From: an uncultured Roseateles sp.
Lineage (GTDB): Bacteria; Pseudomonadota; Gammaproteobacteria; Burkholderiales; Burkholderiaceae_C
DNA: 64,000 nt
Direction: 5' to 3'
NCBI RefSeq assembly: GCF_945956965.1
Contig: NZ_CAMFJS010000003.1
Span: 248,001-312,000 of the forward strand
Position numbers and translations under genes: made by a program
The notes under the pieces: model-generated
What the model was told of the DNA's origin: nothing
What the model saw: only the letters and a program-made list of their open reading frames with translations
Databases searched by the model: none
Shown here: positions 1-64,000 of the stretch, in pieces
How the letters are laid out: the number at the start of each line of letters is the position of its first letter
Position numbering within the stretch: position 1 is the first letter of the stretch

Positions 1-182
1 CCGGCACCGTGATTCAAGACTAGGCCCCAGATAAGGGGGGCACCATGTGCATACGTCTCGAAATAACGTCGGCGAATGCCTAGCCGTGCACTAGGAAGCA
101 GGCCGACACGAATTTGTCACGAACATCGAGACAGCGGGTGGCCCGGTTTGGGCTCACCCCGCCTGGCTCAGATCAAGTCCAC

Positions 183-1607
183 TCAGCTCAGCTCGGCCAG
201 ATCGGCCATGCGCCGCACCTTGACCTTGCGGCCCTTGAGCTTGCCGTTGGACAGGCGCTTGACCGCCTCGCGGGCAATGCTGCGCTCCACCGCCACATAG
301 CTGTGGAATTCGGTGATATTGATCTTGCCGACCTGCTCGAACTTGAAGCCAGCCTCACCGGTCAGGGCGCCCAGGATGTCGCCCGGGCGAATCTTCTCCT
401 TGCGGCCACCGAGGATCTGCAAGGTGTCCATCGGCGGCTGCAAGACGCCGCCAGCGGCGGGCGCGAGCGTCTCAAGCGCTTGCCAGACAAAGGGATAGCC
501 CTGCATCTGCTCAATGCGGCCGATGCGTCCCATCTCATCCAGGCTGGCCAGGCTGAGCGCCAAGCCTTCCGCGCCGGCGCGGCCGGTTCGGCCAATGCGG
601 TGGGTGTGCACCTCGATATCGGGCGTCACTTCCACATTGATCACGCACTCCAGCTGGGCAATGTCCAGGCCACGCGCCGCCACATCGGTGGCCACCAGCA
701 CCGAGCAGCTGCGGTTGGCAAACTGAATCAACACCTGGTCGCGGTCACGCTGCTCCAGGTCACCATGCAAGGCCATGGCCACAAAGCCCTGGCCACTCAG
801 CACCTCGACCAAATCGCGGCACTGCGCCTTGGTATTGCAAAACGCAATCGTACTGGCGGGTCGGAAATGGTTCAGCAGCAAAGACACGGCATGCAGACGC
901 TCGCCCTCGGTGACCTCAAATGCCAGTTGGCGAATGCTGCTGGGCGCCTGCACCGCGGCCGTGTTGAGCTTGACCTCTTTGGGCTCACGCATGAACTGCG
1001 CGCTCAGCTTGGCAATGCCTTCCGGATAAGTGGCGGAGAACAGCAAGGTCTGGCGCTTCTTCGGTGCTTGCTTGGCGACGGTGACGATGTCGTCAAAGAA
1101 GCCCATGTCCAGCATGCGGTCCGCTTCGTCCAGCACCAAGGTGTTCAGGGCCGACAGATTCAGGCTACCGCGCTCCAGATGGTCCATTACCCGGCCCGGT
1201 GTGCCCACGGCGATGTGGCAGCCAAAGCCCAGGCTGTCCATCTGCGGCTTCATCGGCGAGCCACCGCACAGGGTCAGCACTTTGATGTTGTCAGCCGCGC
1301 GCGCCAGGCGACGAATCTCCTGGGTGACCTGATCGGCCAGCTCGCGGGTCGGGCACAGCACCAGGGCCTGCACATCGAAGCGGGCGGCATCGAGCTTGTG
1401 CAGCAGCGCCAGCGCGAAGGCGGCGGTCTTGCCGCTGCCGGTTTGCGCCTGGGCGATCAAGTCCTGGCCGGCCAGGGCCAGGGGCAGGCTCGCGGCCTGG
1501 ATAGGCGTCATCTGGGAATAGCCCAGCTGGGCCAGATTGGCCTGCATGGCGGGGCTCAGCGGGAGTTGAGCGAAGGAGAGTTTGTCGTTCTGAGTGGGGG
1601 CGTTCAT
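183..1607 (-). CDS. dbpA: ATP-dependent RNA helicase DbpA (DEAD-box)
   Basis: A 474-residue DEAD-box helicase, the usual DbpA length; the family unwinds 23S rRNA structures during 50S subunit assembly. Visible motifs: Walker A AQTGSGKT (residues 54-61), PTRELA, VLDEADRMLD, SAT, and HRIGRTGR in the second RecA domain. The last ~75 residues match the DbpA-type RNA-binding domain that recognises 23S hairpin 92, which separates it from generic RhlE-like helicases. The reading frame stays open upstream, but the ATG at 1607 (MNAPTQND) starts where helicase homology begins. It diverges from the sensor kinase at 1823 across a ~215 bp gap. The DbpA assignment rests on the C-terminal domain and is strong. 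Confidence 0.93.
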   Translation of the reverse strand: MNAPTQNDKLSFAQLPLSPAMQANLAQLGYSQMTPIQAASLPLALAGQDLIAQAQTGSGKTAAFALALLHKLDAARFDVQALVLCPTRELADQVTQEIRRLARAADNIKVLTLCGGSPMKPQMDSLGFGCHIAVGTPGRVMDHLERGSLNLSALNTLVLDEADRMLDMGFFDDIVTVAKQAPKKRQTLLFSATYPEGIAKLSAQFMREPKEVKLNTAAVQAPSSIRQLAFEVTEGERLHAVSLLLNHFRPASTIAFCNTKAQCRDLVEVLSGQGFVAMALHGDLEQRDRDQVLIQFANRSCSVLVATDVAARGLDIAQLECVINVEVTPDIEVHTHRIGRTGRAGAEGLALSLASLDEMGRIGRIEQMQGYPFVWQALETLAPAAGGVLQPPMDTLQILGGRKEKIRPGDILGALTGEAGFKFEQVGKINITEFHSYVAVERSIAREAVKRLSNGKLKGRKVKVRRMADLAELS

Positions 1608-1822
1608 CACGGGATTATCCCTGCATGGCCGCAATCGCCCTCGTTTTCGGGCTTTGTGCCGAAACTGTTGCGTGCGGTGAGCTTCACGCACACCAAGGGC
1701 GAGGGTCTCGATATCATCGATGCCCGATCGCTTGCACCACGCGTGGTCGTCCAAGGCCATCGTCTTGCCAGACTCTGCGCGCCCTGGGTTCGAGCCCTGG
1801 GCAGCAGCCATCAAGGGATGCC

Positions 1823-3589
1823 ATGACAGAAGCCGACAAGCTTGCGCCGACGCCCTCCTCCCTCGAAGTCGATACCCGTGCCGAAGACCATGCCGCGCGC
1901 TTGCAGCGCCGCGTGATCATGGTGGCGGCGCTGGTGATTGTGCTGGCCTGGCTCGCCATCGGCAGCCTGAATTGGCTGCGCCGCCACGACGCCATCAACA
2001 GCCAGTTCCAGCACAACGCCAATCTGGCCCGCGCGTTTGAGGAACAGACCGAGCGCGTGCTGGAGGCCAGCAATCAAGCCACCCTGCGTGCCCGCGATGT
2101 CATTGCCAGCGGCCGGGCCAGGCCCGATGATTTGGTCCGCTTTGCCAATGAGACCGGGCTCGCCCCCAAAATTTTGGCGCAACTGGCGTGGCTGGATGTG
2201 CGCGGCCACCTGGTGGCGAGCAATCTGGACCCTGAGGGTAAAAAGTCAGCCGGCCTGGATCTCTCCACACGTGATCACGTCAGGATCCACCTGTCCCCAC
2301 AATCCGAGCCGCCACTGGCGCCGCTGGCAGATCCAGATGAGCTCTACATCAGCAAGCCGGTACTGGGCAAGGTATCCAACAAATGGACCATCCAACTATC
2401 TCGTCGCATCACCGACCCCAGGGGCCGCTTGCTGGGCGTGGTCGTGGCCTCGCTGAACCCGAGCTACTTTGAAGAGGTTTTCCGTCGCGTTGATCTGGGA
2501 CGCATGGGCGGTGTGACCCTGGTCGGCCAAGACCTGGTCATCCGCGCACGTGTGATCGGCGGCGAGGCCGTCAAGCAAGGCGCCAGCTTGCCGGCCAATT
2601 CAGCCTTTGCCCGGCAAGCTTTGGGCAAGGAGGAGGCTAGCCTGATTGGCCTCGGCTCGATCGACGGGGTCGAGCGCCTGATCACCTCGCGCCAAATCAA
2701 AAACTACCCGCTCTATCTGCTGATTTCAGTGGGCCAAGAAGAGGCGCTGGCGCACTGGCGCTACGCCACCATCGCAACCACGGTGCTGACCCTGCTGCTC
2801 AGCCTCTTGATCACCGCCGCAGCGGCCGGGCTGGTGAACAGCTTGCGACGGCAAGAACTCAGCGCCGCGGCCTTGCGCCGCAGCGAAGCGCAGGCCCAAG
2901 CCGCCAATCAGGCCAAGAGCGAATTCCTGGCGGCCATGTCGCACGAATTGCGCACGCCGCTGACTAGCATTCGTGGCTTTGCCGAGTTGATGGAACAGCG
3001 GCTGGAAGACCCCAAGTTCCGCAAACAAGCGGGCCTGATCCGCAAAGGCGCCGAACACCTCAGCACCCTGCTGACCGAAATTCTTGACCTCGCCAAGGTC
3101 GAGGCCGGCGGCATGCGGCTGAACCAAGAGGAGGTCGACCCGCGGACTTTGCTGCAGGGTTGCGCAGACTTCTTTGCCATCTCGGCCGGTAACAAGGGCC
3201 TGGACCTGCGGGTTCAACTCGACGAGAAGCTGCCGGCCACCCTGCAATGCGACAGCTTGCGGCTCAAGCAAATTCTCAACAACCTGCTCTCCAACGCCAT
3301 CAAATTCACCGCCAAAGGCAGTGTGACCTTGTCAGCGGAAATGCAACCAGGCGCCATCGCCTTTCATGTGGATGACACCGGCCCGGGCATTCCCGCGCAC
3401 CTGCAGCAGACCATCTTCGAGAAATTTCGCCAAGCCCATGCGCTGATCAGCACCGAGCATGGCGGCACCGGCCTAGGCCTGGCTTTGTCGCGCGGCTTGG
3501 CCGAGTTGATGAAGGGTCAGCTGAGCGTGCACTCAGAGCTGGGGCGCGGCGCGCGCTTCACCCTGAGTTTGCCGATTCAGTCCCGCTGA
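1823..3589 (+). CDS. Membrane-bound sensor histidine kinase, PDC-type sensor
   Basis: A 588-residue sensor kinase. TM1 lies at about residues 33-53, followed by a ~250-residue periplasmic region resembling a double-Cache/PDC ligand sensor, then TM2 at about 315-340. A HisKA domain follows with MSHELRTPLTSIRG (phospho-acceptor His374), then an HATPase_c domain with N box LNNLLSNAIKF, G1 DDTGPGIP and G2 GGTGLGL. The ATG at 1823 follows a CAAGGGATGCC stretch and directly precedes a hydrophilic N-terminus; the frame is open further upstream without similarity. No response regulator lies beside it, so it is an orphan kinase and its ligand cannot be read from the sequence. It converges on yciH. Confidence 0.88.
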   Translation: MTEADKLAPTPSSLEVDTRAEDHAARLQRRVIMVAALVIVLAWLAIGSLNWLRRHDAINSQFQHNANLARAFEEQTERVLEASNQATLRARDVIASGRARPDDLVRFANETGLAPKILAQLAWLDVRGHLVASNLDPEGKKSAGLDLSTRDHVRIHLSPQSEPPLAPLADPDELYISKPVLGKVSNKWTIQLSRRITDPRGRLLGVVVASLNPSYFEEVFRRVDLGRMGGVTLVGQDLVIRARVIGGEAVKQGASLPANSAFARQALGKEEASLIGLGSIDGVERLITSRQIKNYPLYLLISVGQEEALAHWRYATIATTVLTLLLSLLITAAAAGLVNSLRRQELSAAALRRSEAQAQAANQAKSEFLAAMSHELRTPLTSIRGFAELMEQRLEDPKFRKQAGLIRKGAEHLSTLLTEILDLAKVEAGGMRLNQEEVDPRTLLQGCADFFAISAGNKGLDLRVQLDEKLPATLQCDSLRLKQILNNLLSNAIKFTAKGSVTLSAEMQPGAIAFHVDDTGPGIPAHLQQTIFEKFRQAHALISTEHGGTGLGLALSRGLAELMKGQLSVHSELGRGARFTLSLPIQSR

Positions 3590-3655
3590 TCGGCGCCGGC
3601 ACCAAGCCGGCCGGAGGCCATAAGCTAAGCAGGCGCCGACGCGACCCGAAAGGCC

Positions 3656-4042
3656 TCAGCCGCCGGCTTGCTTGACCGTCCAAGTACCTTTTTTCTTCAG
3701 CAGCTCGATCACCCGCTCGCGGTGGTCGCCCTGCACCTCGATCACGCCGTCTTTGACGGTACCACCAGAGCCGCAAGCAGCTTTCAACTCCTTGCCCAGG
3801 GCGATCAGCTCGGGCTCGGCCAGCAACATACCCTTGATCAGCGTAACGCCCTTGCCGGCGCGGCCCTTGGTTTCACGCGAGACGCGCACGATGCCGTCGC
3901 CCTTGGGCAGCACCGGGCGGCCACAGCGGCAGTCGGCCTTGGCCTGGCGGCATTCCGGGCAGGTGCGGCCGGTTTCGGTGGAATAGACCAAGCCGCTCAG
4001 CGCGCCCAGGCCGGAAAGAGATTTATTGTTTGACTTGCTCAT
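3656..4042 (-). CDS. yciH: YciH/SUI1-family translation initiation factor
   Basis: A 128-residue protein of the bacterial SUI1 (eIF1-like) family, proposed to affect start-site fidelity. An N-terminal cysteine cluster (CPECRQAKADCRCG, about residues 31-44) precedes the SUI1 domain with RETKGRAGKGVTLI and the C-terminal KKKGTWTVKQAGG. The chosen ATG at 4042 overlaps the dusC stop in an ATGA arrangement, which is why it is preferred over an ATG three codons upstream. It is the last gene of a four-gene leftward operon in which every junction is an ATGA overlap. Family assignment is secure; the physiological role of bacterial YciH is poorly fixed. Confidence 0.9.
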   Translation of the reverse strand: MSKSNNKSLSGLGALSGLVYSTETGRTCPECRQAKADCRCGRPVLPKGDGIVRVSRETKGRAGKGVTLIKGMLLAEPELIALGKELKAACGSGGTVKDGVIEVQGDHRERVIELLKKKGTWTVKQAGG

Positions 4043-5052
4043 GCGATGCAACTTTCTTCTTGTTCCAACTCACCCGTTGGCTCGCTCACCAGCTGATGCG
4101 CCCGAGCTTCCGGCTGCAGCGGCGCCGGGCCAAAGAGCTGCAAGGCCAATTCCTCGGGTGAATTGAGGGTGCGCAGGCGCAGATAAGCCTCTTCGGCCTC
4201 GGGGTAATGGCGGCGCAAATAGTGCAGCCATTGCTTGAGCCGGCCGGCCTGGTGGCGATGCGCCACATGGTGCTGGACCTGGGCGAAAAACACCTGCATC
4301 AAGGGCAGCAGCTGCGCCCAGGTCAGCGGCGCCGCATCGGGGCTGCGAATCGCCAGGGCCAGGCCCGGGTTGGCCACCATGCCGCGGCCCAGCATCAAAT
4401 CGTCGCAGCCGCTTTGCGCGCGGCAATTGGCAGCGTCGGCCGGGGTCCAGATCTCGCCGTTGGCAACCACCGGCACGCCCACCGCGGCGCGCACCTCGGC
4501 GATGCGGTCCCAGTAAGCGGGCGGCTTGTAGCCATCGGCCTTGCTGCGCGCGTGGATCACCAACTCTTCGGCGCCGGCTTCCACCATCGCCAGCGCGCAG
4601 TCCAGGGTACGCGAATAGTCCATATAGCCCAGGCGCATCTTGGCGGACAAGGGCATCTCGGCCGGCATGGCGCGGCGCACAGCGGCAACGATCTGGCCGA
4701 TCAGCTCGGGCTCGTCCAGCAGCACCGCCCCGCCCCGGTGCAAATTGACGCATTTGGCCGGGCAGCCGAAGTTCAAATCAATGCCAGCTGGCCCCAAGGC
4801 CGCCAGCTTGGCCGCGTTCTCGGCCATGCAGTTCACGTCGGAGCCCAGCAGCTGTGCGCGCACCGGCACGCCGGCCGCCGTCATGCCGCCGTTGAGCAGC
4901 TCCGGCACGATGCGGGTGAAAACGCGGTTAGGCATCAACATATCGGTGATGCGGATGAACTCGGACACACAGCGATCCACCCCGCCCACCTGCGTCAGCG
5001 CGTCACGCAGCATGTGGTCGAGCAGGCCTTCCATCGGCGCCAGCAAAATCAT
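4039..5052 (-). CDS. dusC: tRNA-dihydrouridine(16) synthase DusC
   Basis: A 337-residue flavin enzyme that reduces uridine in tRNA to dihydrouridine with NADPH. It opens with the TIM-barrel start MILLAPMEGLLDHMLRD, carries the catalytic cysteine in DLNFGCPAKCVN (about residues 92-103), then the FMN/phosphate segments KMRLGY and VVANGEIW, and ends with the helical tRNA-binding domain. The LAPMEG start and overall length fit the DusC subfamily rather than DusA or DusB. The start overlaps the upstream metallopeptidase stop by ATGA and the stop overlaps the yciH start likewise, indicating translational coupling. The U16 specificity is inferred from the subfamily. Confidence 0.92.
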   Translation of the reverse strand: MILLAPMEGLLDHMLRDALTQVGGVDRCVSEFIRITDMLMPNRVFTRIVPELLNGGMTAAGVPVRAQLLGSDVNCMAENAAKLAALGPAGIDLNFGCPAKCVNLHRGGAVLLDEPELIGQIVAAVRRAMPAEMPLSAKMRLGYMDYSRTLDCALAMVEAGAEELVIHARSKADGYKPPAYWDRIAEVRAAVGVPVVANGEIWTPADAANCRAQSGCDDLMLGRGMVANPGLALAIRSPDAAPLTWAQLLPLMQVFFAQVQHHVAHRHQAGRLKQWLHYLRRHYPEAEEAYLRLRTLNSPEELALQLFGPAPLQPEARAHQLVSEPTGELEQEESCIA

Positions 5053-5558
5053 GCCGCACTCCCGGCTTGCAAGTCCAGATGGGTCAGATACAGACGCAGA
5101 TCAAACTCCAGCTGGCCGTAATTGGGCTCCATATGCTGGCAGAGCTGATAGAAGGCCTTGTTGTGATCCAGCTCCTTCAGGTGCGCCAACTCATGCACCA
5201 CGATCATCTTCAAAAACTCCGCCGGCGCCTCACGAAATAGCGTGGCCACGCGAATCTCGCGCTTGGCCTTGAGCTTGCTGCCCTGCACCCTTGAGGCGCG
5301 GGTATGGGTGCCCAAGGCATGCTGGATCACCTTCAATTTGGCATCGAAGCAAACCTTGGCCAGCGGCTCCGAGCTGCGCAGATAGCGCTGCTTGAGGGCT
5401 TGGGTGTAGTCGAACAGGGCCGAGTCGCTGCGCACCTCGTTGACTTCGGGGTAGCGCCGGGCCAGGGTGGCGCCCAGGCGATCGCTGGCAATCAGCTGAT
5501 GGACCTGGGCTTGTAGTTCGGGCGAATAGCCACTGAGATATTTGAGAGGCGGAATCAC
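5049..5558 (-). CDS. YgjP-like (DUF45) metallopeptidase-domain protein
   Basis: A 169-residue protein with the zinc metallopeptidase motif VVHELAHLKELDHNKAFY (about residues 121-138): two histidines and a glutamate of HExxH plus a downstream His, characteristic of the YgjP/DUF45 (M48-like) family. The central part is basic (KLKAKREIRVATLF). No signal peptide or membrane segment is seen, so it should be cytoplasmic. Start and stop overlap the neighbouring peptidase and dusC genes by four bases each. Some YgjP relatives have been described as nucleotide pyrophosphatases, so peptidase activity should not be taken as proven. Confidence 0.85.
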   Translation of the reverse strand: MIPPLKYLSGYSPELQAQVHQLIASDRLGATLARRYPEVNEVRSDSALFDYTQALKQRYLRSSEPLAKVCFDAKLKVIQHALGTHTRASRVQGSKLKAKREIRVATLFREAPAEFLKMIVVHELAHLKELDHNKAFYQLCQHMEPNYGQLEFDLRLYLTHLDLQAGSAA

Positions 5559-7468
5559 GACAGGGCGGGAGAGGCGGGAAAGTGCCGCGCCACCCAGCCC
5601 TCAAAGGCCGCACACATGGCATCGTCACCCAGCGTATTGTCGGCGATCAGCTCAGCCCCGTGGATCACGCGGATCTGCGCATCCAGGGAGGAATGCGCAA
5701 GCGGTGCCTGTAGAGGCGATTGAACACGGGTCTCGGCGGCGGCCAAGCTGCGCTGCTCACGCGCCCAGGCCTCGGCCACTGACTCGTTGCAGGCCTCGGC
5801 CAAATAGCGGGCCGAGAAGCCCTCGCCGGTCAGGCTGCGCAGGGTGGCGTCATGGTCGATGCTGTTTCCCGGCACCCAGAAATGCTCCCGCAAAGCCGGG
5901 CCGATGGCCGGGTTGTCGCACAGATAGCCGTGCTGCTTCAAGAAATGCGCGCGGGTCTGGTAGACCGCCATATGCGCCAGCAGATAGCCTTGATAGGAGG
6001 CCGCCGATTCCTGGTTGAGCAGATGCGGAATCGCCAGCATGGGCCGTGGGCTGACGACGCCCAGCACCCGCAACTCGGTGGCGCGGGCCAGGGTCAGCAC
6101 GGCGTCGGCCGTCAATTCCTCATCCGCCATGGCGTAAAGCGCGGCCTCGAAGTAAGGCACGACGGCAATCGAGCGTTCTTCAAACGCGCGCATCGGCTGG
6201 CTGCTGGCGATGCGGGCGTGGATCAACTCGTCCGGCATGGCCTCACCGGCCGCATTCTTGGAATAACGCTTGAGCCAGTCGGCATCATTCAAAAGGCTGT
6301 CGCAGAACATCGACTGCGTCTCGGCATAAGCCATCGAGGTCGGCGCGAATTCCTGGGCAAAGCAGGGCGAGTTCTGCGCCACATTCGACATATGCGCCGC
6401 ATGCCCGCCCTCGTGGAACAAGGTGTTGATGCCGCGCAGGCCGCTGCCCAGCTGATCGGGCTTGGCGGTGGCGGTGAAGTTGACGGCGGCAGGCACCCAG
6501 TGGCCCTGCGCATCAAGGTAGCAAGGCACGGGGCTGTGGCAAAAGCCGTTCTGGTATTTGCCCGGCCGCTCCAGTAAATCGAGCTGCAGCGTGGCGCCGC
6601 GGTAGTCAATGCCCAGGCGCTTGAAGCTGTCCACCCAGCGCCGCAAGGCCGGGCCAAAAGGCATGTAGGCGTCCATGCGGCGAACCACATCGCCGCTGCT
6701 GTGAAAGCGTAGATTCCAGGGCTGCAAGGCCTGCTCACCAAAGCGAGCGCGCAAGTCGGCCAGGCAACGCTCGTGGGCGGCCTGCGTGCGCTGCACAAAG
6801 TCATCCAGAATGGCCATCAACGCGGCGGGCGTCATGCGCTCGTTCTTGCGCAGCTTGAGCTCGAAATAGTTACTGAAGCCCAGCGCCCGGGCCAGGCGGT
6901 TGCGCAGCTTGATGATGTCCAGCAAGCCATTGGCCAGCACCCAGGCCTCGATCTGCGCAAAGCCCTCGAAAGAGCTGCGCCGATAGGCCTCGACCGGATT
7001 GGTGGCGGCATTGGTGGCCAGCATGGACAGCGAGGCCACTTCAGACTCACCGCGCTCGTTCAAATGCGTGATCTGCAGCTCGCGCTTCTTCGCGAACAAG
7101 ACCGCCTCGGCCTCAATCAAGGCCTGCATCAAAACCCGACCCTGCTCGCTAGCCACGGTATTGGCCTCGAACAAGGCCAGCCAGCCGCGCAGGCCGTGCT
7201 GCAGAGCGGCAAGCTCGTCGGCTTGCTGCGAGGCTTGTTGTTCTTGCCCCAGCCGCTCCAGCTGCGCCAGATGCTCACGGGTCTGTGCCAGATTTTCGGG
7301 GTCGGAGATGAAGGCCTTGAAGGCCTGCTCCGCCAAGGCAAAACCGGCTTGATCCGCCGACGTGGCCATATACGTGGCCCAAAACAACTCCTCCTTGGTC
7401 TTGTGAACTGCGTTGTAGCGCTGGTTCAGCTGATCAAAAAAGACGCGGGCGGCTTGCAAGATAGGCAT
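5555..7468 (-). CDS. M3-family zinc oligopeptidase
   Basis: A 637-residue protein of peptidase family M3 (thimet oligopeptidase/oligoendopeptidase F group), which cleaves short peptides in the cytoplasm. The zinc motif FHEGGHAAHM places HExxH at residues 352-356, and the second zinc region is AYAETQSMFCDSLL. The N-terminal half is helical, as expected for the channel-forming subdomain. No secretion signal is seen. It is the first gene of the coupled operon ending in yciH, and its stop overlaps the next start (ATGA at 5555-5558). The ATG at 7468 opens a plausible N-terminus with only ~160 bp to the regulator gene upstream. The exact M3 subfamily is not settled. Confidence 0.9.
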   Translation of the reverse strand: MPILQAARVFFDQLNQRYNAVHKTKEELFWATYMATSADQAGFALAEQAFKAFISDPENLAQTREHLAQLERLGQEQQASQQADELAALQHGLRGWLALFEANTVASEQGRVLMQALIEAEAVLFAKKRELQITHLNERGESEVASLSMLATNAATNPVEAYRRSSFEGFAQIEAWVLANGLLDIIKLRNRLARALGFSNYFELKLRKNERMTPAALMAILDDFVQRTQAAHERCLADLRARFGEQALQPWNLRFHSSGDVVRRMDAYMPFGPALRRWVDSFKRLGIDYRGATLQLDLLERPGKYQNGFCHSPVPCYLDAQGHWVPAAVNFTATAKPDQLGSGLRGINTLFHEGGHAAHMSNVAQNSPCFAQEFAPTSMAYAETQSMFCDSLLNDADWLKRYSKNAAGEAMPDELIHARIASSQPMRAFEERSIAVVPYFEAALYAMADEELTADAVLTLARATELRVLGVVSPRPMLAIPHLLNQESAASYQGYLLAHMAVYQTRAHFLKQHGYLCDNPAIGPALREHFWVPGNSIDHDATLRSLTGEGFSARYLAEACNESVAEAWAREQRSLAAAETRVQSPLQAPLAHSSLDAQIRVIHGAELIADNTLGDDAMCAAFEGWVARHFPASPALS

Positions 7469-7630
7469 GGGCGGAGATTCGGCAAAGCCGCCAGCTTAGC
7501 GCCTACCGGGCAGTTGACGGGCGGTTGATGGGCAGTTGGCGGGCAGGAAATGAGCGAGAAGTGAGTAGCCGCTGGGCATGCATCCGCGCCGCGCCGGAGG
7601 AGCAGCCAAACGCAAGACGCCAGAAGCCAC

Positions 7631-9400
7631 TCACTCCGGATATTGCAACATGCCCAGCGTGCGCGCCCGCGTCACCGCATGCTTGCGGGAGCAGGCTTCG
7701 AGCTTGCTAAACATGCCTTTGAGGTGCCATTTCACCGTTTCAGCGCCAACCCCCATGGCCTGCGCGATTTCCTTGTTCGAATAATTGCGCGCCAGCAGTT
7801 GCAAGACCGCCTGCTCCTTGCGGGTCAGCAAGTCCATATGCTGCGGTGACACTGCGGGCAAGGAGGGCACGGGCGCTTCAGCCCGCCCAGCGCCCGAGGC
7901 TGACTGGCCCGCAGCAAGCGCGGGCTCAGGAGACGGCCCGCCCACCATCTGGACGCCCAACACCTGCAAGAGCGCCCGCGGGTTTCTCAGCCGCCCGCCA
8001 CCATCTTGAACATGGGCCAAGCGGGCCTGGCGTGAATAAGCGTAGGCCTGGCGCATCTGATCGGCCTCCGCGCAGGCATCGGCCAAATAGTCCAGCAAAG
8101 CGGCCGGCGGCCGCCAGCCGCGAATCAGACGGCCCCGGTCCAGGGCCGACTCAGCGTAGTGAATGGTGGCCGTGGGCGCGGTCATGCCAGCCGGCACGGG
8201 CAGGTTCTGCGCGCCGCGACGGTGCAACTCCGCCAGAGCGGCGCTGATTTCCACATCCACCAGCGGGCAGCCAAATCGCTCGCTCAGCGATTGCGCCTCT
8301 TCCAGCGCCACCATCGTGGCCTCGATTTGCCCCAGCTGCGCCAGGGCATGGGCTTGCCTCGCCAAAGACATGGCCAGATTGGCCATGGAGCAACCGGCGC
8401 GAAACAAGCCTATCGCCTCCCACATCACATCCACCGATTCGCGCACCTGCCCCAAGGCATGCAAAGTAAAAGCCAGCTCGCTGCAGGCAAAGGCTTTGCC
8501 CAGCCCCTGCGGCAGGCCGCGCATTTGCAGCAGTGCTTCATTCAAGGCCGCCAGGCTTTCCTGATGCCGGCCCAGGTGGCGCAGAACCCGGCCGACCTGG
8601 GTCTGCGTCATGCCCATCAGCAGGGGCCAGCCGGTGTGGCGGGCGCGGCTCGCCGGTGCTTCGAAGCACTGGGCTGAGGCCTCCATATCACCCAGCGCCA
8701 GACAGGCATTGCTGGCATTCATGCTCATGATGCAATGGAAGCGCAGCAAGCCCATGTCCAGCGCCAGGGCAGCAGAGCGATTGAACAGCTGCGCAGCTTC
8801 GGCAGGTTGACGCAAGCACAAAGGGAAGGCCTGGGCGGCCAGCGCAAAAGCCTGCTCGGCCGCGTTGCACGAGTCCACTTCTTCTTGAGGAACCGGCCCG
8901 GGACTCGCGTGCGAGGTGCCACGATCGCAAGCCAACATGCCCGCGGCAATGCCCCAGCGCTGGCGATCCGATGACTTGGCAAAACAAGCCAAACCCGACT
9001 CAAGCGCATGCACTTCACGCTCACGATCCCCGCTGAGCTTGGCGAGCAAGGCCTCGGCCAAAAATGCATCGCCCGCCGCATGCGCATCCACACTGGGCCG
9101 CAGATGATTGCGGGCCTGATCCAGCGCGGCCTGCGCATCGGCCATGCGACCAAACAAAGCGGCGGTTTCGCAGGCCACCAGGGCCGCACGCGCCATCACG
9201 GCATTGGCCTCGGCAAGCGGGAGCCGATGGCGCGGCAACCAGCGCCTGAATTCCGCCAACAGCGCCTCGGCGCGCCGGCTGTCACGCTGCCGCAGATGCC
9301 AGGCCAAGGCCAACAAGGCATGCAGGCGCGACACGCCTGCCGCCGCCTCGAGCCCCTGCTCCAGCCCCTCCAGAACTTGCTGCCTAACGACATATTCCAT
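7631..9400 (-). CDS. LuxR-family transcriptional regulator with helical repeat (TPR-like) N-terminus
   Basis: A 589-residue regulator. The C-terminal ~65 residues form a LuxR-type helix-turn-helix (LTRKEQAVLQLLARNYSNKEI, then AQAMGVGAETVKWHLKGMFS), of the MalT subtype. The rest is alanine-rich and helical in TPR-like pairs, with no P-loop, so this is a MalT-like C-terminal half without the STAND ATPase. No receiver or autoinducer-binding domain is visible. The ATG at 9400 follows the long intergenic region shared with the divergent acyltransferase. The motif CATAGGGGG occurs ~55 bp upstream and recurs upstream of the NarL-type regulator at 23088. Target genes are unknown. Confidence 0.82.
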   Translation of the reverse strand: MEYVVRQQVLEGLEQGLEAAAGVSRLHALLALAWHLRQRDSRRAEALLAEFRRWLPRHRLPLAEANAVMARAALVACETAALFGRMADAQAALDQARNHLRPSVDAHAAGDAFLAEALLAKLSGDREREVHALESGLACFAKSSDRQRWGIAAGMLACDRGTSHASPGPVPQEEVDSCNAAEQAFALAAQAFPLCLRQPAEAAQLFNRSAALALDMGLLRFHCIMSMNASNACLALGDMEASAQCFEAPASRARHTGWPLLMGMTQTQVGRVLRHLGRHQESLAALNEALLQMRGLPQGLGKAFACSELAFTLHALGQVRESVDVMWEAIGLFRAGCSMANLAMSLARQAHALAQLGQIEATMVALEEAQSLSERFGCPLVDVEISAALAELHRRGAQNLPVPAGMTAPTATIHYAESALDRGRLIRGWRPPAALLDYLADACAEADQMRQAYAYSRQARLAHVQDGGGRLRNPRALLQVLGVQMVGGPSPEPALAAGQSASGAGRAEAPVPSLPAVSPQHMDLLTRKEQAVLQLLARNYSNKEIAQAMGVGAETVKWHLKGMFSKLEACSRKHAVTRARTLGMLQYPE

Positions 9401-9805
9401 GCAAGCAGTCTAGGTCGCACGCAGCGGCCTGCACCCCGTCGAATTCCCTATCCCCCCTATGTTCAAGGGGCTGCAAAAGCCTGCACCGCCACTGTGCACA
9501 CCCGCCTCCAAAACGCAGGCGCCATGCGGTAAAGCGCACCAAGCAAGGGCTGTGCAGCGGCCTTGCGCCGGAAGTCAGGCGCCGCCCGTCCACAGTGGCT
9601 GTGGACAAGTCCGTGCATAGCCTGCGCACGCCAGCGCTAAGTGCTTGACACCAAAGCGCAAAGCACGGAATGCCTCAATTTGAGGCATGGGTTTTGAATG
9701 CCGACGCAGGCGCGAGATAATCCCAGCCTCCCTAGGGCCTGCTAGCGCCCTTCTTCTTCGGCCCTTGCGCCTGTTTCGCTCGTTTCGCCCGCTCCGCGGC
9801 TCACC
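9401..9805. other. 405 bp intergenic region between divergent regulator and acyltransferase
   Basis: No convincing gene. It holds, left to right: CCCCCTATG at 9453-9461; a perfect inverted repeat GTCCACAG-TGG-CTGTGGAC at 9588-9606; the 13-mer GCTAAGTGCTTGA at 9636-9648; and the perfect 17-bp palindrome TGCCTCAATTTGAGGCA at 9671-9687. The last three form a composite element also found upstream of minC. TTGACA at 9645-9650 overlaps the 13-mer and could be a -35 box, but no good -10 lies at the proper distance. Confidence 0.7.
9588..9687 (+). promoter_or_regulatory. Composite regulatory element, copy 1 (upstream of acyltransferase)
   Basis: Three blocks in order: the inverted repeat with CTGTGGA starting at 9599, GCTAAGTGCTTGA starting at 9636, and the palindrome TGCCTCAATTTGAGGCA starting at 9671. 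The start-to-start distances are 37 and 35 bp. The same three blocks with the same two distances occur on the minus strand upstream of minC (14538, 14501, 14466). A binding-site function is inferred from the exact spacing and dyad symmetry; no known regulator is matched. Confidence 0.6.
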
Positions 9806-10396
9806 ATGCACAGAACCATATTCACCACGCCCATCGTCAACACCGTGCTGCGCACCTTGTCGATCGGCTTTCTCAAACTCACCGGCTGGAAGATCGAAGG
9901 CGCGCTGACACCCGAGCAACACAAAAGCGTGCTGATCGCCGCCCCCCACACCAGCAACTGGGATCTGCCCTACACCTTGATGGTGGCCTTTGCGCTGCGC
10001 CTGAACATCTACTGGATGGGTAAGCGGCAAATCTTCCGCTTCCCCTTCGGCGGCGTGATGCGCTGGCTGGGCGGCATTGAGGTCAATCGCGAACAGTCCA
10101 CCAATTTGGTCGCGGCCTCAGCCGCGGCGCTGCGTGCGGCCGATGGCCCGGTGCAGCTGATCGTGCCGCCCGAGGGCACGCGCAGCAAGACGCGTTACTG
10201 GAAGACCGGTTTTTACTGGATTGCGCACGAGGCGCAGGTGCCCATCGTGATGGCTTATATGGACTACGAGCGCAAGCTCAGCGGCCTGGGGCCACAGTTC
10301 ACGCCCACCGGCGACATCGAAGCCGATATGCTGGCCATCAAGGCCTTCTACGCGCAATACAAGGGAAAGAACTGGCAGCAGTTCGACCACAAATGA
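9806..10396 (+). CDS. 1-acyl-sn-glycerol-3-phosphate acyltransferase-like protein
   Basis: A 196-residue member of the PlsC-type acyltransferase superfamily, which transfers acyl chains to lysophosphatidate or related acceptors at the membrane. The catalytic HxxxxD motif is HTSNWD (about residues 49-54) and the acceptor-binding motif is PPEGTRSK (about residues 120-127). The protein is shorter than a typical PlsC (~240), matching a small subfamily common in proteobacteria. The substrate is not certain. Its stop overlaps the VF530 start by ATGA. The long 5' region contains composite element copy 1. Confidence 0.87.
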
Positions 10397-10671
10397 GCTC
10401 ATCCAACACGCCCGCATCACCCGCCGCCATCAAATCCAAGGACCCGCTGCACGGCCTGACTCTGGAGGCCATCGTCACCGCGCTGGCCGACTACTTTGGT
10501 TGGGATGAACTGGGCCAGCGCATCGAGATCCGCTGCTTTCAGTTGGACCCCAGCGTGGCATCGAGCCTGAAGTTCCTGCGCAAAACGCCATGGGCCCGCG
10601 CCAAGGTGGAAAGCCTTTATCTTTTCATGCTCCGCGAACAGGCTCGGCAAAGTCCTTCAGCAAGTCGCTAA
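10393..10671 (+). CDS. VF530 family (DUF2132) small DNA-binding-like protein
   Basis: A 92-residue protein that matches the VF530 family closely: [20 protein letters not shown] (about residues 17-36), then WDELGQRI and [16 protein letters not shown]. The family adopts a small helical fold related to DNA-binding modules, but its role is unknown. It starts inside the acyltransferase stop codon (ATGA), so the two are probably translated together. The stop codon sits in the first unit of a 15-bp tandem repeat. Confidence 0.9.
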
Positions 10672-10689
10672 CCCGCAAGTCGCTGACCC
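10660..10689 (+). repeat. 15-bp tandem duplication across the VF530 stop codon
   Basis: GCAAGTCGCTAACCC at 10660-10674 is followed directly by GCAAGTCGCTGACCC at 10675-10689, with one mismatch. The TAA stop (10669-10671) is in unit one; the single mismatch turns the equivalent codon of unit two into an in-frame TGA. Confidence 0.9.
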
Positions 10690-10764
10690 ACCGGCCGACT
10701 CTCAACCGAACGCCAACCGCGTGATTGAGCGGAAGAAAGAACGATCTAACAAAGAGGGATTGCC

Positions 10765-12297
10765 ATGCAGAAGTGGATTTCCGCCGGCGTGATTGCCTGC
10801 GTCGTGTTGTGGGGCCTGCTGGCGCCACAGCACATGCAGGCCTTTTTCAACGGCACCTTGGCGCAAGTCACGCGCAACTTTGGCTGGCTCTATTTGTGGA
10901 TTGTTTTGGGCCTGGTGCTGCTGTGCCTGGTCTTGGCCTTCAGCCGCTATGGCGATCTCAAGCTGGGCAAGGAAGACGATGAGCCGGAGTTCTCCTCCGG
11001 CAGCTGGTTCGCCATGCTGTTCTCGGCCGGCATGGGCATAGGCCTGGTGTTCTGGGGGGTGGCCGAGCCGATCTCGCACTTCCTCAACCCGCCGCCCGGC
11101 GTCGAAGCCGGCACGCCCGAGGCCGCCAATGCGGCCATGCGCTACAGCTTTTTCCACTGGGGCCTGCATCCCTGGGCAGTCTACAGCCTGGTCGGCCTGG
11201 CCATTGCTTTCTTCCAGTTTCGTCGCGACAAGCCTGCGCTGATCAGCTCGGCCACCGATGCCCTGCCTTGGCGCCATGCGCGCCGCATCGGGCCCTTGGT
11301 CAATATCCTGGCCATCGTGGCCACGGCCTTTGGCGTGGCGGCCTCGCTGGGCGTAGGGGCCTTGCAGATCAATGCCGGGCTGCAGCGCATGCTGGGCCTG
11401 CCGGTCAGCATCAATTCGCAGTTAGTCATCATTGCCGTCACCACCGCACTCTTCCTCTTATCGGCGCTCAGCGGTGTGGGTCGGGGCGTCAAGTGGCTAT
11501 CCAGCGCCAATCTGATTCTGGCGGCTTGCCTGGCCCTGGCGATTTTGCTGCTGGGGCCGACGGTGGCCATCATCGACACCTTCACCAATACCCTGGGTGC
11601 CTATTTATCTGATTTCGTACGCATGAGCTTACGCATGACGCCCTTCCGCGCCAGCGAATGGGTGGGCAGCTGGACGGTGTTTTATTGGGCTTGGTGGATT
11701 TCATGGTCGCCCTTTGTGGGCGTATTCATCGCCCGCGTCTCACGCGGCCGCAGCATCCGCGAGTTCATTCTGGGCACCGTGCTGGCGCCGACCTTGGCCG
11801 CGGCGCTGTGGTTCTCGATCTTCGGTGGCACCGCCTTGCACCTAGAAATCTTCAAGGCCGTGCCCATCGCAGCGGCCGTCAAGCTCGATGTCGCCACGGC
11901 CATGTTCGCGATGTTTGACGCGCTGCCGCTGGGCGGCTTGATGAGCGCGGTGGCGACCTTGCTGGTGGTGGTGTTCTTTGTCACCTCGGGCGACTCCGCC
12001 ACCCTGGTGCTGAGCATGATGAGCAGCGGCGGCAAGTCTGAGCCCGATAACAAGACCAAGCTGCTCTGGGGCCTGCTGGTGGCCTTGATCGCGGCCAGCT
12101 TGCTGATGGTGGGCGGCGTCAATGCGGTGCAAACCGCCACCATCGTGTTCGCCCTGCCCTTCTCGGTCGTGCTGGTGTTGATTGCCGCCTCGCTGTGGCG
12201 AGCGGTGCGCGAAGACCAACATGCGCAGGACAAGCTGGAAAAGGCCATGCGCAAGCGGCTGCGCCAGGGCTTGACCGAGGCCGATCAAGGCCGCTGA
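10765..12297 (+). CDS. BCCT family betaine/carnitine/choline transporter
   Basis: A 510-residue, 12-TM secondary transporter of the BCCT family, which imports quaternary ammonium compounds such as betaine or choline with H+ or Na+, often for osmoprotection. Family signatures are FSAGMGIGLVFWGVAEPISH (about residues 88-107) and the aromatic box WTVFYWAWWISWSPFVGVFI in TM8. A short cytoplasmic C-terminal tail (REDQHAQDKLEKAMRKRLRQ) could carry osmosensing, as in BetP and BetT. The ATG at 10765 follows AGAGGGATTGCC, a good ribosome site. The gene is followed by a strong terminator shared with convergent minE. Substrate and coupling ion are not resolved. Confidence 0.92.
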   Translation: MQKWISAGVIACVVLWGLLAPQHMQAFFNGTLAQVTRNFGWLYLWIVLGLVLLCLVLAFSRYGDLKLGKEDDEPEFSSGSWFAMLFSAGMGIGLVFWGVAEPISHFLNPPPGVEAGTPEAANAAMRYSFFHWGLHPWAVYSLVGLAIAFFQFRRDKPALISSATDALPWRHARRIGPLVNILAIVATAFGVAASLGVGALQINAGLQRMLGLPVSINSQLVIIAVTTALFLLSALSGVGRGVKWLSSANLILAACLALAILLLGPTVAIIDTFTNTLGAYLSDFVRMSLRMTPFRASEWVGSWTVFYWAWWISWSPFVGVFIARVSRGRSIREFILGTVLAPTLAAALWFSIFGGTALHLEIFKAVPIAAAVKLDVATAMFAMFDALPLGGLMSAVATLLVVVFFVTSGDSATLVLSMMSSGGKSEPDNKTKLLWGLLVALIAASLLMVGGVNAVQTATIVFALPFSVVLVLIAASLWRAVREDQHAQDKLEKAMRKRLRQGLTEADQGR

Positions 12298-12321
12298 CAA
12301 ACATCAGCACTGCAAAGCAAA

Positions 12322-12348
12322 ACGGGGCCCCAAGGGCCCCGTTTTTTT
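12322..12348. terminator. Rho-independent terminator between BCCT transporter and minE
   Basis: Stem ACGGGGCCC (12322-12330), loop CAA, GGGCCCCGT (12334-12342), then a run of seven T on the plus strand. The minus strand has only a short A/T flank, so it terminates mainly the transporter, with possible effect on the converging min transcript. Confidence 0.9.
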
Positions 12349-12360
12349 GTGCAGCGTAAA

Positions 12361-12621
12361 TCAGCGCGCCGACTCGGGCAGCTCGATCTTCACTTCCAAC
12401 ACTTCCAGATCACCTTCGTGCTCGACGGTGACCTTGAGGTCGTTGGGATTGATATTGACGTACTTCGAAATCACCGCCACCAGCTCGCGCTGCAGCTGCG
12501 GCAGGTAATCCGGCTTGGCGTTACGGCCATTGCGCTCGTGCGCAAGAATCAGCTGCAGGCGCTCCTTGGCGACGTTGGCCGTGGTCTTCTTCTCACCGAG
12601 AAAGAAACTCAGAAATCCCAT
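12361..12621 (-). CDS. minE: Cell division topological specificity factor MinE
   Basis: An 86-residue MinE. It binds membrane MinD, stimulates its ATPase and drives the pole-to-pole oscillation that keeps MinC off midcell. The N-terminal amphipathic membrane-targeting segment (MGFLSFFLG) and MinD-binding helix ([20 protein letters not shown]) are intact, followed by the beta-rich dimer domain ending in EVKIELPES. It lies 12 bp after minD with ribosome site AAGGAG, at the end of the leftward minC-minD-minE cluster. Confidence 0.96.
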
Positions 12622-12633
12622 CGCAGCGACTCC

Positions 12634-13449
12634 TTATTTGCCGCCGAACAGGCGCTTGAACAGGCTGGGCTTGACGGCCTCGATGAAGCGCATGGGCTTG
12701 TCTTCACCCAGGAAGCGGCTGACCACATCCTTGTAGGCCTCCGACACGTCCGTGCCTTGCATATGGATCGCAGGCGAGCCTTGGTTGGAGGCTTGCAGCA
12801 CCACTTCCGACTCAGGAATCACACCGATCAGCGGCGTGCGCAGGATCTCGTGAATGTCTTCCAGCGATAGCATATGGCCGCCCTCAACCCGGTTCGGGTT
12901 GTAGCGGGTGATCAGCAAATGCTCTTTGATGGGCTCTTTGCCGTCGATGGCGCGCTTGGTCTTGCTATTGAGCATGCCCAGAATGCGATCGGAGTCGCGC
13001 ACCGAGGACACCTCGGGGTTGGTGACCACCAAGGCCTCGTCGGCGAAGTGCATGGCCATCAGCGCACCGGTTTCGATGCCGGCCGGCGAGTCACAGACGA
13101 TGAAGTCAAAGTCCATGGCCTTGAGCTCTTCGAGCACACGCTCCACGCCTTCGACAGACAAAGCATCCTTGTCGCGGGTTTGCGAGGCGGCCAGGATGAA
13201 GAGCTTGTCCAGCTGCTTGTCCTTGATCAGGGCTTGGCTGAGCTTGATCTCGTCGTTGATGACATTGATCAGGTCATAGACCACGCGGCGCTCGCAACCC
13301 ATGATCAGGTCGAGGTTGCGCAGGCCGACGTCAAAGTCGATCACGCAGGTCTTGTGGCCGCGCAGGGCCAGGCCGGTGGCAAAGCTCGCGCTGGTGGTGG
13401 TTTTGCCCACGCCGCCTTTGCCGGAAGTCACTACGACTATCTTGGTCAT
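12634..13449 (-). CDS. minD: Septum site-determining ATPase MinD
   Basis: A 271-residue ParA/MinD ATPase. The deviant Walker A motif is TSGKGGVGKTTT (about residues 8-19), the Asp-containing switch is VIDFDVGLRNLD, and VCDSPAGIE follows. The C-terminus SLFKRLFGGK is the amphipathic membrane-targeting helix. It recruits MinC to the membrane and is released by MinE. The ATG at 13449 is chosen because AAAGGA lies ~10 bp upstream and MTKIVVVTSGKGG is the family start; an upstream TTG in frame is not needed. Confidence 0.96.
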   Translation of the reverse strand: MTKIVVVTSGKGGVGKTTTSASFATGLALRGHKTCVIDFDVGLRNLDLIMGCERRVVYDLINVINDEIKLSQALIKDKQLDKLFILAASQTRDKDALSVEGVERVLEELKAMDFDFIVCDSPAGIETGALMAMHFADEALVVTNPEVSSVRDSDRILGMLNSKTKRAIDGKEPIKEHLLITRYNPNRVEGGHMLSLEDIHEILRTPLIGVIPESEVVLQASNQGSPAIHMQGTDVSEAYKDVVSRFLGEDKPMRFIEAVKPSLFKRLFGGK

Positions 13450-13542
13450 CGAATTCAATCCTTTCAAAATCTCTTGGCAGGACCGGTTCAGGGCCGACCC
13501 ATCTGGTTCAAATCTGCAATCTCAAAACAAGTTCGGCCGGCC

Positions 13543-14367
13543 TCAGAGCTTCAGCGGCTCCATCACCAATTTCTCGCCTTCCAGCCGAATCTGCGCCGCC
13601 TTGCCCAAGACGGTGTCGGGCAGGGGGTTTTCGGTGGTGCGATAGGTGCCGGCGATGGCGATCAACTCCGCTTCCATGCTCATGGCGAAAATGCGGGCCT
13701 CGGTATTGCCCTTGGCGCCAGCAATGGCCTTGCCGCGCAGCGGTGCGTAGACGTGGATGCTGCCATCGGCAATCACCTCGGCACCGTGGTTGACCAAGGC
13801 CAGCACCACCAGGTCACCGCCCTTGGCGTAGACCTGCTGACCGCTGCGCAAGGGCTTGTCGATGATCAGGGTCTTGGCGCTAGCGCCTTCAGCCGGCACG
13901 GGCACTTCAAGCACCACCTCACGAATCACTTCGCGTACCACTTCTCGAATTTGGACCGGGGCCTCGTCGGCGCGGGGCCGTGCGGCTTGCACCTCGTCAG
14001 CAGGCGCCTCGGCCAAACCCAGGCTCAGAGCCTGAGCCAGCTCATCCGGGCGTGCGCCCATGATGGCCACCGGCTGCAGGCGGTACTGGCGCAGCAAGGC
14101 CAGCAAGGCGGCTACGTCGAGCAAAGCGGCCGCATCGGCATCAGCGGGCAACTGGCTCAAATCCAGCAAGAGTGGGTCTTGGCTGAACAACTCGGGCGTG
14201 TCGCCCCATTTGCTGGCCAGGGCGGTGCTCAGCTCGGCCAAGTCGGCGGACTTGAGCACCAGCGCCAGCAAACTCAGGCTGGCGCTCTTCAACTCGAAAC
14301 ATTCAGCGTTTCTGGACCCCGTCCGAGCCGCCGCTCCTCCCGTCTGTGCCATCTGTGCCTGAGTCAT
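13543..14367 (-). CDS. minC: Septum site-determining protein MinC
   Basis: A 274-residue FtsZ polymerisation inhibitor. The N-terminal FtsZ-binding domain (about residues 20-115) is followed by an acidic/Val-Arg-Glu-rich linker (about 130-160) and the C-terminal beta-helix MinD-binding domain with PLRSGQQVYAKGGDLVVLA and ADGSIHVYAPLRGKAIAGA. It is first of the minCDE cluster, with a 93 bp gap to minD. Upstream is a 653 bp intergenic region carrying composite element copy 2, whose palindrome ends 83 bp before the start codon. Confidence 0.95.
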   Translation of the reverse strand: MTQAQMAQTGGAAARTGSRNAECFELKSASLSLLALVLKSADLAELSTALASKWGDTPELFSQDPLLLDLSQLPADADAAALLDVAALLALLRQYRLQPVAIMGARPDELAQALSLGLAEAPADEVQAARPRADEAPVQIREVVREVIREVVLEVPVPAEGASAKTLIIDKPLRSGQQVYAKGGDLVVLALVNHGAEVIADGSIHVYAPLRGKAIAGAKGNTEARIFAMSMEAELIAIAGTYRTTENPLPDTVLGKAAQIRLEGEKLVMEPLKL

Positions 14368-14449
14368 CGAGTTATTGTGTAAATCGTGCGATTTTAGCTG
14401 GACGATTGAGGCAATCCCTCAGGCATTGCCCGCAGGATTCACCAGAGCT

Positions 14450-14551
14450 TGCCCAAATTTGAGGCAAGCCAGCAAAGTCTCAAGCCGATCAAGCACTTAG
14501 CAAAACTACAGCCAAGCCACCCACAAAGATATCCACAGCGGATGGGGATAG
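14450..14551 (-). promoter_or_regulatory. Composite regulatory element, copy 2 (upstream of minC)
   Basis: Read on the minus strand: an imperfect inverted repeat TATCCCCA-N5-TGTGGATA with CTGTGGA starting at 14538, then GCTAAGTGCTTGA starting at 14501, then the near-palindrome TGCCTCAAATTTGGGCA starting at 14466. Distances are 37 and 35 bp, identical to copy 1 upstream of the acyltransferase, while the sequences between blocks are unrelated. It points toward minC. Confidence 0.6.
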
Positions 14552-14690
14552 TCCCTGGATTTTCGAGTGGCCGCAGCGCCAGAAAACGATCTTTTTTGTG
14601 TTAGCAAGCTTGACTTATCCCCATTTTTGGCTTGAGTCAAGCCCATACAGGCACAAGTCGGGCAAGTCCTAGGCCATCTCGGCCAACAGC

Positions 14691-14741
14691 GCTAAGTTGT
14701 TGATTCATATTGAATGCGCTCGACTGCTTCGAAATGAGGCA
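14691..14741 (+). promoter_or_regulatory. Partial composite element, copy 3
   Basis: GCTAAGTTGTTGA (11 of 13 matches to the shared block) at 14691-14703 and TGCTTCGAAATGAGGCA (degenerate form of the 17-bp palindrome) at 14725-14741, 34 bp start to start. No CTGTGGA block lies 37 bp upstream. It points toward the gene at 15021 and metG. Confidence 0.45.
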
Positions 14742-14791
14742 AGCTAAGCTGATGCACGGTGGGACAAGGGTTTGGCGGCTGCCGAGGGGCC

Positions 14792-14825
14792 TTGTCCACA
14801 AAGTTATCCACAGGAGCAGTGGATA
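14792..14825. promoter_or_regulatory. DnaA-box cluster with inverted TATCCAC/GTGGATA pair
   Basis: TTGTCCACA (14792-14800) and the consensus DnaA box TTATCCACA (14804-14812) lie in tandem. TATCCAC (14805-14811) and GTGGATA (14819-14825) form a perfect inverted pair with a 7 bp spacer. DnaA binding is inferred from the consensus alone. Confidence 0.5.
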
Positions 14826-15020
14826 GTCTTGCGGCGCTATAAAAATCAGTCACTTAGCTGTCATGTTTGAAGTATTTCTGAGCTTCCTGCGCTAAGTCGA
14901 CGCGCTTGATCTCGTGACGCGGCGTGGGCTGTTTGATGGGACGTCTTGGCGACTAAGGCTTCGCTGCGGTTACATTGAAGGCAAACCCGCGCATCGCGGA
15001 CCTCTTGCAGGAGCACGGCA

Positions 15021-15209
15021 TTGGCCACACCCAACTACTCATACGAAAAACGCCAACGCGAGCTGGCCAAAAAGCGCAAGACCGAAGAAAAGCGCATGCG
15101 CAAGGCCAACAAGTCTGAGGGCGAAGCCGAAGCACCGGCTGATGGGAGCGAGCCGAGCGAGGGCGCTGAACCCGCAGCCAGCGCCGACACCCCCGGCAAC
15201 GCTGCCTGA
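15021..15209 (+). CDS. Small basic/acidic conserved protein, function unknown
   Basis: A 62-residue protein that starts with TTG at 15021, preceded by GCAGGAG at a good distance. The first ~32 residues are strongly basic and helical (YEKRQRELAKKRKTEEKRMR); the rest is acidic and rich in Glu, Ala, Ser and Pro, probably disordered. Small proteins with this YEKRQRELAKKRK beginning are, to my knowledge, common in Burkholderiales but have no assigned role; the basic half could bind nucleic acid. It sits alone between the min regulatory region and metG. Confidence 0.75.
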   Translation: MATPNYSYEKRQRELAKKRKTEEKRMRKANKSEGEAEAPADGSEPSEGAEPAASADTPGNAA

Positions 15210-15378
15210 GCACACACACGGGGCCGATCAGCGGCCCGAAACTCAGTGATGCAGAGCCAGCACCTGGCCTCAGCAACGAGGCGCGGTCAGGCGAGGCGCT
15301 TGCCTCTCAGGCCTGAGCTTGGGCTGTGGCCCTAAAATGGTGGACTTCCCGGCGTTGCCCGGGGCAAAAAAAGCCATC

Positions 15379-17424
15379 ATGACCCGCAAGCTCTTCGTCA
15401 CCACCGCCCTCCCCTACGCCAACGCCAACTTCCACATTGGCCACATCATGGAATACACCCAGGCCGATGTCTGGGTGCGCTTCCAGCGCATGATGGGTCA
15501 AGAGGTGCACTTTGTGTGCGCCGACGACGCGCACGGCGCGCCCATCATGATTGCGGCCGAAAAGGCCGGCAAAACGCCACAGCAATTCGTGGCCGACATC
15601 GCATCGGGTCGCAAGCCCTATCTCGACGGCTTCCACATCAGCTTTGACAACTGGCACTCCACCGATGGCGCGGAGAACCATGAGTTGTCCAAGGACGTCT
15701 ACCGCGCCCTGCGCCGCCAGGAGCTGATCGATGTGAAGGCGATCGAGCAGTTCTTCGACCCCGAAAAGTCGATGTTCCTGCCGGACCGCTTCATCAAGGG
15801 CGAATGCCCCAAGTGCGGCGCCAAGGATCAGTACGGCGACTCCTGCGAAGTCTGCGGCGCCGTCTACGCGCCGACCGAAGTCAAGAACCCCTACTCGGTG
15901 CTGACCGGCGCCACGCCCATCCTCAAGAGCTCGGAACATTACTTCTTCAAGCTCAGCGATCCGCGCTGCATCGCCTTCCTCGAAGAATGGACGCAGTCGC
16001 CTGGCCGCTTGCAGCCCGAGGTCTTCAACAAGATCAAGGAATGGTTCACCAAGGATGAAGAGGGCAAGGGCGGCCTGGGCGACTGGGACATCAGCCGCGA
16101 CGCCCCCTACTTCGGCATCGAAATCCCCGACGCGCCGGGCAAGTATTTCTACGTCTGGCTGGACGCGCCGATTGGCTACCTGGCCTCGCTGAAGAACTAC
16201 TTCGGCAAGATCGGCCGCGACTTCGACGCCTTCCTGGCCGACCCCGAGGTGGAGCAAGTCCATTTCATCGGCAAAGACATCACCTATTTCCACACCTTGT
16301 TCTGGCCCGCCATGCTGCACTTCAGCGGCCGCAAGACGCCTGACCATGTGTTCGTGCACGGCTTCATGACCGTCAACAACGGCGAGAAGATGAGCAAGAG
16401 CCGCGGCACCGGCCTGGACCCGATGAAGTACCTCAGCCTGGGCCTGAACGCCGAGTGCCTGCGCTACTACATCGCCGCCAAGCTCAACGGCCGGGTCGAG
16501 GACATCGACTTCAACCCGGAAGATTTTGTCGCCCGCATCAATAGCGACCTGGTTGGCAAGTACATCAACATCGCCTCGCGCGCTGCCGGCTTCCTGAGCA
16601 AGCGTTTCGGCGGCCACCTGTCCGGCGATGTGGGCGTGGAAGGCCGCACTTTGCTGGACAGCCTGCGTGCCCATGCCACGACCATTGCCGAGTTGTACGA
16701 AGAGCGCGAGTTCGGCAAGGCCTTGCGCGAGACCATGCTGCTGGCCGACCGCGTCAACGAATACGTGGACCAGAACAAGCCCTGGGAGCTGGCCAAGCAA
16801 GAAGGCAAGGACGCCGTCCTGCAAGACGTCTGCAGCGTCTGCATCGAAGCCTTCCGCCTGCTGACCATCTACCTCAAGCCGGTGCTGCCCGCGCTGGCCG
16901 CCAAGGTGGAAGCCTTCTTGCGCGTTGAGCCCCTGCAGTTCAGCGACGCCGCGCGCGCGCTGGGCGCCCATCAGATCGGCACCTACGAGCACCTGATGCA
17001 GCGCATCGACATCAAGGTCGTCGAGGCCTTGTTCGAGGCTCCGCCTGCGCCGAAAGTGATTCCCGGCGGCGAGGACATCGCGCCCGAGATCAAGATCGAT
17101 GATTTCAGCAAGGTCGATCTGCGCATTGCCAAGATCGTCAAGGCCGAGCATGTGGAAGGCTCAGAAAAATTGCTGCGCCTGACGCTGGACGCCGGCGAAG
17201 GCCGCCTGCGCAATGTGTTCAGCGGCATCAAGGGCGCTTATCAGCCCGAACAACTCGAAGGCAAGCTGACCGTGATGGTGGCCAATCTGGCGCCACGCAA
17301 GATGAAGTTCGGCATCAGCGAAGGCATGGTGCTGGCCGCCAGCCATGCGGACGAAAAAGCCAACCCCGGCATCTTTGTGCTGGAGCCCTTCCCCGGTGCG
17401 CAGCCGGGCATGCGGGTGCGCTAA
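15379..17424 (+). CDS. metG: Methionyl-tRNA synthetase
   Basis: A 681-residue MetRS that charges tRNA(Met) and initiator tRNA. HIGH is at residues 19-22; the zinc-binding CP domain contains [18 protein letters not shown] (about residues 143-160); KMSKS starts at residue 337. The C-terminal ~105 residues form the EMAP/Trbp111-like tRNA-binding domain ([20 protein letters not shown]), giving the long dimeric form. The ATG at 15379 ([15 protein letters not shown]) is the conserved start, though the frame is open 20 codons upstream. A terminator-like hairpin follows. Confidence 0.97.
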
Positions 17425-17474
17425 GCGGCCTCTCTGCTAACTCGCAAGCCTGTCGCAAGCTGGCCTCGCCAGAC

Positions 17475-17504
17475 TCGGGCCGTCCTAGCGACGGCCCGAA
17501 TTGT
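17475..17504 (+). terminator. Terminator-like hairpin after metG
   Basis: TCGGGCCGTC (17475-17484), loop CTAGC, GACGGCCCGA (17490-17499): a perfect 10-bp GC-rich stem followed by ATTGTTTG, a weak T tract. Confidence 0.65.
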
Positions 17505-17537
17505 TTGCGCCCGCATCAGGCGCACAATGGCTCAGAC

Positions 17538-19235
17538 ATGTTTGACAAGCTGCACCGCTTCCACCCCCGCGCCCTCGACCTGCTCAAGGACTATTCCCGG
17601 GCGCGTTTCATTGCTGACCTGGGCGCCGGCTTCACCGTCGGCGTGGTGGCCTTGCCCCTGGCCTTGGCCTTTGCCATTGCCTCTGGTGTGAAGCCCGAAC
17701 AGGGTGTATTCACGGCCATCATCGCGGGCTTTTTGATCTCGGCGCTGGGTGGCTCCAGCGTGCAGATCGGCGGGCCGGCGGGCGCCTTCATCGTCATTGT
17801 TTACGGCATTCAGCAGCGCTACGGCCTGGGCAATCTGCTCATCGCCACCATCCTGGCCGGCGGCCTGCTGCTGGCCATGGGGGCTTTGAAGCTGGGAGCG
17901 CTGGTGCGCTACATCCCCGTCAGCATCGTCATCGGCTTCACCAATGGCATTGCCATCCTGATCGGCCTGTCGCAGCTCAAAGACTTTTTCGGCTTGCCAA
18001 TCAGCAAGATGCCGGCCGATTTCTTCAGCCAGTTGGCCGTGCTGAGCGCGCATTGGCGCGAGGTGCAACCTTGGGCGCCACTGGTGGGCGGCGCCTGCGT
18101 CTTGATCGTTGTGCTATGGCCTAAGACCTATGCCATGGACCGCGCGGCCGAAGGCTTCAAACCCAAGCTGCGACGCTGGATGTCGCAATTGCCCGGCACG
18201 GTGATTGCGCTGGCCGCGGCCACGGCCGCGACCTATTTTTTTCATCTGCCGCTGGACACCATAGGCAGCCGCTTCGGCGGCATTCCGCAGGGCTTGCCCA
18301 GCTTCGCCCTGCCGGATATCAGCTGGCGCAGTGCGCAGATGCTGCTCATCCCCACCATCACCATCGCCTTGCTGGGAGCGATTGAATCGCTATTGTGCGC
18401 ACGGGTGGCCGACAAGCTCACCGAGTTGAAACGACACGACCCCAACCAGGAGTTGATGGCCCAAGGCATCGCCAATATCGTGACGCCTTTTTTCGGCGGC
18501 ATTCCGGCCACCGGCACCATTGCCCGCACCGTCACCAATGTACGGGCCGGCGCCAGTAGCCCGGTGGCGGGCATGGTGCACGCCTTGTGCTTGCTGATCA
18601 TCATCCTTGTGGCGGCGCCGCTGGCGGCACATATTCCGCTGGCAGCCCTGGCCGGCATCTTGTTAGTGGTGGCGTGGAATATGGGGGACTGGCACGAGTT
18701 CGCCCGCCTGCGCCATTTCAGCCTGCCCTACCGCACGATTTTGCTGGGCACCTTTGTGCTGACGGTGGTGTTCGACCTCACGGTGGCGGTGGAAGTGGGC
18801 TTGGTGCTGGCCTGCGTGTTCTTCATCTACCGCATGAGCACCCTGTTCAAAGTCGAGCCGATGGCCCTGCCCTATGTGGCACCGGCCATCGCCAGCGGAA
18901 GCAAGGTCTACCAGCTCTACGGCTCACTCTTTTTCGGCGCCGTGGGCAAGGTTGAGAACTTGGCCGCAGCGCTGGGCCCCGATCATCACACCCTGGTGCT
19001 GGACGCTCAGATGCTGATCTCCATGGACAGCTCCGGCCTGGACGCCTTGCAGCAATTGCAATACACGCTGGAGCGGCAAGGCCAGAAGCTGATCTTGTGT
19101 GGGCTTAACGAGCAGCCCGCCAGCCTGATTCAACGCGGCGGTCTGGCAGCAGCCCTGGGGCCCAAGGGCATCTACCCCGAGCTCTCGGACTGGCTGCTGA
19201 GCCAGATGCAGATCACGACGCCAAAGCCCCTGTAA
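17538..19235 (+). CDS. SulP family inorganic anion transporter with STAS domain
   Basis: A 565-residue SulP/SLC26 transporter: about 12-14 membrane segments (residues ~25-430) and a cytoplasmic STAS domain (about residues 450-560, with LVLDAQMLISMDSSGLDALQ). Family members carry sulfate, bicarbonate or other anions. The opening LKDYSRARFIADLGAGFTVG and the segment GGSSVQIGGPAGAFIVIVYG fit the SulP core fold. The ATG at 17538 was chosen because it begins the family-like MFDKLHRFHPRAL; there is no strong ribosome site. The substrate cannot be assigned. It is followed closely by the DUF3460 gene. Confidence 0.9.
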   Translation: MFDKLHRFHPRALDLLKDYSRARFIADLGAGFTVGVVALPLALAFAIASGVKPEQGVFTAIIAGFLISALGGSSVQIGGPAGAFIVIVYGIQQRYGLGNLLIATILAGGLLLAMGALKLGALVRYIPVSIVIGFTNGIAILIGLSQLKDFFGLPISKMPADFFSQLAVLSAHWREVQPWAPLVGGACVLIVVLWPKTYAMDRAAEGFKPKLRRWMSQLPGTVIALAAATAATYFFHLPLDTIGSRFGGIPQGLPSFALPDISWRSAQMLLIPTITIALLGAIESLLCARVADKLTELKRHDPNQELMAQGIANIVTPFFGGIPATGTIARTVTNVRAGASSPVAGMVHALCLLIIILVAAPLAAHIPLAALAGILLVVAWNMGDWHEFARLRHFSLPYRTILLGTFVLTVVFDLTVAVEVGLVLACVFFIYRMSTLFKVEPMALPYVAPAIASGSKVYQLYGSLFFGAVGKVENLAAALGPDHHTLVLDAQMLISMDSSGLDALQQLQYTLERQGQKLILCGLNEQPASLIQRGGLAAALGPKGIYPELSDWLLSQMQITTPKPL

Positions 19236-19267
19236 AATGCCCGTTTTCTCCTCACACACTCATCAAA

Positions 19268-19471
19268 ATGCCATTGTTCTGGAAAGCCTACAAGTCCGAA
19301 GCCAGCACCTTCATCGATGAGCTGAAGGCCAAGCGCCCGACCCTGGAGCAAGAACAACGCGCCGGCCGTGCCCTGCTGTGGGACAAGACCGTGGATCGCG
19401 CCGCCCAGGCCGACTACCGCGCCGCCCGGGTTGAGCAGCAGCCCTACGTCTACCAGACCAAATCCAATTAA
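19268..19471 (+). CDS. DUF3460 family small protein
   Basis: A 67-residue protein matching DUF3460, a small family typical of Burkholderiales: WKAYKSEASTFIDELKAKRP, LEQEQRAGRALLWDK, and a C-terminal tyrosine-rich end (QQPYVYQ). It looks soluble and helical, with no known function. It lies between the SulP gene and scpA with short gaps, and in relatives it is often found near scpA and pantothenate genes (recalled, not checked). Confidence 0.88.
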   Translation: MPLFWKAYKSEASTFIDELKAKRPTLEQEQRAGRALLWDKTVDRAAQADYRAARVEQQPYVYQTKSN

Positions 19472-19492
19472 GCAGCGCTGCCCCGCAGGCTT

Positions 19493-20371
19493 GTGAGCCA
19501 TAACGCCGACCTCAGCCTGCCGCCGCTGCCCGAGGCGGATGATGCGCAGGCCCTGCCTGCTGCTGAGGCGCTGATGCCTGAGGTGGTGGATAACGTCGCA
19601 GTGGCGCGGCTCTACGGTGAGCCGCTGTTCCAGATGCCGCTGGACCTCTACATCCCACCGGATGCGCTGGAGGTTTTTCTTGAAGCCTTTCAAGGCCCGC
19701 TGGACCTGCTGCTCTATCTGATTCGGCGGCAGAACTTCAATATTCTCGACATCCCGCTGGCGGATGTGACCCGGCAATACCTCAGCTATGTGGACCAGCT
19801 GCGTAAGCACAATCTGGAGCTGGCCAGCGAGTATTTGCTGATGGCGGCCATGCTGATCGAGATCAAATCTCGCATGCTCTTGCCGCCCAAGAAGACCGAT
19901 GACGGCAGTGAGCCCGAGGATCCCCGCGCGGAGCTGGTGCGGCGCTTGCTCGAGTACGAGCAGATCAAGCTGGCAGCTGCCAAGCTCGATGCCCTGCCCG
20001 TCCTTGGCCGCGATTTCCTGCGCGCCCAAGTGCATATCGAGCAGTCGCTAGAAGTGCGCTTCCCCGATGTTGAAGCAGTCGATTTGCGCGACGCCTGGCT
20101 GGACATCCTGCGCCGCGCCCGACTGGTGCAACACCACCGCATCAGCCGCGAGCATTTGTCGGTGCGCGAGCACATGAGCATCGTGCTGCGCCGCTTGCAG
20201 GGTAAGCGTTTCGTGGAGTTCGAAAACTTATTCGATGTCTCACGCGGCCAGGCCGTGCTGGTGGTGACCTTCATCGCCATGCTGGAGCTGGCCCGCGAAC
20301 GCCTGCTCGAGGTCACACAGGCCGAAGCCTTTGCGCCGATCTATGTGCGCCTGACTTATCAGCCCAGTTGA
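19493..20371 (+). CDS. scpA: Segregation and condensation protein A (ScpA kleisin)
   Basis: A 292-residue kleisin that bridges SMC heads and, with ScpB, forms the condensin-like complex for chromosome segregation. The core begins at about residue 60 with EAFQGPLDLLLYLIRRQNFN, then ILDIPLADVTRQYLSYVDQL and AAMLIEIKSRMLLPP; the C-terminal winged helix carries VTFIAMLELARERLLEVTQ. The start is GTG at 19493, shortly after DUF3460. An extra ~55-residue N-terminal extension precedes the core. No scpB is nearby. Confidence 0.93.
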   Translation: MSHNADLSLPPLPEADDAQALPAAEALMPEVVDNVAVARLYGEPLFQMPLDLYIPPDALEVFLEAFQGPLDLLLYLIRRQNFNILDIPLADVTRQYLSYVDQLRKHNLELASEYLLMAAMLIEIKSRMLLPPKKTDDGSEPEDPRAELVRRLLEYEQIKLAAAKLDALPVLGRDFLRAQVHIEQSLEVRFPDVEAVDLRDAWLDILRRARLVQHHRISREHLSVREHMSIVLRRLQGKRFVEFENLFDVSRGQAVLVVTFIAMLELARERLLEVTQAEAFAPIYVRLTYQPS

Positions 20372-20395
20372 GGCGGCAACGCGTCAGCCCCCGGC

Positions 20396-21055
20396 ATGCA
20401 TATTCTTCTGATTGAGGACGATCTTGATTTGGGGCGCGCCTTGCAAGCCGCGCTGCGCATCGATGGTCACAGCAGCGAATGGCTGCGCCGCGTCGCCGAC
20501 GCACCGCCGCGCCTCGACGACACGGCACAAGACGCTGTGCTGCTGGATCAAACCCTGCCCGACGGCAATGGCCACGAATTGCTGACCCGCTGGCGTCGCC
20601 AGGGCAGCACAGTGCCGGTGATCGTGATCACGGCGCGCAGCGCCTTGAGTGAACGTTTGGCGGGCTTCGACGGCGGCGCCGACGACTATGTGGTTAAACC
20701 CTTTGAAATTCCCGAGCTGCTGGCACGCCTGCGTTCGGTGCTGCGCCGCTGCGCCCAGCAAGCCAGTGATCTATGGCAGCTCGGCGACTTGAGCATTGAG
20801 CCGCGCCGCCGCTGCGTTCGTCTGAATGACCAGGAACTGACGCTCTCGCCACGCGAATACCAACTGCTGCTGGAGTTGGCCCGCGAGCGCGGCGGCGTGG
20901 TGGCCAAACGCGCCCTGGCCCAGCGCATGGAGCCTTTGGGTGAGGCGCTGGACTTTGGCGCGCTGGAGGTCCATCTCGCCAATCTGCGCCGCAAGATCGG
21001 CCCCGAACGCATCGGCACCATGCGTGGCGTCGGCTACTGGCTGAACTGCACATGA
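20396..21055 (+). CDS. OmpR/QseB-type response regulator
   Basis: A 219-residue two-component regulator. The receiver domain has the acidic pocket IEDD, phospho-acceptor Asp51 in LLDQTLPDG, and Lys in VVKPFEIPEL. A C-terminal winged-helix DNA-binding domain follows (LTLSPREYQLLLELARERGG, ending GTMRGVGYWL). It most resembles the QseB/PmrA/TctD group. Its stop overlaps the sensor kinase start by ATGA, so the two form an operon pair; the adjacent OmpA-like gene may be a target. Confidence 0.92.
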   Translation: MHILLIEDDLDLGRALQAALRIDGHSSEWLRRVADAPPRLDDTAQDAVLLDQTLPDGNGHELLTRWRRQGSTVPVIVITARSALSERLAGFDGGADDYVVKPFEIPELLARLRSVLRRCAQQASDLWQLGDLSIEPRRRCVRLNDQELTLSPREYQLLLELARERGGVVAKRALAQRMEPLGEALDFGALEVHLANLRRKIGPERIGTMRGVGYWLNCT

Positions 21056-22416
21056 CACGCTGGCTTCGCCCTAGCCTCAGTCGCCGGATCATCCTCGCCC
21101 TGCTGCTGGCCATCGGCCTGTTGGCGGGTGTGGTGCTGATCCAGGATCAGCTGGACCTTCAACGCTCCATGGGTACCAGCGTGGCGCAATTGGGCCAACA
21201 GATTGCCGCCGGGCTCGACGAGCTGGATGACCCGGCGCAGGCCGCCAAGCTCATGAGCGGCCACGCGAGGCATCTCAATGCACAACGACGTCGCCAGGAG
21301 ATGCTGCCGGGCGATCTCTTGTTCCAACTCTTTGACGCCCGAGGTCAGCGCTTGTATGCCTCCGCGCCCGCCGAGGCCATCAGCAAGCCCGGCCTGGGCG
21401 AGCAGACGATTGGCGGGCGCGCCTACTGGACCTATCGCAAGGACGGCGAACGCTGGTCCCTGCGCCTGGCTGAGCCCAGCATCGCCAGCACCCACTTGCT
21501 CGGCTTTGCGAGCTGGGAGCTGGGCAAGCAGTTGCTGCTCGCCTTCCCGCTGATGCTGCTGCCGCTGTGGCTGGCGGTGCGTCGCGGGCTGGCCCCTCTG
21601 CGTCGCCTGACAAAGGGGATAGAAACCATGGACATCCGCCACCAACTCGCCCCCTTGGCGCTGGACCTGCGCTATGCCGAGTTGCGCCCGCTGGGGCAGG
21701 CCTTCGACACCTTGCTGGCGCGCCTGCGGGAGCGCCTCGCCCGCGAGCAAGCCTTCGTCCATGACGCCGCACATGAGCTGAGAACCCCACTCGCCGTCAT
21801 CGCCGCCCAAGCGCATACGGTGTTGCAGACCCACGATGAAGCCACCCGCCGGCAAGCCTCGGCCGCCTTGATGCAGGCGATTGCTCGCAGCGCGCATCTC
21901 TCGCAGCAATTGCTGGATTTGGCCACGCTGGATCAGGCCAGCCCGCCCACGCGTGATCTCATCGATGTGGCGGCACTCAGTGCCGACATATTGGCCCAGC
22001 ACCTGCGCCTGGCGAGCGAGCAAGGCATTGAGCTGAGCCTTGAGGCCCCGCCGCAACTGACGCTGCACATCGACCGCGGCGCCTTCTTGTCACTGCTGCA
22101 AAACCTGATCGACAACGCCTTGCGCTATGTGGGACGCGGAGGGCGAGTTGAAGTCAGCCTAAAGCTCGACGCGCAAGGCCTGCAACTTGCCGTGGCCGAC
22201 GATGGGCCGGGCATTGCTCAAGCCGATCAGGTGCAGGTGTTCGAGCGCTTTTGGCGTGGCAAGAACCATGATCTGCCCGGCACCGGCCTGGGCCTGGCAA
22301 TCGTTCGACAAGCCGCTCGGCGACTGGGGGGCCAGGTGCACATCAGCGCAGGGCTGGGCCAGCGAGGCGTCTGTTTTGAACTCGGCATTCCGCGCGCGGC
22401 CTTGGGCATTCCTTAA
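21052..22416 (+). CDS. Sensor histidine kinase paired with OmpR-type regulator
   Basis: A 454-residue membrane kinase: TM1 at about residues 10-28, a ~120-residue periplasmic domain of QseC/PmrB type, TM2 at about 155-180, a HAMP-like linker, HisKA with HDAAHELRTPLAVIAAQ (His at about 239), and HATPase_c with N box LLQNLIDNALRYVG, ADDGPGI and GTGLGLAIVRQA. It starts within the regulator's stop codon. The ligand cannot be inferred. Confidence 0.91.
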   Translation: MTRWLRPSLSRRIILALLLAIGLLAGVVLIQDQLDLQRSMGTSVAQLGQQIAAGLDELDDPAQAAKLMSGHARHLNAQRRRQEMLPGDLLFQLFDARGQRLYASAPAEAISKPGLGEQTIGGRAYWTYRKDGERWSLRLAEPSIASTHLLGFASWELGKQLLLAFPLMLLPLWLAVRRGLAPLRRLTKGIETMDIRHQLAPLALDLRYAELRPLGQAFDTLLARLRERLAREQAFVHDAAHELRTPLAVIAAQAHTVLQTHDEATRRQASAALMQAIARSAHLSQQLLDLATLDQASPPTRDLIDVAALSADILAQHLRLASEQGIELSLEAPPQLTLHIDRGAFLSLLQNLIDNALRYVGRGGRVEVSLKLDAQGLQLAVADDGPGIAQADQVQVFERFWRGKNHDLPGTGLGLAIVRQAARRLGGQVHISAGLGQRGVCFELGIPRAALGIP

Positions 22417-22469
22417 GCCAGAGCTTCCAACAATGATGAAGTCAATTTCGACGGTCATCAGGAAAGCGC

Positions 22470-23057
22470 TTGAACAAGTTCACCCCCACCCACCCCGTGC
22501 TCGCGGCAGCCGCTGCATTGCTCTGGACCCTGCCGCCCTCGGCCCAGGCCGACGACAACTACTTCGGTGCGTCACTAGCCACCCCGGGCGAGGCGCGTTT
22601 GCAAGTTGGCCCCAAGGCCAGTGTCAACAACGACAACAAACCGCTCGCCTTCAAGTTCTATGCCGGGATGAAGCTGTCGACCGATTGGTCCGCCGAAATT
22701 GGCTACGGCGCCTTCGGCAACTGGCGCTTCAGGGATCCAAGCCCAGGCTCCCAGGATCAAGCGAAATTGGCCTCGCAGGCTTTCACCGTCGCAGCCAAAT
22801 ACAGCTGGGACATCGGCGACAACCTGAGCCTCTTCGGCAAACTGGGCGTGGCGATCAACCGATTGCAGTACTCAGACAGCTTGGGACAGAAAGTGCAGGA
22901 CAGCTTCACGCGCCCGATGTGGGGCGTCGGGGCCGAGCTGAAGTTGAACGACAAGCTGTCCGTGCCTCTTGAGTTCGAGTACCTCGGGTCGGCCCAGACA
23001 AAGCTGGGCGACTTCAAACAGCAAAAGCTGGAGCTCGGCCTGCGCTACCGTTTCTAA
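22470..23057 (+). CDS. OmpA-like outer-membrane beta-barrel protein
   Basis: A 195-residue protein with a signal peptide (hydrophobic VLAAAAALLWTLPP; probable cleavage after SAQA near residue 27) and a mature part of alternating amphipathic strands ending in LELGLRYRF, the terminal aromatic typical of outer-membrane barrels. It resembles the 8-stranded OmpA N-terminal barrel and lacks the peptidoglycan-binding domain. It starts with TTG at 22470, with AGGAAA just upstream; an in-frame stop at 22437 excludes earlier starts. It lies directly after the two-component pair. Confidence 0.8.
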   Translation: MNKFTPTHPVLAAAAALLWTLPPSAQADDNYFGASLATPGEARLQVGPKASVNNDNKPLAFKFYAGMKLSTDWSAEIGYGAFGNWRFRDPSPGSQDQAKLASQAFTVAAKYSWDIGDNLSLFGKLGVAINRLQYSDSLGQKVQDSFTRPMWGVGAELKLNDKLSVPLEFEYLGSAQTKLGDFKQQKLELGLRYRF

Positions 23058-23087
23058 ACCGCAGCCAAGCGAGGCCGGGGCGCAAGC

Positions 23088-23840
23088 TCAAGGCTGCCCG
23101 TTGCGCCAAGTCGAGAAATGCGCATCGGGCTGCTTTTGCACCAACTGCCCCACCGCCAACACAGCTTGCGTGCGCGAACCCACACCCAAGGCCTTGAGCA
23201 CCGCGGCCACATGGTCCTTGATGGTTTCGACCGACACGCCCAGCTCGCGCGCGATGATCTTGTTCGGCTTGCCCTGCAGCAACAAGGCCAAGACATCGGT
23301 TTGGCGCGGTGTCAGCGACAGGCTTTCCAGCCCGGTGGCGCCTTGGAAGTTAGAGGCCATGGCCTCTTGCTGAATCTGCTGCAGGCGGCTGTGCTGGCTC
23401 TGTGCGGCTGATGATGCGCCACTACTGACCGGCGGCGCAGCGTCATTGCCCAGACTCATAGGCGGCACATAAATGCCGCCAGCCATCACCAGCTTGAGCG
23501 CTTGCGACAAGAGTTCGGTGCTATTGCGCTTGGGCACAAAACCCATGGCGCCCTGGTCGATAGAGCGGATCACGTCGCTGGATCGGTCTGAGGCGGAAAT
23601 CACCACCACCGGCAAGGCCGGATAGTTTTCGCGGAACTCGTCCAGCACATCGAAGCCGCTGGCGTCGCCCAGTTGCAAGTCCAGCAAGACCAAATTGAAG
23701 TCATCGCTGGCTTGCAGCGCCGCGCGCGCTGCCGCCGCGCTGTCGGCCCCGACCACATGCACATTGCTGCCCAATCCTTCGATCACCGTTTTCAAGGCCG
23801 ACAAAATCAACGGATGATCATCGATCAGCAATACCTTCAT
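23088..23840 (-). CDS. NarL/FixJ-type response regulator
   Basis: A 250-residue regulator. The receiver domain begins MKVLLIDDHPLILSALK with phospho-acceptor Asp54 (LLDLQLGD) and VVISASD. A long Ser/Ala/Gln-rich linker (about 135-180) leads to a LuxR-type HTH (LTPRQTDVLALLLQGKPNKI, ARELGVSVETIKDHVAAVL). The ATG at 23840 is preferred over one seven codons upstream because it starts the receiver core. No kinase is adjacent, so its partner is unknown. CATAGGGGG lies ~80 bp upstream, as for the other LuxR-type regulator at 7631. Confidence 0.9.
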   Translation of the reverse strand: MKVLLIDDHPLILSALKTVIEGLGSNVHVVGADSAAAARAALQASDDFNLVLLDLQLGDASGFDVLDEFRENYPALPVVVISASDRSSDVIRSIDQGAMGFVPKRNSTELLSQALKLVMAGGIYVPPMSLGNDAAPPVSSGASSAAQSQHSRLQQIQQEAMASNFQGATGLESLSLTPRQTDVLALLLQGKPNKIIARELGVSVETIKDHVAAVLKALGVGSRTQAVLAVGQLVQKQPDAHFSTWRNGQP

Positions 23841-23955
23841 CTGCCCACTCCCCACGTCCACGCCTCGATCTTCATTTGGGGGCGAATGATAGGTCAGGGG
23901 CAGGCCTCTTGGGCATACCCCCTATGGGTGGGTTGCCTCGCGGCGCCGATGATGC

Positions 23956-24411
23956 CTATTCGAACTGCCGCGTCAGCGATTCGGCCACGCAGACAGGCTT
24001 GTCTGAGCCCTCGCGCTCCACGCTCACCTCAATGCTGATCTGAGCGCCGCCGCCGGCCAGGGGCTCGCAGCTCTTAAGCCTGAAGCGGCCGCGCAGCCGG
24101 CTGCCCACCGGCACAGGCGCCGGGAAGCGAGCCCGGCCCAGGCCGTAGTTCAAGCCCATGCGCACCGAGCGGATGCGGAAGGCGGTTTCAAAAAAGCGCG
24201 GGATCAAGCTGAGGGTCAGAAAGCCATGCGCAATCGTGCAGCCGAAGGGGCCTGCCGCCGCCCGCACCGGGTCGGTATGGATCCACTGCTGGTCGTCCGT
24301 GGCATCCGCGAACTGTTGAATGCGCGCTTGATCGATCATGATCCACTCGCTGACACCGATCTCCTGTCCTTGCAGCGCACTCAGCTCAGCCAGGTTTGCA
24401 AACTCACGCAT
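23956..24411 (-). CDS. MaoC-like (R)-specific enoyl hydratase/dehydratase
   Basis: A 151-residue hot-dog-fold protein. The hydratase motif is FADATDDQQWIHTDPVRAA (about residues 32-50), with the catalytic Asp and His of the (R)-hydratase family. MaoC/PhaJ-like enzymes hydrate trans-2-enoyl-CoA, feeding polyhydroxyalkanoate or fatty acid metabolism; the exact substrate here is unknown. The ATG at 24411 overlaps the end of the upstream ParA gene by 8 bp (ATGCGTGA), so the two are translationally coupled, an odd partnership. The frame is open upstream but that part looks like antisense of the overlap. Confidence 0.87.
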   Translation of the reverse strand: MREFANLAELSALQGQEIGVSEWIMIDQARIQQFADATDDQQWIHTDPVRAAAGPFGCTIAHGFLTLSLIPRFFETAFRIRSVRMGLNYGLGRARFPAPVPVGSRLRGRFRLKSCEPLAGGGAQISIEVSVEREGSDKPVCVAESLTRQFE

Positions 24412-25045
24412 CTCGACGCTCCAACCAAGCCAACACCGGCTGCCACTGTTGCAAATCACGCTCAACCCGGCTGGGCGCCACATCCCACAGCGTCAGGCCA
24501 CGCGCCGCCAGCTGCACATAGTTTTGGGTATCGCGCAAGAAACCCAGGAAAGGCAGCTTCAACTCGGGCACGAACTGCTGCAGCTGCTCCAGGGACAAAG
24601 TGCCGTCTTTGGCACGCATGCCCAGCAAGGCAATGTCGGGGCGCTGTTTTTTGTGCCCCAACTCGCCCAGCAAGTCTTGCAAGTGCTGAACGAAATCAAA
24701 AGTGGCTTGAATATCAAACAAGCTGGGCTGCATGGGAATCAAGATCTTGTCCGCCAGCTTGTACAAGGCCTTGAGCCGTTTGCCGCCCAAACCGGCCGGG
24801 GTGTCGATCACCACATGGCTGACGCCTTTGGGCGGCTTGACGGTCAGCTCTCCGTCAAAGTCCCAACCCTGAATGGCAGGCAGCTGCGGCGGCCGCAGGC
24901 TGAGCCAGCGGCGCGATGACTGCTGCTTGTCCGCATCGCCCAGCATCACCTGGTGGCCGCGCCAAGCCAGCGCCCCCGCCACATTGGTGGCCAGCGTGCT
25001 TTTGCCGACGCCCCCCTTGGGGTTGGCAATGAGGATCACGGGCAT
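24404..25045 (-). CDS. ParA/MinD-family ATPase
   Basis: A 213-residue short ParA-type ATPase. The deviant Walker A is ANPKGGVGKSTLATN (about residues 7-21), followed by DADKQQSSRRW and VIDTPAGLGG. There is no N-terminal DNA-binding domain, so it resembles orphan ParA proteins that position cytoplasmic cargo rather than plasmid ParA. No parB or parS is seen. The ATG at 25045 starts MPVILIANPKGG; the reading frame continues upstream without family similarity. It overlaps the maoC-like gene by 8 bp and diverges from the KefF-like gene. Confidence 0.88.
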   Translation of the reverse strand: MPVILIANPKGGVGKSTLATNVAGALAWRGHQVMLGDADKQQSSRRWLSLRPPQLPAIQGWDFDGELTVKPPKGVSHVVIDTPAGLGGKRLKALYKLADKILIPMQPSLFDIQATFDFVQHLQDLLGELGHKKQRPDIALLGMRAKDGTLSLEQLQQFVPELKLPFLGFLRDTQNYVQLAARGLTLWDVAPSRVERDLQQWQPVLAWLERRDA

Positions 25046-25234
25046 ATCGACTTCCTTGCTCAGAGGCAGCACACCGGCTTGTGGCGGCAACCAGGTTTGA
25101 TGCTCGACGCGCCGGCGTGGCGGCGCGCATGGTTCCGAGGGCAACACGCATGACGATGGCATCCTCAAGCGAATTGGCTGCGCGCAATGGTAGCGCCAGA
25201 TTTTTTCGGGCGAACTGCGGTTAGGCTGTGCGCC

Positions 25235-25864
25235 ATGAGCCCTGTTTCCATCCTTCTGGCCCACCCAGACCTGGCCCAGTCGCGCGTCACACGCGCCCTG
25301 GCGCAGGCCGTTGAGGCCGCCGCCAGCCCCTTGCTGGATTTGCGCGATCTCTACCGCCTTTACCCCGATTACGCCATCGACCTCGCGCAAGAGCGCCGGG
25401 CGCTGGCGCAAAGCCAGATGGTGGTGCTGCTGCACCCCTTCCACTGGTACGGCATGCCCGCCTTGCTCAAGCTTTGGGTCGACGAGGTGCTGAAGTTCGG
25501 CTGGGCCTACGGACCCGGCGGCGAGGCGCTGCGTGGCAAAACGCTATGGCTGGTCAGCTCCACCGGCGGTAAGGCCGAGTCCTACAGCACGGCCGGCCAT
25601 CACGGTCATGGCATCGACACCTTTTTACTGCCCTACCAACAAATTGCCCGCTTGTGCGGCATGCAATATCGGCCGCCGCTGCTCTTGCACGGCGCCCATC
25701 ACGTTAACGATGCCGATTTGCATCAACATGCCTTGAGCTTTGTACAAACCTTGCTGAGTTTCACCAAACCCTCGGCCGAGCCGCCGCCCAGCCTTCCGGT
25801 GATCGAGTTGGATGCTCGCCCCCCTCTGTTCAGCCCCCTGGCACAGCCAGGCAGCCGCCGATGA
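25235..25864 (+). CDS. NAD(P)H-dependent oxidoreductase, KefF-like
   Basis: A 209-residue flavodoxin-fold quinone reductase of the KefF/MdaB type. It shows ILLAHPDLAQSRV at the N-terminus, FHWYGMPALLKLWVDEVLKF (about residues 69-88), and WLVSSTGGKAESY. In E. coli KefF is the ancillary subunit that activates the KefC K+/H+ antiporter. The immediate neighbour is a KefC homologue whose ATG overlaps this stop (ATGA), which supports that role. The ATG at 25235 opens the conserved core; a further 16 upstream codons in frame show no similarity. Confidence 0.9.
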   Translation: MSPVSILLAHPDLAQSRVTRALAQAVEAAASPLLDLRDLYRLYPDYAIDLAQERRALAQSQMVVLLHPFHWYGMPALLKLWVDEVLKFGWAYGPGGEALRGKTLWLVSSTGGKAESYSTAGHHGHGIDTFLLPYQQIARLCGMQYRPPLLLHGAHHVNDADLHQHALSFVQTLLSFTKPSAEPPPSLPVIELDARPPLFSPLAQPGSRR

Positions 25865-27681
25865 TCACGCATTCCTGGCTCGACCTGCCGCTGGTCTTTC
25901 TTGCCGCTGCCGTGCTGGCCGTGCCTTTGGCGCGCTGGCTGCGCCTGGGCGCCATCTTGGGCTATCTGGTCGCCGGGGTGCTGATCGGGCCCGCCGTGCT
26001 AGGCCTGGTGAGCGCGCCGGAGACGATTCTCGAAGTGGCCGAATTCGGCGTCGTTTTGATGATGTTCTTGGTCGGGCTGGAGCTGGAGCCCAAGCGCTTG
26101 TGGGCGCTGCGCCGGCCCATCTTCGGCTGGGGCTCGCTGCAGTTGTTAGGCTGCACCGCCCTGCTGTTTGGCCTGGCCCAGCTGCTGGGCTTGCCTTGGC
26201 GATTGAGCTTGGTGGTGAGCCTGGGGCTGGCCATGTCGTCCACCGCGGTGGCCATGGCCGTCTTGGCCGAGCGCAATGTGGGCCGCACCACCGCCGGCGA
26301 AGCCATCCTCAGCGTTGCGCTGCTGCAAGACATTGCCGCCATCCCCATCCTGGCCCTGGTGCCGATTCTGGCCGCCAGCGGGACCGGCGATAGCGGCCAC
26401 GGCGGCTGGCAGGCGCTCAAGGCCCTGGCCGTGGTGCTGAGCATCATCTTCGGTGGGCGCTTGCTGCTGCGCCCCGCGCTGCGCTGGATTGCCCGCAGCC
26501 GCACGCCCGAGATCTTCACCGCCGCCGCCCTGCTGCTGGTGCTGGGCACGGCGGCGCTGATGCATGCGGTGGGCCTGTCAATGGCGCTGGGGGCTTTTCT
26601 GGCCGGTGTGCTGCTGGCCGATAGCGAATACCGCCGCGAGCTGGAAACCGATCTGGAGCCCTTCAAAGGCCTGCTGCTGGGCCTCTTTTTTATCGCCGTA
26701 GGCATGGGGCTGGACCTGCGCGTGTTGCTCACCCAGCCGGGGCTGGTGCTGGCTTTGCTGACGGCCTTGCTGCTGCTCAAATCCTTGCTGCTGGCGGGCA
26801 TGGCGGCGTGGATGAAGATTCCGCTGCTGGAGCGGCCCTTGTTCGTGATCTTGCTGGCCCAGGGCGGTGAGTTCGGCTTCGTGGTGTTTCAGCTGGCGCA
26901 GAGTTCGGGGCTGATCAATGCCTCGCAAAACTCGGCCCTGGTGGCGGCGGTGGCTTTGTCACTGGCCTGCACGCCGCTGCTCCTGCTGTTGGCTGACCGT
27001 TTACTGCTGCCCCGTTTGCTGCGCCGCGCCCGACCGGACCAGGCCGAGCAAGAACCACCCCAACCCACGCCCATCATCATCGCGGGCTTTGGGCGCTATG
27101 GGCAGATCGTCGGCCGCCTGCTTTACGCCAATGGCTTCGAAGCCACCGTGCTTGACCAGGATGCCGAGATGATCGAGCTCATGCGCGAATTCGGCTGGCG
27201 GGTGTTTTTCGGTGACGCCACTCGGCTCGACCTGCTGCGCACGGCCGGCGCGGCCGAGGCCAAGATCTTGGTACTGGCGGTGGACGATGTGGCGCAAAGC
27301 ATCGCCATTGCCGAACTGGCGCGCAGCCATTTCCCGCAACTCAAAGTCGTGGCCCGAGCCCGTAATGTGCAGCACTACTTCCGCCTGCGCGAGCTGGGGG
27401 TGACGCTGATCGAGCGCGAAACTTTCGACGCAGCCTTGATGAGCGGCCGCAGCGCCCTGGAGTTGCTGGGCCTGCAGCCACACGCCGCCCGCAAGCTGGC
27501 CTGGCGCTTCCGGCAGCACAACCTCGAGCAGTTGGAGAAGTCGGTGCCCATCGCCAAAGACCGGGCCGCCTTGATTGCCGTGGCCAAACAGGGTCGCGAA
27601 CAGCTGGAGCAGCTCTTTGCCGAGGAAAGAGCGGCGGGGCGCAGGCCCGGCTCGGATCAGCTGCCCCAGGATTGGACTTGA
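25861..27681 (+). CDS. kefC: Glutathione-regulated K+/H+ antiporter KefC type (CPA2)
   Basis: A 606-residue monovalent cation:proton antiporter-2. About 12-13 membrane segments occupy residues 1-385, including LGYLVAGVLIGPAVLGLV, and an RCK/TrkA-N domain follows (IIIAGFGRYGQIVGRLLYAN, about residues 401-420), with DAEMI and FFGDATRLDLLRTAGA, that binds nucleotide/glutathione. It protects against electrophiles by K+ efflux and cytoplasmic acidification. It is coupled to the KefF-like gene. KefC rather than KefB is chosen from the KefF partner; the two are hard to separate by sequence alone. Confidence 0.9.
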   Translation: MITHSWLDLPLVFLAAAVLAVPLARWLRLGAILGYLVAGVLIGPAVLGLVSAPETILEVAEFGVVLMMFLVGLELEPKRLWALRRPIFGWGSLQLLGCTALLFGLAQLLGLPWRLSLVVSLGLAMSSTAVAMAVLAERNVGRTTAGEAILSVALLQDIAAIPILALVPILAASGTGDSGHGGWQALKALAVVLSIIFGGRLLLRPALRWIARSRTPEIFTAAALLLVLGTAALMHAVGLSMALGAFLAGVLLADSEYRRELETDLEPFKGLLLGLFFIAVGMGLDLRVLLTQPGLVLALLTALLLLKSLLLAGMAAWMKIPLLERPLFVILLAQGGEFGFVVFQLAQSSGLINASQNSALVAAVALSLACTPLLLLLADRLLLPRLLRRARPDQAEQEPPQPTPIIIAGFGRYGQIVGRLLYANGFEATVLDQDAEMIELMREFGWRVFFGDATRLDLLRTAGAAEAKILVLAVDDVAQSIAIAELARSHFPQLKVVARARNVQHYFRLRELGVTLIERETFDAALMSGRSALELLGLQPHAARKLAWRFRQHNLEQLEKSVPIAKDRAALIAVAKQGREQLEQLFAEERAAGRRPGSDQLPQDWT

Positions 27682-27697
27682 AGCTCAGCCAGCACAT

Positions 27698-27724
27698 GGC
27701 GCCGTCAAAAGCAAAGACGGCGCC
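27698..27724 (+). terminator. Hairpin after kefC, no T tract
   Basis: GGCGCCGTC (27698-27706), loop of 9, GACGGCGCC (27716-27724): a perfect 9-bp stem 16 bp after the kefC stop. No T run follows, so it may be a weak terminator or a 3' stability structure. Confidence 0.5.
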
Positions 27725-27844
27725 GGATCATGCCCGCACGGCTGCCCGCCGCACGATGAAAAAGCAAACAAGGAAAGGCCTTGCGTTTCAGCCTGGCACC
27801 AGGTCTTTCAGGCGCACCGCGTGCCTGCGGCGACAATAGCACCC

Positions 27845-28276
27845 ATGTTTGCCCCGTCCCAACTCGAAGTCCGTCGTTTTTTCTGTGCCACCTATCGCAA
27901 GCTGCGCGCTGGCGCACCGCTGATTCCCATGGAGGTGATTGCCGCCGACTGGATCAATGAGCACCCGGAGTACCACGCCGATCTGGCCGATGAAGAGGCC
28001 GCCTTGGCAGCGGTGTACAGCGTGGAGGAAGGCCGCACCAACCCCTTCTTGCACCTGTCCATGCATCTGACGATCACCGAGCAACATGCCATCGATCAGC
28101 CACACGGCATCCGTCAGGCAGTGGATTTGCTGGCCTCGCGCCGCAACTCGCTGCACGAAGCCCACCACGCGGCCATGGACTGCTTGGGGGAAATGATTTG
28201 GGCCTCGCAACGCAGCGGCCTGCCGCCCGATGGTCACGCCTATCTGGACTGTGTCAGCCGCAAAGCAACCCGCTGA
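27845..28276 (+). CDS. DUF1841 family protein
   Basis: A 143-residue soluble protein of the DUF1841 family, widespread in beta- and gammaproteobacteria, with no known function. Conserved parts are FFCATYRKLRAGAPLIPME near the N-terminus, NPFLHLSMHLTITEQHAIDQ (about residues 65-84), and HEAHHAAMDCLGEMIWASQR. The conserved histidines could bind metal, but no recognised motif is present. The ATG at 27845 is chosen because family similarity begins there; the open frame continues ~90 codons upstream into the kefC 3' end. A terminator follows. Confidence 0.87.
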   Translation: MFAPSQLEVRRFFCATYRKLRAGAPLIPMEVIAADWINEHPEYHADLADEEAALAAVYSVEEGRTNPFLHLSMHLTITEQHAIDQPHGIRQAVDLLASRRNSLHEAHHAAMDCLGEMIWASQRSGLPPDGHAYLDCVSRKATR

Positions 28277-28367
28277 GCTGAGCCGCGCTGCGGCAATGCG
28301 GCGCTGCGTGGGCTTTTCCGCGAAAAGTGAGCGAGCTGATCCTTAGGATCAGACACAAGCAGGCAAG

Positions 28368-28397
28368 AAAAAAGGCCACGCATGCGTGGCCTTTTTG
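28368..28397. terminator. Bidirectional Rho-independent terminator between DUF1841 gene and flgN
   Basis: AAAAAGGCCAC (28369-28379), central GCATGC, GTGGCCTTTTT (28386-28396). A/T runs on both sides let it serve the converging DUF1841 and flgM-flgN transcripts. Confidence 0.92.
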
Positions 28398-28428
28398 CTG
28401 CAGCCCGCAAGGGCCAGGAAAGTCAGGT

Positions 28429-28830
28429 TCAGGCCTGAATCGACCCGCCCAGAGATTTGCGCTCGCTCTTGCCCATCGCGGAGTAAAGCCCCGTGGCCTC
28501 ACCAGGCATCAGCACATCGATGGCGCGATCCAGCGCAGCGGTCGCCCTGGCCAGCGACTCACGCTGAGCAGCGACACGACCACCCGCCTGCACCAAGCGG
28601 TTACGCAGATGCGGCGGCACGCGGCCATTACGGGCAGCTTCGCTAAAGGAGCTGATGGCCAGCGCCAGCGCTTGATGCAGCTTGGCGGCATTTTGCTCAA
28701 TGGCTTGGGTGTCGCGGCGCAGCAGGGCCTCGCCCAGCAGGTTCAGGCAGGACTCGACCTCCATCAAAGGCTGCTCTAACTGCTCGCTCAGAGCGGCGTT
28801 GTTCGTGTCAGTAGGCGGCAAAACTTGCAT
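28429..28830 (-). CDS. flgN: FlgN-like flagellar export chaperone
   Basis: A 133-residue, mostly helical protein ending in GLYSAMGKSERKSLGGSIQA, a FlgN-family-like tail. FlgN binds FlgK and FlgL and delivers them to the FlhA export gate. Assignment rests on position (immediately after flgM, beside flgA), size and the C-terminal pattern; sequence conservation in FlgN is low. The ATG at 28830 (MQVLPPTD) is preferred over one five codons upstream. A hairpin GGTCTGTGCG...CGCAGACC lies at 28921-28943 in the 120 bp gap after flgM. Confidence 0.8.
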   Translation of the reverse strand: MQVLPPTDTNNAALSEQLEQPLMEVESCLNLLGEALLRRDTQAIEQNAAKLHQALALAISSFSEAARNGRVPPHLRNRLVQAGGRVAAQRESLARATAALDRAIDVLMPGEATGLYSAMGKSERKSLGGSIQA

Positions 28831-28950
28831 GACTATCCCCGCCATCAGGCGTTGAGAAGCGTTCAGTCCGCGCCTTGGTTGAGGAGGCGCGCGGAAGTCG
28901 TCTGTCTATCCCTCGCTGTCGGTCTGTGCGTCAAGCGCAGACCGCAAGAC

Positions 28951-29280
28951 TCAGTGAGAGGACATGCGACCCATCAATTCCTGTGCATTGGCAATCAGCT
29001 TATCGGCCACCGCCTCGGCATTGACCGTGAACTTGCCGTCGGTAATGGCTTGCGAGATCCGGCCGACCTTGGCGGTGTCAAAGCTGCCGTCATCTGCCAC
29101 GCCTTGCAAAAGCTTGGTGGCCGTGCTCGACAGTTGGATGGTGGCGCTGGCCTGTGGTGCTTTGCCCGCAGGCGCGCTGCTACCAGAGGCCGGCGCACGC
29201 CCAGACTGGCCAGCCACGGAGGTCTTCTTCTCCGTGCCAAGCGCAGTCGCGGCGATATCAGGGCTGTTAGCGATCTTCAT
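28951..29280 (-). CDS. flgM: Anti-sigma-28 factor FlgM
   Basis: A 109-residue protein that holds FliA inactive until it is exported through the completed hook. The N-terminal half is Ala/Ser/Gly-rich and disordered, and the C-terminal half has the FlgM pattern (STATKLLQG, FDTAKVGRISQAITDGKFTV, VADKLIANAQELM). The ATG at 29280 has GGAG seven bases upstream. A good FliA-type promoter precedes it, so its synthesis should rise with the late genes, closing a feedback loop. The usual FlgM size is about 95-105 residues. Confidence 0.93.
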   Translation of the reverse strand: MKIANSPDIAATALGTEKKTSVAGQSGRAPASGSSAPAGKAPQASATIQLSSTATKLLQGVADDGSFDTAKVGRISQAITDGKFTVNAEAVADKLIANAQELMGRMSSH

Positions 29281-29331
29281 GATGTTCTCCATAGGTCTGG
29301 GCGAGCCCAAACCTCCACTACGTTGTCCGGG

Positions 29332-29358
29332 GTATCGACAGGGGACATGAAACCTTTA
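29332..29358 (-). promoter_or_regulatory. Sigma-28 (FliA) promoter of flgM
   Basis: On the minus strand TAAAGGTT (29358-29351), 11 bp, then GTCGATAC (29339-29332). The enterobacterial consensus is TAAAGTTT-N11-GCCGATAA, so spacing is exact with 3 mismatches in 16. It ends ~52 bp before the flgM start. Confidence 0.75.
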
Positions 29359-29404
29359 GAACTTTCGATAACAAATTTGGGCGAATAGCAACCTGCAGAG
29401 GCCT

Positions 29405-30139
29405 TCACAACAGCACCTCGACACGTCGTTCTGCAATGGCGCGACCGGTCACAACCCGGCCGTTCTCAAACTTGATCTTGACGTTCTGGCCCTCCAGACC
29501 GACACCCAGCGCCTGCCCTTCGCCAGCCACAGAATAACCCGGCCCCGAGGCCAGCACCGTCACCCTGTCACCAGCCGCAAAAACCTGCCGCTGTTTCAAC
29601 ATATTGTTGCGCACCGCCTCGCCTGCGGCCAAAGGTCGCAGCAAGGCCCGTCCCACCAGCGCCGCGCCATCGGTGAAAACGGCGCCGGGCTCGGCAGCTA
29701 TATCTATTTCGGCAGTGGCCAGCTGAGCTTGAGTCAGCACCACCCCGGAAGCCAGGGGGTCGGCCGCCACAATGGCGCGGGCATAGACCTTGATCCGCAC
29801 CGGCAAGCTGACATTCCAGCGCGAGGCCCCCTCCACGCAGCGCAGCCCGATGCGAGTGGCACCCCACATTTGCAAACCGGCGGGCAGATAGGGCTGGACC
29901 TGCGCGCAAGGCGCCAAGCGCAAGCGCGGATCCAACTTGCCCACCTCGACTTCCACCCGCGCCTGGGCGGGCAAACCGGCCGCAACGCCTTGGGTGGCGA
30001 TCTGCTGCACACGTTGCAAAACATCGCTGCCCAGGCCAGATCCCGCTTGCGCGGCCGCAGCCGACGCAATCAAGGCGAACAAGCCCCCGAGCGCCAAATG
30101 GCGAACGGTGCTTGTGGACTGAGGGCGAATTTGGAACAT
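29405..30139 (-). CDS. flgA: Flagellar P-ring assembly chaperone FlgA
   Basis: A 244-residue periplasmic chaperone that helps FlgI assemble into the P ring. A signal peptide (hydrophobic LALGGLFALIASAAAAQA, cleavage near residue 31) precedes the SAF/FlgA domain with VYARAIVAADPLASGVVLTQ and the C-terminal SVAGEGQALGVGLEGQNVKI. It diverges from flgB across ~190 bp and is followed at a distance by flgM, each with its own transcription signals likely. Confidence 0.93.
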   Translation of the reverse strand: MFQIRPQSTSTVRHLALGGLFALIASAAAAQAGSGLGSDVLQRVQQIATQGVAAGLPAQARVEVEVGKLDPRLRLAPCAQVQPYLPAGLQMWGATRIGLRCVEGASRWNVSLPVRIKVYARAIVAADPLASGVVLTQAQLATAEIDIAAEPGAVFTDGAALVGRALLRPLAAGEAVRNNMLKQRQVFAAGDRVTVLASGPGYSVAGEGQALGVGLEGQNVKIKFENGRVVTGRAIAERRVEVLL

Positions 30140-30325
30140 GGCTGAACTTTAGGCCTGAGACAGGGCCCGCCTTGGGCCGAAATGCACAGCAAAGGCGCTG
30201 CTTATCCCGCTAATGTTTTGCTGCGTCGCCAAACACAATCCGGTCACATCGTCATATGCCCTCTTTGCACACCGGACTCTCATGGCCCGGGACCAGCAAG
30301 AAGGCCGACGCGAAGGATGACCATC

Positions 30326-30739
30326 ATGTTGAATCGACTGACCGATAGCTTGAACTTCCAGACCCAGGCCCTGACCCTGCGGTCGGAACGCCAGCGCATG
30401 CTGGCCAGCAATATCGCCAATGCCGACACGCCGGGTTATCAGGCCCGCGACATGAATTTCGCCAAAGCCTTGCGGGACGCCACCGCCGGCGCGCCTGGCC
30501 CCGGCAGCCTGGCCAACACGCAGTCCGGCCATATCGCTACGGCGACCGGCACCCGCAACGATTCAGAAATGCTCTATTCCACCGCCGCCCAGACCAATCT
30601 GGACAGCAACTCGGTCGATATGGACCGCGAGCGCGCCAACTTCGCCGACAACGCCGTCAAGTACGAGGCCACGCTGCGCTTCATCAACGGCACCGTGCGT
30701 ACCACGCTCGATGCGATGAAGTCGCCAAACGCCGCCTAA
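30326..30739 (+). CDS. flgB: Flagellar proximal rod protein FlgB
   Basis: A 137-residue proximal rod subunit. It shows the rod/hook N-terminal signature SNIANADTPGYQARDMNF (about residues 32-49), and the C-terminal helix ends KYEATLRFINGTVRTTLDAM. The ATG at 30326 (MLNRLTDSL) has AGGA eight bases upstream; an ATG three codons earlier is also possible. It is first of the ten-gene flgBCDEFGHIJK(L) run. In the upstream 186 bp I found no clear sigma-28 or sigma-54 promoter, so a sigma-70/activator (for example FlhDC) promoter is likely. Confidence 0.95.
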   Translation: MLNRLTDSLNFQTQALTLRSERQRMLASNIANADTPGYQARDMNFAKALRDATAGAPGPGSLANTQSGHIATATGTRNDSEMLYSTAAQTNLDSNSVDMDRERANFADNAVKYEATLRFINGTVRTTLDAMKSPNAA

Positions 30740-30776
30740 ACAGCCAAAGCGGCCAGGCCACTAGGAGCAGCTCACC

Positions 30777-31190
30777 ATGTCCATGTTTCAAATCTTCAGT
30801 GTCTCTGGCAGCGCGGTCAGCGCGCAGAGTCAGCGCCTCAATGTGGTGGCCAGCAATCTGGCCAATGCCGACACGGTGGCCGGGCCCGACGGCCAAGCCT
30901 ACAAAGCCCGCCAGGTGGTCTTTCAAACCGCCTTGGTCGGCGCCGGCAACGATTTGGGCGCGGCGGGTGTGCGGGTCAGCAATATCAGCGAAGACCAAAC
31001 ACCCGGCCGCAAGGTGCATGACCCCAAGCATCCGCAAGCCGATGCCGAAGGCTATGTGACCTATAGCAACGTCAACACGGTCGAGGAAATGGTCAACATG
31101 ATCTCGGCCTCGCGCTCCTATCAAAACAATATTGAAGTCATGAGCACCGCCAAAAGCCTGCTGCTCAAGACCCTGCAGCTCGGCCAGTAA
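30777..31190 (+). CDS. flgC: Flagellar proximal rod protein FlgC
   Basis: A 137-residue rod subunit. The N-terminal signature is VVASNLANADTVAGPDGQAY, and the C-terminal VNTVEEMVNMISASRSYQNN followed by IEVMSTAKSLLLKTLQLGQ is typical of FlgC. Ribosome site AGGAGCAG precedes the ATG. It sits between flgB and flgD in the rod operon. Confidence 0.96.
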   Translation: MSMFQIFSVSGSAVSAQSQRLNVVASNLANADTVAGPDGQAYKARQVVFQTALVGAGNDLGAAGVRVSNISEDQTPGRKVHDPKHPQADAEGYVTYSNVNTVEEMVNMISASRSYQNNIEVMSTAKSLLLKTLQLGQ

Positions 31191-31224
31191 CGAGCGCTAG
31201 CCCGACCCAACCGGAGAGTCTTCC

Positions 31225-31887
31225 ATGGACTTCAGCACCCTCAACACCACCACCAAGGCCGCTGGCAGCAGCGCCAGCACCGTGGCCAGCGCCACCAGCC
31301 CCAAGAGTGTGCAAGACACGCAGGACCGTTTCCTCAAGCTGCTGGTCGCGCAAATGCAGAACCAGGATCCGATGAACCCGATGGACAACGCCCAGGTGAC
31401 CAGCCAGATGGCGCAGATCCAAACGGTCAGCGGCATCAGCACCCTGGACAACACGGTCAAGTCCCTCGGCAATCAGTTCAACCAGATGCAGGCGCTGCAA
31501 AGCGTGTCGCTGGTAGGCCGCTCGGTCAGCTTCGAAGGCAATCAGCTCAATATCAGCGGAGGCAAAGGCATTGGCAGCTATCAGCTGCAGTCGCCGGCCA
31601 CAGCGGTCAAGCTCGAAGTGCTCAACAGCGCCGGCGTCGTGATCGACACCCAGCAACTCGGTGCCCAAGGCACGGGCAAACAAGACATCAGCTGGGCCGC
31701 CGACAAGGTCGACCCGAACGGCAAATACACCTTCCGCATCACCGCCACCAAGGGCACGGCCACGGTGGGTAGCACGACGTATGCCGAAGACAAGGTCATG
31801 GCCGTCAACACCAGCGGCAGCAGCCTCAAGCTGGAATTGCAGAACCTGGGCCTGGTCGACTACAGCAGCGTCAAAGCGATTGACTGA
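31225..31887 (+). CDS. flgD: Flagellar hook cap/assembly protein FlgD
   Basis: A 220-residue hook scaffolding cap needed to polymerise FlgE, then displaced by FlgK. The export/N-terminal region carries DTQDRFLKLLVAQMQNQDPM, then NPMDNAQVTSQMAQIQTVSG, the FlgD hallmark. The C-terminal part has the Ig-like and Tudor-like domains (SLVGRSVSFEGNQL; DPNGKYTFRITATKG). GGAGAG lies upstream of the ATG. Confidence 0.95.
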   Translation: MDFSTLNTTTKAAGSSASTVASATSPKSVQDTQDRFLKLLVAQMQNQDPMNPMDNAQVTSQMAQIQTVSGISTLDNTVKSLGNQFNQMQALQSVSLVGRSVSFEGNQLNISGGKGIGSYQLQSPATAVKLEVLNSAGVVIDTQQLGAQGTGKQDISWAADKVDPNGKYTFRITATKGTATVGSTTYAEDKVMAVNTSGSSLKLELQNLGLVDYSSVKAID

Positions 31888-31925
31888 CTGAGTTCTCAAA
31901 AAATCCTCTCACCGGACGACACATC

Positions 31926-33236
31926 ATGAGCTTCCAACAAGGCCTTTCTGGTCTCAATGCCGCCAGCAAAAACCTGGACGTGATTGGCAACAACATCGCC
32001 AACTCCGCCACTTACGGCGCCAAGTCCTCGCGAGCCGAATTTCAAGACGTCTACGCCGGCGCGCTGAACGGCGCGGGTGCCAACTTGGTGGGTATCGGCA
32101 CCTCTCTGGCCACCGTGGCCCAGCAATTCACGCAGGGCAATATCACGACCACCGAAAGCCCCATGGATCTGGCCATCAACGGCGGCGGCTTCTTCCAACT
32201 CAGCGATGGCCTCAACCCGGTTGAGTACAGCCGCAATGGCCAGTTCAAGGTCAGCCGCGATGGCTATATCGTCAACAACAACAATCTCAAACTGCTGGGC
32301 TACCCGGCCGACGGATCCGGCATCGTCCAACCCGGCTTGGCCCAGCCACTGAAGCTGCCCACCTCGGGCATCGCGCCCAAGACAACGACAGAGATCACCA
32401 CCGAGTTCAACCTCGACTCCCGCGCCAAGGTCACCGCACCCGATGCCGGCGGCATCGACATGAAGAGCCCGAAGACCTACAACAACGCCACCTCGCTGAC
32501 GGCCTATGACGCCAAGGGCCAGGACGTGGCGGTGACCCTGTATTTCCAGAAAGGCCCCACCGACCCCACTGACGGCAGCACCACCTGGAACGTCTTCGCC
32601 ACCGCCAATGGCTCGCCATTTGAGACCGATTCGAACGGCGCCTCGATTGCCCTGGACGACAGCGGCAACCCGACCACGCCCTACACCACGATCACCTTCC
32701 CGGCCAATGGCGGCTCGCCAATCTCGCCGACGACCAAAATCAATATGGACATCCCTGCGGGCAAGAACTCGCAAGGTGCCGACACCCTGGGCATCACCGG
32801 CGTGCAATTCGACATGCTGGGCGCCACCGAAAACGGCTCCGGCTTTGCCGTCACCAACCTGACTCAGAACGGCTATGCGCCGGGTCAGTTGGCCGGCATC
32901 TTGATCGAGAACAGCGGCATCGTGATGGCGCGCTACTCCAACGGCCAATCCAAGCCCGCCGGCCAGGTGGAGCTGGCCTCCTTCCGCAACCCGCAAGGCT
33001 TGCAGCCCATGGGCGGCAACGTCTGGGCCCGCACCTTTGCCTCTGGCGAGGCCGTGGTCGGCGTGCCGGGTGACGGCAATATGGGCAAGCTGCAATCGGG
33101 CGCGCTGGAAGAAAGCAATGTCGACCTGACGGCCGAGCTGGTGAATATGGTGACCGCGCAGCGCGCCTACCAAGCCAGCGCGCAAACCGTCAAGACGCAA
33201 GACCAGGTGCTGCAGACCATCGTCAACCTGCGTTGA
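31926..33236 (+). CDS. flgE: Flagellar hook protein FlgE
   Basis: A 436-residue hook subunit. The N-terminus is MSFQQGLSGLNAASKNLDVI with GNNIANSATYGAKSSRAEFQ, the FlgE-type FlaE domain lies in the middle (about residues 165-315), and the C-terminus is ELVNMVTAQRAYQASAQTVK followed by TQDQVLQTIVNLR. Its length is near the usual 400-430. Deamidation/self-cleavage sites of spirochaete FlgE are not expected here. Confidence 0.96.
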   Translation: MSFQQGLSGLNAASKNLDVIGNNIANSATYGAKSSRAEFQDVYAGALNGAGANLVGIGTSLATVAQQFTQGNITTTESPMDLAINGGGFFQLSDGLNPVEYSRNGQFKVSRDGYIVNNNNLKLLGYPADGSGIVQPGLAQPLKLPTSGIAPKTTTEITTEFNLDSRAKVTAPDAGGIDMKSPKTYNNATSLTAYDAKGQDVAVTLYFQKGPTDPTDGSTTWNVFATANGSPFETDSNGASIALDDSGNPTTPYTTITFPANGGSPISPTTKINMDIPAGKNSQGADTLGITGVQFDMLGATENGSGFAVTNLTQNGYAPGQLAGILIENSGIVMARYSNGQSKPAGQVELASFRNPQGLQPMGGNVWARTFASGEAVVGVPGDGNMGKLQSGALEESNVDLTAELVNMVTAQRAYQASAQTVKTQDQVLQTIVNLR

Positions 33237-33262
33237 TGACTGACGCCTGAGCAGGAGCCGCC

Positions 33263-33988
33263 ATGGACCGCATGATTTATCTCTCGATGGCAGGCGCCAA
33301 AGCCTCCATGCAGCGGCAAGACACGCTGGCCAATAATTTGGCCAATGTGTCCACCAATGGCTTTCGGGCTGAGTTGCAAGCCTTCCGTGCGGTGCCGGTG
33401 CAAGGCAGCGGGGCCAGCACCCGCGCCTATGCCCTGGAAACCACCACCGGCTACAACCCGGACCCGGGCGCCGTCATGGCCACCGGGCGCAATCTCGACG
33501 TGGCGATGAAAGACAAGGCCTGGTTGGCCGTGCAAAGCCTGGACGGCACCGAGGCCTACACCCGCGCCGGCGCCCTGGATGTCAATTCAGAAGGCCTGCT
33601 GGTGATGCGCAACGGCCTGCCGGTCGTGGGCGATGGCGGCCCGATCAGCATCCCGCCTGACACCACCGTGGCCATCGGCAGTGACGGCACCATCACCGCC
33701 AAAACCGACACCGGCAAGCCCACCACCGTCGGCAAACTCAAGCTGGTCAGCTCCGAAGCGCCGCTGACGCGCGGGCCAGACGGCCTGTTCCGCGCCGCCG
33801 ATGGCGACCTGCCCGCCGACGAAACCGCCCGCGTGCAAGACGGCGCGCTGGAAGGCTCCAACGTCAGCCCGGTCGAAACCATGGTCAGCATGATTGCCGC
33901 GGCCCGCCAGTTCGAACAGCAGATGAAGCTGCTGCAAATCGCCCAGACCCAGGGCCAGCAATCCGCCAAGCTGCTCGGCACAAGTTAA
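33263..33988 (+). CDS. flgF: Flagellar distal-proximal rod protein FlgF
   Basis: A 241-residue rod protein. It starts MDRMIYLSMAGAKASMQRQD with TLANNLANVSTNGFRAELQA and ends EGSNVSPVETMVSMIAAARQ, FEQQMKLLQIAQTQGQQ, diagnostic for FlgF rather than FlgG. GGAG precedes the ATG. It is followed 12 bp later by flgG. Confidence 0.96.
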   Translation: MDRMIYLSMAGAKASMQRQDTLANNLANVSTNGFRAELQAFRAVPVQGSGASTRAYALETTTGYNPDPGAVMATGRNLDVAMKDKAWLAVQSLDGTEAYTRAGALDVNSEGLLVMRNGLPVVGDGGPISIPPDTTVAIGSDGTITAKTDTGKPTTVGKLKLVSSEAPLTRGPDGLFRAADGDLPADETARVQDGALEGSNVSPVETMVSMIAAARQFEQQMKLLQIAQTQGQQSAKLLGTS

Positions 33989-34000
33989 AGGAAACCCACC

Positions 34001-34783
34001 ATGATCCGCTCACTCTGGATTGCCAAGACCGGCATGGAGGCCCAGCAGACCCAGCTGGACACCATTTCGAACAACCTTGCCAACGTCGCCACCAACGGCT
34101 TCAAGCGCTCGCACGCGGTGTTCGAGGATTTGATCTATCAAAACCTGCGCCAAAGCGGCGCCAACACCACCGAGCAAACGCAGCTGCCCACCGGCCTGCA
34201 GCTGGGCCTGGGCGTGCGCCCTGTGGCCACCTCGCGCATCTACAGCCAGGGCAATCTGCAGCAGACCACCAACAATCTGGACCTGGCCATCAAGGGCAAT
34301 GGCTTCTTCCAGATTCAGCAGCCCGACGGCACCACGGCCTACACCCGTGACGGCTCCTTCCAGCTCGACGCCAACGGCCAGATGGTCACCAACAACGGCT
34401 ACACCTTGCTGCCCGGCGTCACCATTCCCAATAACGCGCTGAGCGTGTCGATTGGCAATGACGGCACGGTCAGCATCACCGTGCCGGGCACGCCGAACCC
34501 GCAAACGGTGGGACAGATTCAATTGGCCAATTTCGTCAATCCGGCCGGTCTGGACCCCAAGGGCCAGAACCTGTTCACCGAAACCGCCTCCTCCGGCACG
34601 CCCAGCACCGGCGCACCCAATGCCAATGGCTTGGGCGCCTTGCAGCAGGGCTATGTGGAAACATCCAACGTCAATGTGGTGGAGGAATTGGTGGCCATGA
34701 TCCAGACCCAACGCGCCTACGAGCTGAACTCCAAGGCCGTGCAAACCTCGGATCAGATGCTGCAAAAACTCGCGCAAATCTGA
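34001..34783 (+). CDS. flgG: Flagellar distal rod protein FlgG
   Basis: A 260-residue distal rod subunit, the canonical length. The N-terminus is [20 protein letters not shown] with [20 protein letters not shown]; it contains the FlgG-specific insert [20 protein letters not shown], and ends [45 protein letters not shown] precedes the ATG. Confidence 0.97.
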
Positions 34784-34818
34784 GTCATCTGAGCAACCTG
34801 AGTAACTTGACTAAAGCC

Positions 34819-35496
34819 ATGAACAGCCTGTCCAAACTCAGCCTGGCCCTGCTGGCCGCCTCCCTGAGCGCCTGCGGCACCCTCTACCCCGAGCCCCGCG
34901 TAGAGCTGCAGCAAATGCCAGTGGTCAATCTGCCCCCTTTGCCGGTGGCCGCACCCAGCAATGGCTCGATCTACCAAGCGGTGAGCTACCGGCCACTGTT
35001 TGAAGACCATCGCGCCCGCTTGGTGGGCGACACCTTGACGGTGCAGATCGTCGAGAAAATCAGCGCCAGCCAAAGCTCCACCAGCGCCATCGACAAGACC
35101 GGCAGCATCGCAGGTAATGTGACGGCCATCCCCTTGGTCAGCCCGGGCGCCTTTGCTCGAGCCTCAGCCGCCGGCACCTCGGCCACCAAGGCCGCCGGCA
35201 AGGGCAGCAATGAAAACACCAATGACTTCTCCGGCAGCATCACCGCCATCGTCACGGCTGTGCTGCCCAACGGGCACTTGATGATCTCGGGCGAGAAGCA
35301 GATCGGCGTGAACCATAACGTCGATGTGCTGCGGTTTTCCGGCCAGGTTGATCCGCGCGCCATCGTGCAGGGCAATACCGTGCCCTCGGCGTCTATCGCC
35401 AATGTGCGCATTGAGCAGCGCGGCCGTGGCGCCACATCCGACGCACATGGAATAGGCTGGTTGTCGCGCTTCTTTTTGAACCTTTCGCCGACTTAA
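34819..35496 (+). CDS. flgH: Flagellar L-ring lipoprotein FlgH
   Basis: A 225-residue outer-membrane ring subunit. The N-terminus is a lipoprotein signal with lipobox LSAC (Cys at about residue 18). The body has LVGDTLTVQIVEKISASQSS, NGHLMISGEKQIGVN and the C-terminal GIGWLSRFFLNLSPT. The ATG at 34819 starts MNSLSKLSLALLAASLSACG; a TTG four codons upstream is less likely. No strong ribosome site is visible, so coupling to flgG upstream is likely. Confidence 0.95.
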   Translation: MNSLSKLSLALLAASLSACGTLYPEPRVELQQMPVVNLPPLPVAAPSNGSIYQAVSYRPLFEDHRARLVGDTLTVQIVEKISASQSSTSAIDKTGSIAGNVTAIPLVSPGAFARASAAGTSATKAAGKGSNENTNDFSGSITAIVTAVLPNGHLMISGEKQIGVNHNVDVLRFSGQVDPRAIVQGNTVPSASIANVRIEQRGRGATSDAHGIGWLSRFFLNLSPT

Positions 35497-35541
35497 GTTT
35501 GCGCAGAATCGGTCGTAGGAGTCCCTCACTTCACGACCATC

Positions 35542-36660
35542 ATGCAAACCACCACATCACGACTTTTCGGGGTCTTGGCCCTGAGCCTCAGCCTGTTGGG
35601 CTGGAGCCCAGCCGCCAGCGCCGCCCGCATCAAGGAAGTGGCGGCCGTGCAAGGCGTGCGCAACAACTCCCTGACCGGCTACGGCTTGGTTGTGGGCCTT
35701 GACGGCACCGGCGACCAAACCACCCAAGCGCCCTATACCGGCCAGAGCTTGACCGCCATGCTGCAGCAGTTCGGCGTCATCCTGCCGCCGGGCGTGACCA
35801 TGCAGCCCAAGAACGTGGCCGCCGTGATGGTCACCGCCACCCTGCCCGCCTTCGCCCAGCCAGGCCAGCAGCTGGACATCAACGTCTCATCCGTCGGCAA
35901 CTCCAAGAGCTTGCGCGGCGGCACCCTGGTGACCACCCCGCTGCGCGGCGCCGATGGCCAGGTGTACGCCATGGCCCAAGGCAATCTGATCGTCGGCGGC
36001 GCAGGTGCTGCAGCCGGTGGCTCGAAAGTTCAGATCAATCACCTCTCGGCCGGTCGCATTCCGGCCGGTGCGACGGTGGAGCGCTCGGTCGCGACCCCGC
36101 TGCAAAACGGCGAGTACATCCAGCTCGACCTCAACGCGGCCGACTACAACACCGCCCGCGCCGTGGCCCGGGCCATCAACAAGGCCAAGGGGCCAGGTCT
36201 TGCCCAGGCGGTGGACGGCCGCGTGGTGCGAGTGCGCGCACCCAGCAATCCGGATGAGCGCGTCAATTTCCTTGCCGATTTAGAGGTCTTGCCGCTGGAG
36301 TTGACCGAGCCCGCCGCACGCATCGTCATCAACGCACGCACCGGCTCGGTGGTGATGAACCAGGCGGTGACGCTGGCGGCTTGCGCCGTGGCACACGGCA
36401 GCCTCTCGGTCACCATCAGTTCGACCCCGGTGGTCAGCCAGCCCAATGCGCTGTCTGGCGGGCAAACGGTGGTAAGCGAGAAGACCGATATCTCCATCAA
36501 ACAAGAGCCCGGCTCGCTGATTCAGCTGCCTGCCGGGGTCAAGCTGGCCGAAGTGGTGAAGGCGCTCAATTCCTTGGGCGCCACACCGCAGGATCTGCTG
36601 GCAATCCTGCAAGCGATGAAGAGCGCCGGCGCGCTGAACGCCGAGCTTGAGGTAATTTGA
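35542..36660 (+). CDS. flgI: Flagellar P-ring protein FlgI
   Basis: A 372-residue periplasmic ring subunit. Signal peptide with LFGVLALSLSLLGWSPAASA, then the FlgI start ARIKEVAAVQGVRNNSLTGY and GLVVGLDGTGDQTTQAPYTG. The C-terminal half has INARTGSVVMNQAVTLAACA and the final helix TPQDLLAILQAMKSAGALNA. It assembles with the help of FlgA. Its stop is one base from the flgJ start. Confidence 0.96.
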   Translation: MQTTTSRLFGVLALSLSLLGWSPAASAARIKEVAAVQGVRNNSLTGYGLVVGLDGTGDQTTQAPYTGQSLTAMLQQFGVILPPGVTMQPKNVAAVMVTATLPAFAQPGQQLDINVSSVGNSKSLRGGTLVTTPLRGADGQVYAMAQGNLIVGGAGAAAGGSKVQINHLSAGRIPAGATVERSVATPLQNGEYIQLDLNAADYNTARAVARAINKAKGPGLAQAVDGRVVRVRAPSNPDERVNFLADLEVLPLELTEPAARIVINARTGSVVMNQAVTLAACAVAHGSLSVTISSTPVVSQPNALSGGQTVVSEKTDISIKQEPGSLIQLPAGVKLAEVVKALNSLGATPQDLLAILQAMKSAGALNAELEVI

Positions 36661-36661
36661 C

Positions 36662-37531
36662 ATGGCTCTCTCGGCAAGCAATCTGGCCGGCAGCCTGGGC
36701 AGCAGCGCCGGCACCGACACCCGCAGCATCGAAGCTCTGCGCTCGGCCGCCGCGCGCGATCCCAAGAACAGCATCCGTGAAACGGCCAAGCAGTTCGAGT
36801 CGCTGTTCATGCAGGAAGTGATGAAAAGCATGCGCGCCTCCACCATGGCCACGGGCATGCTGGACAACCCCGGCACACAGATGGGCACCGAGATGCTGGA
36901 CACCCAATTCGCGGGCAAGCTGACCGGCCTGCCCGGAGGCCTCTCGGACGCGATTGCCCGGCAGTTGCAGCGCCAGATGGGTGTGAGCGACAAGGCCGAT
37001 GCGGCCAAGACCTTGCAGCCCTTGCCCGCCATGGCCAAGAAGGGCATTGCCCCTCATGTGCAGAGCTTTATCCAGCAGCACGACGGCGCGGCCAAAGCGG
37101 CCGAAGCCAGCACCGGCATCCCCGCCAGCTTCATGCTGGCCCAGGCCGCCCATGAGTCCGGCTGGGGCAAGCGCGAAATCAAGGGCGCTGACGGAAGCAA
37201 CTCCTTCAACGTCTTCGGCATCAAGGCCACACCGGGCTGGACCGGCAAGGTGGCCGAAGTTCAGACCACCGAATACATCGACGGCAAGGCCCAGAAAGTC
37301 ACGGCCAAATTCCGCGCCTACGGCAGCTATGACGAAGCCTTCAAGGACTACGCCAAGCTGATCGGCAGCAACGACCGCTACCGCAATGTGGTGGCCCAAG
37401 CCCAGGGCGGCAGCGCCGAGGGCTTTGCCCGCGGCTTGCAAAAGGCCGGCTACGCCACCGACCCCGAGTACGCCAGCAAGCTGGCCAAGGTCATCAACAC
37501 CACGGTGCGCGTGCAGCGCGCCCTGGCCTGA
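36662..37531 (+). CDS. flgJ: FlgJ: rod scaffold and peptidoglycan hydrolase
   Basis: A 289-residue bifunctional protein of the beta/gammaproteobacterial type. The N-terminal rod-cap domain has AKQFESLFMQEVMKSMRAST; the C-terminal glucosaminidase domain (about residues 135-285) opens the cell wall for the rod. Catalytic Glu165 is in AQAAHESGWGKREIKGADGS, with NVFGIKA and the FRAYGSYDEAFKDYAKLIGS motif. It starts two bases after the flgI stop, so coupling is likely. Confidence 0.95.
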   Translation: MALSASNLAGSLGSSAGTDTRSIEALRSAAARDPKNSIRETAKQFESLFMQEVMKSMRASTMATGMLDNPGTQMGTEMLDTQFAGKLTGLPGGLSDAIARQLQRQMGVSDKADAAKTLQPLPAMAKKGIAPHVQSFIQQHDGAAKAAEASTGIPASFMLAQAAHESGWGKREIKGADGSNSFNVFGIKATPGWTGKVAEVQTTEYIDGKAQKVTAKFRAYGSYDEAFKDYAKLIGSNDRYRNVVAQAQGGSAEGFARGLQKAGYATDPEYASKLAKVINTTVRVQRALA

Positions 37532-37553
37532 TCGATAACAAGGACACAGCCAT

Positions 37554-39545
37554 ATGGGCGCACTTCTGGGCATAGGCATACGCGCGATGTTCGCCAATCA
37601 GGCGGCCTTGCAGGCCGTCGGACAGAACATTGCCAACGCCAACACGCCCGGCTATTCACGCCAGTCGGTGGTGCTGACCACACCTGAGGGCCAGTTCACC
37701 GGCTCCGGCTATTTCGGCAAAGGTGTGTCGGTGCAGACGGTGGAGCGCTCGCACAACGAGTTCCTGACCAAGGAGGCCGCCAGCAGCAAAGCGACCGCCT
37801 TCATGGACCAAACCCGTGCCGCCTCTTTGAGCCAGCTGGAAAAGCTGTTTCCGCCAGGCGAGAGCGGCATCGGCTACGCCGCCGGCCAGTTCCTCAATGC
37901 CATGGTGGATGTGGCCAGCCGCCCGTCGGACCCCTCGTCGCGCCAGGTGGTGCTGGGTCGGGCCACTGAGCTGGCCTCGCGTTTTTCCGCCGCAGGCCAG
38001 CAATTGGTCGACTTGCAAGCCGGTGTGGTCAGTGACTTGAAGGCCAATGTGGCCGTGGTCAACCAGATCACCAAGCAGATTGCCGCCGCCAACGACCAGG
38101 TGGCGCGCGCCAATGGCAACGGCCATGCGCCCAACGACCTGCTGGATCAACGCGACCAGCTGATCTCGCAGCTCAGCCAGTACATTCAAGTCACCACCTT
38201 GCCCGCCACCGACGGCACCGTCGGCGTTTTTATGGGCGGCGGTCAGCGCTTGGTGCTGGGCGCCAATTCGCAAGAGCTCAAGATCACGCCTGACCCCTAC
38301 GACAGCAAACGGGCCCAGGTCAGCATCGACGAATCCAGCGGACCACGCGCGCTTGACGCCAGCGTGCTGACGGGCGGCTCCATCTCCGCCCTGGTTCAAT
38401 ACCAGGACACCGATCTGCAGGACGCCCGCAATCTGCTGGGCCAGATGGCCGCGGCCTTGGCCACGCGGGTCAACGACCAACAAGCCTTGGGTTTGGATCT
38501 CTCCAGCACGCCAAGCAAGGGCGGCCCCATCTTCGGCATTGGCATCCCACGCACCCTGCCTGCGGCCACCAATGCCCGTAATGCGGACGGCAGCTTCGCC
38601 GCCAGCGTCAAGCTCAGCATCACGGACGCCAGCCAGTTGCAAGCCAGCTCCTACAAGCTGAGCGTGGACCCCACGGGCTCAGGCGCCCTGCAACTCGTGC
38701 GCTTGAGCGATGGCCTGACGCGCACCGTCGCAGACGGCGACACGGTGGACGGCTTCAAGATCGAGCTGGCCGATGCCGCCCCCAGTGCAGGCGACTCCTT
38801 TTTGCTCGAACCGGTGGCCCAAGCCGCGGTGGACATGAAGCGTGTGCTGGACCGAACCACCGGCATTGCCGCCGCCTCACCGCTGACCGCCAGCGCCAGC
38901 GTCAACAACAAGGGCACGGCCACGGTGGACTCGATGTACGCCGTCAACAGCAAGGTCGACCCAAGCAAGGCGCCCATGTCCATCGCCTTCGGCACACCCG
39001 CCGCCGGCAGCAGTCAGGTGCCTTACACCCTGACCCTGAGCGATGGCAGCGTCTACACCGGCAACTGGTCATCGGGCCAGCCCATCGGCAACCAGCCAGG
39101 GGCCACGCCGCCCATCGACCTGGGCTTTGAACTCAGGCTCAATGGTGTGCCCAAAGCTGGCGACACCATCACGCTGGACGCCACCAAGTTCACCACCGCC
39201 AACAATGGCAATGCCAAGGCCTTCCTGAACATCCAGACGGAGACTTTTGTCGGCCGCCGCACCTTGCCCGATGGCAGCATCGCCTTGGGCAGCACCATCA
39301 ACGACGCCTACTCCACCGCCATGAGCGAGATCGGCTCACGGGTGCAGGGCAGCAATTACTTGGCCACCGTGTCGACCTCGGTGGCAGCCAATGCCGAGGC
39401 CACCCGCGCCGGTCAGGCCGGCGTCAATCTCGATGAGGAAGCCTCGCGCCTGATGCAATTTCAGCAAGGCTACCAAGCCGCGGCCAAGGTCTTGCAGGCC
39501 GCGCAAACCATTTTTGATGAGCTGCTCAAGCTGGCCGCGCGTTGA
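37554..39545 (+). CDS. flgK: Flagellar hook-associated protein 1 FlgK
   Basis: A 663-residue hook-filament junction protein. The N-terminus has LLGIGIRAMFANQAALQAVG and QNIANANTPGYSRQSVVL, the C-terminus VNLDEEASRLMQFQQGYQAA, AKVLQAAQTIFDELLKLAAR. It is longer than the ~550-residue Salmonella form because of an enlarged variable middle (about residues 340-560), Ser/Thr/Gly-rich. It needs the FlgN chaperone. A perfect hairpin follows its stop directly. Confidence 0.95.
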   Translation: MGALLGIGIRAMFANQAALQAVGQNIANANTPGYSRQSVVLTTPEGQFTGSGYFGKGVSVQTVERSHNEFLTKEAASSKATAFMDQTRAASLSQLEKLFPPGESGIGYAAGQFLNAMVDVASRPSDPSSRQVVLGRATELASRFSAAGQQLVDLQAGVVSDLKANVAVVNQITKQIAAANDQVARANGNGHAPNDLLDQRDQLISQLSQYIQVTTLPATDGTVGVFMGGGQRLVLGANSQELKITPDPYDSKRAQVSIDESSGPRALDASVLTGGSISALVQYQDTDLQDARNLLGQMAAALATRVNDQQALGLDLSSTPSKGGPIFGIGIPRTLPAATNARNADGSFAASVKLSITDASQLQASSYKLSVDPTGSGALQLVRLSDGLTRTVADGDTVDGFKIELADAAPSAGDSFLLEPVAQAAVDMKRVLDRTTGIAAASPLTASASVNNKGTATVDSMYAVNSKVDPSKAPMSIAFGTPAAGSSQVPYTLTLSDGSVYTGNWSSGQPIGNQPGATPPIDLGFELRLNGVPKAGDTITLDATKFTTANNGNAKAFLNIQTETFVGRRTLPDGSIALGSTINDAYSTAMSEIGSRVQGSNYLATVSTSVAANAEATRAGQAGVNLDEEASRLMQFQQGYQAAAKVLQAAQTIFDELLKLAAR

Positions 39546-39569
39546 TGGCGATGAATAGCTTCATCGCCA
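39546..39569 (+). other. Perfect hairpin between flgK and flgL
   Basis: TGGCGATGAA (39546-39555), loop TAGC, TTCATCGCCA (39560-39569), beginning with the base right after the flgK stop codon. No T tract follows, so an mRNA processing or stability role is more likely than termination. Confidence 0.7.
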
Positions 39570-39638
39570 CCGCCACCCCCCACGCCGCGCCGTCTCGCTC
39601 GGGCCGTCCGTCACGCCATTCCTAAGGAGCCATGAACC

Positions 39639-40868
39639 ATGCGCCTCGCCACCTCCAATATGTTCGACGCCAGCATTGCCAATTTGCAGCGTCGCCAGCA
39701 AAAGCTCCAGGAAACTCAAGGTCAGCTCACCTCCGGTAAGCGCATCGCCCAGGCCAGCGATGACCCGACCGGTGCCGCCCGAGCCGAGCGCGCCTTGGTC
39801 AGCATCGGCCGTGTCGATGCCAATCAGCGCGCCCTAGAAGCCAGCCGCAACAGCATGATCCTGAGTGAATCGGCCCTGGGCGATGCAGGTGAGCTGATGC
39901 AGCAAATGCGTGAGGCCATGATGGCCGCGGGCAATGCCAGTTACAGCGACTCTGAACGCGCGGGCTTGGCCAACAAGATCGCCGGCCTGCGCGACCAGCT
40001 GCTCACCATTGCCAACCGCAGCGACGGTGCCGGCGGCTTTTTGTTCGGCGGACAAGGCTCGGGCACCCCGCCATTTCTGGATCAAAACGGCGGCGTCACT
40101 TTCACCGGCGTTGGCGGCAGCATTCAGACCGGCAATATGGACAACTTCGCCCTCACCATCGATGGTGATCAGGCGTGGCAGCAAGCCCGTTCGGGCAACG
40201 GCAATTTCGTCACCGGTCCGAATGGCAATACCACCGCCCCAACGCAAGCGCCCAAGGGCTGGATCGACAGCGGTCGGGTGATCGACCCCAGCAAGCTGAC
40301 CGGCAATAACTACAACATCGTCATCAGCGGCACCGCCCCGGCGCAGACCATCGCCGTCACCAATACCGACACCGGCGCCGCCGTGGCGCTGGACGGCAAC
40401 CCCACCGGCGCCTTCACGCCGGGCAAAGGCATCAGCTTCGACGGCATGGCCATGACCATCTCGGGCAAGCCGGTGGATGGCGATCAGTTCAGCATCAAGC
40501 CTTCCAGCAATGATCTACGCGTCTTCGACGTGCTGGACAAAGCGGTGGCGGAATTGCGCACGCCCTTGCGCGGGCAGGCGGAGATCTCACAGTCCAACTC
40601 CAGCCGCATCCGCGACCTCGACGCGGTGATGAGCAATCTGCAAAATGTGCGCAGCCAGGTGGGCGAGCGCATGAACAATCTGGACGGCACAGAAACCCGC
40701 ATGGCCGCCCTCAAGCAGTACAACAAGTCCGAGCAATCGGCGGCGGAAGACCTGGACATGACCCAAGGCATCTCCGACTTCCAGAATCAGCAAACCGGCT
40801 ACGACACCGCACTCAAAACCTATGCGATGGTGCAGCGCATGACCCTCTTCCAGTACATCAACGTCTAA
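39639..40868 (+). CDS. flgL: Flagellar hook-associated protein 3 FlgL
   Basis: A 409-residue junction protein with flagellin-like ends: N-terminus MRLATSNMFDASIANLQRRQ with QLTSGKRIAQASDDPTGAAR, C-terminus GISDFQNQQTGYDTALKTYA, MVQRMTLFQYINV. Slightly longer than the usual 310-400, through a middle insert. AAGGAGCC lies upstream of the ATG. It is the last of the flg structural genes. Confidence 0.95.
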   Translation: MRLATSNMFDASIANLQRRQQKLQETQGQLTSGKRIAQASDDPTGAARAERALVSIGRVDANQRALEASRNSMILSESALGDAGELMQQMREAMMAAGNASYSDSERAGLANKIAGLRDQLLTIANRSDGAGGFLFGGQGSGTPPFLDQNGGVTFTGVGGSIQTGNMDNFALTIDGDQAWQQARSGNGNFVTGPNGNTTAPTQAPKGWIDSGRVIDPSKLTGNNYNIVISGTAPAQTIAVTNTDTGAAVALDGNPTGAFTPGKGISFDGMAMTISGKPVDGDQFSIKPSSNDLRVFDVLDKAVAELRTPLRGQAEISQSNSSRIRDLDAVMSNLQNVRSQVGERMNNLDGTETRMAALKQYNKSEQSAAEDLDMTQGISDFQNQQTGYDTALKTYAMVQRMTLFQYINV

Positions 40869-40994
40869 ACCCGAGGGCCGCAGGGCAAACGCTGCCAGGC
40901 GGCTGCTCATCGGCGTGGCAGGCGACACGCCGCACGCGCCGACGCCGGATTCGACCCAGGTCATAGCCACTTTTTCTCTTCGAGCACATGACTC

Positions 40995-42173
40995 ATGAAT
41001 TACTCACATTTGGGTGCAGTCGCACTCGCATACGCCCCTCTGATCGACGCCCAGCGCATGGTCACCGGCACCCGCCTGACCCTTGTACCGCTGCGCCCTG
41101 ATGCCAAGCTCGATGGCGCCGAAGTGCTGGCCTGTTTGAACGAGGTCTGGCCTGCCGGCGGCGGCCAGGTCATCTTGCATGTGCTGAGCGAAAGCCTGCT
41201 GCTCGAATTGCTGGGCACCGAACTGCCGAGCCATGTGCAGCTGGAAGTGCCCGCCTTCATGTGCAGCGACGCTGCGGTGGCCGAGCAATTGCAGGCCCTG
41301 AAAAAGAAGGGCAATGTCTTGCTACTCAAAGGCGTGCCATCGCAAGGCCTCGCGCCCGAATTGAGTGCTTGCTTCAAGCACGTGGTGCTGGGCCTGGACG
41401 ATGAGGCCCGTGGCAGCGCCGAGCTGAAGCTGCCGCGCCTGATCAGCGGCCTGCGCAACGCCGCCGACATTGATGCCGCCTTCAAGCGCGGCGCGCAAGG
41501 CGTGATGGGCTGGCCCATGCAAGGTGCGTTTGAGCCCGCGCCCGGCGCGCCACGCAGCGATATTCAGGCCGACCTCCAAGTCATCGTCGAGCTGATGTCG
41601 CGGGTGGACCAGAACGAAGACATAGAGCGCCTGGAGCAGACCCTCAAGCGCGATCCCAGCCTGGCCTTCAAGCTGCTGCGCTATCTGAACTCGGCCGCCT
41701 TCGGCCTGCCGGTTGAGGTGTCCTCCTTCCGCCACGCCATCATGCTGCTGGGCTACCCGCGCCTCAAGCGCTGGCTGGCCCTGCTGCTGACGACCGCCAG
41801 CAAAGACCACAGCATGCGCCCCATCATGTACGGCGCCCTTCGTCGCGGCCTCTTGATGGAAGAGCTGGCCAAGAGCATGAGCGACAGCGAGCTGCGCGAT
41901 GAAATGTTCATCTGCGGCCTGTTCTCCCTGCTCGACCATATGCTCAAGCAACCCTTCGATAAGCTGCTGCAGTCGATCCCGATGCCGGAGCGCGTGCGCC
42001 AAGCCCTGGTGGATGGCAGCGGCCCCTACCAGCCCTATCTGGCGCTGGTGCAAGCGATCGAGAACGAATCCATCTTCGACATTCGCAGCGCGGCCGAGGG
42101 CCTGATGCTGGGTCTGGATGAAGTCAACCAATGCGTCTTGCGCGCCCTGGCCAAGGCCGCCCAGTTGGAGTGA
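40995..42173 (+). CDS. EAL-like/HDOD signalling protein (YuxH type)
   Basis: A 392-residue protein. The N-terminal ~190 residues look like an EAL-related barrel without an EAL triad (no ExL start, no metal-binding Glu/Asp pattern recognised), so phosphodiesterase activity is unlikely. The C-terminal half is an HDOD domain: LEQTLKRDPSLAFKLLRYLN, SAAFGLPVEVSSFRHAIMLL, GYPRLKRWL. Such proteins act in c-di-GMP-linked or other signal relays without hydrolase chemistry. It lies 126 bp after flgL and just before a PAS kinase, so motility signalling is the likely setting. Confidence 0.83.
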   Translation: MNYSHLGAVALAYAPLIDAQRMVTGTRLTLVPLRPDAKLDGAEVLACLNEVWPAGGGQVILHVLSESLLLELLGTELPSHVQLEVPAFMCSDAAVAEQLQALKKKGNVLLLKGVPSQGLAPELSACFKHVVLGLDDEARGSAELKLPRLISGLRNAADIDAAFKRGAQGVMGWPMQGAFEPAPGAPRSDIQADLQVIVELMSRVDQNEDIERLEQTLKRDPSLAFKLLRYLNSAAFGLPVEVSSFRHAIMLLGYPRLKRWLALLLTTASKDHSMRPIMYGALRRGLLMEELAKSMSDSELRDEMFICGLFSLLDHMLKQPFDKLLQSIPMPERVRQALVDGSGPYQPYLALVQAIENESIFDIRSAAEGLMLGLDEVNQCVLRALAKAAQLE

Positions 42174-42235
42174 GCGGCCGACTCCTGCAGCCGCGCGCTC
42201 CGGGAGTCGGGGCGGGGGCCGTAAACTCCGCGGCA

Positions 42236-45200
42236 ATGCCAGCCTCTTCCGCCACGCCTTCGCCGCTGACCCAGCTCTCGCTGTTGCCCCAGGACTTAGC
42301 TGCCCTGCAGGGCTTGCTCGGCTTGGTCAGCGACCCCGTGCTCTTGCTGGGCGAGGCACTTGATGTGCTGGAAGCCAACCCCGCCGCCCAACAGCTGCTG
42401 GGTCAAGGCCCGGGCCAACAGGCCAAGCCCCTGCACAGCTTGCATACCAGCCATGGTGGCCGCTTGGGCGACTGGCTGCGCCTGGCCAGCCGCGCCATGC
42501 AAGACGGCCGGCGCGGCCCGCCAACGCCGGGACTCAAGCTGGAGCAGGGTCAACGCGCCTCGCTCACCCTGGTGCCGCTGCAGGCGCAGGAAGACCATGC
42601 CGCACGCTGGCTGCTGCATGTACGGGCCGAAGAGAAAAACAAACCCGGTCTGGGCAAGCGCCCGGGCCAGCTGAGCGGCGACACGCCCGTCGGCGCCGCC
42701 CCAGCAGATAAGAGCGCGGAGGGATCGCCCGAAGCCATCCACACCTCGGCCCCCGACACGCTCACCGAGCCACTCGCTCATCAAACCGCCGCCCCGCTGC
42801 AAGGCCGCGAGCAAGTGCTGCGCGAGCAAGCCGAACGCACCCAGGCCGAGCTGGCCCAATGGTTGGCGCTCAGCCCCCTGCCCATGGTCTTGTTCGACGC
42901 CACCGGGCTGCTGCTCAAGAGCAACCGCGCCTTCGCCGAGCTATGCCTGCAAGTCCCGGTGACCTTGCAACAGGCCGAACCGGCCATGCAGCACTTGCTG
43001 GGCTGGGAGAACAAGCAGGCCAGCCAAGTGCTGAGCCAGGCCAGCGAACGCGTGCAGACGCAGGCCAGCCTGATTGACCCGGCGGGCCGCACCCGCTGGT
43101 TCGCCGGGCGAATCCAACCGCTGGACAGCGCCGCTGCCAGCAGCAGCCTGCCGCGCCGCTATATGGCGGTATTGGAAGACCGCAGCGCCGATCAAGAACG
43201 CGATCTGGCCTATCAACAAATGGACGCGTTGATGGACACCGCCAGCGTGGGCCTAGCCACCTTTGCGCAAGACGCCGGCTGGTTGCGCCCGCGCAGTTCC
43301 ACCCGCAGCGCCAAGCACCAGGGCGAAGCCCGGCGCAACACCTTGACCGGCCTGCAGGGTGTGGGCCGCGACATCGTCGAGCCCGGCTCGCTGGCCGAGT
43401 TCGAACGCCTGCAACGTGCGCTCAAAAAAGGCGACCGTATCGAAGTGCGTTACGCCGTGCGCCACCCCGAATTGGGCCGGCGCTGGCTTTTGACCCGGGT
43501 AGAGCCGGGCCAGCTCAGCTCCGGCCAACGCACCACCTCGGTCGTGACCCTGGACGTCACCGCCCAGGCTCAGGCTGAGAATCGCAGCGAACAGCTGCTG
43601 CATGAGCTGCGCACCATCATGGATGGCGCCGGCCTGGGCCTGGCCTATTTCCGCGGCGACAAGCTGCAGCGCTGCAATCACGGCTTCGAGCATATGCTGG
43701 GCCTGCAAGAACCCATGCCCATTGGCACGCCAGTGGCGCAGATGTTCAGCGCCCTGCCCGAGTTGTCGGCCCAGCTGCAAGAGGCGCTCGCCCAAAGCAG
43801 CGATGGTCAAGACTTTGAGGCCGAGTTTTTACAAGTCGGCAGCGAGTCCTCGCAGCCACGCTGGTTGTCCCTGACCCTGCGCCGGGTCGCGCCAGACGCC
43901 GAGGACGGCGACGCGGCTCAACGCCCAGGCAGCAAGAGCAGCGAGACCATTGCCGTCATCAGCGACATCAGCCGCTTGAAAGCCCAGCAGGCTGAACTCG
44001 AGGCCTTGGTGCAAGACCGCGAGATGATGTTCAGCCTCTCGGACGTGGGCATCGCCATTCAGCGCAATGGCCGCATCACCCGCGCCAACGACGCCCTGGC
44101 GGCTTTGACCGGCTACCGCATCCACGAACTCAGCGGCCTGGCCCACCGGGAGCTGTTCGAGGATCCGCAGGAGGTCGAGCATTACAGCGAAGTGGTGCAG
44201 GAAGACCTGCACAAGCACGGCCTGTGGCGGGGTGAGCGGCGCGTGCGCCGGCGCGACGGCAGCACCTTGTGGATGCAGATCAGCAAACGCGTGATGCGCC
44301 CCGGCGCGCCCGACGAAGGCCTGATCGTCACCTTTGTGAACGTGGACGACCGCTGGCGCGCCCAGCAATCGCTGATGTTGCAGACCGAGCGTGAGCGCGC
44401 CGTGCTGGACTCGGTGCTGGTGGGTATCGTCACCGTGGGGCGCGGCGGCATCGAATGGATGAACCGCTCGGCCCGGCGCATGTTCGGCGGCGACCTGAGC
44501 GAATTTGCGGGCCAGAGCATGAGCATGGTGGCCACGCCAGATGCCAAACACCCCTTCCGCCACACCCATTACCTGGATGAGTTGACCGAAGGCGAAACCG
44601 AGGCCTTTGAATGCCGCTTGAAGGCGCTGGACGGGCGCGAATTCTGGGTCGTGGGCAATGCCGTGGTGACGGGCTCGCGCAATAGCGGCCGCCAGCTCAC
44701 CTACGCCCTGCTGGACATCGACCGGCGCCGCCAAGCTGAAGCGCAGTCGCAGCAAGCGCAGGCCTCGCTGAGCCGCATCATCGAAGCCGCGCCGCTGGCC
44801 ATCAGCTTGCACGACGCCAAAACCCTGGCCGTGGCGCAGATCAATCATGCCGCCGCCACCCTGGCCGGGCGCAGCGAGCAGGACTTGCTGGGCGCCAGCC
44901 CCGAAGACCTCTTTGGCCGCGAACAAGGCGAGATCATTCGCCACGACATGCTGGAGGCACTGTCCGCCGGCGCCGTGACCCAGCGCGAGTACCGCCTGGG
45001 CGAAGGCGAGAACATGCGGGTCTGGGACGCGCGCTTCTTGCATCTGGCCGGCACCACCGACGGCTCCGAGGCCAATGAAGACGGCTCGCCCGAGCAATTG
45101 CTGCTGGTGGCCAGCGATGTGACCGAGCACCGCGCGGCCGAAGAGGCGCGCCTGCACGCGGCCATCTCCCAACGCGAATTGCTGGTGCGCGAGGTGCATC

Positions 45201-45790
45201 ACCGCATCAAGAACAACCTGCAAGGGGTGGCCGGCCTGCTGCAGCAAATCGCTACGCGCCGCCCCGAGGTGGCGCCGGTGATCAGCGAGGCCGTCGGCCA
45301 GGTGCATGCGATTGCCCAGGTCTACGGCCTGCAAGTCGGCAGTTCCGGCCCGCTGATGGTGCGCCGGGTGATGGAGGCCATCATCGGCTCGGTCCAACGC
45401 ATGTCGGGCCGCACCATCAACACCGTGATCGAAGGCGAAACCGCCGACCAATCCTATGCCTGGGCCTTGCCCGAAGCCGAGTCGATTCCGATTGCGCTGA
45501 CGCTCAATGAATTGCTCACCAACGCCATCAAGCACAGCCCTAACAGCGATGTGCAGTGCACCCTGATCTGCGGCGTTGACCAGGTGGCGGTGGAAATCGT
45601 CAACCCGGGCCAGCTGCCACCCGAGTTCAATCTCACCCAAGTGCCCGGCGGGGTCTCAGGTCTGGGCCTGGTGCGCGCCCTGCTGCCACGCCGCAGCGCC
45701 ATGTTGAGCCTGAGCCAAAGGGGCGACCAGGTAGTCTGCCGCGTCGAGTTGCTGCCGCCTAGCGTCAGCTTGGGTTCCGCCGCGCCTTGA
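42236..45790 (+). CDS. Soluble multi-PAS sensor kinase, HisKA_2 type
   Basis: An 1184-residue kinase with no membrane segments. About seven PAS-like segments are visible, near residues 15-120, 220-330, 330-450, 455-570, 580-705, 705-830 and 840-965. The HisKA_2 motif VREVHHRIKNNLQGVAGLLQ (His988/His989) and an HATPase_c domain with LNELLTNAIKHSPNSD follow. HisKA_2 kinases commonly pair with ANTAR regulators, and one lies next downstream. The ATG at 42236 is chosen because upstream codons lie in the previous gene and in a spacer with a CGACTCC/GGAGTCG hairpin (42179-42209). Ligands or cofactors (haem, flavin) cannot be assigned. Confidence 0.85.
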   Translation: MPASSATPSPLTQLSLLPQDLAALQGLLGLVSDPVLLLGEALDVLEANPAAQQLLGQGPGQQAKPLHSLHTSHGGRLGDWLRLASRAMQDGRRGPPTPGLKLEQGQRASLTLVPLQAQEDHAARWLLHVRAEEKNKPGLGKRPGQLSGDTPVGAAPADKSAEGSPEAIHTSAPDTLTEPLAHQTAAPLQGREQVLREQAERTQAELAQWLALSPLPMVLFDATGLLLKSNRAFAELCLQVPVTLQQAEPAMQHLLGWENKQASQVLSQASERVQTQASLIDPAGRTRWFAGRIQPLDSAAASSSLPRRYMAVLEDRSADQERDLAYQQMDALMDTASVGLATFAQDAGWLRPRSSTRSAKHQGEARRNTLTGLQGVGRDIVEPGSLAEFERLQRALKKGDRIEVRYAVRHPELGRRWLLTRVEPGQLSSGQRTTSVVTLDVTAQAQAENRSEQLLHELRTIMDGAGLGLAYFRGDKLQRCNHGFEHMLGLQEPMPIGTPVAQMFSALPELSAQLQEALAQSSDGQDFEAEFLQVGSESSQPRWLSLTLRRVAPDAEDGDAAQRPGSKSSETIAVISDISRLKAQQAELEALVQDREMMFSLSDVGIAIQRNGRITRANDALAALTGYRIHELSGLAHRELFEDPQEVEHYSEVVQEDLHKHGLWRGERRVRRRDGSTLWMQISKRVMRPGAPDEGLIVTFVNVDDRWRAQQSLMLQTERERAVLDSVLVGIVTVGRGGIEWMNRSARRMFGGDLSEFAGQSMSMVATPDAKHPFRHTHYLDELTEGETEAFECRLKALDGREFWVVGNAVVTGSRNSGRQLTYALLDIDRRRQAEAQSQQAQASLSRIIEAAPLAISLHDAKTLAVAQINHAAATLAGRSEQDLLGASPEDLFGREQGEIIRHDMLEALSAGAVTQREYRLGEGENMRVWDARFLHLAGTTDGSEANEDGSPEQLLLVASDVTEHRAAEEARLHAAISQRELLVREVHHRIKNNLQGVAGLLQQIATRRPEVAPVISEAVGQVHAIAQVYGLQVGSSGPLMVRRVMEAIIGSVQRMSGRTINTVIEGETADQSYAWALPEAESIPIALTLNELLTNAIKHSPNSDVQCTLICGVDQVAVEIVNPGQLPPEFNLTQVPGGVSGLGLVRALLPRRSAMLSLSQRGDQVVCRVELLPPSVSLGSAAP

Positions 45791-45991
45791 GCCTGAGACC
45801 CAAGGCGGTGCCAGGTTTTGCCCCCCGGCAGGCGGCAATTGGCATGATTCACCGTGAGCAGGCGCCTAAGGCCCCGCATACGCGGTGTCGCTGGCGCCAC
45901 GCCCAGCCGACTAAGCCCAGTGTTTCAGCGACAATGGCCGCTGTGAGGTCAGCATTTGCTCGACCCGTTTTTTGCACAGGAACCCCCGCAG

Positions 45992-46603
45992 GTGAGTAGC
46001 AAGGGCAAGATTCTGGTGGTTGACGATGATCGGCTGGTGCTGGCGACCTTGACCTATGGTCTGGCCCAGGCTGGCTTCGAGATCATCGATGCAGACAACG
46101 GTGACGACGCCATTTTGCTGGCGCGCGAACATCGGCCGGAGCTGGCCCTGCTGGACATCCGCATGGAAGGCATGAGCGGTTTTGACGTCGCTGCCTATCT
46201 GCGCGAGTACCTGCAAATCCCTTTCATGTTCTTGTCGGCCTTTGCCGACGAGGAAACCGTGGCCAAGGTGAAAGAGTTGGGCGCTGTGGCCTATTTGGTC
46301 AAGCCGCTGGACATTCACCAAATCGTGCCGGCCGTGGAAGCCGCCTTCGCCAAGCGCGGCGCCACGCCCGCCCCGCAGCCACTTCGCGGCCCCTTGGGCA
46401 AGCCCGCGGCGCCCGCCGTGCTGGAACAGACGGCGGCACTGGCGGTGGGCATTTTGATGCACCGCTATTCGCTCTCGCGGCAGCAAGCCATGGCCCGGCT
46501 GCAAGCCCTCAGCGATGCCGAAGGGCGTAGCCTGGAAGATCAATCGCTGCGCCTGGTTGAGGCCACCGAATTGCTGGCCATGCCCGGCCAACTCAACCCT
46601 TAA
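45992..46603 (+). CDS. ANTAR-domain response regulator (RNA-binding antiterminator)
   Basis: A 203-residue regulator. The receiver domain (KILVVDDDRLVLATLTYGLA; phospho-acceptor Asp55 in LLDIRMEG; VKPLDI) is joined by a Pro/Ala linker to a C-terminal ANTAR domain (AVGILMHRYSLSRQQAMARL, QALSDAEGRSLEDQSLRLVE). ANTAR proteins (AmiR, NasR, EutV) bind paired RNA hairpins and prevent transcription termination. The start is GTG at 45992, nine bases after AGGAA; a TTG 12 codons earlier is the alternative. It follows the HisKA_2 kinase by 200 bp and is probably its partner. The target RNAs are unknown. Confidence 0.82.
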   Translation: MSSKGKILVVDDDRLVLATLTYGLAQAGFEIIDADNGDDAILLAREHRPELALLDIRMEGMSGFDVAAYLREYLQIPFMFLSAFADEETVAKVKELGAVAYLVKPLDIHQIVPAVEAAFAKRGATPAPQPLRGPLGKPAAPAVLEQTAALAVGILMHRYSLSRQQAMARLQALSDAEGRSLEDQSLRLVEATELLAMPGQLNP

Positions 46604-46690
46604 CTCGGCGCATCCGCTCGAAGACGCGTAAACGGGGCTCAAGCCCCAAGGCGAAGGCCTCCCGGCACCCGCCTCACGCAAAGCGCTCGA

Positions 46691-48112
46691 TCAGGCCGGC
46701 AAGGTGAAATAGAACTTGGCGCCGGCGCCAACCTCAGATTCCGCCCACACTTCCCCGCCATGGCGGCGCACAATCCGCCGCACCGAGGCCAGGCCCACGC
46801 CGGTGCCCTGGAAGTCACTGGCGCTGTGCAGGCGCTGGAAGACGCCGAACAAGCGGTCGGCATAACGCATATCAAAACCGGCACCGTTGTCACTGACGCG
46901 GAAGATCCACGGGCCCGGGCCATCTCGCTGTGCCTCAAAGCGGATCTCGGCCTGTTCACACTTGCTGCTGTACTTCCAGGCATTGCCCAGCAAGTTCTCC
47001 AGCACCATGCGCAGCAAAACCGGATCGCCCTGCGTCGTCATCAGCGGCTGGATGTGCACCGTGACCTTGCGCTGCGGTGCGCTGCGCTGCAATTCTTCGA
47101 TCACCAGATCGGCCAATTGCGACAAATTGACCGGCTGCCGAGCCAGCGGCTGCGAGGACAACTGGCTCAGCGACAGCAGCGAATCAATCATGCTGTTCAT
47201 GCGCGAGGCCGCGCCCATCACCCGGTCGAGATGGTCATTGCCGATGCGGTCCAGCAAGCGGCCATAGTCTTCTTTCAAAATGCGGGCAAAGCCCTCCACC
47301 ACACGCAGCGGCGCACGCAAATCATGCGAGACGGTGTAGCTGAAAGAAGCCTGCTCCTGCGCCTCAAAGGCCTGCGCCTGTAGCTGAGACTGCAGTTGCG
47401 ATTGCAAGAGATTCGCCTGCGCCTGCTCACTGGCTTGCGCCTGAGCATGGGCCAAGACCAGTGCGGCCCCTGGCACTTCAAGCGCTTCTTGCGCGGCCGG
47501 CAACTTCTTGGCCACACCTTGGTAGCCTTGGAAATGGCCCTGCTCATCCCAACAAGCCAGGCCGAGCAAGTCCCAGTTGCCGCCATCGCCCGCGAGCGCA
47601 CGCACCCGGCAGTCGATTTCAGCGGCCTGCTGCTTCAGCAGGGCTTGCAACGCCTCCGCATCGGCAGAACCCTCAAGAGTGATCAGGCCAAAGCGCTCCC
47701 ACCACAGCTGACCAGCGGTCATCACAGGCTCCGCGCCGTTGACATGCCAGCTCAACAATTGATGTTGCGGATCACTGTGCCAGCGGCCATCGGCTTGCTT
47801 GGCCAGCAATTGCTCCCAGCGGGCGTTCTGTGCTCGCAGCATGCGCAAACGGTGGCCGAGGGCCTGCCGCGTTAGCTGCCGACTCAGATAAAACGCAGCG
47901 CCCGCCACCAGGGCCAAGACCAGCATGCCAAACCAAATCAGCAGCATCACATGCCCGAATCCAGCTCCCGGCCCCGGGCTCATGGCCAAACCCAAAGCCA
48001 GCGGTCCGGGTAAGAGGCCAGCCAAGGCGAGCAAAAGGAGGGATATCTTGGGCCTCCAGGCCCTGGAGTGCGCGGTGTGGTGAGCATCACGGACACTGTT
48101 CATGAGAGGCAT
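46691..48112 (-). CDS. Membrane sensor histidine kinase
   Basis: A kinase of about 473 residues. Two membrane segments lie near the N-terminus (ISLLLLALAGLLPGPLALGL and VMLLIWFGMLVLALVAGAAF), joined by a short loop. Then a possible PAS-like region (about residues 115-220), a Gln/Ala-rich coil, HisKA with FSYTVSHDLRAPLRVVEGFA, and HATPase_c with LENLLGNAWKYSSK, VSDNGAGFDM and GTGVGLASVRRIV. The phytochrome-like SHDLRAPLR motif often goes with Hpt or receiver partners. The start is uncertain: ATGs at 48112 and 48103 both lack a good ribosome site. It is divergent from the Hpt/REC-GGDEF-EAL pair. Confidence 0.83.
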   Translation of the reverse strand: MPLMNSVRDAHHTAHSRAWRPKISLLLLALAGLLPGPLALGLAMSPGPGAGFGHVMLLIWFGMLVLALVAGAAFYLSRQLTRQALGHRLRMLRAQNARWEQLLAKQADGRWHSDPQHQLLSWHVNGAEPVMTAGQLWWERFGLITLEGSADAEALQALLKQQAAEIDCRVRALAGDGGNWDLLGLACWDEQGHFQGYQGVAKKLPAAQEALEVPGAALVLAHAQAQASEQAQANLLQSQLQSQLQAQAFEAQEQASFSYTVSHDLRAPLRVVEGFARILKEDYGRLLDRIGNDHLDRVMGAASRMNSMIDSLLSLSQLSSQPLARQPVNLSQLADLVIEELQRSAPQRKVTVHIQPLMTTQGDPVLLRMVLENLLGNAWKYSSKCEQAEIRFEAQRDGPGPWIFRVSDNGAGFDMRYADRLFGVFQRLHSASDFQGTGVGLASVRRIVRRHGGEVWAESEVGAGAKFYFTLPA

Positions 48113-48418
48113 TGTAAGGAGCATGCGCAGCGTCAAACCAAGCGCCAACACCAGATGCCCGCGCCCGGCAAGCCCGTTGACACAAGAGCCGTGCGGCAAA
48201 GCGCAAAGAAAGACACAGAAACACCCCAAATTCCTAGGGCTGCGAGCCTGATATCGCAATGACTATCAAGCTACATTGCAGCTTGCAGTTCTGTTTTCAA
48301 AAAAATACCTCGCATGGCTTGTGGCGCGCTTACTACCCCGGCGGTTTTGTCCCCAGGTTGCAACACGCCGGCCCCCTGCCCATGCGAACCTAACTAACGC
48401 TCAGCACGCCTTTTGAAC
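48113..48418. other. 306 bp intergenic region between divergent kinase and Hpt gene
   Basis: No gene is supported. There is an AT-rich patch at about 48285-48310 (TTTTCAAAAAAATACC) that could hold the Hpt promoter, with TTGCAG boxes nearby, but I see no clear -35/-10 pair and no sigma-28 motif. Confidence 0.5.
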
Positions 48419-48841
48419 ATGCAGCCGCGCCCCTTCCCAGAATCCTCGTCACCCGACCGTCGCAGCGACTGGACCGTTCCAGAAGGTCTCGACGCGCAAG
48501 CGCTGGAGCGCTTGTTTGAGCTCGACCCGGATGGCAGCAACAAACTGGTGGAGCGGGTGATTGAGGCCTATTTGAAGTCCCTGGACCGCCTATTGCCTGA
48601 GCTGAATCAAGCCCGGGCGGCAGACATAGACCTCCATGTGGTGCGGCACGTCAGCCATACCCTGAAGTCCTCTTCCGCCAGTTTGGGTGCGCTGAAAGCC
48701 TCCGCACTGTGTGCTGAAGTCGAATTGATGGCTCGTAATGGTGAAACTGGCGGCCTAGCAGCGAAACTAGACGATATGCTTGCAGAGCTTGCTCAGGTGA
48801 AGCAGGCCTTGTCGACGATGCGCATGCCGGGGCCCCAATGA
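48419..48841 (+). CDS. Histidine phosphotransfer (Hpt) domain protein
   Basis: A 140-residue single-domain phosphotransfer protein. Phospho-acceptor His80 lies in VRHVSHTLKSSSASLGALKA, the Hpt hallmark, on a four-helix bundle. It would pass phosphate between a kinase/receiver and the receiver of the next gene. Its stop overlaps the REC-GGDEF-EAL start by ATGA, so the two are coupled. The ATG at 48419 is preferred over a TTG two codons upstream. Confidence 0.88.
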   Translation: MQPRPFPESSSPDRRSDWTVPEGLDAQALERLFELDPDGSNKLVERVIEAYLKSLDRLLPELNQARAADIDLHVVRHVSHTLKSSSASLGALKASALCAEVELMARNGETGGLAAKLDDMLAELAQVKQALSTMRMPGPQ

Positions 48842-51093
48842 TTTCTGTTGGCACATTGCACGATGACGGTGATCCGAAGCAACCCAAGGTCCTCTTGGTT
48901 GATGACGACGAGGTCAATCTGCTGCTGACCGCTTCTGCCCTGCGCAGCCGTGACTTTGAGGTCAGCGTGGCCCACGGCGGCCAGCAAGCCCTGGACATGA
49001 TGGCGCAGAGCGCGCCAGACATCATCGTGCTGGACGCCATGATGCCGGAGATGGACGGCTTCGAAACCTGCCGTCGCCTGCGCGAATTGCCCGGTTTCGA
49101 ATCCACCCCGGTGCTGATGTTGACTGGCCTGGACGATGAGGCCTCCATCAACCTGGCTTACCAGGTCGGCGCGACCGACTTCTTCGTCAAATCGACGCAA
49201 TGGAGTTTGCTGTCCGGGCGGCTGCGCTACCTGCTGCGCTCGTCCCGCACCCGCATCGAGTTGGAACGCAGCAAGGCCAAGCTGGCGCGTGCGCAAGACC
49301 TGGCCCGCATGGGCAGCTTCGAGTGGCAGCAGCAGCGCGGTTTCCATCTGGCGGCCGAAGCCCTGCGGGTGTTTGGCCGCGGCCCGTCCGATCGCCTCGA
49401 TTTCATCGGCGTGATGCGCATGGTGCCGCATGAAGAGCGGGTCTTGTTCCTGCGTCTGCTGCGCGATGTGCTGGCCCACAACTCGGTGCTGGTCACCGAT
49501 TTGGCTGTGACCTTGCAGGACGGGCGCCAGCGCGTCGTCCACATCGAAGCCGAACCCGAATTCAACGAACAAGGCAATGCCAACGGCTACACCGGCGTGA
49601 TGCAGGATGTGACCGACCGCCGCCAGGCCGAGGACCGCATCCGCCAGCTGGCGCATTTCGACGCCCTCACCGGCTTGCCCAACCGGCGCCAGCTGATCTG
49701 GCGGGTGGAGCGCGCCATCGAGCAGGCGCGCCGCGGCAGCCACGAAGTGGGCCTGCTGCTGATCGACCTGGACCGCTTCAAGATCATCAACGACACCTTG
49801 GGCCATCAGGCCGGTGACGAGTTGCTGGTGGAAGTGGGCCGGCGCCTGCGCGCCTGCGTGCGCCATTCCGACCAGGTCATGGAAGGCATGCTGGAAACGG
49901 TGGGCGGGCGCTCGCATCGCACGCTCGAAGCTGTCGGCCGCCTGGGCGGCGATGAGTTCGTCGCCCTGCTGCCCGAAATCGCTGACGAGCGGGATGCCGA
50001 GCGTGTTGCCGGACGCGTGCTCGAAGCCTTGCGCGAGCCCATTTTCATCTCTGGCCAAGAATGTTTTGTCACTGCCAGCGTGGGCATTGCCATCTACCCG
50101 CGCGATGGCCTGACCATGGCGGATCTGCTGCGTAACTCTGACGTGGCCATGTACGCGGTGAAGTCCCAAGGCCGCAATGCCGCGGCGCTCTACACCCCGC
50201 AACTGGCTGGCCAGGGGCGCGAGAAGCTGGAGCTGGAAAGCGCCCTACACAAGGCGCTGGAGCGTGGCGAAATCGTGCTGCACTACCAGCCCAAGATCGA
50301 TGTGCGCGGCGCACGCATGGTGGGCGCGGAGGCCTTGATGCGCTGGAAGCGCGGCGACAAATTGGTCTCCCCTGCCGACTTCATCCCGTTGGCTGAAGAG
50401 ACCGGCCTGATCGTGCCGCTATCGGAATGGGCGATCAAGGAAGCGGCCCGCCAGGCCAAGGTCTGGCAGCTCAATTTCGGCTTTACCGACTCGATCGCGG
50501 TCAATCTGCCCAGCCGCATGTTCGAGCGCTCTGACCTGGTCGAGCACATCCACCAATGCGTCAGCGCTTATGGCGTGCCGCACCGCTCGATCCAGTTGGA
50601 GATCACCGAAAACAATCTGATGAAGGATTTGCAGAAGGTCATTCCGGCCCTGCACCGACTCAATGAAGTCGGGGTCGAGATTTCCATCGATGACTTCGGC
50701 ACGGGCTATTCATCACTGGCCTATCTGACCACCTTGCCGATCTCGGAGGTCAAGATCGACCGCACCTTTGTGCGCGATCTGGGCATCACGCCGCAAAGCT
50801 CCGCCGTTGTCACCGCCATCATCGCCCTGGCCCGCGCCATGGGCCTGCGCGTGATTGCCGAAGGCGTGGAGACCTTGCGCCAGATGGATGTCTTGCACCG
50901 CCTGGGCTGCAGCCTGATGCAGGGCTTTTTGTTCAGCAAGCCCCTGCCCCCCGAGGAGGTGGAGCAGTGGCTGGCGCAAACCGTGTTGCCGCGCAAAGCG
51001 CCCTGGATCGCACGCGCCGATGCCGAGGCACAGGGGCTGCGCGACACCGAACCTGGCAATGGCACACATCGCCCGCTGGGCGGCCGCCATTGA
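48838..51093 (+). CDS. REC-PAS-GGDEF-EAL c-di-GMP protein
   Basis: A 751-residue response regulator acting on c-di-GMP. Receiver domain at residues ~15-135 with phospho-acceptor Asp66 (VLDAMMPEMDG), a PAS-like segment (~150-260), GGDEF domain (~265-460) with intact GGDEF at 370-374, and EAL domain (~475-720) with EAL at 498-500, NLPSRMF, EITENNLM and DDFGTGYSSL intact. Both synthesis and hydrolysis of c-di-GMP are thus possible; which dominates cannot be read. About 20 extra residues (MEGMLETVGGRSHRTLE region) interrupt the segment just before GGDEF. It is coupled to the Hpt gene. Confidence 0.9.
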   Translation: MISVGTLHDDGDPKQPKVLLVDDDEVNLLLTASALRSRDFEVSVAHGGQQALDMMAQSAPDIIVLDAMMPEMDGFETCRRLRELPGFESTPVLMLTGLDDEASINLAYQVGATDFFVKSTQWSLLSGRLRYLLRSSRTRIELERSKAKLARAQDLARMGSFEWQQQRGFHLAAEALRVFGRGPSDRLDFIGVMRMVPHEERVLFLRLLRDVLAHNSVLVTDLAVTLQDGRQRVVHIEAEPEFNEQGNANGYTGVMQDVTDRRQAEDRIRQLAHFDALTGLPNRRQLIWRVERAIEQARRGSHEVGLLLIDLDRFKIINDTLGHQAGDELLVEVGRRLRACVRHSDQVMEGMLETVGGRSHRTLEAVGRLGGDEFVALLPEIADERDAERVAGRVLEALREPIFISGQECFVTASVGIAIYPRDGLTMADLLRNSDVAMYAVKSQGRNAAALYTPQLAGQGREKLELESALHKALERGEIVLHYQPKIDVRGARMVGAEALMRWKRGDKLVSPADFIPLAEETGLIVPLSEWAIKEAARQAKVWQLNFGFTDSIAVNLPSRMFERSDLVEHIHQCVSAYGVPHRSIQLEITENNLMKDLQKVIPALHRLNEVGVEISIDDFGTGYSSLAYLTTLPISEVKIDRTFVRDLGITPQSSAVVTAIIALARAMGLRVIAEGVETLRQMDVLHRLGCSLMQGFLFSKPLPPEEVEQWLAQTVLPRKAPWIARADAEAQGLRDTEPGNGTHRPLGGRH

Positions 51094-51128
51094 ACGAAAA
51101 AAGATAGATAGAGCAAAAGGTCTCAGTC

Positions 51129-53009
51129 ATGGATGAGCGACGCAGCTCCCGCGCGCCGGCCGGCGCAACCAGCGCCCAGATTGCCAAGGCCGCCTTTTTG
51201 CGCCTGGCCCAGGCGCAACTGGAGCCCACGCCGGAGAATTACGCCCGCGCCTACGCCGTGGAGTCAGGCACCGAAGCCACACCGGCCGCATTGCCCGAAC
51301 GTGCTCAGACCTTGCTCAACAAGCTGCTGGCTCTGGGCGTTAGCGCCAGCCAGGCCAGGCTTGACCTGCAAGTGTGCGTGCGCGAGTCGCGCTGGGACGA
51401 AGCGCTACGCCAAGTCGAGCGCTTGCAGCAAACCGTTGGACCCGTCGCGCAGGCCGAAGCTCTGGCCCAGGTGCTGGAGCGCCTGATCCGCGGTCTGGAA
51501 CGCGGCGGCCGCCAGTGGACCGTGGCCCGCAAGAAGGACGGCTTGCAGCGCGTGCTGGAAGGCAATCGCAGCGACAGCCAGCGTCTGATCAAGCGCCTTC
51601 AGCAACTGGTGGCCAGCTGGGACTCGGATGTGGCCGATAGCAGCATCGCCACCTCCGACGATGCCGGCGGCACGCCCAGCCAGTTCTTCATGGATGAAGA
51701 TGCGGGTCTGTCCAACTTCGGCGTTGAGGCCGAAGAGCCCTTCGACCCGGCCACAGCAGCCAGCGCGACCAGCCCGGCGGCAGACGCGGCCCAATGGCCA
51801 CAAATCGAATCCAGCCTGCACGCCACCGTGCAGCACGCCCTGCAAAGCCCGGAAGGCTATGCCGATGAGTTGATGGGCGAACTCAAAGCCGCGCAACTGC
51901 AGTTGCAGGTGCAGGGGGTCAGCCCACAGGCGGCGGCTCAGATGGAGCAGCTGTGTCAGCGCGCCCGCCATCTGCTGGATCACCGCCAGCATATGTTCAC
52001 CGAGCTGGGCCAACTGTGCCGTGAATTGAGCGCCAGTCTGGTCGATTTGGCAGAAGACGATTCCTGGGCGCGCGGCCAATGCGAGGCCATGAACAACACG
52101 CTGGAGCAAGGCCTGAGCGGCCGCGGCGTGCGTTCCGTCACCGAGATGCTGGGCGGCACGCGCGAGCGCCAGCGCGCCCTGCGGGAGGATCGCAAGAAAG
52201 CCCGCGAATCGCTCAAGTCCATGATCCACCAGATGCTGGCCGAGCTGGGTGAGTTGGGCCAGCACACCGACCGCTTCCAAAGCAGCGTCGGCCGCTATGC
52301 CGAGGTGATCGAAAAGGCCGATAGCCTGGAGAGCCTGGCCGGCGTGGTACGCGAGATGGTGGAAGAAAGCCGCAGCGTGCAATCGCTGGTGCAGCAAACT
52401 CAGGCTCGCTTGAGCAGCGAACATGACAAGGCCAACAGCCTCAGCCAACGCGTCGAAGCGCTGGAAGGCGAGTTGCAACGCCTCTCCAACGAGGTGCAGA
52501 CCGATCAGCTGACCCAGATCGCCAACCGCCGCGGCTTGCTCGCCGCCTTTGCAACCGAACAAGCCAAGCTCGAGCGCGACAGCGGCGAGGCCGCCAGCGA
52601 TGGCGACACCCAGCGCATTGCCCTGGCCTTGCTGGACATCGACAACTTCAAAAAGCTCAATGACAGCTTGGGACATGGCGCCGGCGATGTGGCGCTGAAG
52701 TCATTGGCCGAGCGGGTGCAGGCATCGCTGCGCCCCGGCGATCTGGTGGCACGTTACGGCGGCGAAGAGTTCGTGCTGATGCTGCCGCGCACCCCCATCG
52801 AGGAAGCCCAGGCCGTGCTGCAACGCCTGCAGCGTGCACTCTCGGCCAGCTTGTTCATGCACGAAGGTCGGGATGTGTTCGTCACCTTCTCCGCCGGCGT
52901 CACGCTCTATCGCCCCGGTGAAACGCTGGAAGCCGCGCTCGATCGCGCCGACGTGGCGCTTTACGAGGCCAAGCACACGGGCAAGAACAGGGCTTGCGTG
53001 GCGCCTTGA
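51129..53009 (+). CDS. Diguanylate cyclase (GGEEF) with long helical N-terminus
   Basis: A 626-residue soluble protein. The C-terminal ~170 residues form a GGDEF domain with an active-site GGEEF at 544-548, and LDIDNFKKLNDSLGHGAGD upstream. The N-terminal ~450 residues are helical and coiled-coil rich, with no recognised sensor; the opening IAKAAFLRLAQAQLEPTPEN YARAY is a pattern I associate with cyclases of Burkholderiales. An inhibitory RxxD site is not evident before GGEEF. It lies 35 bp after the REC-GGDEF-EAL gene, so it is probably co-transcribed. It converges on the chemoreceptor gene. Confidence 0.87.
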   Translation: MDERRSSRAPAGATSAQIAKAAFLRLAQAQLEPTPENYARAYAVESGTEATPAALPERAQTLLNKLLALGVSASQARLDLQVCVRESRWDEALRQVERLQQTVGPVAQAEALAQVLERLIRGLERGGRQWTVARKKDGLQRVLEGNRSDSQRLIKRLQQLVASWDSDVADSSIATSDDAGGTPSQFFMDEDAGLSNFGVEAEEPFDPATAASATSPAADAAQWPQIESSLHATVQHALQSPEGYADELMGELKAAQLQLQVQGVSPQAAAQMEQLCQRARHLLDHRQHMFTELGQLCRELSASLVDLAEDDSWARGQCEAMNNTLEQGLSGRGVRSVTEMLGGTRERQRALREDRKKARESLKSMIHQMLAELGELGQHTDRFQSSVGRYAEVIEKADSLESLAGVVREMVEESRSVQSLVQQTQARLSSEHDKANSLSQRVEALEGELQRLSNEVQTDQLTQIANRRGLLAAFATEQAKLERDSGEAASDGDTQRIALALLDIDNFKKLNDSLGHGAGDVALKSLAERVQASLRPGDLVARYGGEEFVLMLPRTPIEEAQAVLQRLQRALSASLFMHEGRDVFVTFSAGVTLYRPGETLEAALDRADVALYEAKHTGKNRACVAP

Positions 53010-53021
53010 GCGTTTGCGTGA

Positions 53022-53052
53022 GGCGCGGCCCGCAAAGCGCAAGGGCCGCGCC
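53022..53052. terminator. Strong hairpin between converging diguanylate cyclase and chemoreceptor genes
   Basis: GGCGCGGCCC (53022-53031), loop of 11, GGGCCGCGCC (53043-53052): a perfect 10-bp GC-only stem in an 88 bp convergent gap. No T tract on either side; likely a transcription barrier or 3' end stabiliser rather than a classical terminator. Confidence 0.55.
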
Positions 53053-53097
53053 AAGACAATACTGCCTTAGCGCCTTAGCGCCTTTGCTGCACCTGCC

Positions 53098-54477
53098 TCA
53101 GAAGTTGAATGCCAGGCGCAGCCCGCCCCAATGCCGGCCGCCCACCACAATGGGGGCCGACACTTCCTTCAAGAGTACAAACTTGCCCCCGCCCATATCG
53201 CGACGATAGGTCTGTAAAAGAAAGGGCCGCTGGTTGCGCGCCGAAGCCAGGCCGGTGCGGTCATTGAAGATGCGCCGGTAGCGACTATTGGCTGTGTTCC
53301 ACACCACATCTCCAGCGCGCTGCGGCTGGCAGTACTTCTTGTTGTGGGCGGCAACATAACCGTTACGGTCCACGGCAATGCAATAGACCACCTTGTCGCT
53401 GAAATCGAGCATGCGCTCTTGAATCGCCGGGAACAGCCGGTCGGCCAATCCCACGAACTGGGTCAGATGCTGAGCCGGGTTGCTGCCCGGTATGGCTTGA
53501 TAGTTCTCATCAAACAACTGAGCCTGCTGAATGTCACCGCGCTGCAGGGCCTGGGTCAACACGCCGGCAATGTCCGCCGCAGCTTGCTGGGCAGCCTGGA
53601 TGAAAGGGGCGTCTTCGACTTCCACGCCAGAGTCAGCGATCTGCTCGATCACCTGTTCCGACAGCCGCAAGAATCGGTCGCTGCATGAGAACGCGGCATC
53701 CAACTTGACCATGGCCTCCTGAATCTCGCGCTCCAAGTCCGCCACTCGGCCACCCAGGGCGCCGATGGTCTTCTCACTTTGTTCGGCCGAGCTATTGATC
53801 TGCCCCACATCGGCCTGCACCTGCGCAAAAGCTTGATGGATCGCGCTGCGGCTGGCATCGCCACGGTCATTGCGCAACTCGCGGCTGAAGGCCTCGATGC
53901 GCGTGTCCAGGGCAGACACCGTGCCCATGATGGCCTTGGATGAGTTTTCCACTTGCCCGGCCAAGGCCTTGACGGCGTCGGCCACGACGCCGAAACCACG
54001 CCCGGCCTCGCCGGCCCGGCGAGCCTCGACCGAGGCATTGAAGGCGACCAAGCGCGTTTGCAAGGCAATTTTTGTGATCTCGGATGCCGCGTCAGAGACC
54101 TGGTGCAAGGTTTGAACAATGCCGCCAACCTCATTGCCTACGCCGTCCAGCGCTTGGCTGGCGCGCTCTACCGCGGCACCGGATTGAGTGGTTGAGCGAC
54201 TGATGGCTGATTGCGCTTCACGCACCGAAGCGAGGTCTTGCGACAAGGCCCCCATGGCCTCGGCTTGGGCGAGCACAACTTTTTGCGTGTCCTCCAGGAG
54301 CCCACGCACCTCGGCGGCGTCTTTGCCGACATTGGAGATGGCACGGGAGAGCTTCTGCACCACCTGCTTCATGGCCGCAGCACTTGCGTTCGCAGCGGCG
54401 CTTGATTCAGTGGGGCTTTGTGCGGCAGCCAGAGCTGAGGCAGGGCCATTTGGCCGTGATGTCCACCAGAACCGCAT
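53098..54477 (-). CDS. Soluble methyl-accepting chemotaxis protein with C-terminal sensor domain
   Basis: A 459-residue receptor without membrane segments or HAMP. The signalling hairpin lies at about residues 80-270, with LQTRLVAFNASVEARRAGEA and GRGFGVVADAVKALAGQVEN. The usual QTNLLALNAAIEAARAGE is altered to QTRLVAFNASVEARRAGE. The C-terminal ~130 residues (DKVVYCIAVDRNGYVAAHNK, RTGLASARNQRPFLLQTYRR) look like a PAS/Cache-type sensor, so the domain order is reversed relative to membrane receptors. The ATG at 54477 has GAGGG upstream. It lies after fliA on the same strand, 120 bp away, with a GACGCTG-C-CAGCGTC hairpin (54558-54572) between. Confidence 0.88.
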   Translation of the reverse strand: MRFWWTSRPNGPASALAAAQSPTESSAAANASAAAMKQVVQKLSRAISNVGKDAAEVRGLLEDTQKVVLAQAEAMGALSQDLASVREAQSAISRSTTQSGAAVERASQALDGVGNEVGGIVQTLHQVSDAASEITKIALQTRLVAFNASVEARRAGEAGRGFGVVADAVKALAGQVENSSKAIMGTVSALDTRIEAFSRELRNDRGDASRSAIHQAFAQVQADVGQINSSAEQSEKTIGALGGRVADLEREIQEAMVKLDAAFSCSDRFLRLSEQVIEQIADSGVEVEDAPFIQAAQQAAADIAGVLTQALQRGDIQQAQLFDENYQAIPGSNPAQHLTQFVGLADRLFPAIQERMLDFSDKVVYCIAVDRNGYVAAHNKKYCQPQRAGDVVWNTANSRYRRIFNDRTGLASARNQRPFLLQTYRRDMGGGKFVLLKEVSAPIVVGGRHWGGLRLAFNF

Positions 54478-54596
54478 CAACGCACCCTCACTTGATTGTT
54501 TGTTTGACTGATTGCTTGCTTTTTTGTTGCGCAAACAGCTGGCGGGAGCTCTTGGGCGACGCTGCCAGCGTCAGTTTCAGACCTTGCTTGCCGAAT

Positions 54597-55310
54597 CTAC
54601 CAATCGCGCAGCTTCACCCGCAGGCGGGCAATGGCTTGGCTATGCAGCTGGCAGACCCGCGATTCGGTGACTTTCAAGACGACCGCAATCTCTTTCAGAT
54701 TCATATCGTGCTCGTAGTACATGCTCATCATGAACTGCTCACGCTCGGGCAGATTCTTGATGGCAGCCACCAGGGCTTCGCGCATGCGGTGGTCTTGCAG
54801 CTTGAGCATCGGGTTGTTGCTGTGATCGGCCACATGGCGATCCAGGAAGTCCTCGTCGCCCTCGTCACCGGACATGTCCTCCAGGTAGACCAGCTGGGTG
54901 CCGCGCACCTTGCCGAGCAGCTCCTGATAGTCGGCCAGGCTGACGCCCATTTCGGCGGCGATTTCGCTTTCGGCCGGGGCGCGGCCGAGCTTTTGCTCCA
55001 GCTTGCGCACGGCGCCTTCGATATCGCGCTGCTGGCGGCGAGTGCCGCGGCTCATCCAGTCACCACCGCGCAGCTCATCGAGCATGGCGCCGCGGATACG
55101 CTGGGTGGCAAAGGTTTCGAACTGCACGCCCTGCCCCACATCGAAGCGCGAGAGCGCATCGGTCAGGCCGATCAGGCCGACCTGGATCAGGTCGTCGATT
55201 TCGATATTGGCGGGCAGCTTGGCAATCATCTGGTGTGCCAGACGACGCACCAGCGGGCTGTACTGTTTGATGAGGGAGGAGTTATCGAGGCGGCCTTTGG
55301 CGGTATACAT
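54597..55310 (-). CDS. fliA: RNA polymerase sigma-28 factor FliA
   Basis: A 237-residue flagellar sigma factor. Region 2 contains PLVRRLAHQMIAKLPANIEI and DDLIQVGLIGLTDALSRFDV; region 4 ends YYEHDMNLKEIAVVLKVTES, RVCQLHSQAIARLRVKL. It transcribes late flagellar and chemotaxis genes from TAAAG/GCCGATAA promoters, one of which precedes flgM here. The ATG at 55310 follows GGAGCTGAAG. It is the last gene of the flhB-flhA-flhF-flhG run. Confidence 0.96.
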   Translation of the reverse strand: MYTAKGRLDNSSLIKQYSPLVRRLAHQMIAKLPANIEIDDLIQVGLIGLTDALSRFDVGQGVQFETFATQRIRGAMLDELRGGDWMSRGTRRQQRDIEGAVRKLEQKLGRAPAESEIAAEMGVSLADYQELLGKVRGTQLVYLEDMSGDEGDEDFLDRHVADHSNNPMLKLQDHRMREALVAAIKNLPEREQFMMSMYYEHDMNLKEIAVVLKVTESRVCQLHSQAIARLRVKLRDW

Positions 55311-55328
55311 CTTCAGCTCCAGCTGCAA

Positions 55329-56180
55329 TCAGTAAATGGCGGCGACGGCCGGGCGAGCGACAGTGCGGGCTGGCTGCGACGCCGAGGGGCGCAACGGCGA
55401 GCGGGTCACAGGCCGCAAGGGGCTGGCATCGACAGAAGCTTCCAGCGCCGCGCCCGGGGGGGCGGCCATCAGCAACTCACGCGCCAGATGGCGCACTTCG
55501 GTCGAGATCGGGGCGCTGCTCGGTGTGCGCGGATCGAGGCAAGCCCAGTCGCGCAGCACCGCGCCGAGGAAACCATCGGCACAGCTGCTGAGCTGTTCTG
55601 CAATCCGCTCCGACATGCGCAGCTGCGGCGAGCAGGCCATCAGCAAGCTGTACACCATCAGCCCGGCGCGGCCAGCCAGCCACTTCATACCAGCATAGGC
55701 ATGGGTGACGCTATTCGCGTCGGTATCCGCCAGCAAAACCGGGCGCACTTCACGCAAGGCGACCACACGGGCCAGCTCCGCAGCGCTGGCGTGCAGCAGC
55801 ACCACATCGGCCTGGGGCGCGGCGTCAGTCACCACTTCCAAAAACTGGGCGGCCGAGCCCTTGGCATTGATATAGCGCATCGGCAAGCCGCGCGCAGCCA
55901 GGTAGGAGACGTCCTTGGACAAGCTCTCCACACAAGCGCCCAGGTCCACCGAGGCCAGTTCGGACGGCGTAGGCGCGGACTCGGCGGCATCGACCACAAG
56001 GGTGTGCAAGCCCAGTTCGGCAAACGCCGCGCAAAGCCCTTCCAACAGCACGCCAGCACCCATGACATGCGGGTTGCTGACCACAGGAATGAAGCGCACC
56101 CGCGAGCTGGCGAACAGCCGGCGCAGGCCATGGGCCTGATCTTGCGGTGCGAGGGTATGAGGATTGACGTCGCGCATCAT
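55329..56180 (-). CDS. flhG: FlhG/FleN-position protein lacking a Walker A motif
   Basis: A 283-residue protein in the place of FlhG, between flhF and fliA. Near the N-terminus DQAHGLRRLF (about residues 14-23) matches the DQAxxLR element with which FlhG activates the FlhF GTPase. The MinD-like fold can be followed (FIPVVSNPHVMGAGVLLEGL; LGLHTLVVDAAE; TDANSVTHAYAGMKWLAGRA). However, the region aligned with GGKGGVGKT reads SNPHVMGAG, with both lysines gone, and the catalytic Asp regions are also changed. It has a Pro/Arg/Ser-rich tail and no clear amphipathic membrane helix. I infer a pseudo-ATPase that may still bind FlhF. The symbol is positional. Confidence 0.72.
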   Translation of the reverse strand: MMRDVNPHTLAPQDQAHGLRRLFASSRVRFIPVVSNPHVMGAGVLLEGLCAAFAELGLHTLVVDAAESAPTPSELASVDLGACVESLSKDVSYLAARGLPMRYINAKGSAAQFLEVVTDAAPQADVVLLHASAAELARVVALREVRPVLLADTDANSVTHAYAGMKWLAGRAGLMVYSLLMACSPQLRMSERIAEQLSSCADGFLGAVLRDWACLDPRTPSSAPISTEVRHLARELLMAAPPGAALEASVDASPLRPVTRSPLRPSASQPARTVARPAVAAIY

Positions 56181-56204
56181 GATGGCTGGTATCCCAGGTT
56201 TGGT

Positions 56205-57914
56205 TCAGTGCGTGCCCATAGCGGCGGCACTGCGGGGGCTGAGCGCTGGCCCACCGGCAAAAATCAGATTCACATCGGCACTGTCCATGCGCCAGGCGCC
56301 AGCCGCTTGGCTGCGCAGGGCGCGCTGCACCAAGGCCTGAGCCGACAGGCGATGCCAGTCTTCCGGCACGCGCTGGCCATTGGTCACGCCCAGCACGCGC
56401 AGCTTGTGGCGGATCAGGGTGTCCAGGGCGGGCGCGAGCTTGACGGCTTCGTCGATCTTGGAGAGCACCACGCCTTGGCACTCATGCGCGCGCCAAGCAG
56501 TGACCACATCCTCAATCGTTTCGCCCTGCTGAGCGGCGTTGACGACCAGGATCTTGGTGATGCTGCGGTGCGCCAGCATGTCCAGCAATTCATTGGTGCG
56601 GCTGTCGCGCTGGGCCATGCCGGCGGTGTCGATCAAGACCATCTTCTTGGCCGAGAGCAGGTCGAGCAAATCTTCCAGCGAGCTGCGGTCGTGGGCGGTA
56701 TGCACCGGCACGCCGAGGATGCGGCCGTAGGCGCGCAGTTGCTCGTGGGCGCCAACCCGGTAAGCGTCCAAGGTGATCAGGCCCAGCTGAGCCGCGCCGT
56801 GGCGGGTGGCAAAGGCGGCAGCCAGCTTGGCAGTCGTCGTCGTTTTGCCCACGCCGGTGGAGCCGATCAGGGCGAACACACCGCCCTGCTCTTCCAGGGC
56901 CGGCATGGCCTCGCCGGTGAGCAGATTGCGGGACAGCACATTGGCGGCCCAGCTGGTTTCGTCAGAGGTTTCGCCGTGGGCGCCGGGCTTGAATTCGTTG
57001 GGGCAACCTTCCACCAGCTTGCGCACCAGGGCGGGCGAGAAGCCCACTTCCAGCATCTTCTGGGTCAGGCGGGCCTGGGTCGGTTGGCGCTGCAGCTTTT
57101 CCATGAAGGCCAGGGCGCCGAAGCGCTCTTCGATCAGGCCTTTCATGCTGCGCAGCTCGTTCATCATGTCTTGCTGATCGCGGCGGCCGCGGCCGGGCAG
57201 ATCAGGCAGCTCGGCGCCCATGGCGCCCAGGCCGCTGAGCTCCTGCGCGGCAGCCGGCATGCGGATTTCATCGCGCAGCACCGGCGGTGTGCGGCGGGCG
57301 GCAGGCGCGGCGGCGGCCGGGGCGCTTGTTTCCACCGGGCGACGCGGCTGCATGGCTTGCAGCGCGGCCTGGGCGCGCTGCTGGCGCGCAGCAGCCAGGC
57401 TGCTGATGCCTGGCTGCTCCACAGCCGGCTCGGGCTGCAGGGCCAAGGGGTCAGGCAGGCCGTCGATCTCGGCCTGGCGGCGCTTGAGCACGCGCTCGCG
57501 CACATAGTCCTGGAAGGACAAGGTGCTCATCGCCAGGGTTTCAACATCCTGGCCCACCTCATCGGCCGGGTCGGTGTAGCCAAAGCTGGGCTCGCTGCGT
57601 TGCTGCAGCTGGTTGCCTTGCTGACCGGCGCGTGCGGCAAAGCTCTTGCCGACGGGGGCCGAAGACATCGCTGCGGGCTGGGCGGTATTCGGGGCGCCGG
57701 CTGGGCGGGCCTGCACGCGGCCGGGCGAGCTGATGCGGGGCGCAGTGGCGGCCACGCGCTCGATCTGCGACATGCCTTCGGGCGCCATGGCCAGCACTTC
57801 CACGCCTTCGGCGCAGGGCTTGTTGGACAGCACCACAGCATCATCACCGAAAGCCTTGCGCACCAAGGCCATGGCTTCACGGGAATTGCGGGCAGTAAAG
57901 CGTTTCACGTTCAT
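56205..57914 (-). CDS. flhF: Flagellar SRP-like GTPase FlhF
   Basis: A 569-residue SIMIBI GTPase that sets flagellar position. The N-terminal B domain starts MNVKRFTARNSREAMALVRK; a long Pro/Ala/Gln-rich linker (about residues 60-230) is followed by the NG domain with G1 GSTGVGKTTTTAKLA (~346), ITLDAYRVGAHEQLRAYGRI, LIDTAGM and SKIDEA. It is larger than most FlhF (~430) because of the linker. Its ATG lies inside the TATGA end of a 28-codon small ORF that also overlaps flhA, with AGGAGG just upstream. Confidence 0.95.
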   Translation of the reverse strand: MNVKRFTARNSREAMALVRKAFGDDAVVLSNKPCAEGVEVLAMAPEGMSQIERVAATAPRISSPGRVQARPAGAPNTAQPAAMSSAPVGKSFAARAGQQGNQLQQRSEPSFGYTDPADEVGQDVETLAMSTLSFQDYVRERVLKRRQAEIDGLPDPLALQPEPAVEQPGISSLAAARQQRAQAALQAMQPRRPVETSAPAAAAPAARRTPPVLRDEIRMPAAAQELSGLGAMGAELPDLPGRGRRDQQDMMNELRSMKGLIEERFGALAFMEKLQRQPTQARLTQKMLEVGFSPALVRKLVEGCPNEFKPGAHGETSDETSWAANVLSRNLLTGEAMPALEEQGGVFALIGSTGVGKTTTTAKLAAAFATRHGAAQLGLITLDAYRVGAHEQLRAYGRILGVPVHTAHDRSSLEDLLDLLSAKKMVLIDTAGMAQRDSRTNELLDMLAHRSITKILVVNAAQQGETIEDVVTAWRAHECQGVVLSKIDEAVKLAPALDTLIRHKLRVLGVTNGQRVPEDWHRLSAQALVQRALRSQAAGAWRMDSADVNLIFAGGPALSPRSAAAMGTH

Positions 57915-57997
57915 AGGGCCTCCTGCCGAGCCACCTCAGCGGCGGCACGCGCCACCACGAGGGGCAGCGAACGGATGTGTGTGTGGAAGCCGCTCAT
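57911..57997 (-). CDS. 28-residue small ORF bridging flhA and flhF
   Basis: The ATG (57997-57995) overlaps the flhA stop as ATGA, and the TGA stop (57913-57911) overlaps the flhF ATG as ATGA. The frame fills the whole 79 bp gap without a stop. The predicted peptide starts MSGFHTHIRSLPLVV and continues ARAAAEVARQEAL: a short hydrophobic stretch then an amphipathic helix. The flhF ribosome site AGGAGG lies within it, so translating ribosomes would pass over it. It may be a leader that couples flhF output to flhA, or a genuine small protein. No homologue is known to me. Confidence 0.5.
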   Translation of the reverse strand: MSGFHTHIRSLPLVVARAAAEVARQEAL

Positions 57998-60090
57998 GCG
58001 GTGCCTCCGATGATCGATCCGATACGGATGGAATGTGTTTCAGGAATCTCGCTATGACCCAGCACCTTCAGGCGCGGCGCGGCACGCTTCAACAAGCGAG
58101 CCATGGGGGCGCGAATCAGGTCAGGCACCAGCAAGCAGGCCGGCACACCGCGGTCTTCCTGAGACTGGGCGGTTTCAGCGGCGCTGCGGGCCAGGGTGTC
58201 GGCGACACCGGGGTCCAGGGCGGCGCCGTGGGGGGAATTCAGGGCTTGGGTGACCAGACGTTCCAGCTCGGGCTCGAGCGCAATCACGTCCAGCTCCTTC
58301 ACCGGGCCGTAAATCTGCTGCACGATGGCCGGCGCAATATGCACACGAATGCGGCGGGCCAGCTCGGCCGGATCGGTGATGTTGGCGTTCTCGGCCACGC
58401 TCTCGACGATGGAGCGCATGTCGCGGATGTGCACGCCCTCTTCCAGCAAGAGCTGTAAAACTTTCTGCAGTGAAGCGATGCCGAGCATTTTGGGTATCAC
58501 GTCTTCGATCAGTTGAGGCGCTTGTTTGGTCAGGTGTTCCACCAGCGCCTGGGTCTCCACACGGCCCAGCAACTTGGCTGCGTGGACTTGCATCAAGTGT
58601 GAAAGATGGGTGGCAATCACGGTCGAGCAATCAACAACGGTAAATCCGGCCATTTGCGCCATATCACGCTGCCGGTCCTCGATCCACACCGCCGGAAGGC
58701 CAAAAGCGGGGTCGGTGGTGGCCTGACCGATCAATTTCTGGGTCGCGTGGCCCGGGTTGATCGCCAGCCACATGCCGGGGAAGGCCTCGGCCTCGCCAAT
58801 CACAGCTCCGCGCAGGGACAAGCGGTATTGGCTGGGGCGCAGCTCCAGGTTGTCACGGATGTGCACCGAGGGCGGCAAAAAGCCCACCTCTTGGGCGAAC
58901 TTGCGCCGAACGCCCTTGATGCGGCTGAGCAGATCGCCTTCGCGGGACTTGTCCACCAAGGCAATCAGGCGATAGCCCACTTCCAGCCCCAAGGTGTCCA
59001 CCGGCACCAGGTCATCCCAGCTGGCTTCGGCATTGGGCTCGGGCGTGGTGGCGGCGGTGGTCGCTTGGCCGCGCAGCGCCTCGGCCTCGGTGGCCTGCTG
59101 CTTGGTGCGCAGCCACCAGGCCAGATAGCCCGTGCCCGCAGCGATCAACAAGAACACCACATGCGGCATGCCAGGAATCAGACCCAGCAAGCCAATCACA
59201 CCGGCCGTGATGGCCAGGGACTTGGCCGAGCCAAAGACTTGCTTGCCGATCTGACTGCCAATGTCTTTGTCCGTGCCCACGCGGGACACCACCATGGCCG
59301 CGGCGACGGAGATCAGCAGCGCCGGCACTTGGGCCACGAGGGCATCGCCCACCGCCAACAAGATGTAGGAATTGGCCGCCTGGCTGGCCGACAAATCATG
59401 CTGCGCCACGCCGATGATGAAGCCGCCGACGATATTGATCACCAGAATCAAGATGCCCGCCACCGCGTCACCGCGCACGAACTTACTGGCACCGTCCATG
59501 GAGCCGAAGAAGTCGGCCTCGTCGCCCAGTTCGGCGCGGCGGCGTTTGGCTTCTTTTTCGTCAATCAGGCCGGCGTTCAGGTCGGCATCCACCGCCATCT
59601 GTTTGCCGGGCATGGCATCCAAGGTGAAGCGCGCGCCGACCTCAGCGATACGCTCCGCACCCTTGGTAACCACGATGAAGTTGATCACCACCAGAATGGC
59701 AAACACGATCAAACCGACCGCGAAGTTGCCGCCGATCAGGAAATGCCCGAAGGCCTCGATCACCTTGCCTGCAGCGCCTGTGCCGGTGTGGCCTTCGAGC
59801 AGCACCACGCGGGTGGAGGCGACGTTGAGCGACAAGCGCAGCAAGGTGGTCAGCAGCAGCACGGTCGGGAAGGCCGCAAAGTCCAGCGGCCGCACCATGC
59901 TCGAGGCCACCATCATCACCATCACCGCCATGGCGATATTGAAGGTAAACATCAGGTCCAAGGCGAAAGGCGGCAAGGGCAGCACCATCATGCCCAGCAC
60001 CAGAATCACCGCCACGGGCGCGCCCAGTGCGCTCAACACGGCGGCACGCGGGCCCAACAAGGCTTGCAGCTTGGCAATCAGCGGGTTCAT
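57994..60090 (-). CDS. flhA: Flagellar type III export gate protein FlhA
   Basis: A 698-residue export gate subunit of the FHIPEP family. About eight membrane segments lie in residues 1-330, beginning VLSALGAPVAVILVLGMMVL; the cytoplasmic loop has VVTKGAERIAEVGARFTLDA and MPGKQMAVDADLNAGLIDEK, the family signature. The C-terminal cytoplasmic domain (~360-698) docks chaperone-substrate complexes, such as FlgN with FlgK/FlgL. The start overlaps the flhB stop by ATGA. Confidence 0.97.
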   Translation of the reverse strand: MNPLIAKLQALLGPRAAVLSALGAPVAVILVLGMMVLPLPPFALDLMFTFNIAMAVMVMMVASSMVRPLDFAAFPTVLLLTTLLRLSLNVASTRVVLLEGHTGTGAAGKVIEAFGHFLIGGNFAVGLIVFAILVVINFIVVTKGAERIAEVGARFTLDAMPGKQMAVDADLNAGLIDEKEAKRRRAELGDEADFFGSMDGASKFVRGDAVAGILILVINIVGGFIIGVAQHDLSASQAANSYILLAVGDALVAQVPALLISVAAAMVVSRVGTDKDIGSQIGKQVFGSAKSLAITAGVIGLLGLIPGMPHVVFLLIAAGTGYLAWWLRTKQQATEAEALRGQATTAATTPEPNAEASWDDLVPVDTLGLEVGYRLIALVDKSREGDLLSRIKGVRRKFAQEVGFLPPSVHIRDNLELRPSQYRLSLRGAVIGEAEAFPGMWLAINPGHATQKLIGQATTDPAFGLPAVWIEDRQRDMAQMAGFTVVDCSTVIATHLSHLMQVHAAKLLGRVETQALVEHLTKQAPQLIEDVIPKMLGIASLQKVLQLLLEEGVHIRDMRSIVESVAENANITDPAELARRIRVHIAPAIVQQIYGPVKELDVIALEPELERLVTQALNSPHGAALDPGVADTLARSAAETAQSQEDRGVPACLLVPDLIRAPMARLLKRAAPRLKVLGHSEIPETHSIRIGSIIGGTA

Positions 60091-61277
60091 GTGGCCTCAG
60101 CTCCAAAGTCGTCGTCTTGCGCCGGGTCTTCGGGGCGGAAGCCCGGCTTGTTGTGCGGATCCAGCTCCGGCGGCACTTGCGGCTCGGGCTGCTCGGGGGC
60201 GGCCGTGCGCATCGCCATGGCCTGCTTGAGCTGATACACATAGGCCAGCACCTGCGCCACGGCGCCGAAGAGCACGGCGGGAATTTCACGGTCCACCTGC
60301 GCGTGGGCATAAAGCGCACGCGCCAGCACCGGCGACTGCAGCACCGGCACCTTGTTGTCTTTGGCCAGATCGCGGATCTTCATGGCCAGCAAATCAGCGC
60401 CCTTGGCCACCACTTTGGGCGCGGCCATGCTCTTGTCGTCGTACTTCAGGGCCACGGCGTAGTGGGTGGGGTTCATCACCACCAGGTCGGCGCTAGGCAC
60501 GGCAGCCAACATGCGACGTTTGGCCATCTCGCGCATCTTGGCGCGCATGCGGCCCTTCATCTCCATATTGCCTTCGTTTTCCTTCATCTCCTGCTTGACC
60601 TCTTCACGGGTCATGCGCATGCGCCGCATATAGAGCTGGCGCTGCATCGGCACGTCGATGACGGCAAACAAGGCCAGCGCGATACCGAGCAAAATCAGCC
60701 CGCCCATGAGCTGATGGCCGGCATAGGCCAAGGCAGCCGGGAGCGGCACAGACATGATGCCCACATAAGCCGCCAAGCGATCTTTCAAGACCATCGCGCC
60801 AACGATGCCCAGCACCAAGGCCAGTGCCACCGCCTTGGCCGCCTGGCCCAGGCCATGGCCGCTGAACATGCGGCCCAGGCCGGCCAGAGGATTGAGGTGG
60901 GAGAACTTGGGCGCCAAGGGCTTCATGGTCCAGTTCCAGCCGCCCGAGGCAATATTGCTGGCAATGCCCACGGCCACCAGAATGGCCACGATGGGGCCCA
61001 CGATGGCGATGAAATTGAGCGTCAACTCCCCCAAGCGCTCGGCCATCAAGCCGGGCCGGGCCAACATCTGCGCGTCAAAGTGCAGCGAGCGGGTGAGCAT
61101 CTTCTGCAGGCTGTCGATCACGCTCGGCCCGCCCACACTGAGAATGGCGCCGCCCGCCACCATCATGGCGAAGTGCGGCAGATCACGCGAACGCGGCAGC
61201 TGGCCCTCAGCCCGAGATCTTTCAATCTTCTTGGCTGAGGCCGGTAAATTTCTGTCTTGTGCGTCTTGATCAGCCAT
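60087..61277 (-). CDS. flhB: Flagellar export switch protein FlhB
   Basis: A 396-residue export apparatus protein that switches secretion from hook to filament substrates. Four membrane segments in the N-terminal half; the autocleavage site NPTH is at residues 269-272 in VVMNPTHYAVALKYDD. The C-terminal tail is Pro/Glu-rich and slightly longer than in enterobacteria. It is the first gene of the flhB-flhA-flhF-flhG-fliA run, set apart from cheZ by a terminator. Confidence 0.96.
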   Translation of the reverse strand: MADQDAQDRNLPASAKKIERSRAEGQLPRSRDLPHFAMMVAGGAILSVGGPSVIDSLQKMLTRSLHFDAQMLARPGLMAERLGELTLNFIAIVGPIVAILVAVGIASNIASGGWNWTMKPLAPKFSHLNPLAGLGRMFSGHGLGQAAKAVALALVLGIVGAMVLKDRLAAYVGIMSVPLPAALAYAGHQLMGGLILLGIALALFAVIDVPMQRQLYMRRMRMTREEVKQEMKENEGNMEMKGRMRAKMREMAKRRMLAAVPSADLVVMNPTHYAVALKYDDKSMAAPKVVAKGADLLAMKIRDLAKDNKVPVLQSPVLARALYAHAQVDREIPAVLFGAVAQVLAYVYQLKQAMAMRTAAPEQPEPQVPPELDPHNKPGFRPEDPAQDDDFGAEAT

Positions 61278-61465
61278 GGCAATTGGGAGTGGGCGAGCTC
61301 AGAGAAACTCGCATTGCCATTGTTCGCCGGACGACGGAAAACTTAAGCCGAAAAAAGCCGGGGAAAGCGGCGGTGATCCGGCGTCAGCTTGGTGACTCAG
61401 GCCCAAGCATCACCTCAGCAACAGCTCTGCACCATTCGGGTCGGGTGTGTTGCCGGCCACAGACG

Positions 61466-61490
61466 CAAAAAAACCCGCCTCAGCGGGTTT
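61466..61490 (-). terminator. Rho-independent terminator after cheZ
   Basis: Minus strand: AACCCGC, loop TGAG, GCGGGTT, then a run of T (61473 down to 61467). It lies ~30 bp beyond the cheZ stop and separates the motA-motB-cheY-cheZ and flhB-fliA transcription units. Confidence 0.9.
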
Positions 61491-61517
61491 CATCCAATCA
61501 AAAGCCAGGCCTGCGCC

Positions 61518-62159
61518 TCAGAAGCCCAAGCTGGCCAGCAAATCATCCACTTCGCCCTGATTGGCCACCACATCGGTGCGCCCCTCGGGGTTGACCACGG
61601 GACCTTGCAGAATGCTCGGGTCCACTTTCTCACGCTGCTCGGGCGGCACCACCGACACCAGCAGCTTGACCAAGCTGTCTTCCAGGTCGTTCGCCAGGGT
61701 CACCACCTTGGCCACCACTTGACCGGTCAGATCATGGAAGTCTTGCGACATCATGATGTCGGTCAGATGGCCGTCGATATTGGCCGTGCGAGCCTCGACT
61801 TCCTTGACGAAATTCAATATCGCGCCACTTGCCACGGCCTTGACCGGGTCAGCCACGATGGCGGCCGCCATCGCATTGGTGGCGGCAGTAATGTAAGCAT
61901 GGTCGGCCTTGGCCTGATCGACCGAGTTCAGCACCTTGTTGGCGGCCTCAGCCGTCTTGGTCGCGATATAGCTCAAACGGCTGCGCGCGTCGGGCAGGCC
62001 GTCGGTAGCGATTTGCAACTTGGGCATCACGCCCAGTTGTTGCATGGTGTCGTGCAGAACCCGGGTGATGGAACCGATCTGCTGAAACACCTCTGGCGAG
62101 ACGGTCAACGGATCGGTGCCCTGATGCAGTTTGCTCAATTCATCTAATTGAATTTGCAT
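61518..62159 (-). CDS. cheZ: CheY-P phosphatase CheZ
   Basis: A 213-residue phosphatase that removes phosphate from CheY-P at the flagellar motor. The four-helix core has the catalytic segment MMSQDFHDLTGQVVAKVV with the conserved Asp and Gln, and the C-terminal CheY-binding peptide is VDDLLASLGF. The ATG at 62159 has GGGAG upstream; the preceding TTG in frame is not needed. It follows cheY by 14 bp. Confidence 0.96.
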   Translation of the reverse strand: MQIQLDELSKLHQGTDPLTVSPEVFQQIGSITRVLHDTMQQLGVMPKLQIATDGLPDARSRLSYIATKTAEAANKVLNSVDQAKADHAYITAATNAMAAAIVADPVKAVASGAILNFVKEVEARTANIDGHLTDIMMSQDFHDLTGQVVAKVVTLANDLEDSLVKLLVSVVPPEQREKVDPSILQGPVVNPEGRTDVVANQGEVDDLLASLGF

Positions 62160-62173
62160 GGCCAACTCCCGGT

Positions 62174-62566
62174 TCAGGCCGCAGCGGCCAGTTTTTGCAT
62201 GATCTTCATGACCTTCTCTTCCAAGGTGGCCTTGGTGAAGGGCTTGACGATGTAACCGGCAGCGCCTGACTGGGCGGCCAAGACGATGTCTTCCTTGCGG
62301 GCTTCGGCCGTGACCATCAAGACCGGCAGGTGCTTCAAATTCGCATCGGCCTTGATGGCGTTGAGCAGTTCGAAGCCCGTCATATTGGGCATATTGATGT
62401 CGCTGACCACGAAGTCGAACTTGGTCTGCTTGAGCATATTCAGGGCTTCAACCCCGTCTTCGGCTTCTTCGCAGTTGTTGTAGCCGATCTCTTTCAACAG
62501 GCCGCGCACAATGCGCCGCATGGTGGAAAAGTCATCGACGACCAAAAATTTCATGTCTGCACTCAT
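62174..62566 (-). CDS. cheY: Chemotaxis response regulator CheY
   Basis: A 130-residue single-domain receiver that binds the flagellar switch when phosphorylated. Acidic pocket Asp11/Asp12 ([18 protein letters not shown]), phospho-acceptor Asp56 ([10 protein letters not shown]), [11 protein letters not shown] and the conserved Lys in [11 protein letters not shown]. Very close to canonical proteobacterial CheY. It lies between motB and cheZ; no cheA or cheW is in this window. Confidence 0.97.
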
Positions 62567-62593
62567 GGCATTCCTCGCTGGGGCTAAGTGGTT

Positions 62594-63559
62594 TTATCGG
62601 GGCGTGGCTTTGGAACTTGAGGAAATATTTTTCCCGATTTCAGGCTCGGCGGCTTTGGCTTCTGCTTCTGGCTCAGCGTCTTCATCTGGCACATTCTTCA
62701 ATACGGCATCTTCAGCGTCGCGGTTCATCACAATGATGCTGATGCGGCGATTGATCGGACTTTGCGGCTGCTTGCTGTCAAGCAGCTTGCTGGAAGCCAA
62801 ACCTTGCACACGCAAGGTGCGGGACTCCGGCAAGCCGCCCAAAATCATTTCGCGCCGTGAAGCATTGGCACGATCCGCGGACAACTCCCAATTACTGTAG
62901 CCGCGGTCGCCTCCCGGGAAGGGCTGCGCATCAGTATGCCCCTCCAAGGTCAGCCGGTTCGGCACTTCAGACAAGACATTGCCGAGTTCCTGCAGCAACT
63001 CACGCATATAGGGTTTCACAACTGCACTGCCACTGTCAAACATCGGCCGGTTGCCTTCGTCAACAATTTGGATGCGCAGGCCTTCCTTGGTCATGTCCAG
63101 GCGGATTTGACCACCCAGATTGGCGAGCTTGGCATTGCTGGCCAGCACATCTTCAACCTTGGTCTTGAGTTGCTCCAGCCGCGCCTTCTCGGCCTTGCGC
63201 TGCTCCTCCTTGAGGGCGCGCAGATTGAAGGTGCGCTTGGGTGCCTCGACATCGCCTGACTTGACTTGACCCGTCTCGCGGCTGAGGTCTTTGCCGCCGC
63301 CCTTGACGACACTGGAAGAGTCGCCCGCACCTGAGCCGCCCGCCATGGCGATCTTCAGCGGCGAGCCGAAGTAGTCGGCAATGCCTTTTTTATCACCCTC
63401 GGTGGTGGAGCCCAGCAGCCACATCAACAAGAAGAAAGCCATCATGGCCGTCACAAAGTCGGCGTAGGCGATCTTCCAGGCGCCGCCATGCGCAGCATGA
63501 CCGCCCTTCTTGACCTTCTTGATGATGATGGGCTGGAGCTTTTTGGCGTCACCAGCCAT
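62594..63559 (-). CDS. motB: Flagellar motor stator protein MotB
   Basis: A 321-residue stator subunit. One membrane helix near the N-terminus with the proton-binding Asp34 in AYADFVTAMMAFFLLMWLLG, a periplasmic linker, and an OmpA-like peptidoglycan-binding domain (LTLEGHTDAQPFPGGDRGYS, NWELSADRANASRREMILGG). Its Asp and neighbouring residues fit the proton-driven type rather than the sodium PomB type, though this is inference. It follows motA by 67 bp. Confidence 0.96.
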   Translation of the reverse strand: MAGDAKKLQPIIIKKVKKGGHAAHGGAWKIAYADFVTAMMAFFLLMWLLGSTTEGDKKGIADYFGSPLKIAMAGGSGAGDSSSVVKGGGKDLSRETGQVKSGDVEAPKRTFNLRALKEEQRKAEKARLEQLKTKVEDVLASNAKLANLGGQIRLDMTKEGLRIQIVDEGNRPMFDSGSAVVKPYMRELLQELGNVLSEVPNRLTLEGHTDAQPFPGGDRGYSNWELSADRANASRREMILGGLPESRTLRVQGLASSKLLDSKQPQSPINRRISIIVMNRDAEDAVLKNVPDEDAEPEAEAKAAEPEIGKNISSSSKATPR

Positions 63560-63626
63560 GGCGCAGCTCCGATCGTCTTGGATTCAGGAGCTGGCGAATG
63601 ATTTGTTTGCGCATCACCCTCCCCTT

Positions 63627-64000
63627 TTACTTCTTCTTCACGTGGGCTTCCAGCTCGGTGAAGGTGGGCCGGTCGCCCGAGTACAGCACCTTGCGGCCAA
63701 ACTCAATCGCGACCTGCGGCGCATAACCCTGCATGCTCGCCAACAAGGTGGTCTTGATGCACTGCAATTCCTTGCCCGCGTCTTCCACCTTTTGCTCCAG
63801 CAGCCCGCCCAGCGGCTCCACAAAACCGTAGGCCAGCAAAATGCCCAGGAATGTACCGACTAGCGCGGAGCCGATCATGCCGCCCAGCACGGCCGGGGGC
63901 TGACCCACCGAGCCCATGGTGTTCACCACGCCCAACACCGCCGCCACGATGCCGAACGCCGGCAAGCCGCCGGCCAAACGGCCAATCGCCGCGACAGCAG
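63627..64000 (-). CDS. motA: Flagellar motor stator protein MotA (partial, 5' end outside window)
   Basis: The last ~124 residues of MotA; the start lies beyond the right edge. It has the two C-terminal membrane helices with AFGIVAAVLGVVNTMGSVGQ and LGGMIGSALVGTFLGILLAY, which line the proton channel, and the cytoplasmic tail ending EFGRKVLYSGDRPTFTELEA. It heads the leftward motA-motB-cheY-cheZ group. Confidence 0.94.
   Translation of the reverse strand, partial: AVAAIGRLAGGLPAFGIVAAVLGVVNTMGSVGQPPAVLGGMIGSALVGTFLGILLAYGFVEPLGGLLEQKVEDAGKELQCIKTTLLASMQGYAPQVAIEFGRKVLYSGDRPTFTELEAHVKKK

Follow-up and report, generated by a model that had tools for sequence, protein, structure and literature searches.

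Why do three short blocks of sequence recur with the same spacing upstream of minC and upstream of an acyltransferase-family gene in this Roseateles genome? The question was raised by the initial annotation of a 64,000-nucleotide stretch of DNA, called the window here. The blocks lie where that annotation had placed them (Table 1), and the start-to-start distances of 37 and 35 bp are correct in both reported copies, units A and B. A third copy, unit C, had been missed; it has the 37/35 spacing too and lies 275 bp farther upstream of minC than unit B. The window units are intergenic, between annotatable genes, and this non-coding placement is that of DARS.

Table 1. Features of the three window units and their neighbours (numbering of the 64,000-nucleotide window)
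Feature	Position	Strand	Remarks
Unit A	9586..9687	+	DnaA box trio, IHF-like site, Fis-like half-palindrome; 5' of acyltransferase gene
A, box trio	9586..9620	+	
A, box I CCGTCCACA	9586-9594	+	
A, block 1 CTGTGGA	from 9599	+	
A, box II TGTGGACAA	9600-9608	+	
A, box III-like CGTGCATAG	9612-9620	+	weak, 3 mismatches
A, 13-mer GCTAAGTGCTTGA	9636-9648	+	
A, IHF-like site TAAGTGCTTGACA	9638..9650	+	1 mismatch to TAAnnnnTTGATW; overlaps 13-mer
A, Fis-like half-palindrome TGCCTCAATTTGAGGCA	9671..9687	+	15-mer core 9672-9686; 2 mismatches to GnnYAnnnnnTRnnC
Acyltransferase-family gene	9806..10396	+	Pfam PF01553; adjoins unit A
minC	13543..14367	-	Pfam MinC_N and MinC_C; adjoins units B and C
Unit B (minC-proximal)	14450..14551	-	
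B, box I	14551-14543	-	
B, block 1 CTGTGGA	from 14538	-	
B, box II	14537-14529	-	
B, box III	14525-14517	-	
B, 13-mer	14501-14489	-	
B, IHF-like site	14499-14487	-	1 mismatch
B, Fis-like site TGCCTCAAATTTGGGCA	14466-14450	-	1 mismatch
DnaA-box-like TTATCCCCA	14615..14623	+	inside conserved TGGGGATAAGTCAAG of the minus strand
IHF-consensus site AATCAACAACTTA	14693..14705	-	0 mismatches, reversed; 107 bp after unit C box II
Unit C (minC-distal)	14725..14826	-	
C, box I CTATCCACT	14826-14818	-	
C, block 1 CTGTGG	from 14813	-	
C, box II TGTGGATAA	14812-14804	-	
C, box III TGTGGACAA	14800-14792	-	
C, block 2 GCCAAACCCTTGT	14776-14764	-	4 mismatches to IHF consensus
C, block 3 TGCCTCATTTCGAAGCA	14741-14725	-	2 mismatches to Fis consensus
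IHF-like site TAAGTGACTGATT	14844..14856	-	1 mismatch; 44 bp before unit C box II

Copies A and B share 65 identical bases of 140 aligned. When copy A was slid across the whole window on both strands (mean 36.7, sd 5.3), the top non-self places were the minC-proximal copy (65) and unit C (63), and the top unrelated place reached 61. Raw identity among the copies thus only just exceeds chance; what carries the case is that the blocks keep a fixed register and are conserved in relatives. The proposal that constant spacing with diverged spacers reflects protein contacts is upheld; recent duplication was rejected because the spacers are unrelated and the copies are orthologous in relatives.

The 13-mer by itself is non-specific. 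With 3 mismatches allowed it has 24 matches in the window versus 14.8 expected. The exact 13-mer occurs three times in the genome, in units A and B and once between hemE and priA, and is present in 27 of the 59 genomes searched, this one included; a reversed control pattern had no occurrence in 18 genomes of the genus. Many of the exact copies in relatives form an arm of a terminator-like hairpin adjoining tRNA genes. A regulon defined by the 13-mer only was rejected, as ARAGORN places a tRNA at 12 of 13 tRNA-like loci chosen by eye.

What, then, are the blocks? Block 1 is part of a cluster of three DnaA boxes in which box I is opposed to boxes II and III, with starts at 0, +14 and +26, the arrangement of a DARS core. 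When the pattern TCCAC-N-TGTGGATAA was searched in 20 genomes with a free gap of 1-12, the gap came out as 6 in 38 of 40 matches, a total in which one place features twice, once per strand. The core model, R1, rests on 68 cores taken from relatives' minC loci, 66 of these cores lying upstream of minC or the acyltransferase gene and 2 elsewhere; R2 is the model of the whole composite. When the composites were aligned, 10 of the 68 had been left out, 7 of these for a block 3 shifted by one base, and the remaining 58 align without gaps across 104 columns. Unit C has the highest-scoring R1 core seen in the genome, 37.2 bits, and reaches 66.1 bits with R2; units A and B score 30.7 and 30.9 bits with R1 and 64.8 and 68.6 bits with R2. 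The whole-genome scans scored only part of the first-look candidates (150 of 1498 for R1, 67 of 2116 for R2), so that unit counts are lower bounds: the genome has at least seven units at an R2 E-value of 2e-10 or better. At E up to 1, R2 has matches in 59 of 59 genomes, a threshold too lax to mean much.

Block 2 resembles an IHF site, with TAAnnnnTTGATW used as consensus after passages in PMC4245941 and PMC8682772. Among 95 units of relatives, 19 carry a perfect consensus at +38 from box II, and 46 do so when 1 mismatch is allowed; the mean over offsets is 0.43. A perfect site stands at +107 in 30 of the 95, and in 33 a further site with no more than 1 mismatch precedes box II by 44 bp. Units A and B each have the +38 site on the box III side with 1 mismatch; the IHF-like sites of unit C are those at +107 and -44 only. 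IHF-alpha is encoded in the genome above the curated NCBIfam cut-off. The forward +38 site is not retained order-wide: it occurs, with at most 1 mismatch, in 1 of 21 units upstream of xseA, where chiefly TAAGT of block 2 is kept, and +38 is not among the top IHF offsets in 13 priA units. Part of the xseA and priA units have a reversed IHF site at +104 to +106.

Of the three assignments, the resemblance of block 3 to a Fis site is made least securely. Its layout at +72 is an AT-centred G(N13)C half-palindrome. A perfect Fis consensus stands at +72 in 8 of 21 xseA units, against a mean of 0.06, and every one of the eight is from a different family. With 1 mismatch allowed in the 95-unit set, offset +4 (38 units) ranks above +72 (26 units). 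The genome encodes a protein 43% identical to E. coli Fis. An unrelated, unknown protein may bind block 3 (or, beyond Roseateles, block 2), so that only the DnaA part would be DARS-like. The palindrome of block 3 in the window is stronger than a Fis site requires while missing 1-2 consensus positions, and the TAAGT of the xseA set would fit as well; the eight perfect Fis sites precisely at +72 speak against it. This explanation, which is compatible with the other readings, is rather unlikely.

The resetting of ADP-DnaA for the next round of replication has been worked out in E. coli. In 212.5 kb of E. coli sequence the top R1 match, 22.1 bits across 31 bases, is DARS1, between bioD and uvrB. 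Its core starts (L181, 2108/2122/2134) have the same 14/12 steps as the units here; unlike them, it lacks IHF-like and Fis-like sites at +38 and +72, respectively. DARS2, between ygdT and mutH, has the same three-box steps (L180, 636/650/662). The letters of its core differ from R1 (only 9.4 bits) and it was not reported in the 212.5-kb run. PMC8682772 and PMC4245941 describe DARS2 as intergenic and dependent on its Fis sites, with IHF sites to the side of box III; the units here likewise are intergenic and have IHF-like sites on that side. The distances from core to IHF and Fis sites are not those of DARS2, which has IHF at +79 and +95 and Fis sites at +131 (consensus) and +49 (1 mismatch), whereas the units here have IHF at +38, a Fis-like site at +72 and in many cases a reversed IHF site at +104 to +107. 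They also differ from DARS2 in being several modular units per genome, with different neighbour genes.

With moderate confidence, the composite is predicted from its sequence to be a modular nucleoprotein unit of DnaA, IHF and perhaps Fis that has a DARS-type core and regulates DnaA. Boxes I and II would bind ADP-DnaA head to head, as at E. coli DARS, while IHF, together with a Fis-like protein on block 3, would bend the DNA. ADP would then be released, and apo-DnaA would depart and reload with ATP, raising ATP-DnaA ahead of initiation.

How widespread is this arrangement? Of 74 minC loci in relatives, 43 have units upstream of the gene (none to two per locus), and of 28 acyltransferase loci 18 have the unit core upstream; the remaining 31 and 10 lack units. 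Near glmU the genome has three units in an array, with gene 3' ends on either side; one or three units are present on this side in the genomes inspected. Applied out of sample to other families of the order, R1 places a core upstream of two replication and repair genes: at xseA in 32 of 38 families, where 31 share one orientation, and at priA in 23 of 40, where all 23 have the opposite one. At 18 bits or more, 25 families remain at xseA and 14 at priA. In this genome the hemE-priA core is without a clear box I. The best reading of these counts is that the core is order-wide in Burkholderiales at two loci and has been multiplied in Roseateles/Paucibacter. The initial annotation had proposed a single unknown regulator or nucleoprotein complex tying minCDE to lipid acylation. 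That link is unsupported; the blocks read instead as DnaA boxes and IHF-like and Fis-like sites. The same unit also stands between xseA and the exbB/tolQ-like gene, the core between hemE and priA, and further units near glmU.

Could DnaA, IHF and Fis simply act as promoter regulators, with DnaA timing minC, the acyltransferase gene, xseA, the exbB/tolQ-like gene and priA to the cell cycle? Units A and B are oriented toward their genes and lie upstream of promoter-like sequences, near -10-like elements, as would be expected of a promoter regulator, and 31 of 32 xseA units face the gene. All 23 priA units, however, face away from it, and 8 of the 10 acyltransferase loci without a unit retain a -10-like GATAAT/GACAAT by eye. 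In seven genomes of the genus (this one, G008, L354, L356, L357, L361 and L362) gene 3' ends flank the glmU-side unit or array on both sides, which makes promoter control unlikely there. Overall, promoter control is unlikely, but it is compatible with the DARS-type reading. A mobile or interspersed repeat (MITE/REP-like) bearing DnaA boxes is very improbable. There are several copies per genome, a Y1-transposase-family gene adjoins the glmU-side array and is near in most genus genomes inspected there, and the acyltransferase locus of L052, a relative, carries the unit in tandem. Against this, position and orientation at xseA and priA are kept over many families, the spacers have diverged, and L355 and L360 have a glmU-side unit with no transposase match in the 3.8-3.9 kb around it.

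It is also conceivable, although unlikely, that the units are datA-like, binding DnaA with IHF and promoting ATP hydrolysis or just sequestering DnaA. E. coli datA consists of DnaA boxes and an IHF site, and part of it is the second-ranked R1 match in the 212.5 kb (18.9 bits; the edge of oriC is fourth, with 15.8). It shares the 12-bp tandem step, and it has an opposed pair, though with a 12-bp step versus 14 bp here. The tandem arrays, two units at minC and three on the glmU side, have an IHF-like site between DnaA clusters, as datA does, and at least seven units at the 2e-10 threshold would be a fitting copy number for titration. By eye, however, the tandem pair of datA is without an opposed box 14 bp away and has its IHF site on the other side. 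The order of datA, an IHF site flanked by essential DnaA boxes, is not that of the single units; only the arrays resemble it. At the order-wide loci, moreover, more than one match place was found only in L271, L277 and L313.

If the DARS-type reading is extended to the history of the sites, the copies between xseA and the exbB/tolQ-like gene and between hemE and priA would be an ancestral pair, and those at minC, the acyltransferase gene and the glmU side lineage additions. It is possible, though we lean slightly against it, that Burkholderiales have an ancestral pair of DARS elements, one at xseA and one at priA, each a compact DnaA-IHF-Fis unit, and that some lineages multiplied this unit to about seven full copies. 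The multiplied units would then spread DnaA recharging round the chromosome, with the minC site coupling the timing of initiation to minCDE. PMC4245941 restricts the conservation of Fis and of the DARS2 core to those gammaproteobacteria that are related to E. coli. The review PMC5742627 has the DARS2 spacing conserved, and the primary paper it cites says gammaproteobacteria. Among the papers listed in full-text literature searches, none was evident as a report of DARS in Burkholderiales. If the prediction is true, having such sites at the same two places in most of the families sampled would provide a test set for the generality of DnaA recharging, and the natural series of unit numbers (0-2 at minC, 1 or 3 near glmU) could be used for reading the mechanism.

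The gene names hemE, priA, xseA, metG, glmU, minD and IHF-alpha rest on NCBIfam matches, and the 'exbB' neighbour is ExbB/TolQ-like, below every cut-off. An identity with oriC was rejected: dnaA is on contig C2 and the window on C3, and within 6 kb around dnaA R1 reaches at most 7.7 bits. Weak extra R1 core matches occur in the genome at C12:126685, between rplI and dnaB (C10:55961), and on C15 and C9. In relatives, R2 also has matches elsewhere, for example in L230-L233 and L252-L254.

The three blocks reported in the initial annotation, CTGTGGA, a 13-mer and a 17-bp palindrome, are present in the window sequence where it had placed them on both strands, and their spacing of 37 and 35 bp is the same in the copy upstream of the acyltransferase gene (unit A) and the copy upstream of minC (unit B). 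A third copy (unit C), absent from the annotation, has the same 37/35 spacing and lies 275 bp farther upstream of minC. It is the fixed register that constitutes the signal, because the raw identity of units A and B (65/140) barely exceeds the 61 reached by the best-matching unrelated stretch of the window. A gene for a small DNA-binding protein of the VF530 family (window 10393-10671) is located directly 3' of the acyltransferase gene.

Units and related elements, with scores of the DnaA-core model (R1) in the own genome
Element	Location	Strand	R1 (bits)	Remark
Unit C, minC distal	window 14725-14826; blocks 1/2/3 start at 14813/14776/14741 (window sequence)	minus	37.2	top among own-genome matches listed
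Unit adjoining exbB/tolQ-like gene	contig C36		35.1	
Unit B, minC proximal	window 14450-14551	minus	30.9	
Unit A, acyltransferase	window 9586-9687	plus	30.7	
Two units	contig C13		25.7 each	
Third unit	contig C13		17.5	
Core hit	contig C12		23.2	
hemE-priA			22.9	partial, without clear box I
rplI-dnaB intergenic	locus L250, about 1600-1690 (G000:C10:55961)		21.4	tandem DnaA-box pair; dnaB encodes the replicative helicase
Y1-transposase-family gene and adjoining array of three closely similar DnaA units	locus L229, 1132-1986 and 2064-2665			3' of glmU
Tandem duplicate of acyltransferase-side unit	locus L052, 8975-9203			Pelomonas sp. UHG3
Full units downstream of minD	loci L026, 8257-8360, and L038, 7936-8039			no acyltransferase gene detected downstream of them
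E. coli DARS1 boxes	locus L181, 2108, 2122, 2134			
E. coli DARS2 boxes	locus L180, 636, 650, 662			
GCTAAGTGCTTGA terminator-like hairpins	loci L095, L099, L102, L105, L107, L108, L115-L117, around 1501			

Block 1 sits at the centre of a cluster of DnaA boxes. Read outward from CTGTGG, box II is preceded by an opposed box, whose start lies 14 bp earlier, and followed by a third box, which starts 12 bp later; these steps are identical in the DnaA-reactivating sequences (DARS) of E. coli, DARS1 and DARS2. Side by side, the 35-mer cores are TTATCCACTATTCCTGTGGATAACCATGTGTATTA in DARS1 and CTATCCACTGCTCCTGTGGATAACTTTGTGGACAA in unit C (window 14826-14792). It is very probable that the core binds DnaA. 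Block 2 differs from the IHF consensus TAAnnnnTTGATW, as given in excerpts of PMC8682772 and PMC4245941, by one mismatch each in units A and B and by four in unit C. Unit C does have a reversed site without mismatch at +107 and another site, with one mismatch, at -44 (offsets counted from DnaA box II). Aligning 58 units from relatives shows AA and TTG as the invariant columns of block 2, with four variable bases between them, the pattern that the IHF consensus predicts. Block 3, 15 bp long, has the form G...C around an AT-rich centre, and it departs from the Fis consensus GnnYAnnnnnTRnnC (same excerpts of PMC8682772 and PMC4245941) at 2, 1 and 2 positions in units A, B and C and at none in 8 of 21 units upstream of xseA. 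The own genome encodes DnaA, IHF-alpha (above the NCBIfam cut-off) and a protein that shares 43% identity with E. coli Fis across 74 residues.

In E. coli DARS, according to PMC8682772, PMC4245941 and PMC5742627, ADP-DnaA binds head-to-head on boxes I and II, and DARS2 is activated by IHF and Fis, with spacing being important. R1, trained on 68 cores from minC loci of relatives (66 from upstream of minC or of the acyltransferase gene, and two from elsewhere, in L026 and L038), was run against 212.5 kb of MG1655 made up of four 50-kb stretches plus the regions of DARS1, DARS2 and datA. DARS1 ranked first (22.1 bits, E 2.7e-5), followed by part of datA (18.9), a site inside pdeR (17.4) and the edge of oriC (15.8); the DARS2 core scored 9.4 bits with filters off. 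A DARS-like function of the units is favoured, and seems somewhat probable, because the opposed box at a 14-bp step is common to DARS1, DARS2 and the present units, whereas datA has its own opposed pair at a 12-bp step. Besides such a function, the units may influence the promoters of minC or of the acyltransferase gene. A literature search found no description of DARS in Burkholderiales; beta species are mentioned in one sentence of the review PMC5742627. The core geometry is that of known DARS; the loci are new, the layout is compact and a genome can hold several units.

The spacing was examined with the pattern TCCAC-N-TGTGGATAA, its gap free from 1 to 12, which matched 40 times across 20 genomes, with a single place in genome G041 counted on both strands. 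The gap was 6 in 38, the exceptions being one gap of 5 and one of 9, the latter about 0.2 kb before dnaA in genome G005; the reversed control gave 3 matches. In the offset control, units were picked by the DnaA core alone and consensus matches were then tallied at 200 offsets. Among 95 minC-locus units, where kinship inflates the counts, forward IHF matches peaked at +38 (19 perfect, 46 with at most one mismatch; mean 0.43), with a further forward peak at -44 (33) and a peak of reversed sites at +107 (32). Fis matches without mismatch peaked at +71 (5) and +72 (4); at one mismatch, +4, which falls within the DnaA boxes, had more matches (38) than +72 (26). The xseA set (21 units from 30 loci) and the priA set (13 units from 30 loci) contain one genome per family. 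At xseA, Fis peaked at +72 (8 perfect, 11 with at most one mismatch), forward IHF occurred at +38 in just one unit, and reversed IHF with at most one mismatch was found at +105 (4), +104 (3) and +106 (2). The priA units had reversed IHF at +105 (5), +106 (4) and +104 (2), and Fis with at most one mismatch in five units at +72 and the same number at +4.

The expectation that the element would be conserved upstream of minC and the acyltransferase gene in relatives held in part. A MinC search of named genomes gave 79 loci, from which L086-L088 (Moraxella, Clostridium) were set aside; 74 of the remaining 76 (L010-L085) have at least 600 bp upstream. Two units were present in 35 of these 74 and one in 8, mostly Roseateles, Paucibacter, Pelomonas and Mitsuaria where the genus is named; 31 had none at the threshold used, many of them Aquabacterium, Sphaerotilus and Herminiimonas. 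The distance between the two minC units ranges from 252 to 358, and the unit interior is gap-free over 104 columns in 58 sequences, 10 of the 68 selected units having been left out beforehand (7 with block 3 one base nearer, 3 redundant). The acyltransferase gene was detected in 28 of the 76 minC loci; the unit core was found upstream of it in 18 of the 28 and absent in 10, and by eye a -10-like GATAAT or GACAAT is kept in 8 of these 10. Upstream of the acyltransferase gene in L051 and L067 there are apparent remnants, which have lost the DnaA core but retain parts of blocks 2 and 3.

R1, trained on neither the xseA nor the priA locus, was used to score the upstream regions of both in 41 genomes from as many families (PriA located in 41/41, XseA in 40/41). 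Hits were counted when their centre fell in the span from 600 bp before to 60 bp after the estimated start of the gene; the weakest scored 11.2 bits. With the own genome excluded, a core was found at xseA in 32 of 38 genomes (G040, no match, and G042, weak match only, set aside), 31 in the gene's orientation, and at priA in 23 of 40, all opposite to the gene. Either core occurred in 32 of 40 genomes and both in 23; at 18 bits or more the numbers were 25 (xseA), 14 (priA) and 30 (either).

In the own genome the whole-unit composite model (R2) found at least seven units at E 1.8e-10 or better: two at minC, one at the acyltransferase gene, three on C13 and one on C36. The assembly places xseA and its unit on two contig ends (C48, C36), which are joined in genome G008 (L371). 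On one side of the C13 array is the 3' end of a Y1-transposase-family gene, and on the other that of a 154-aa ORF without a Pfam family, which lies downstream of glmU. The convergent arrangement with a unit near glmU also exists in G008, L354, L356, L357, L361 and L362; L355 and L360 have the glmU-side unit and no transposase match within the stretch examined. The perfect 17-mer TGTGGATAACTTTGTGG is present in 2-3 copies in each of 18 genus genomes, own included, and at one locus per genome its neighbours are minC-metG, the exbB/tolQ-like gene or hemE-priA in 17 of 18; the remaining one, the short locus L151, has no match to any reference gene.

G008, a one-contig genome of the same genus (5,169,161 bases), has dnaA at 4,226,895. 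Its hemE-priA unit, placed through a 105-bp pairing of 13-mer and box pair, would lie about 0.72 Mb from dnaA, the glmU-side unit is at about 1.23 Mb, the xseA-side unit at about 1.60 Mb, and the minC and acyltransferase units at about 2.04 Mb. In relatives the 13-mer GCTAAGTGCTTGA is also found away from DnaA units, as an arm of a terminator-like hairpin by tRNA genes, often tRNA-Lys.
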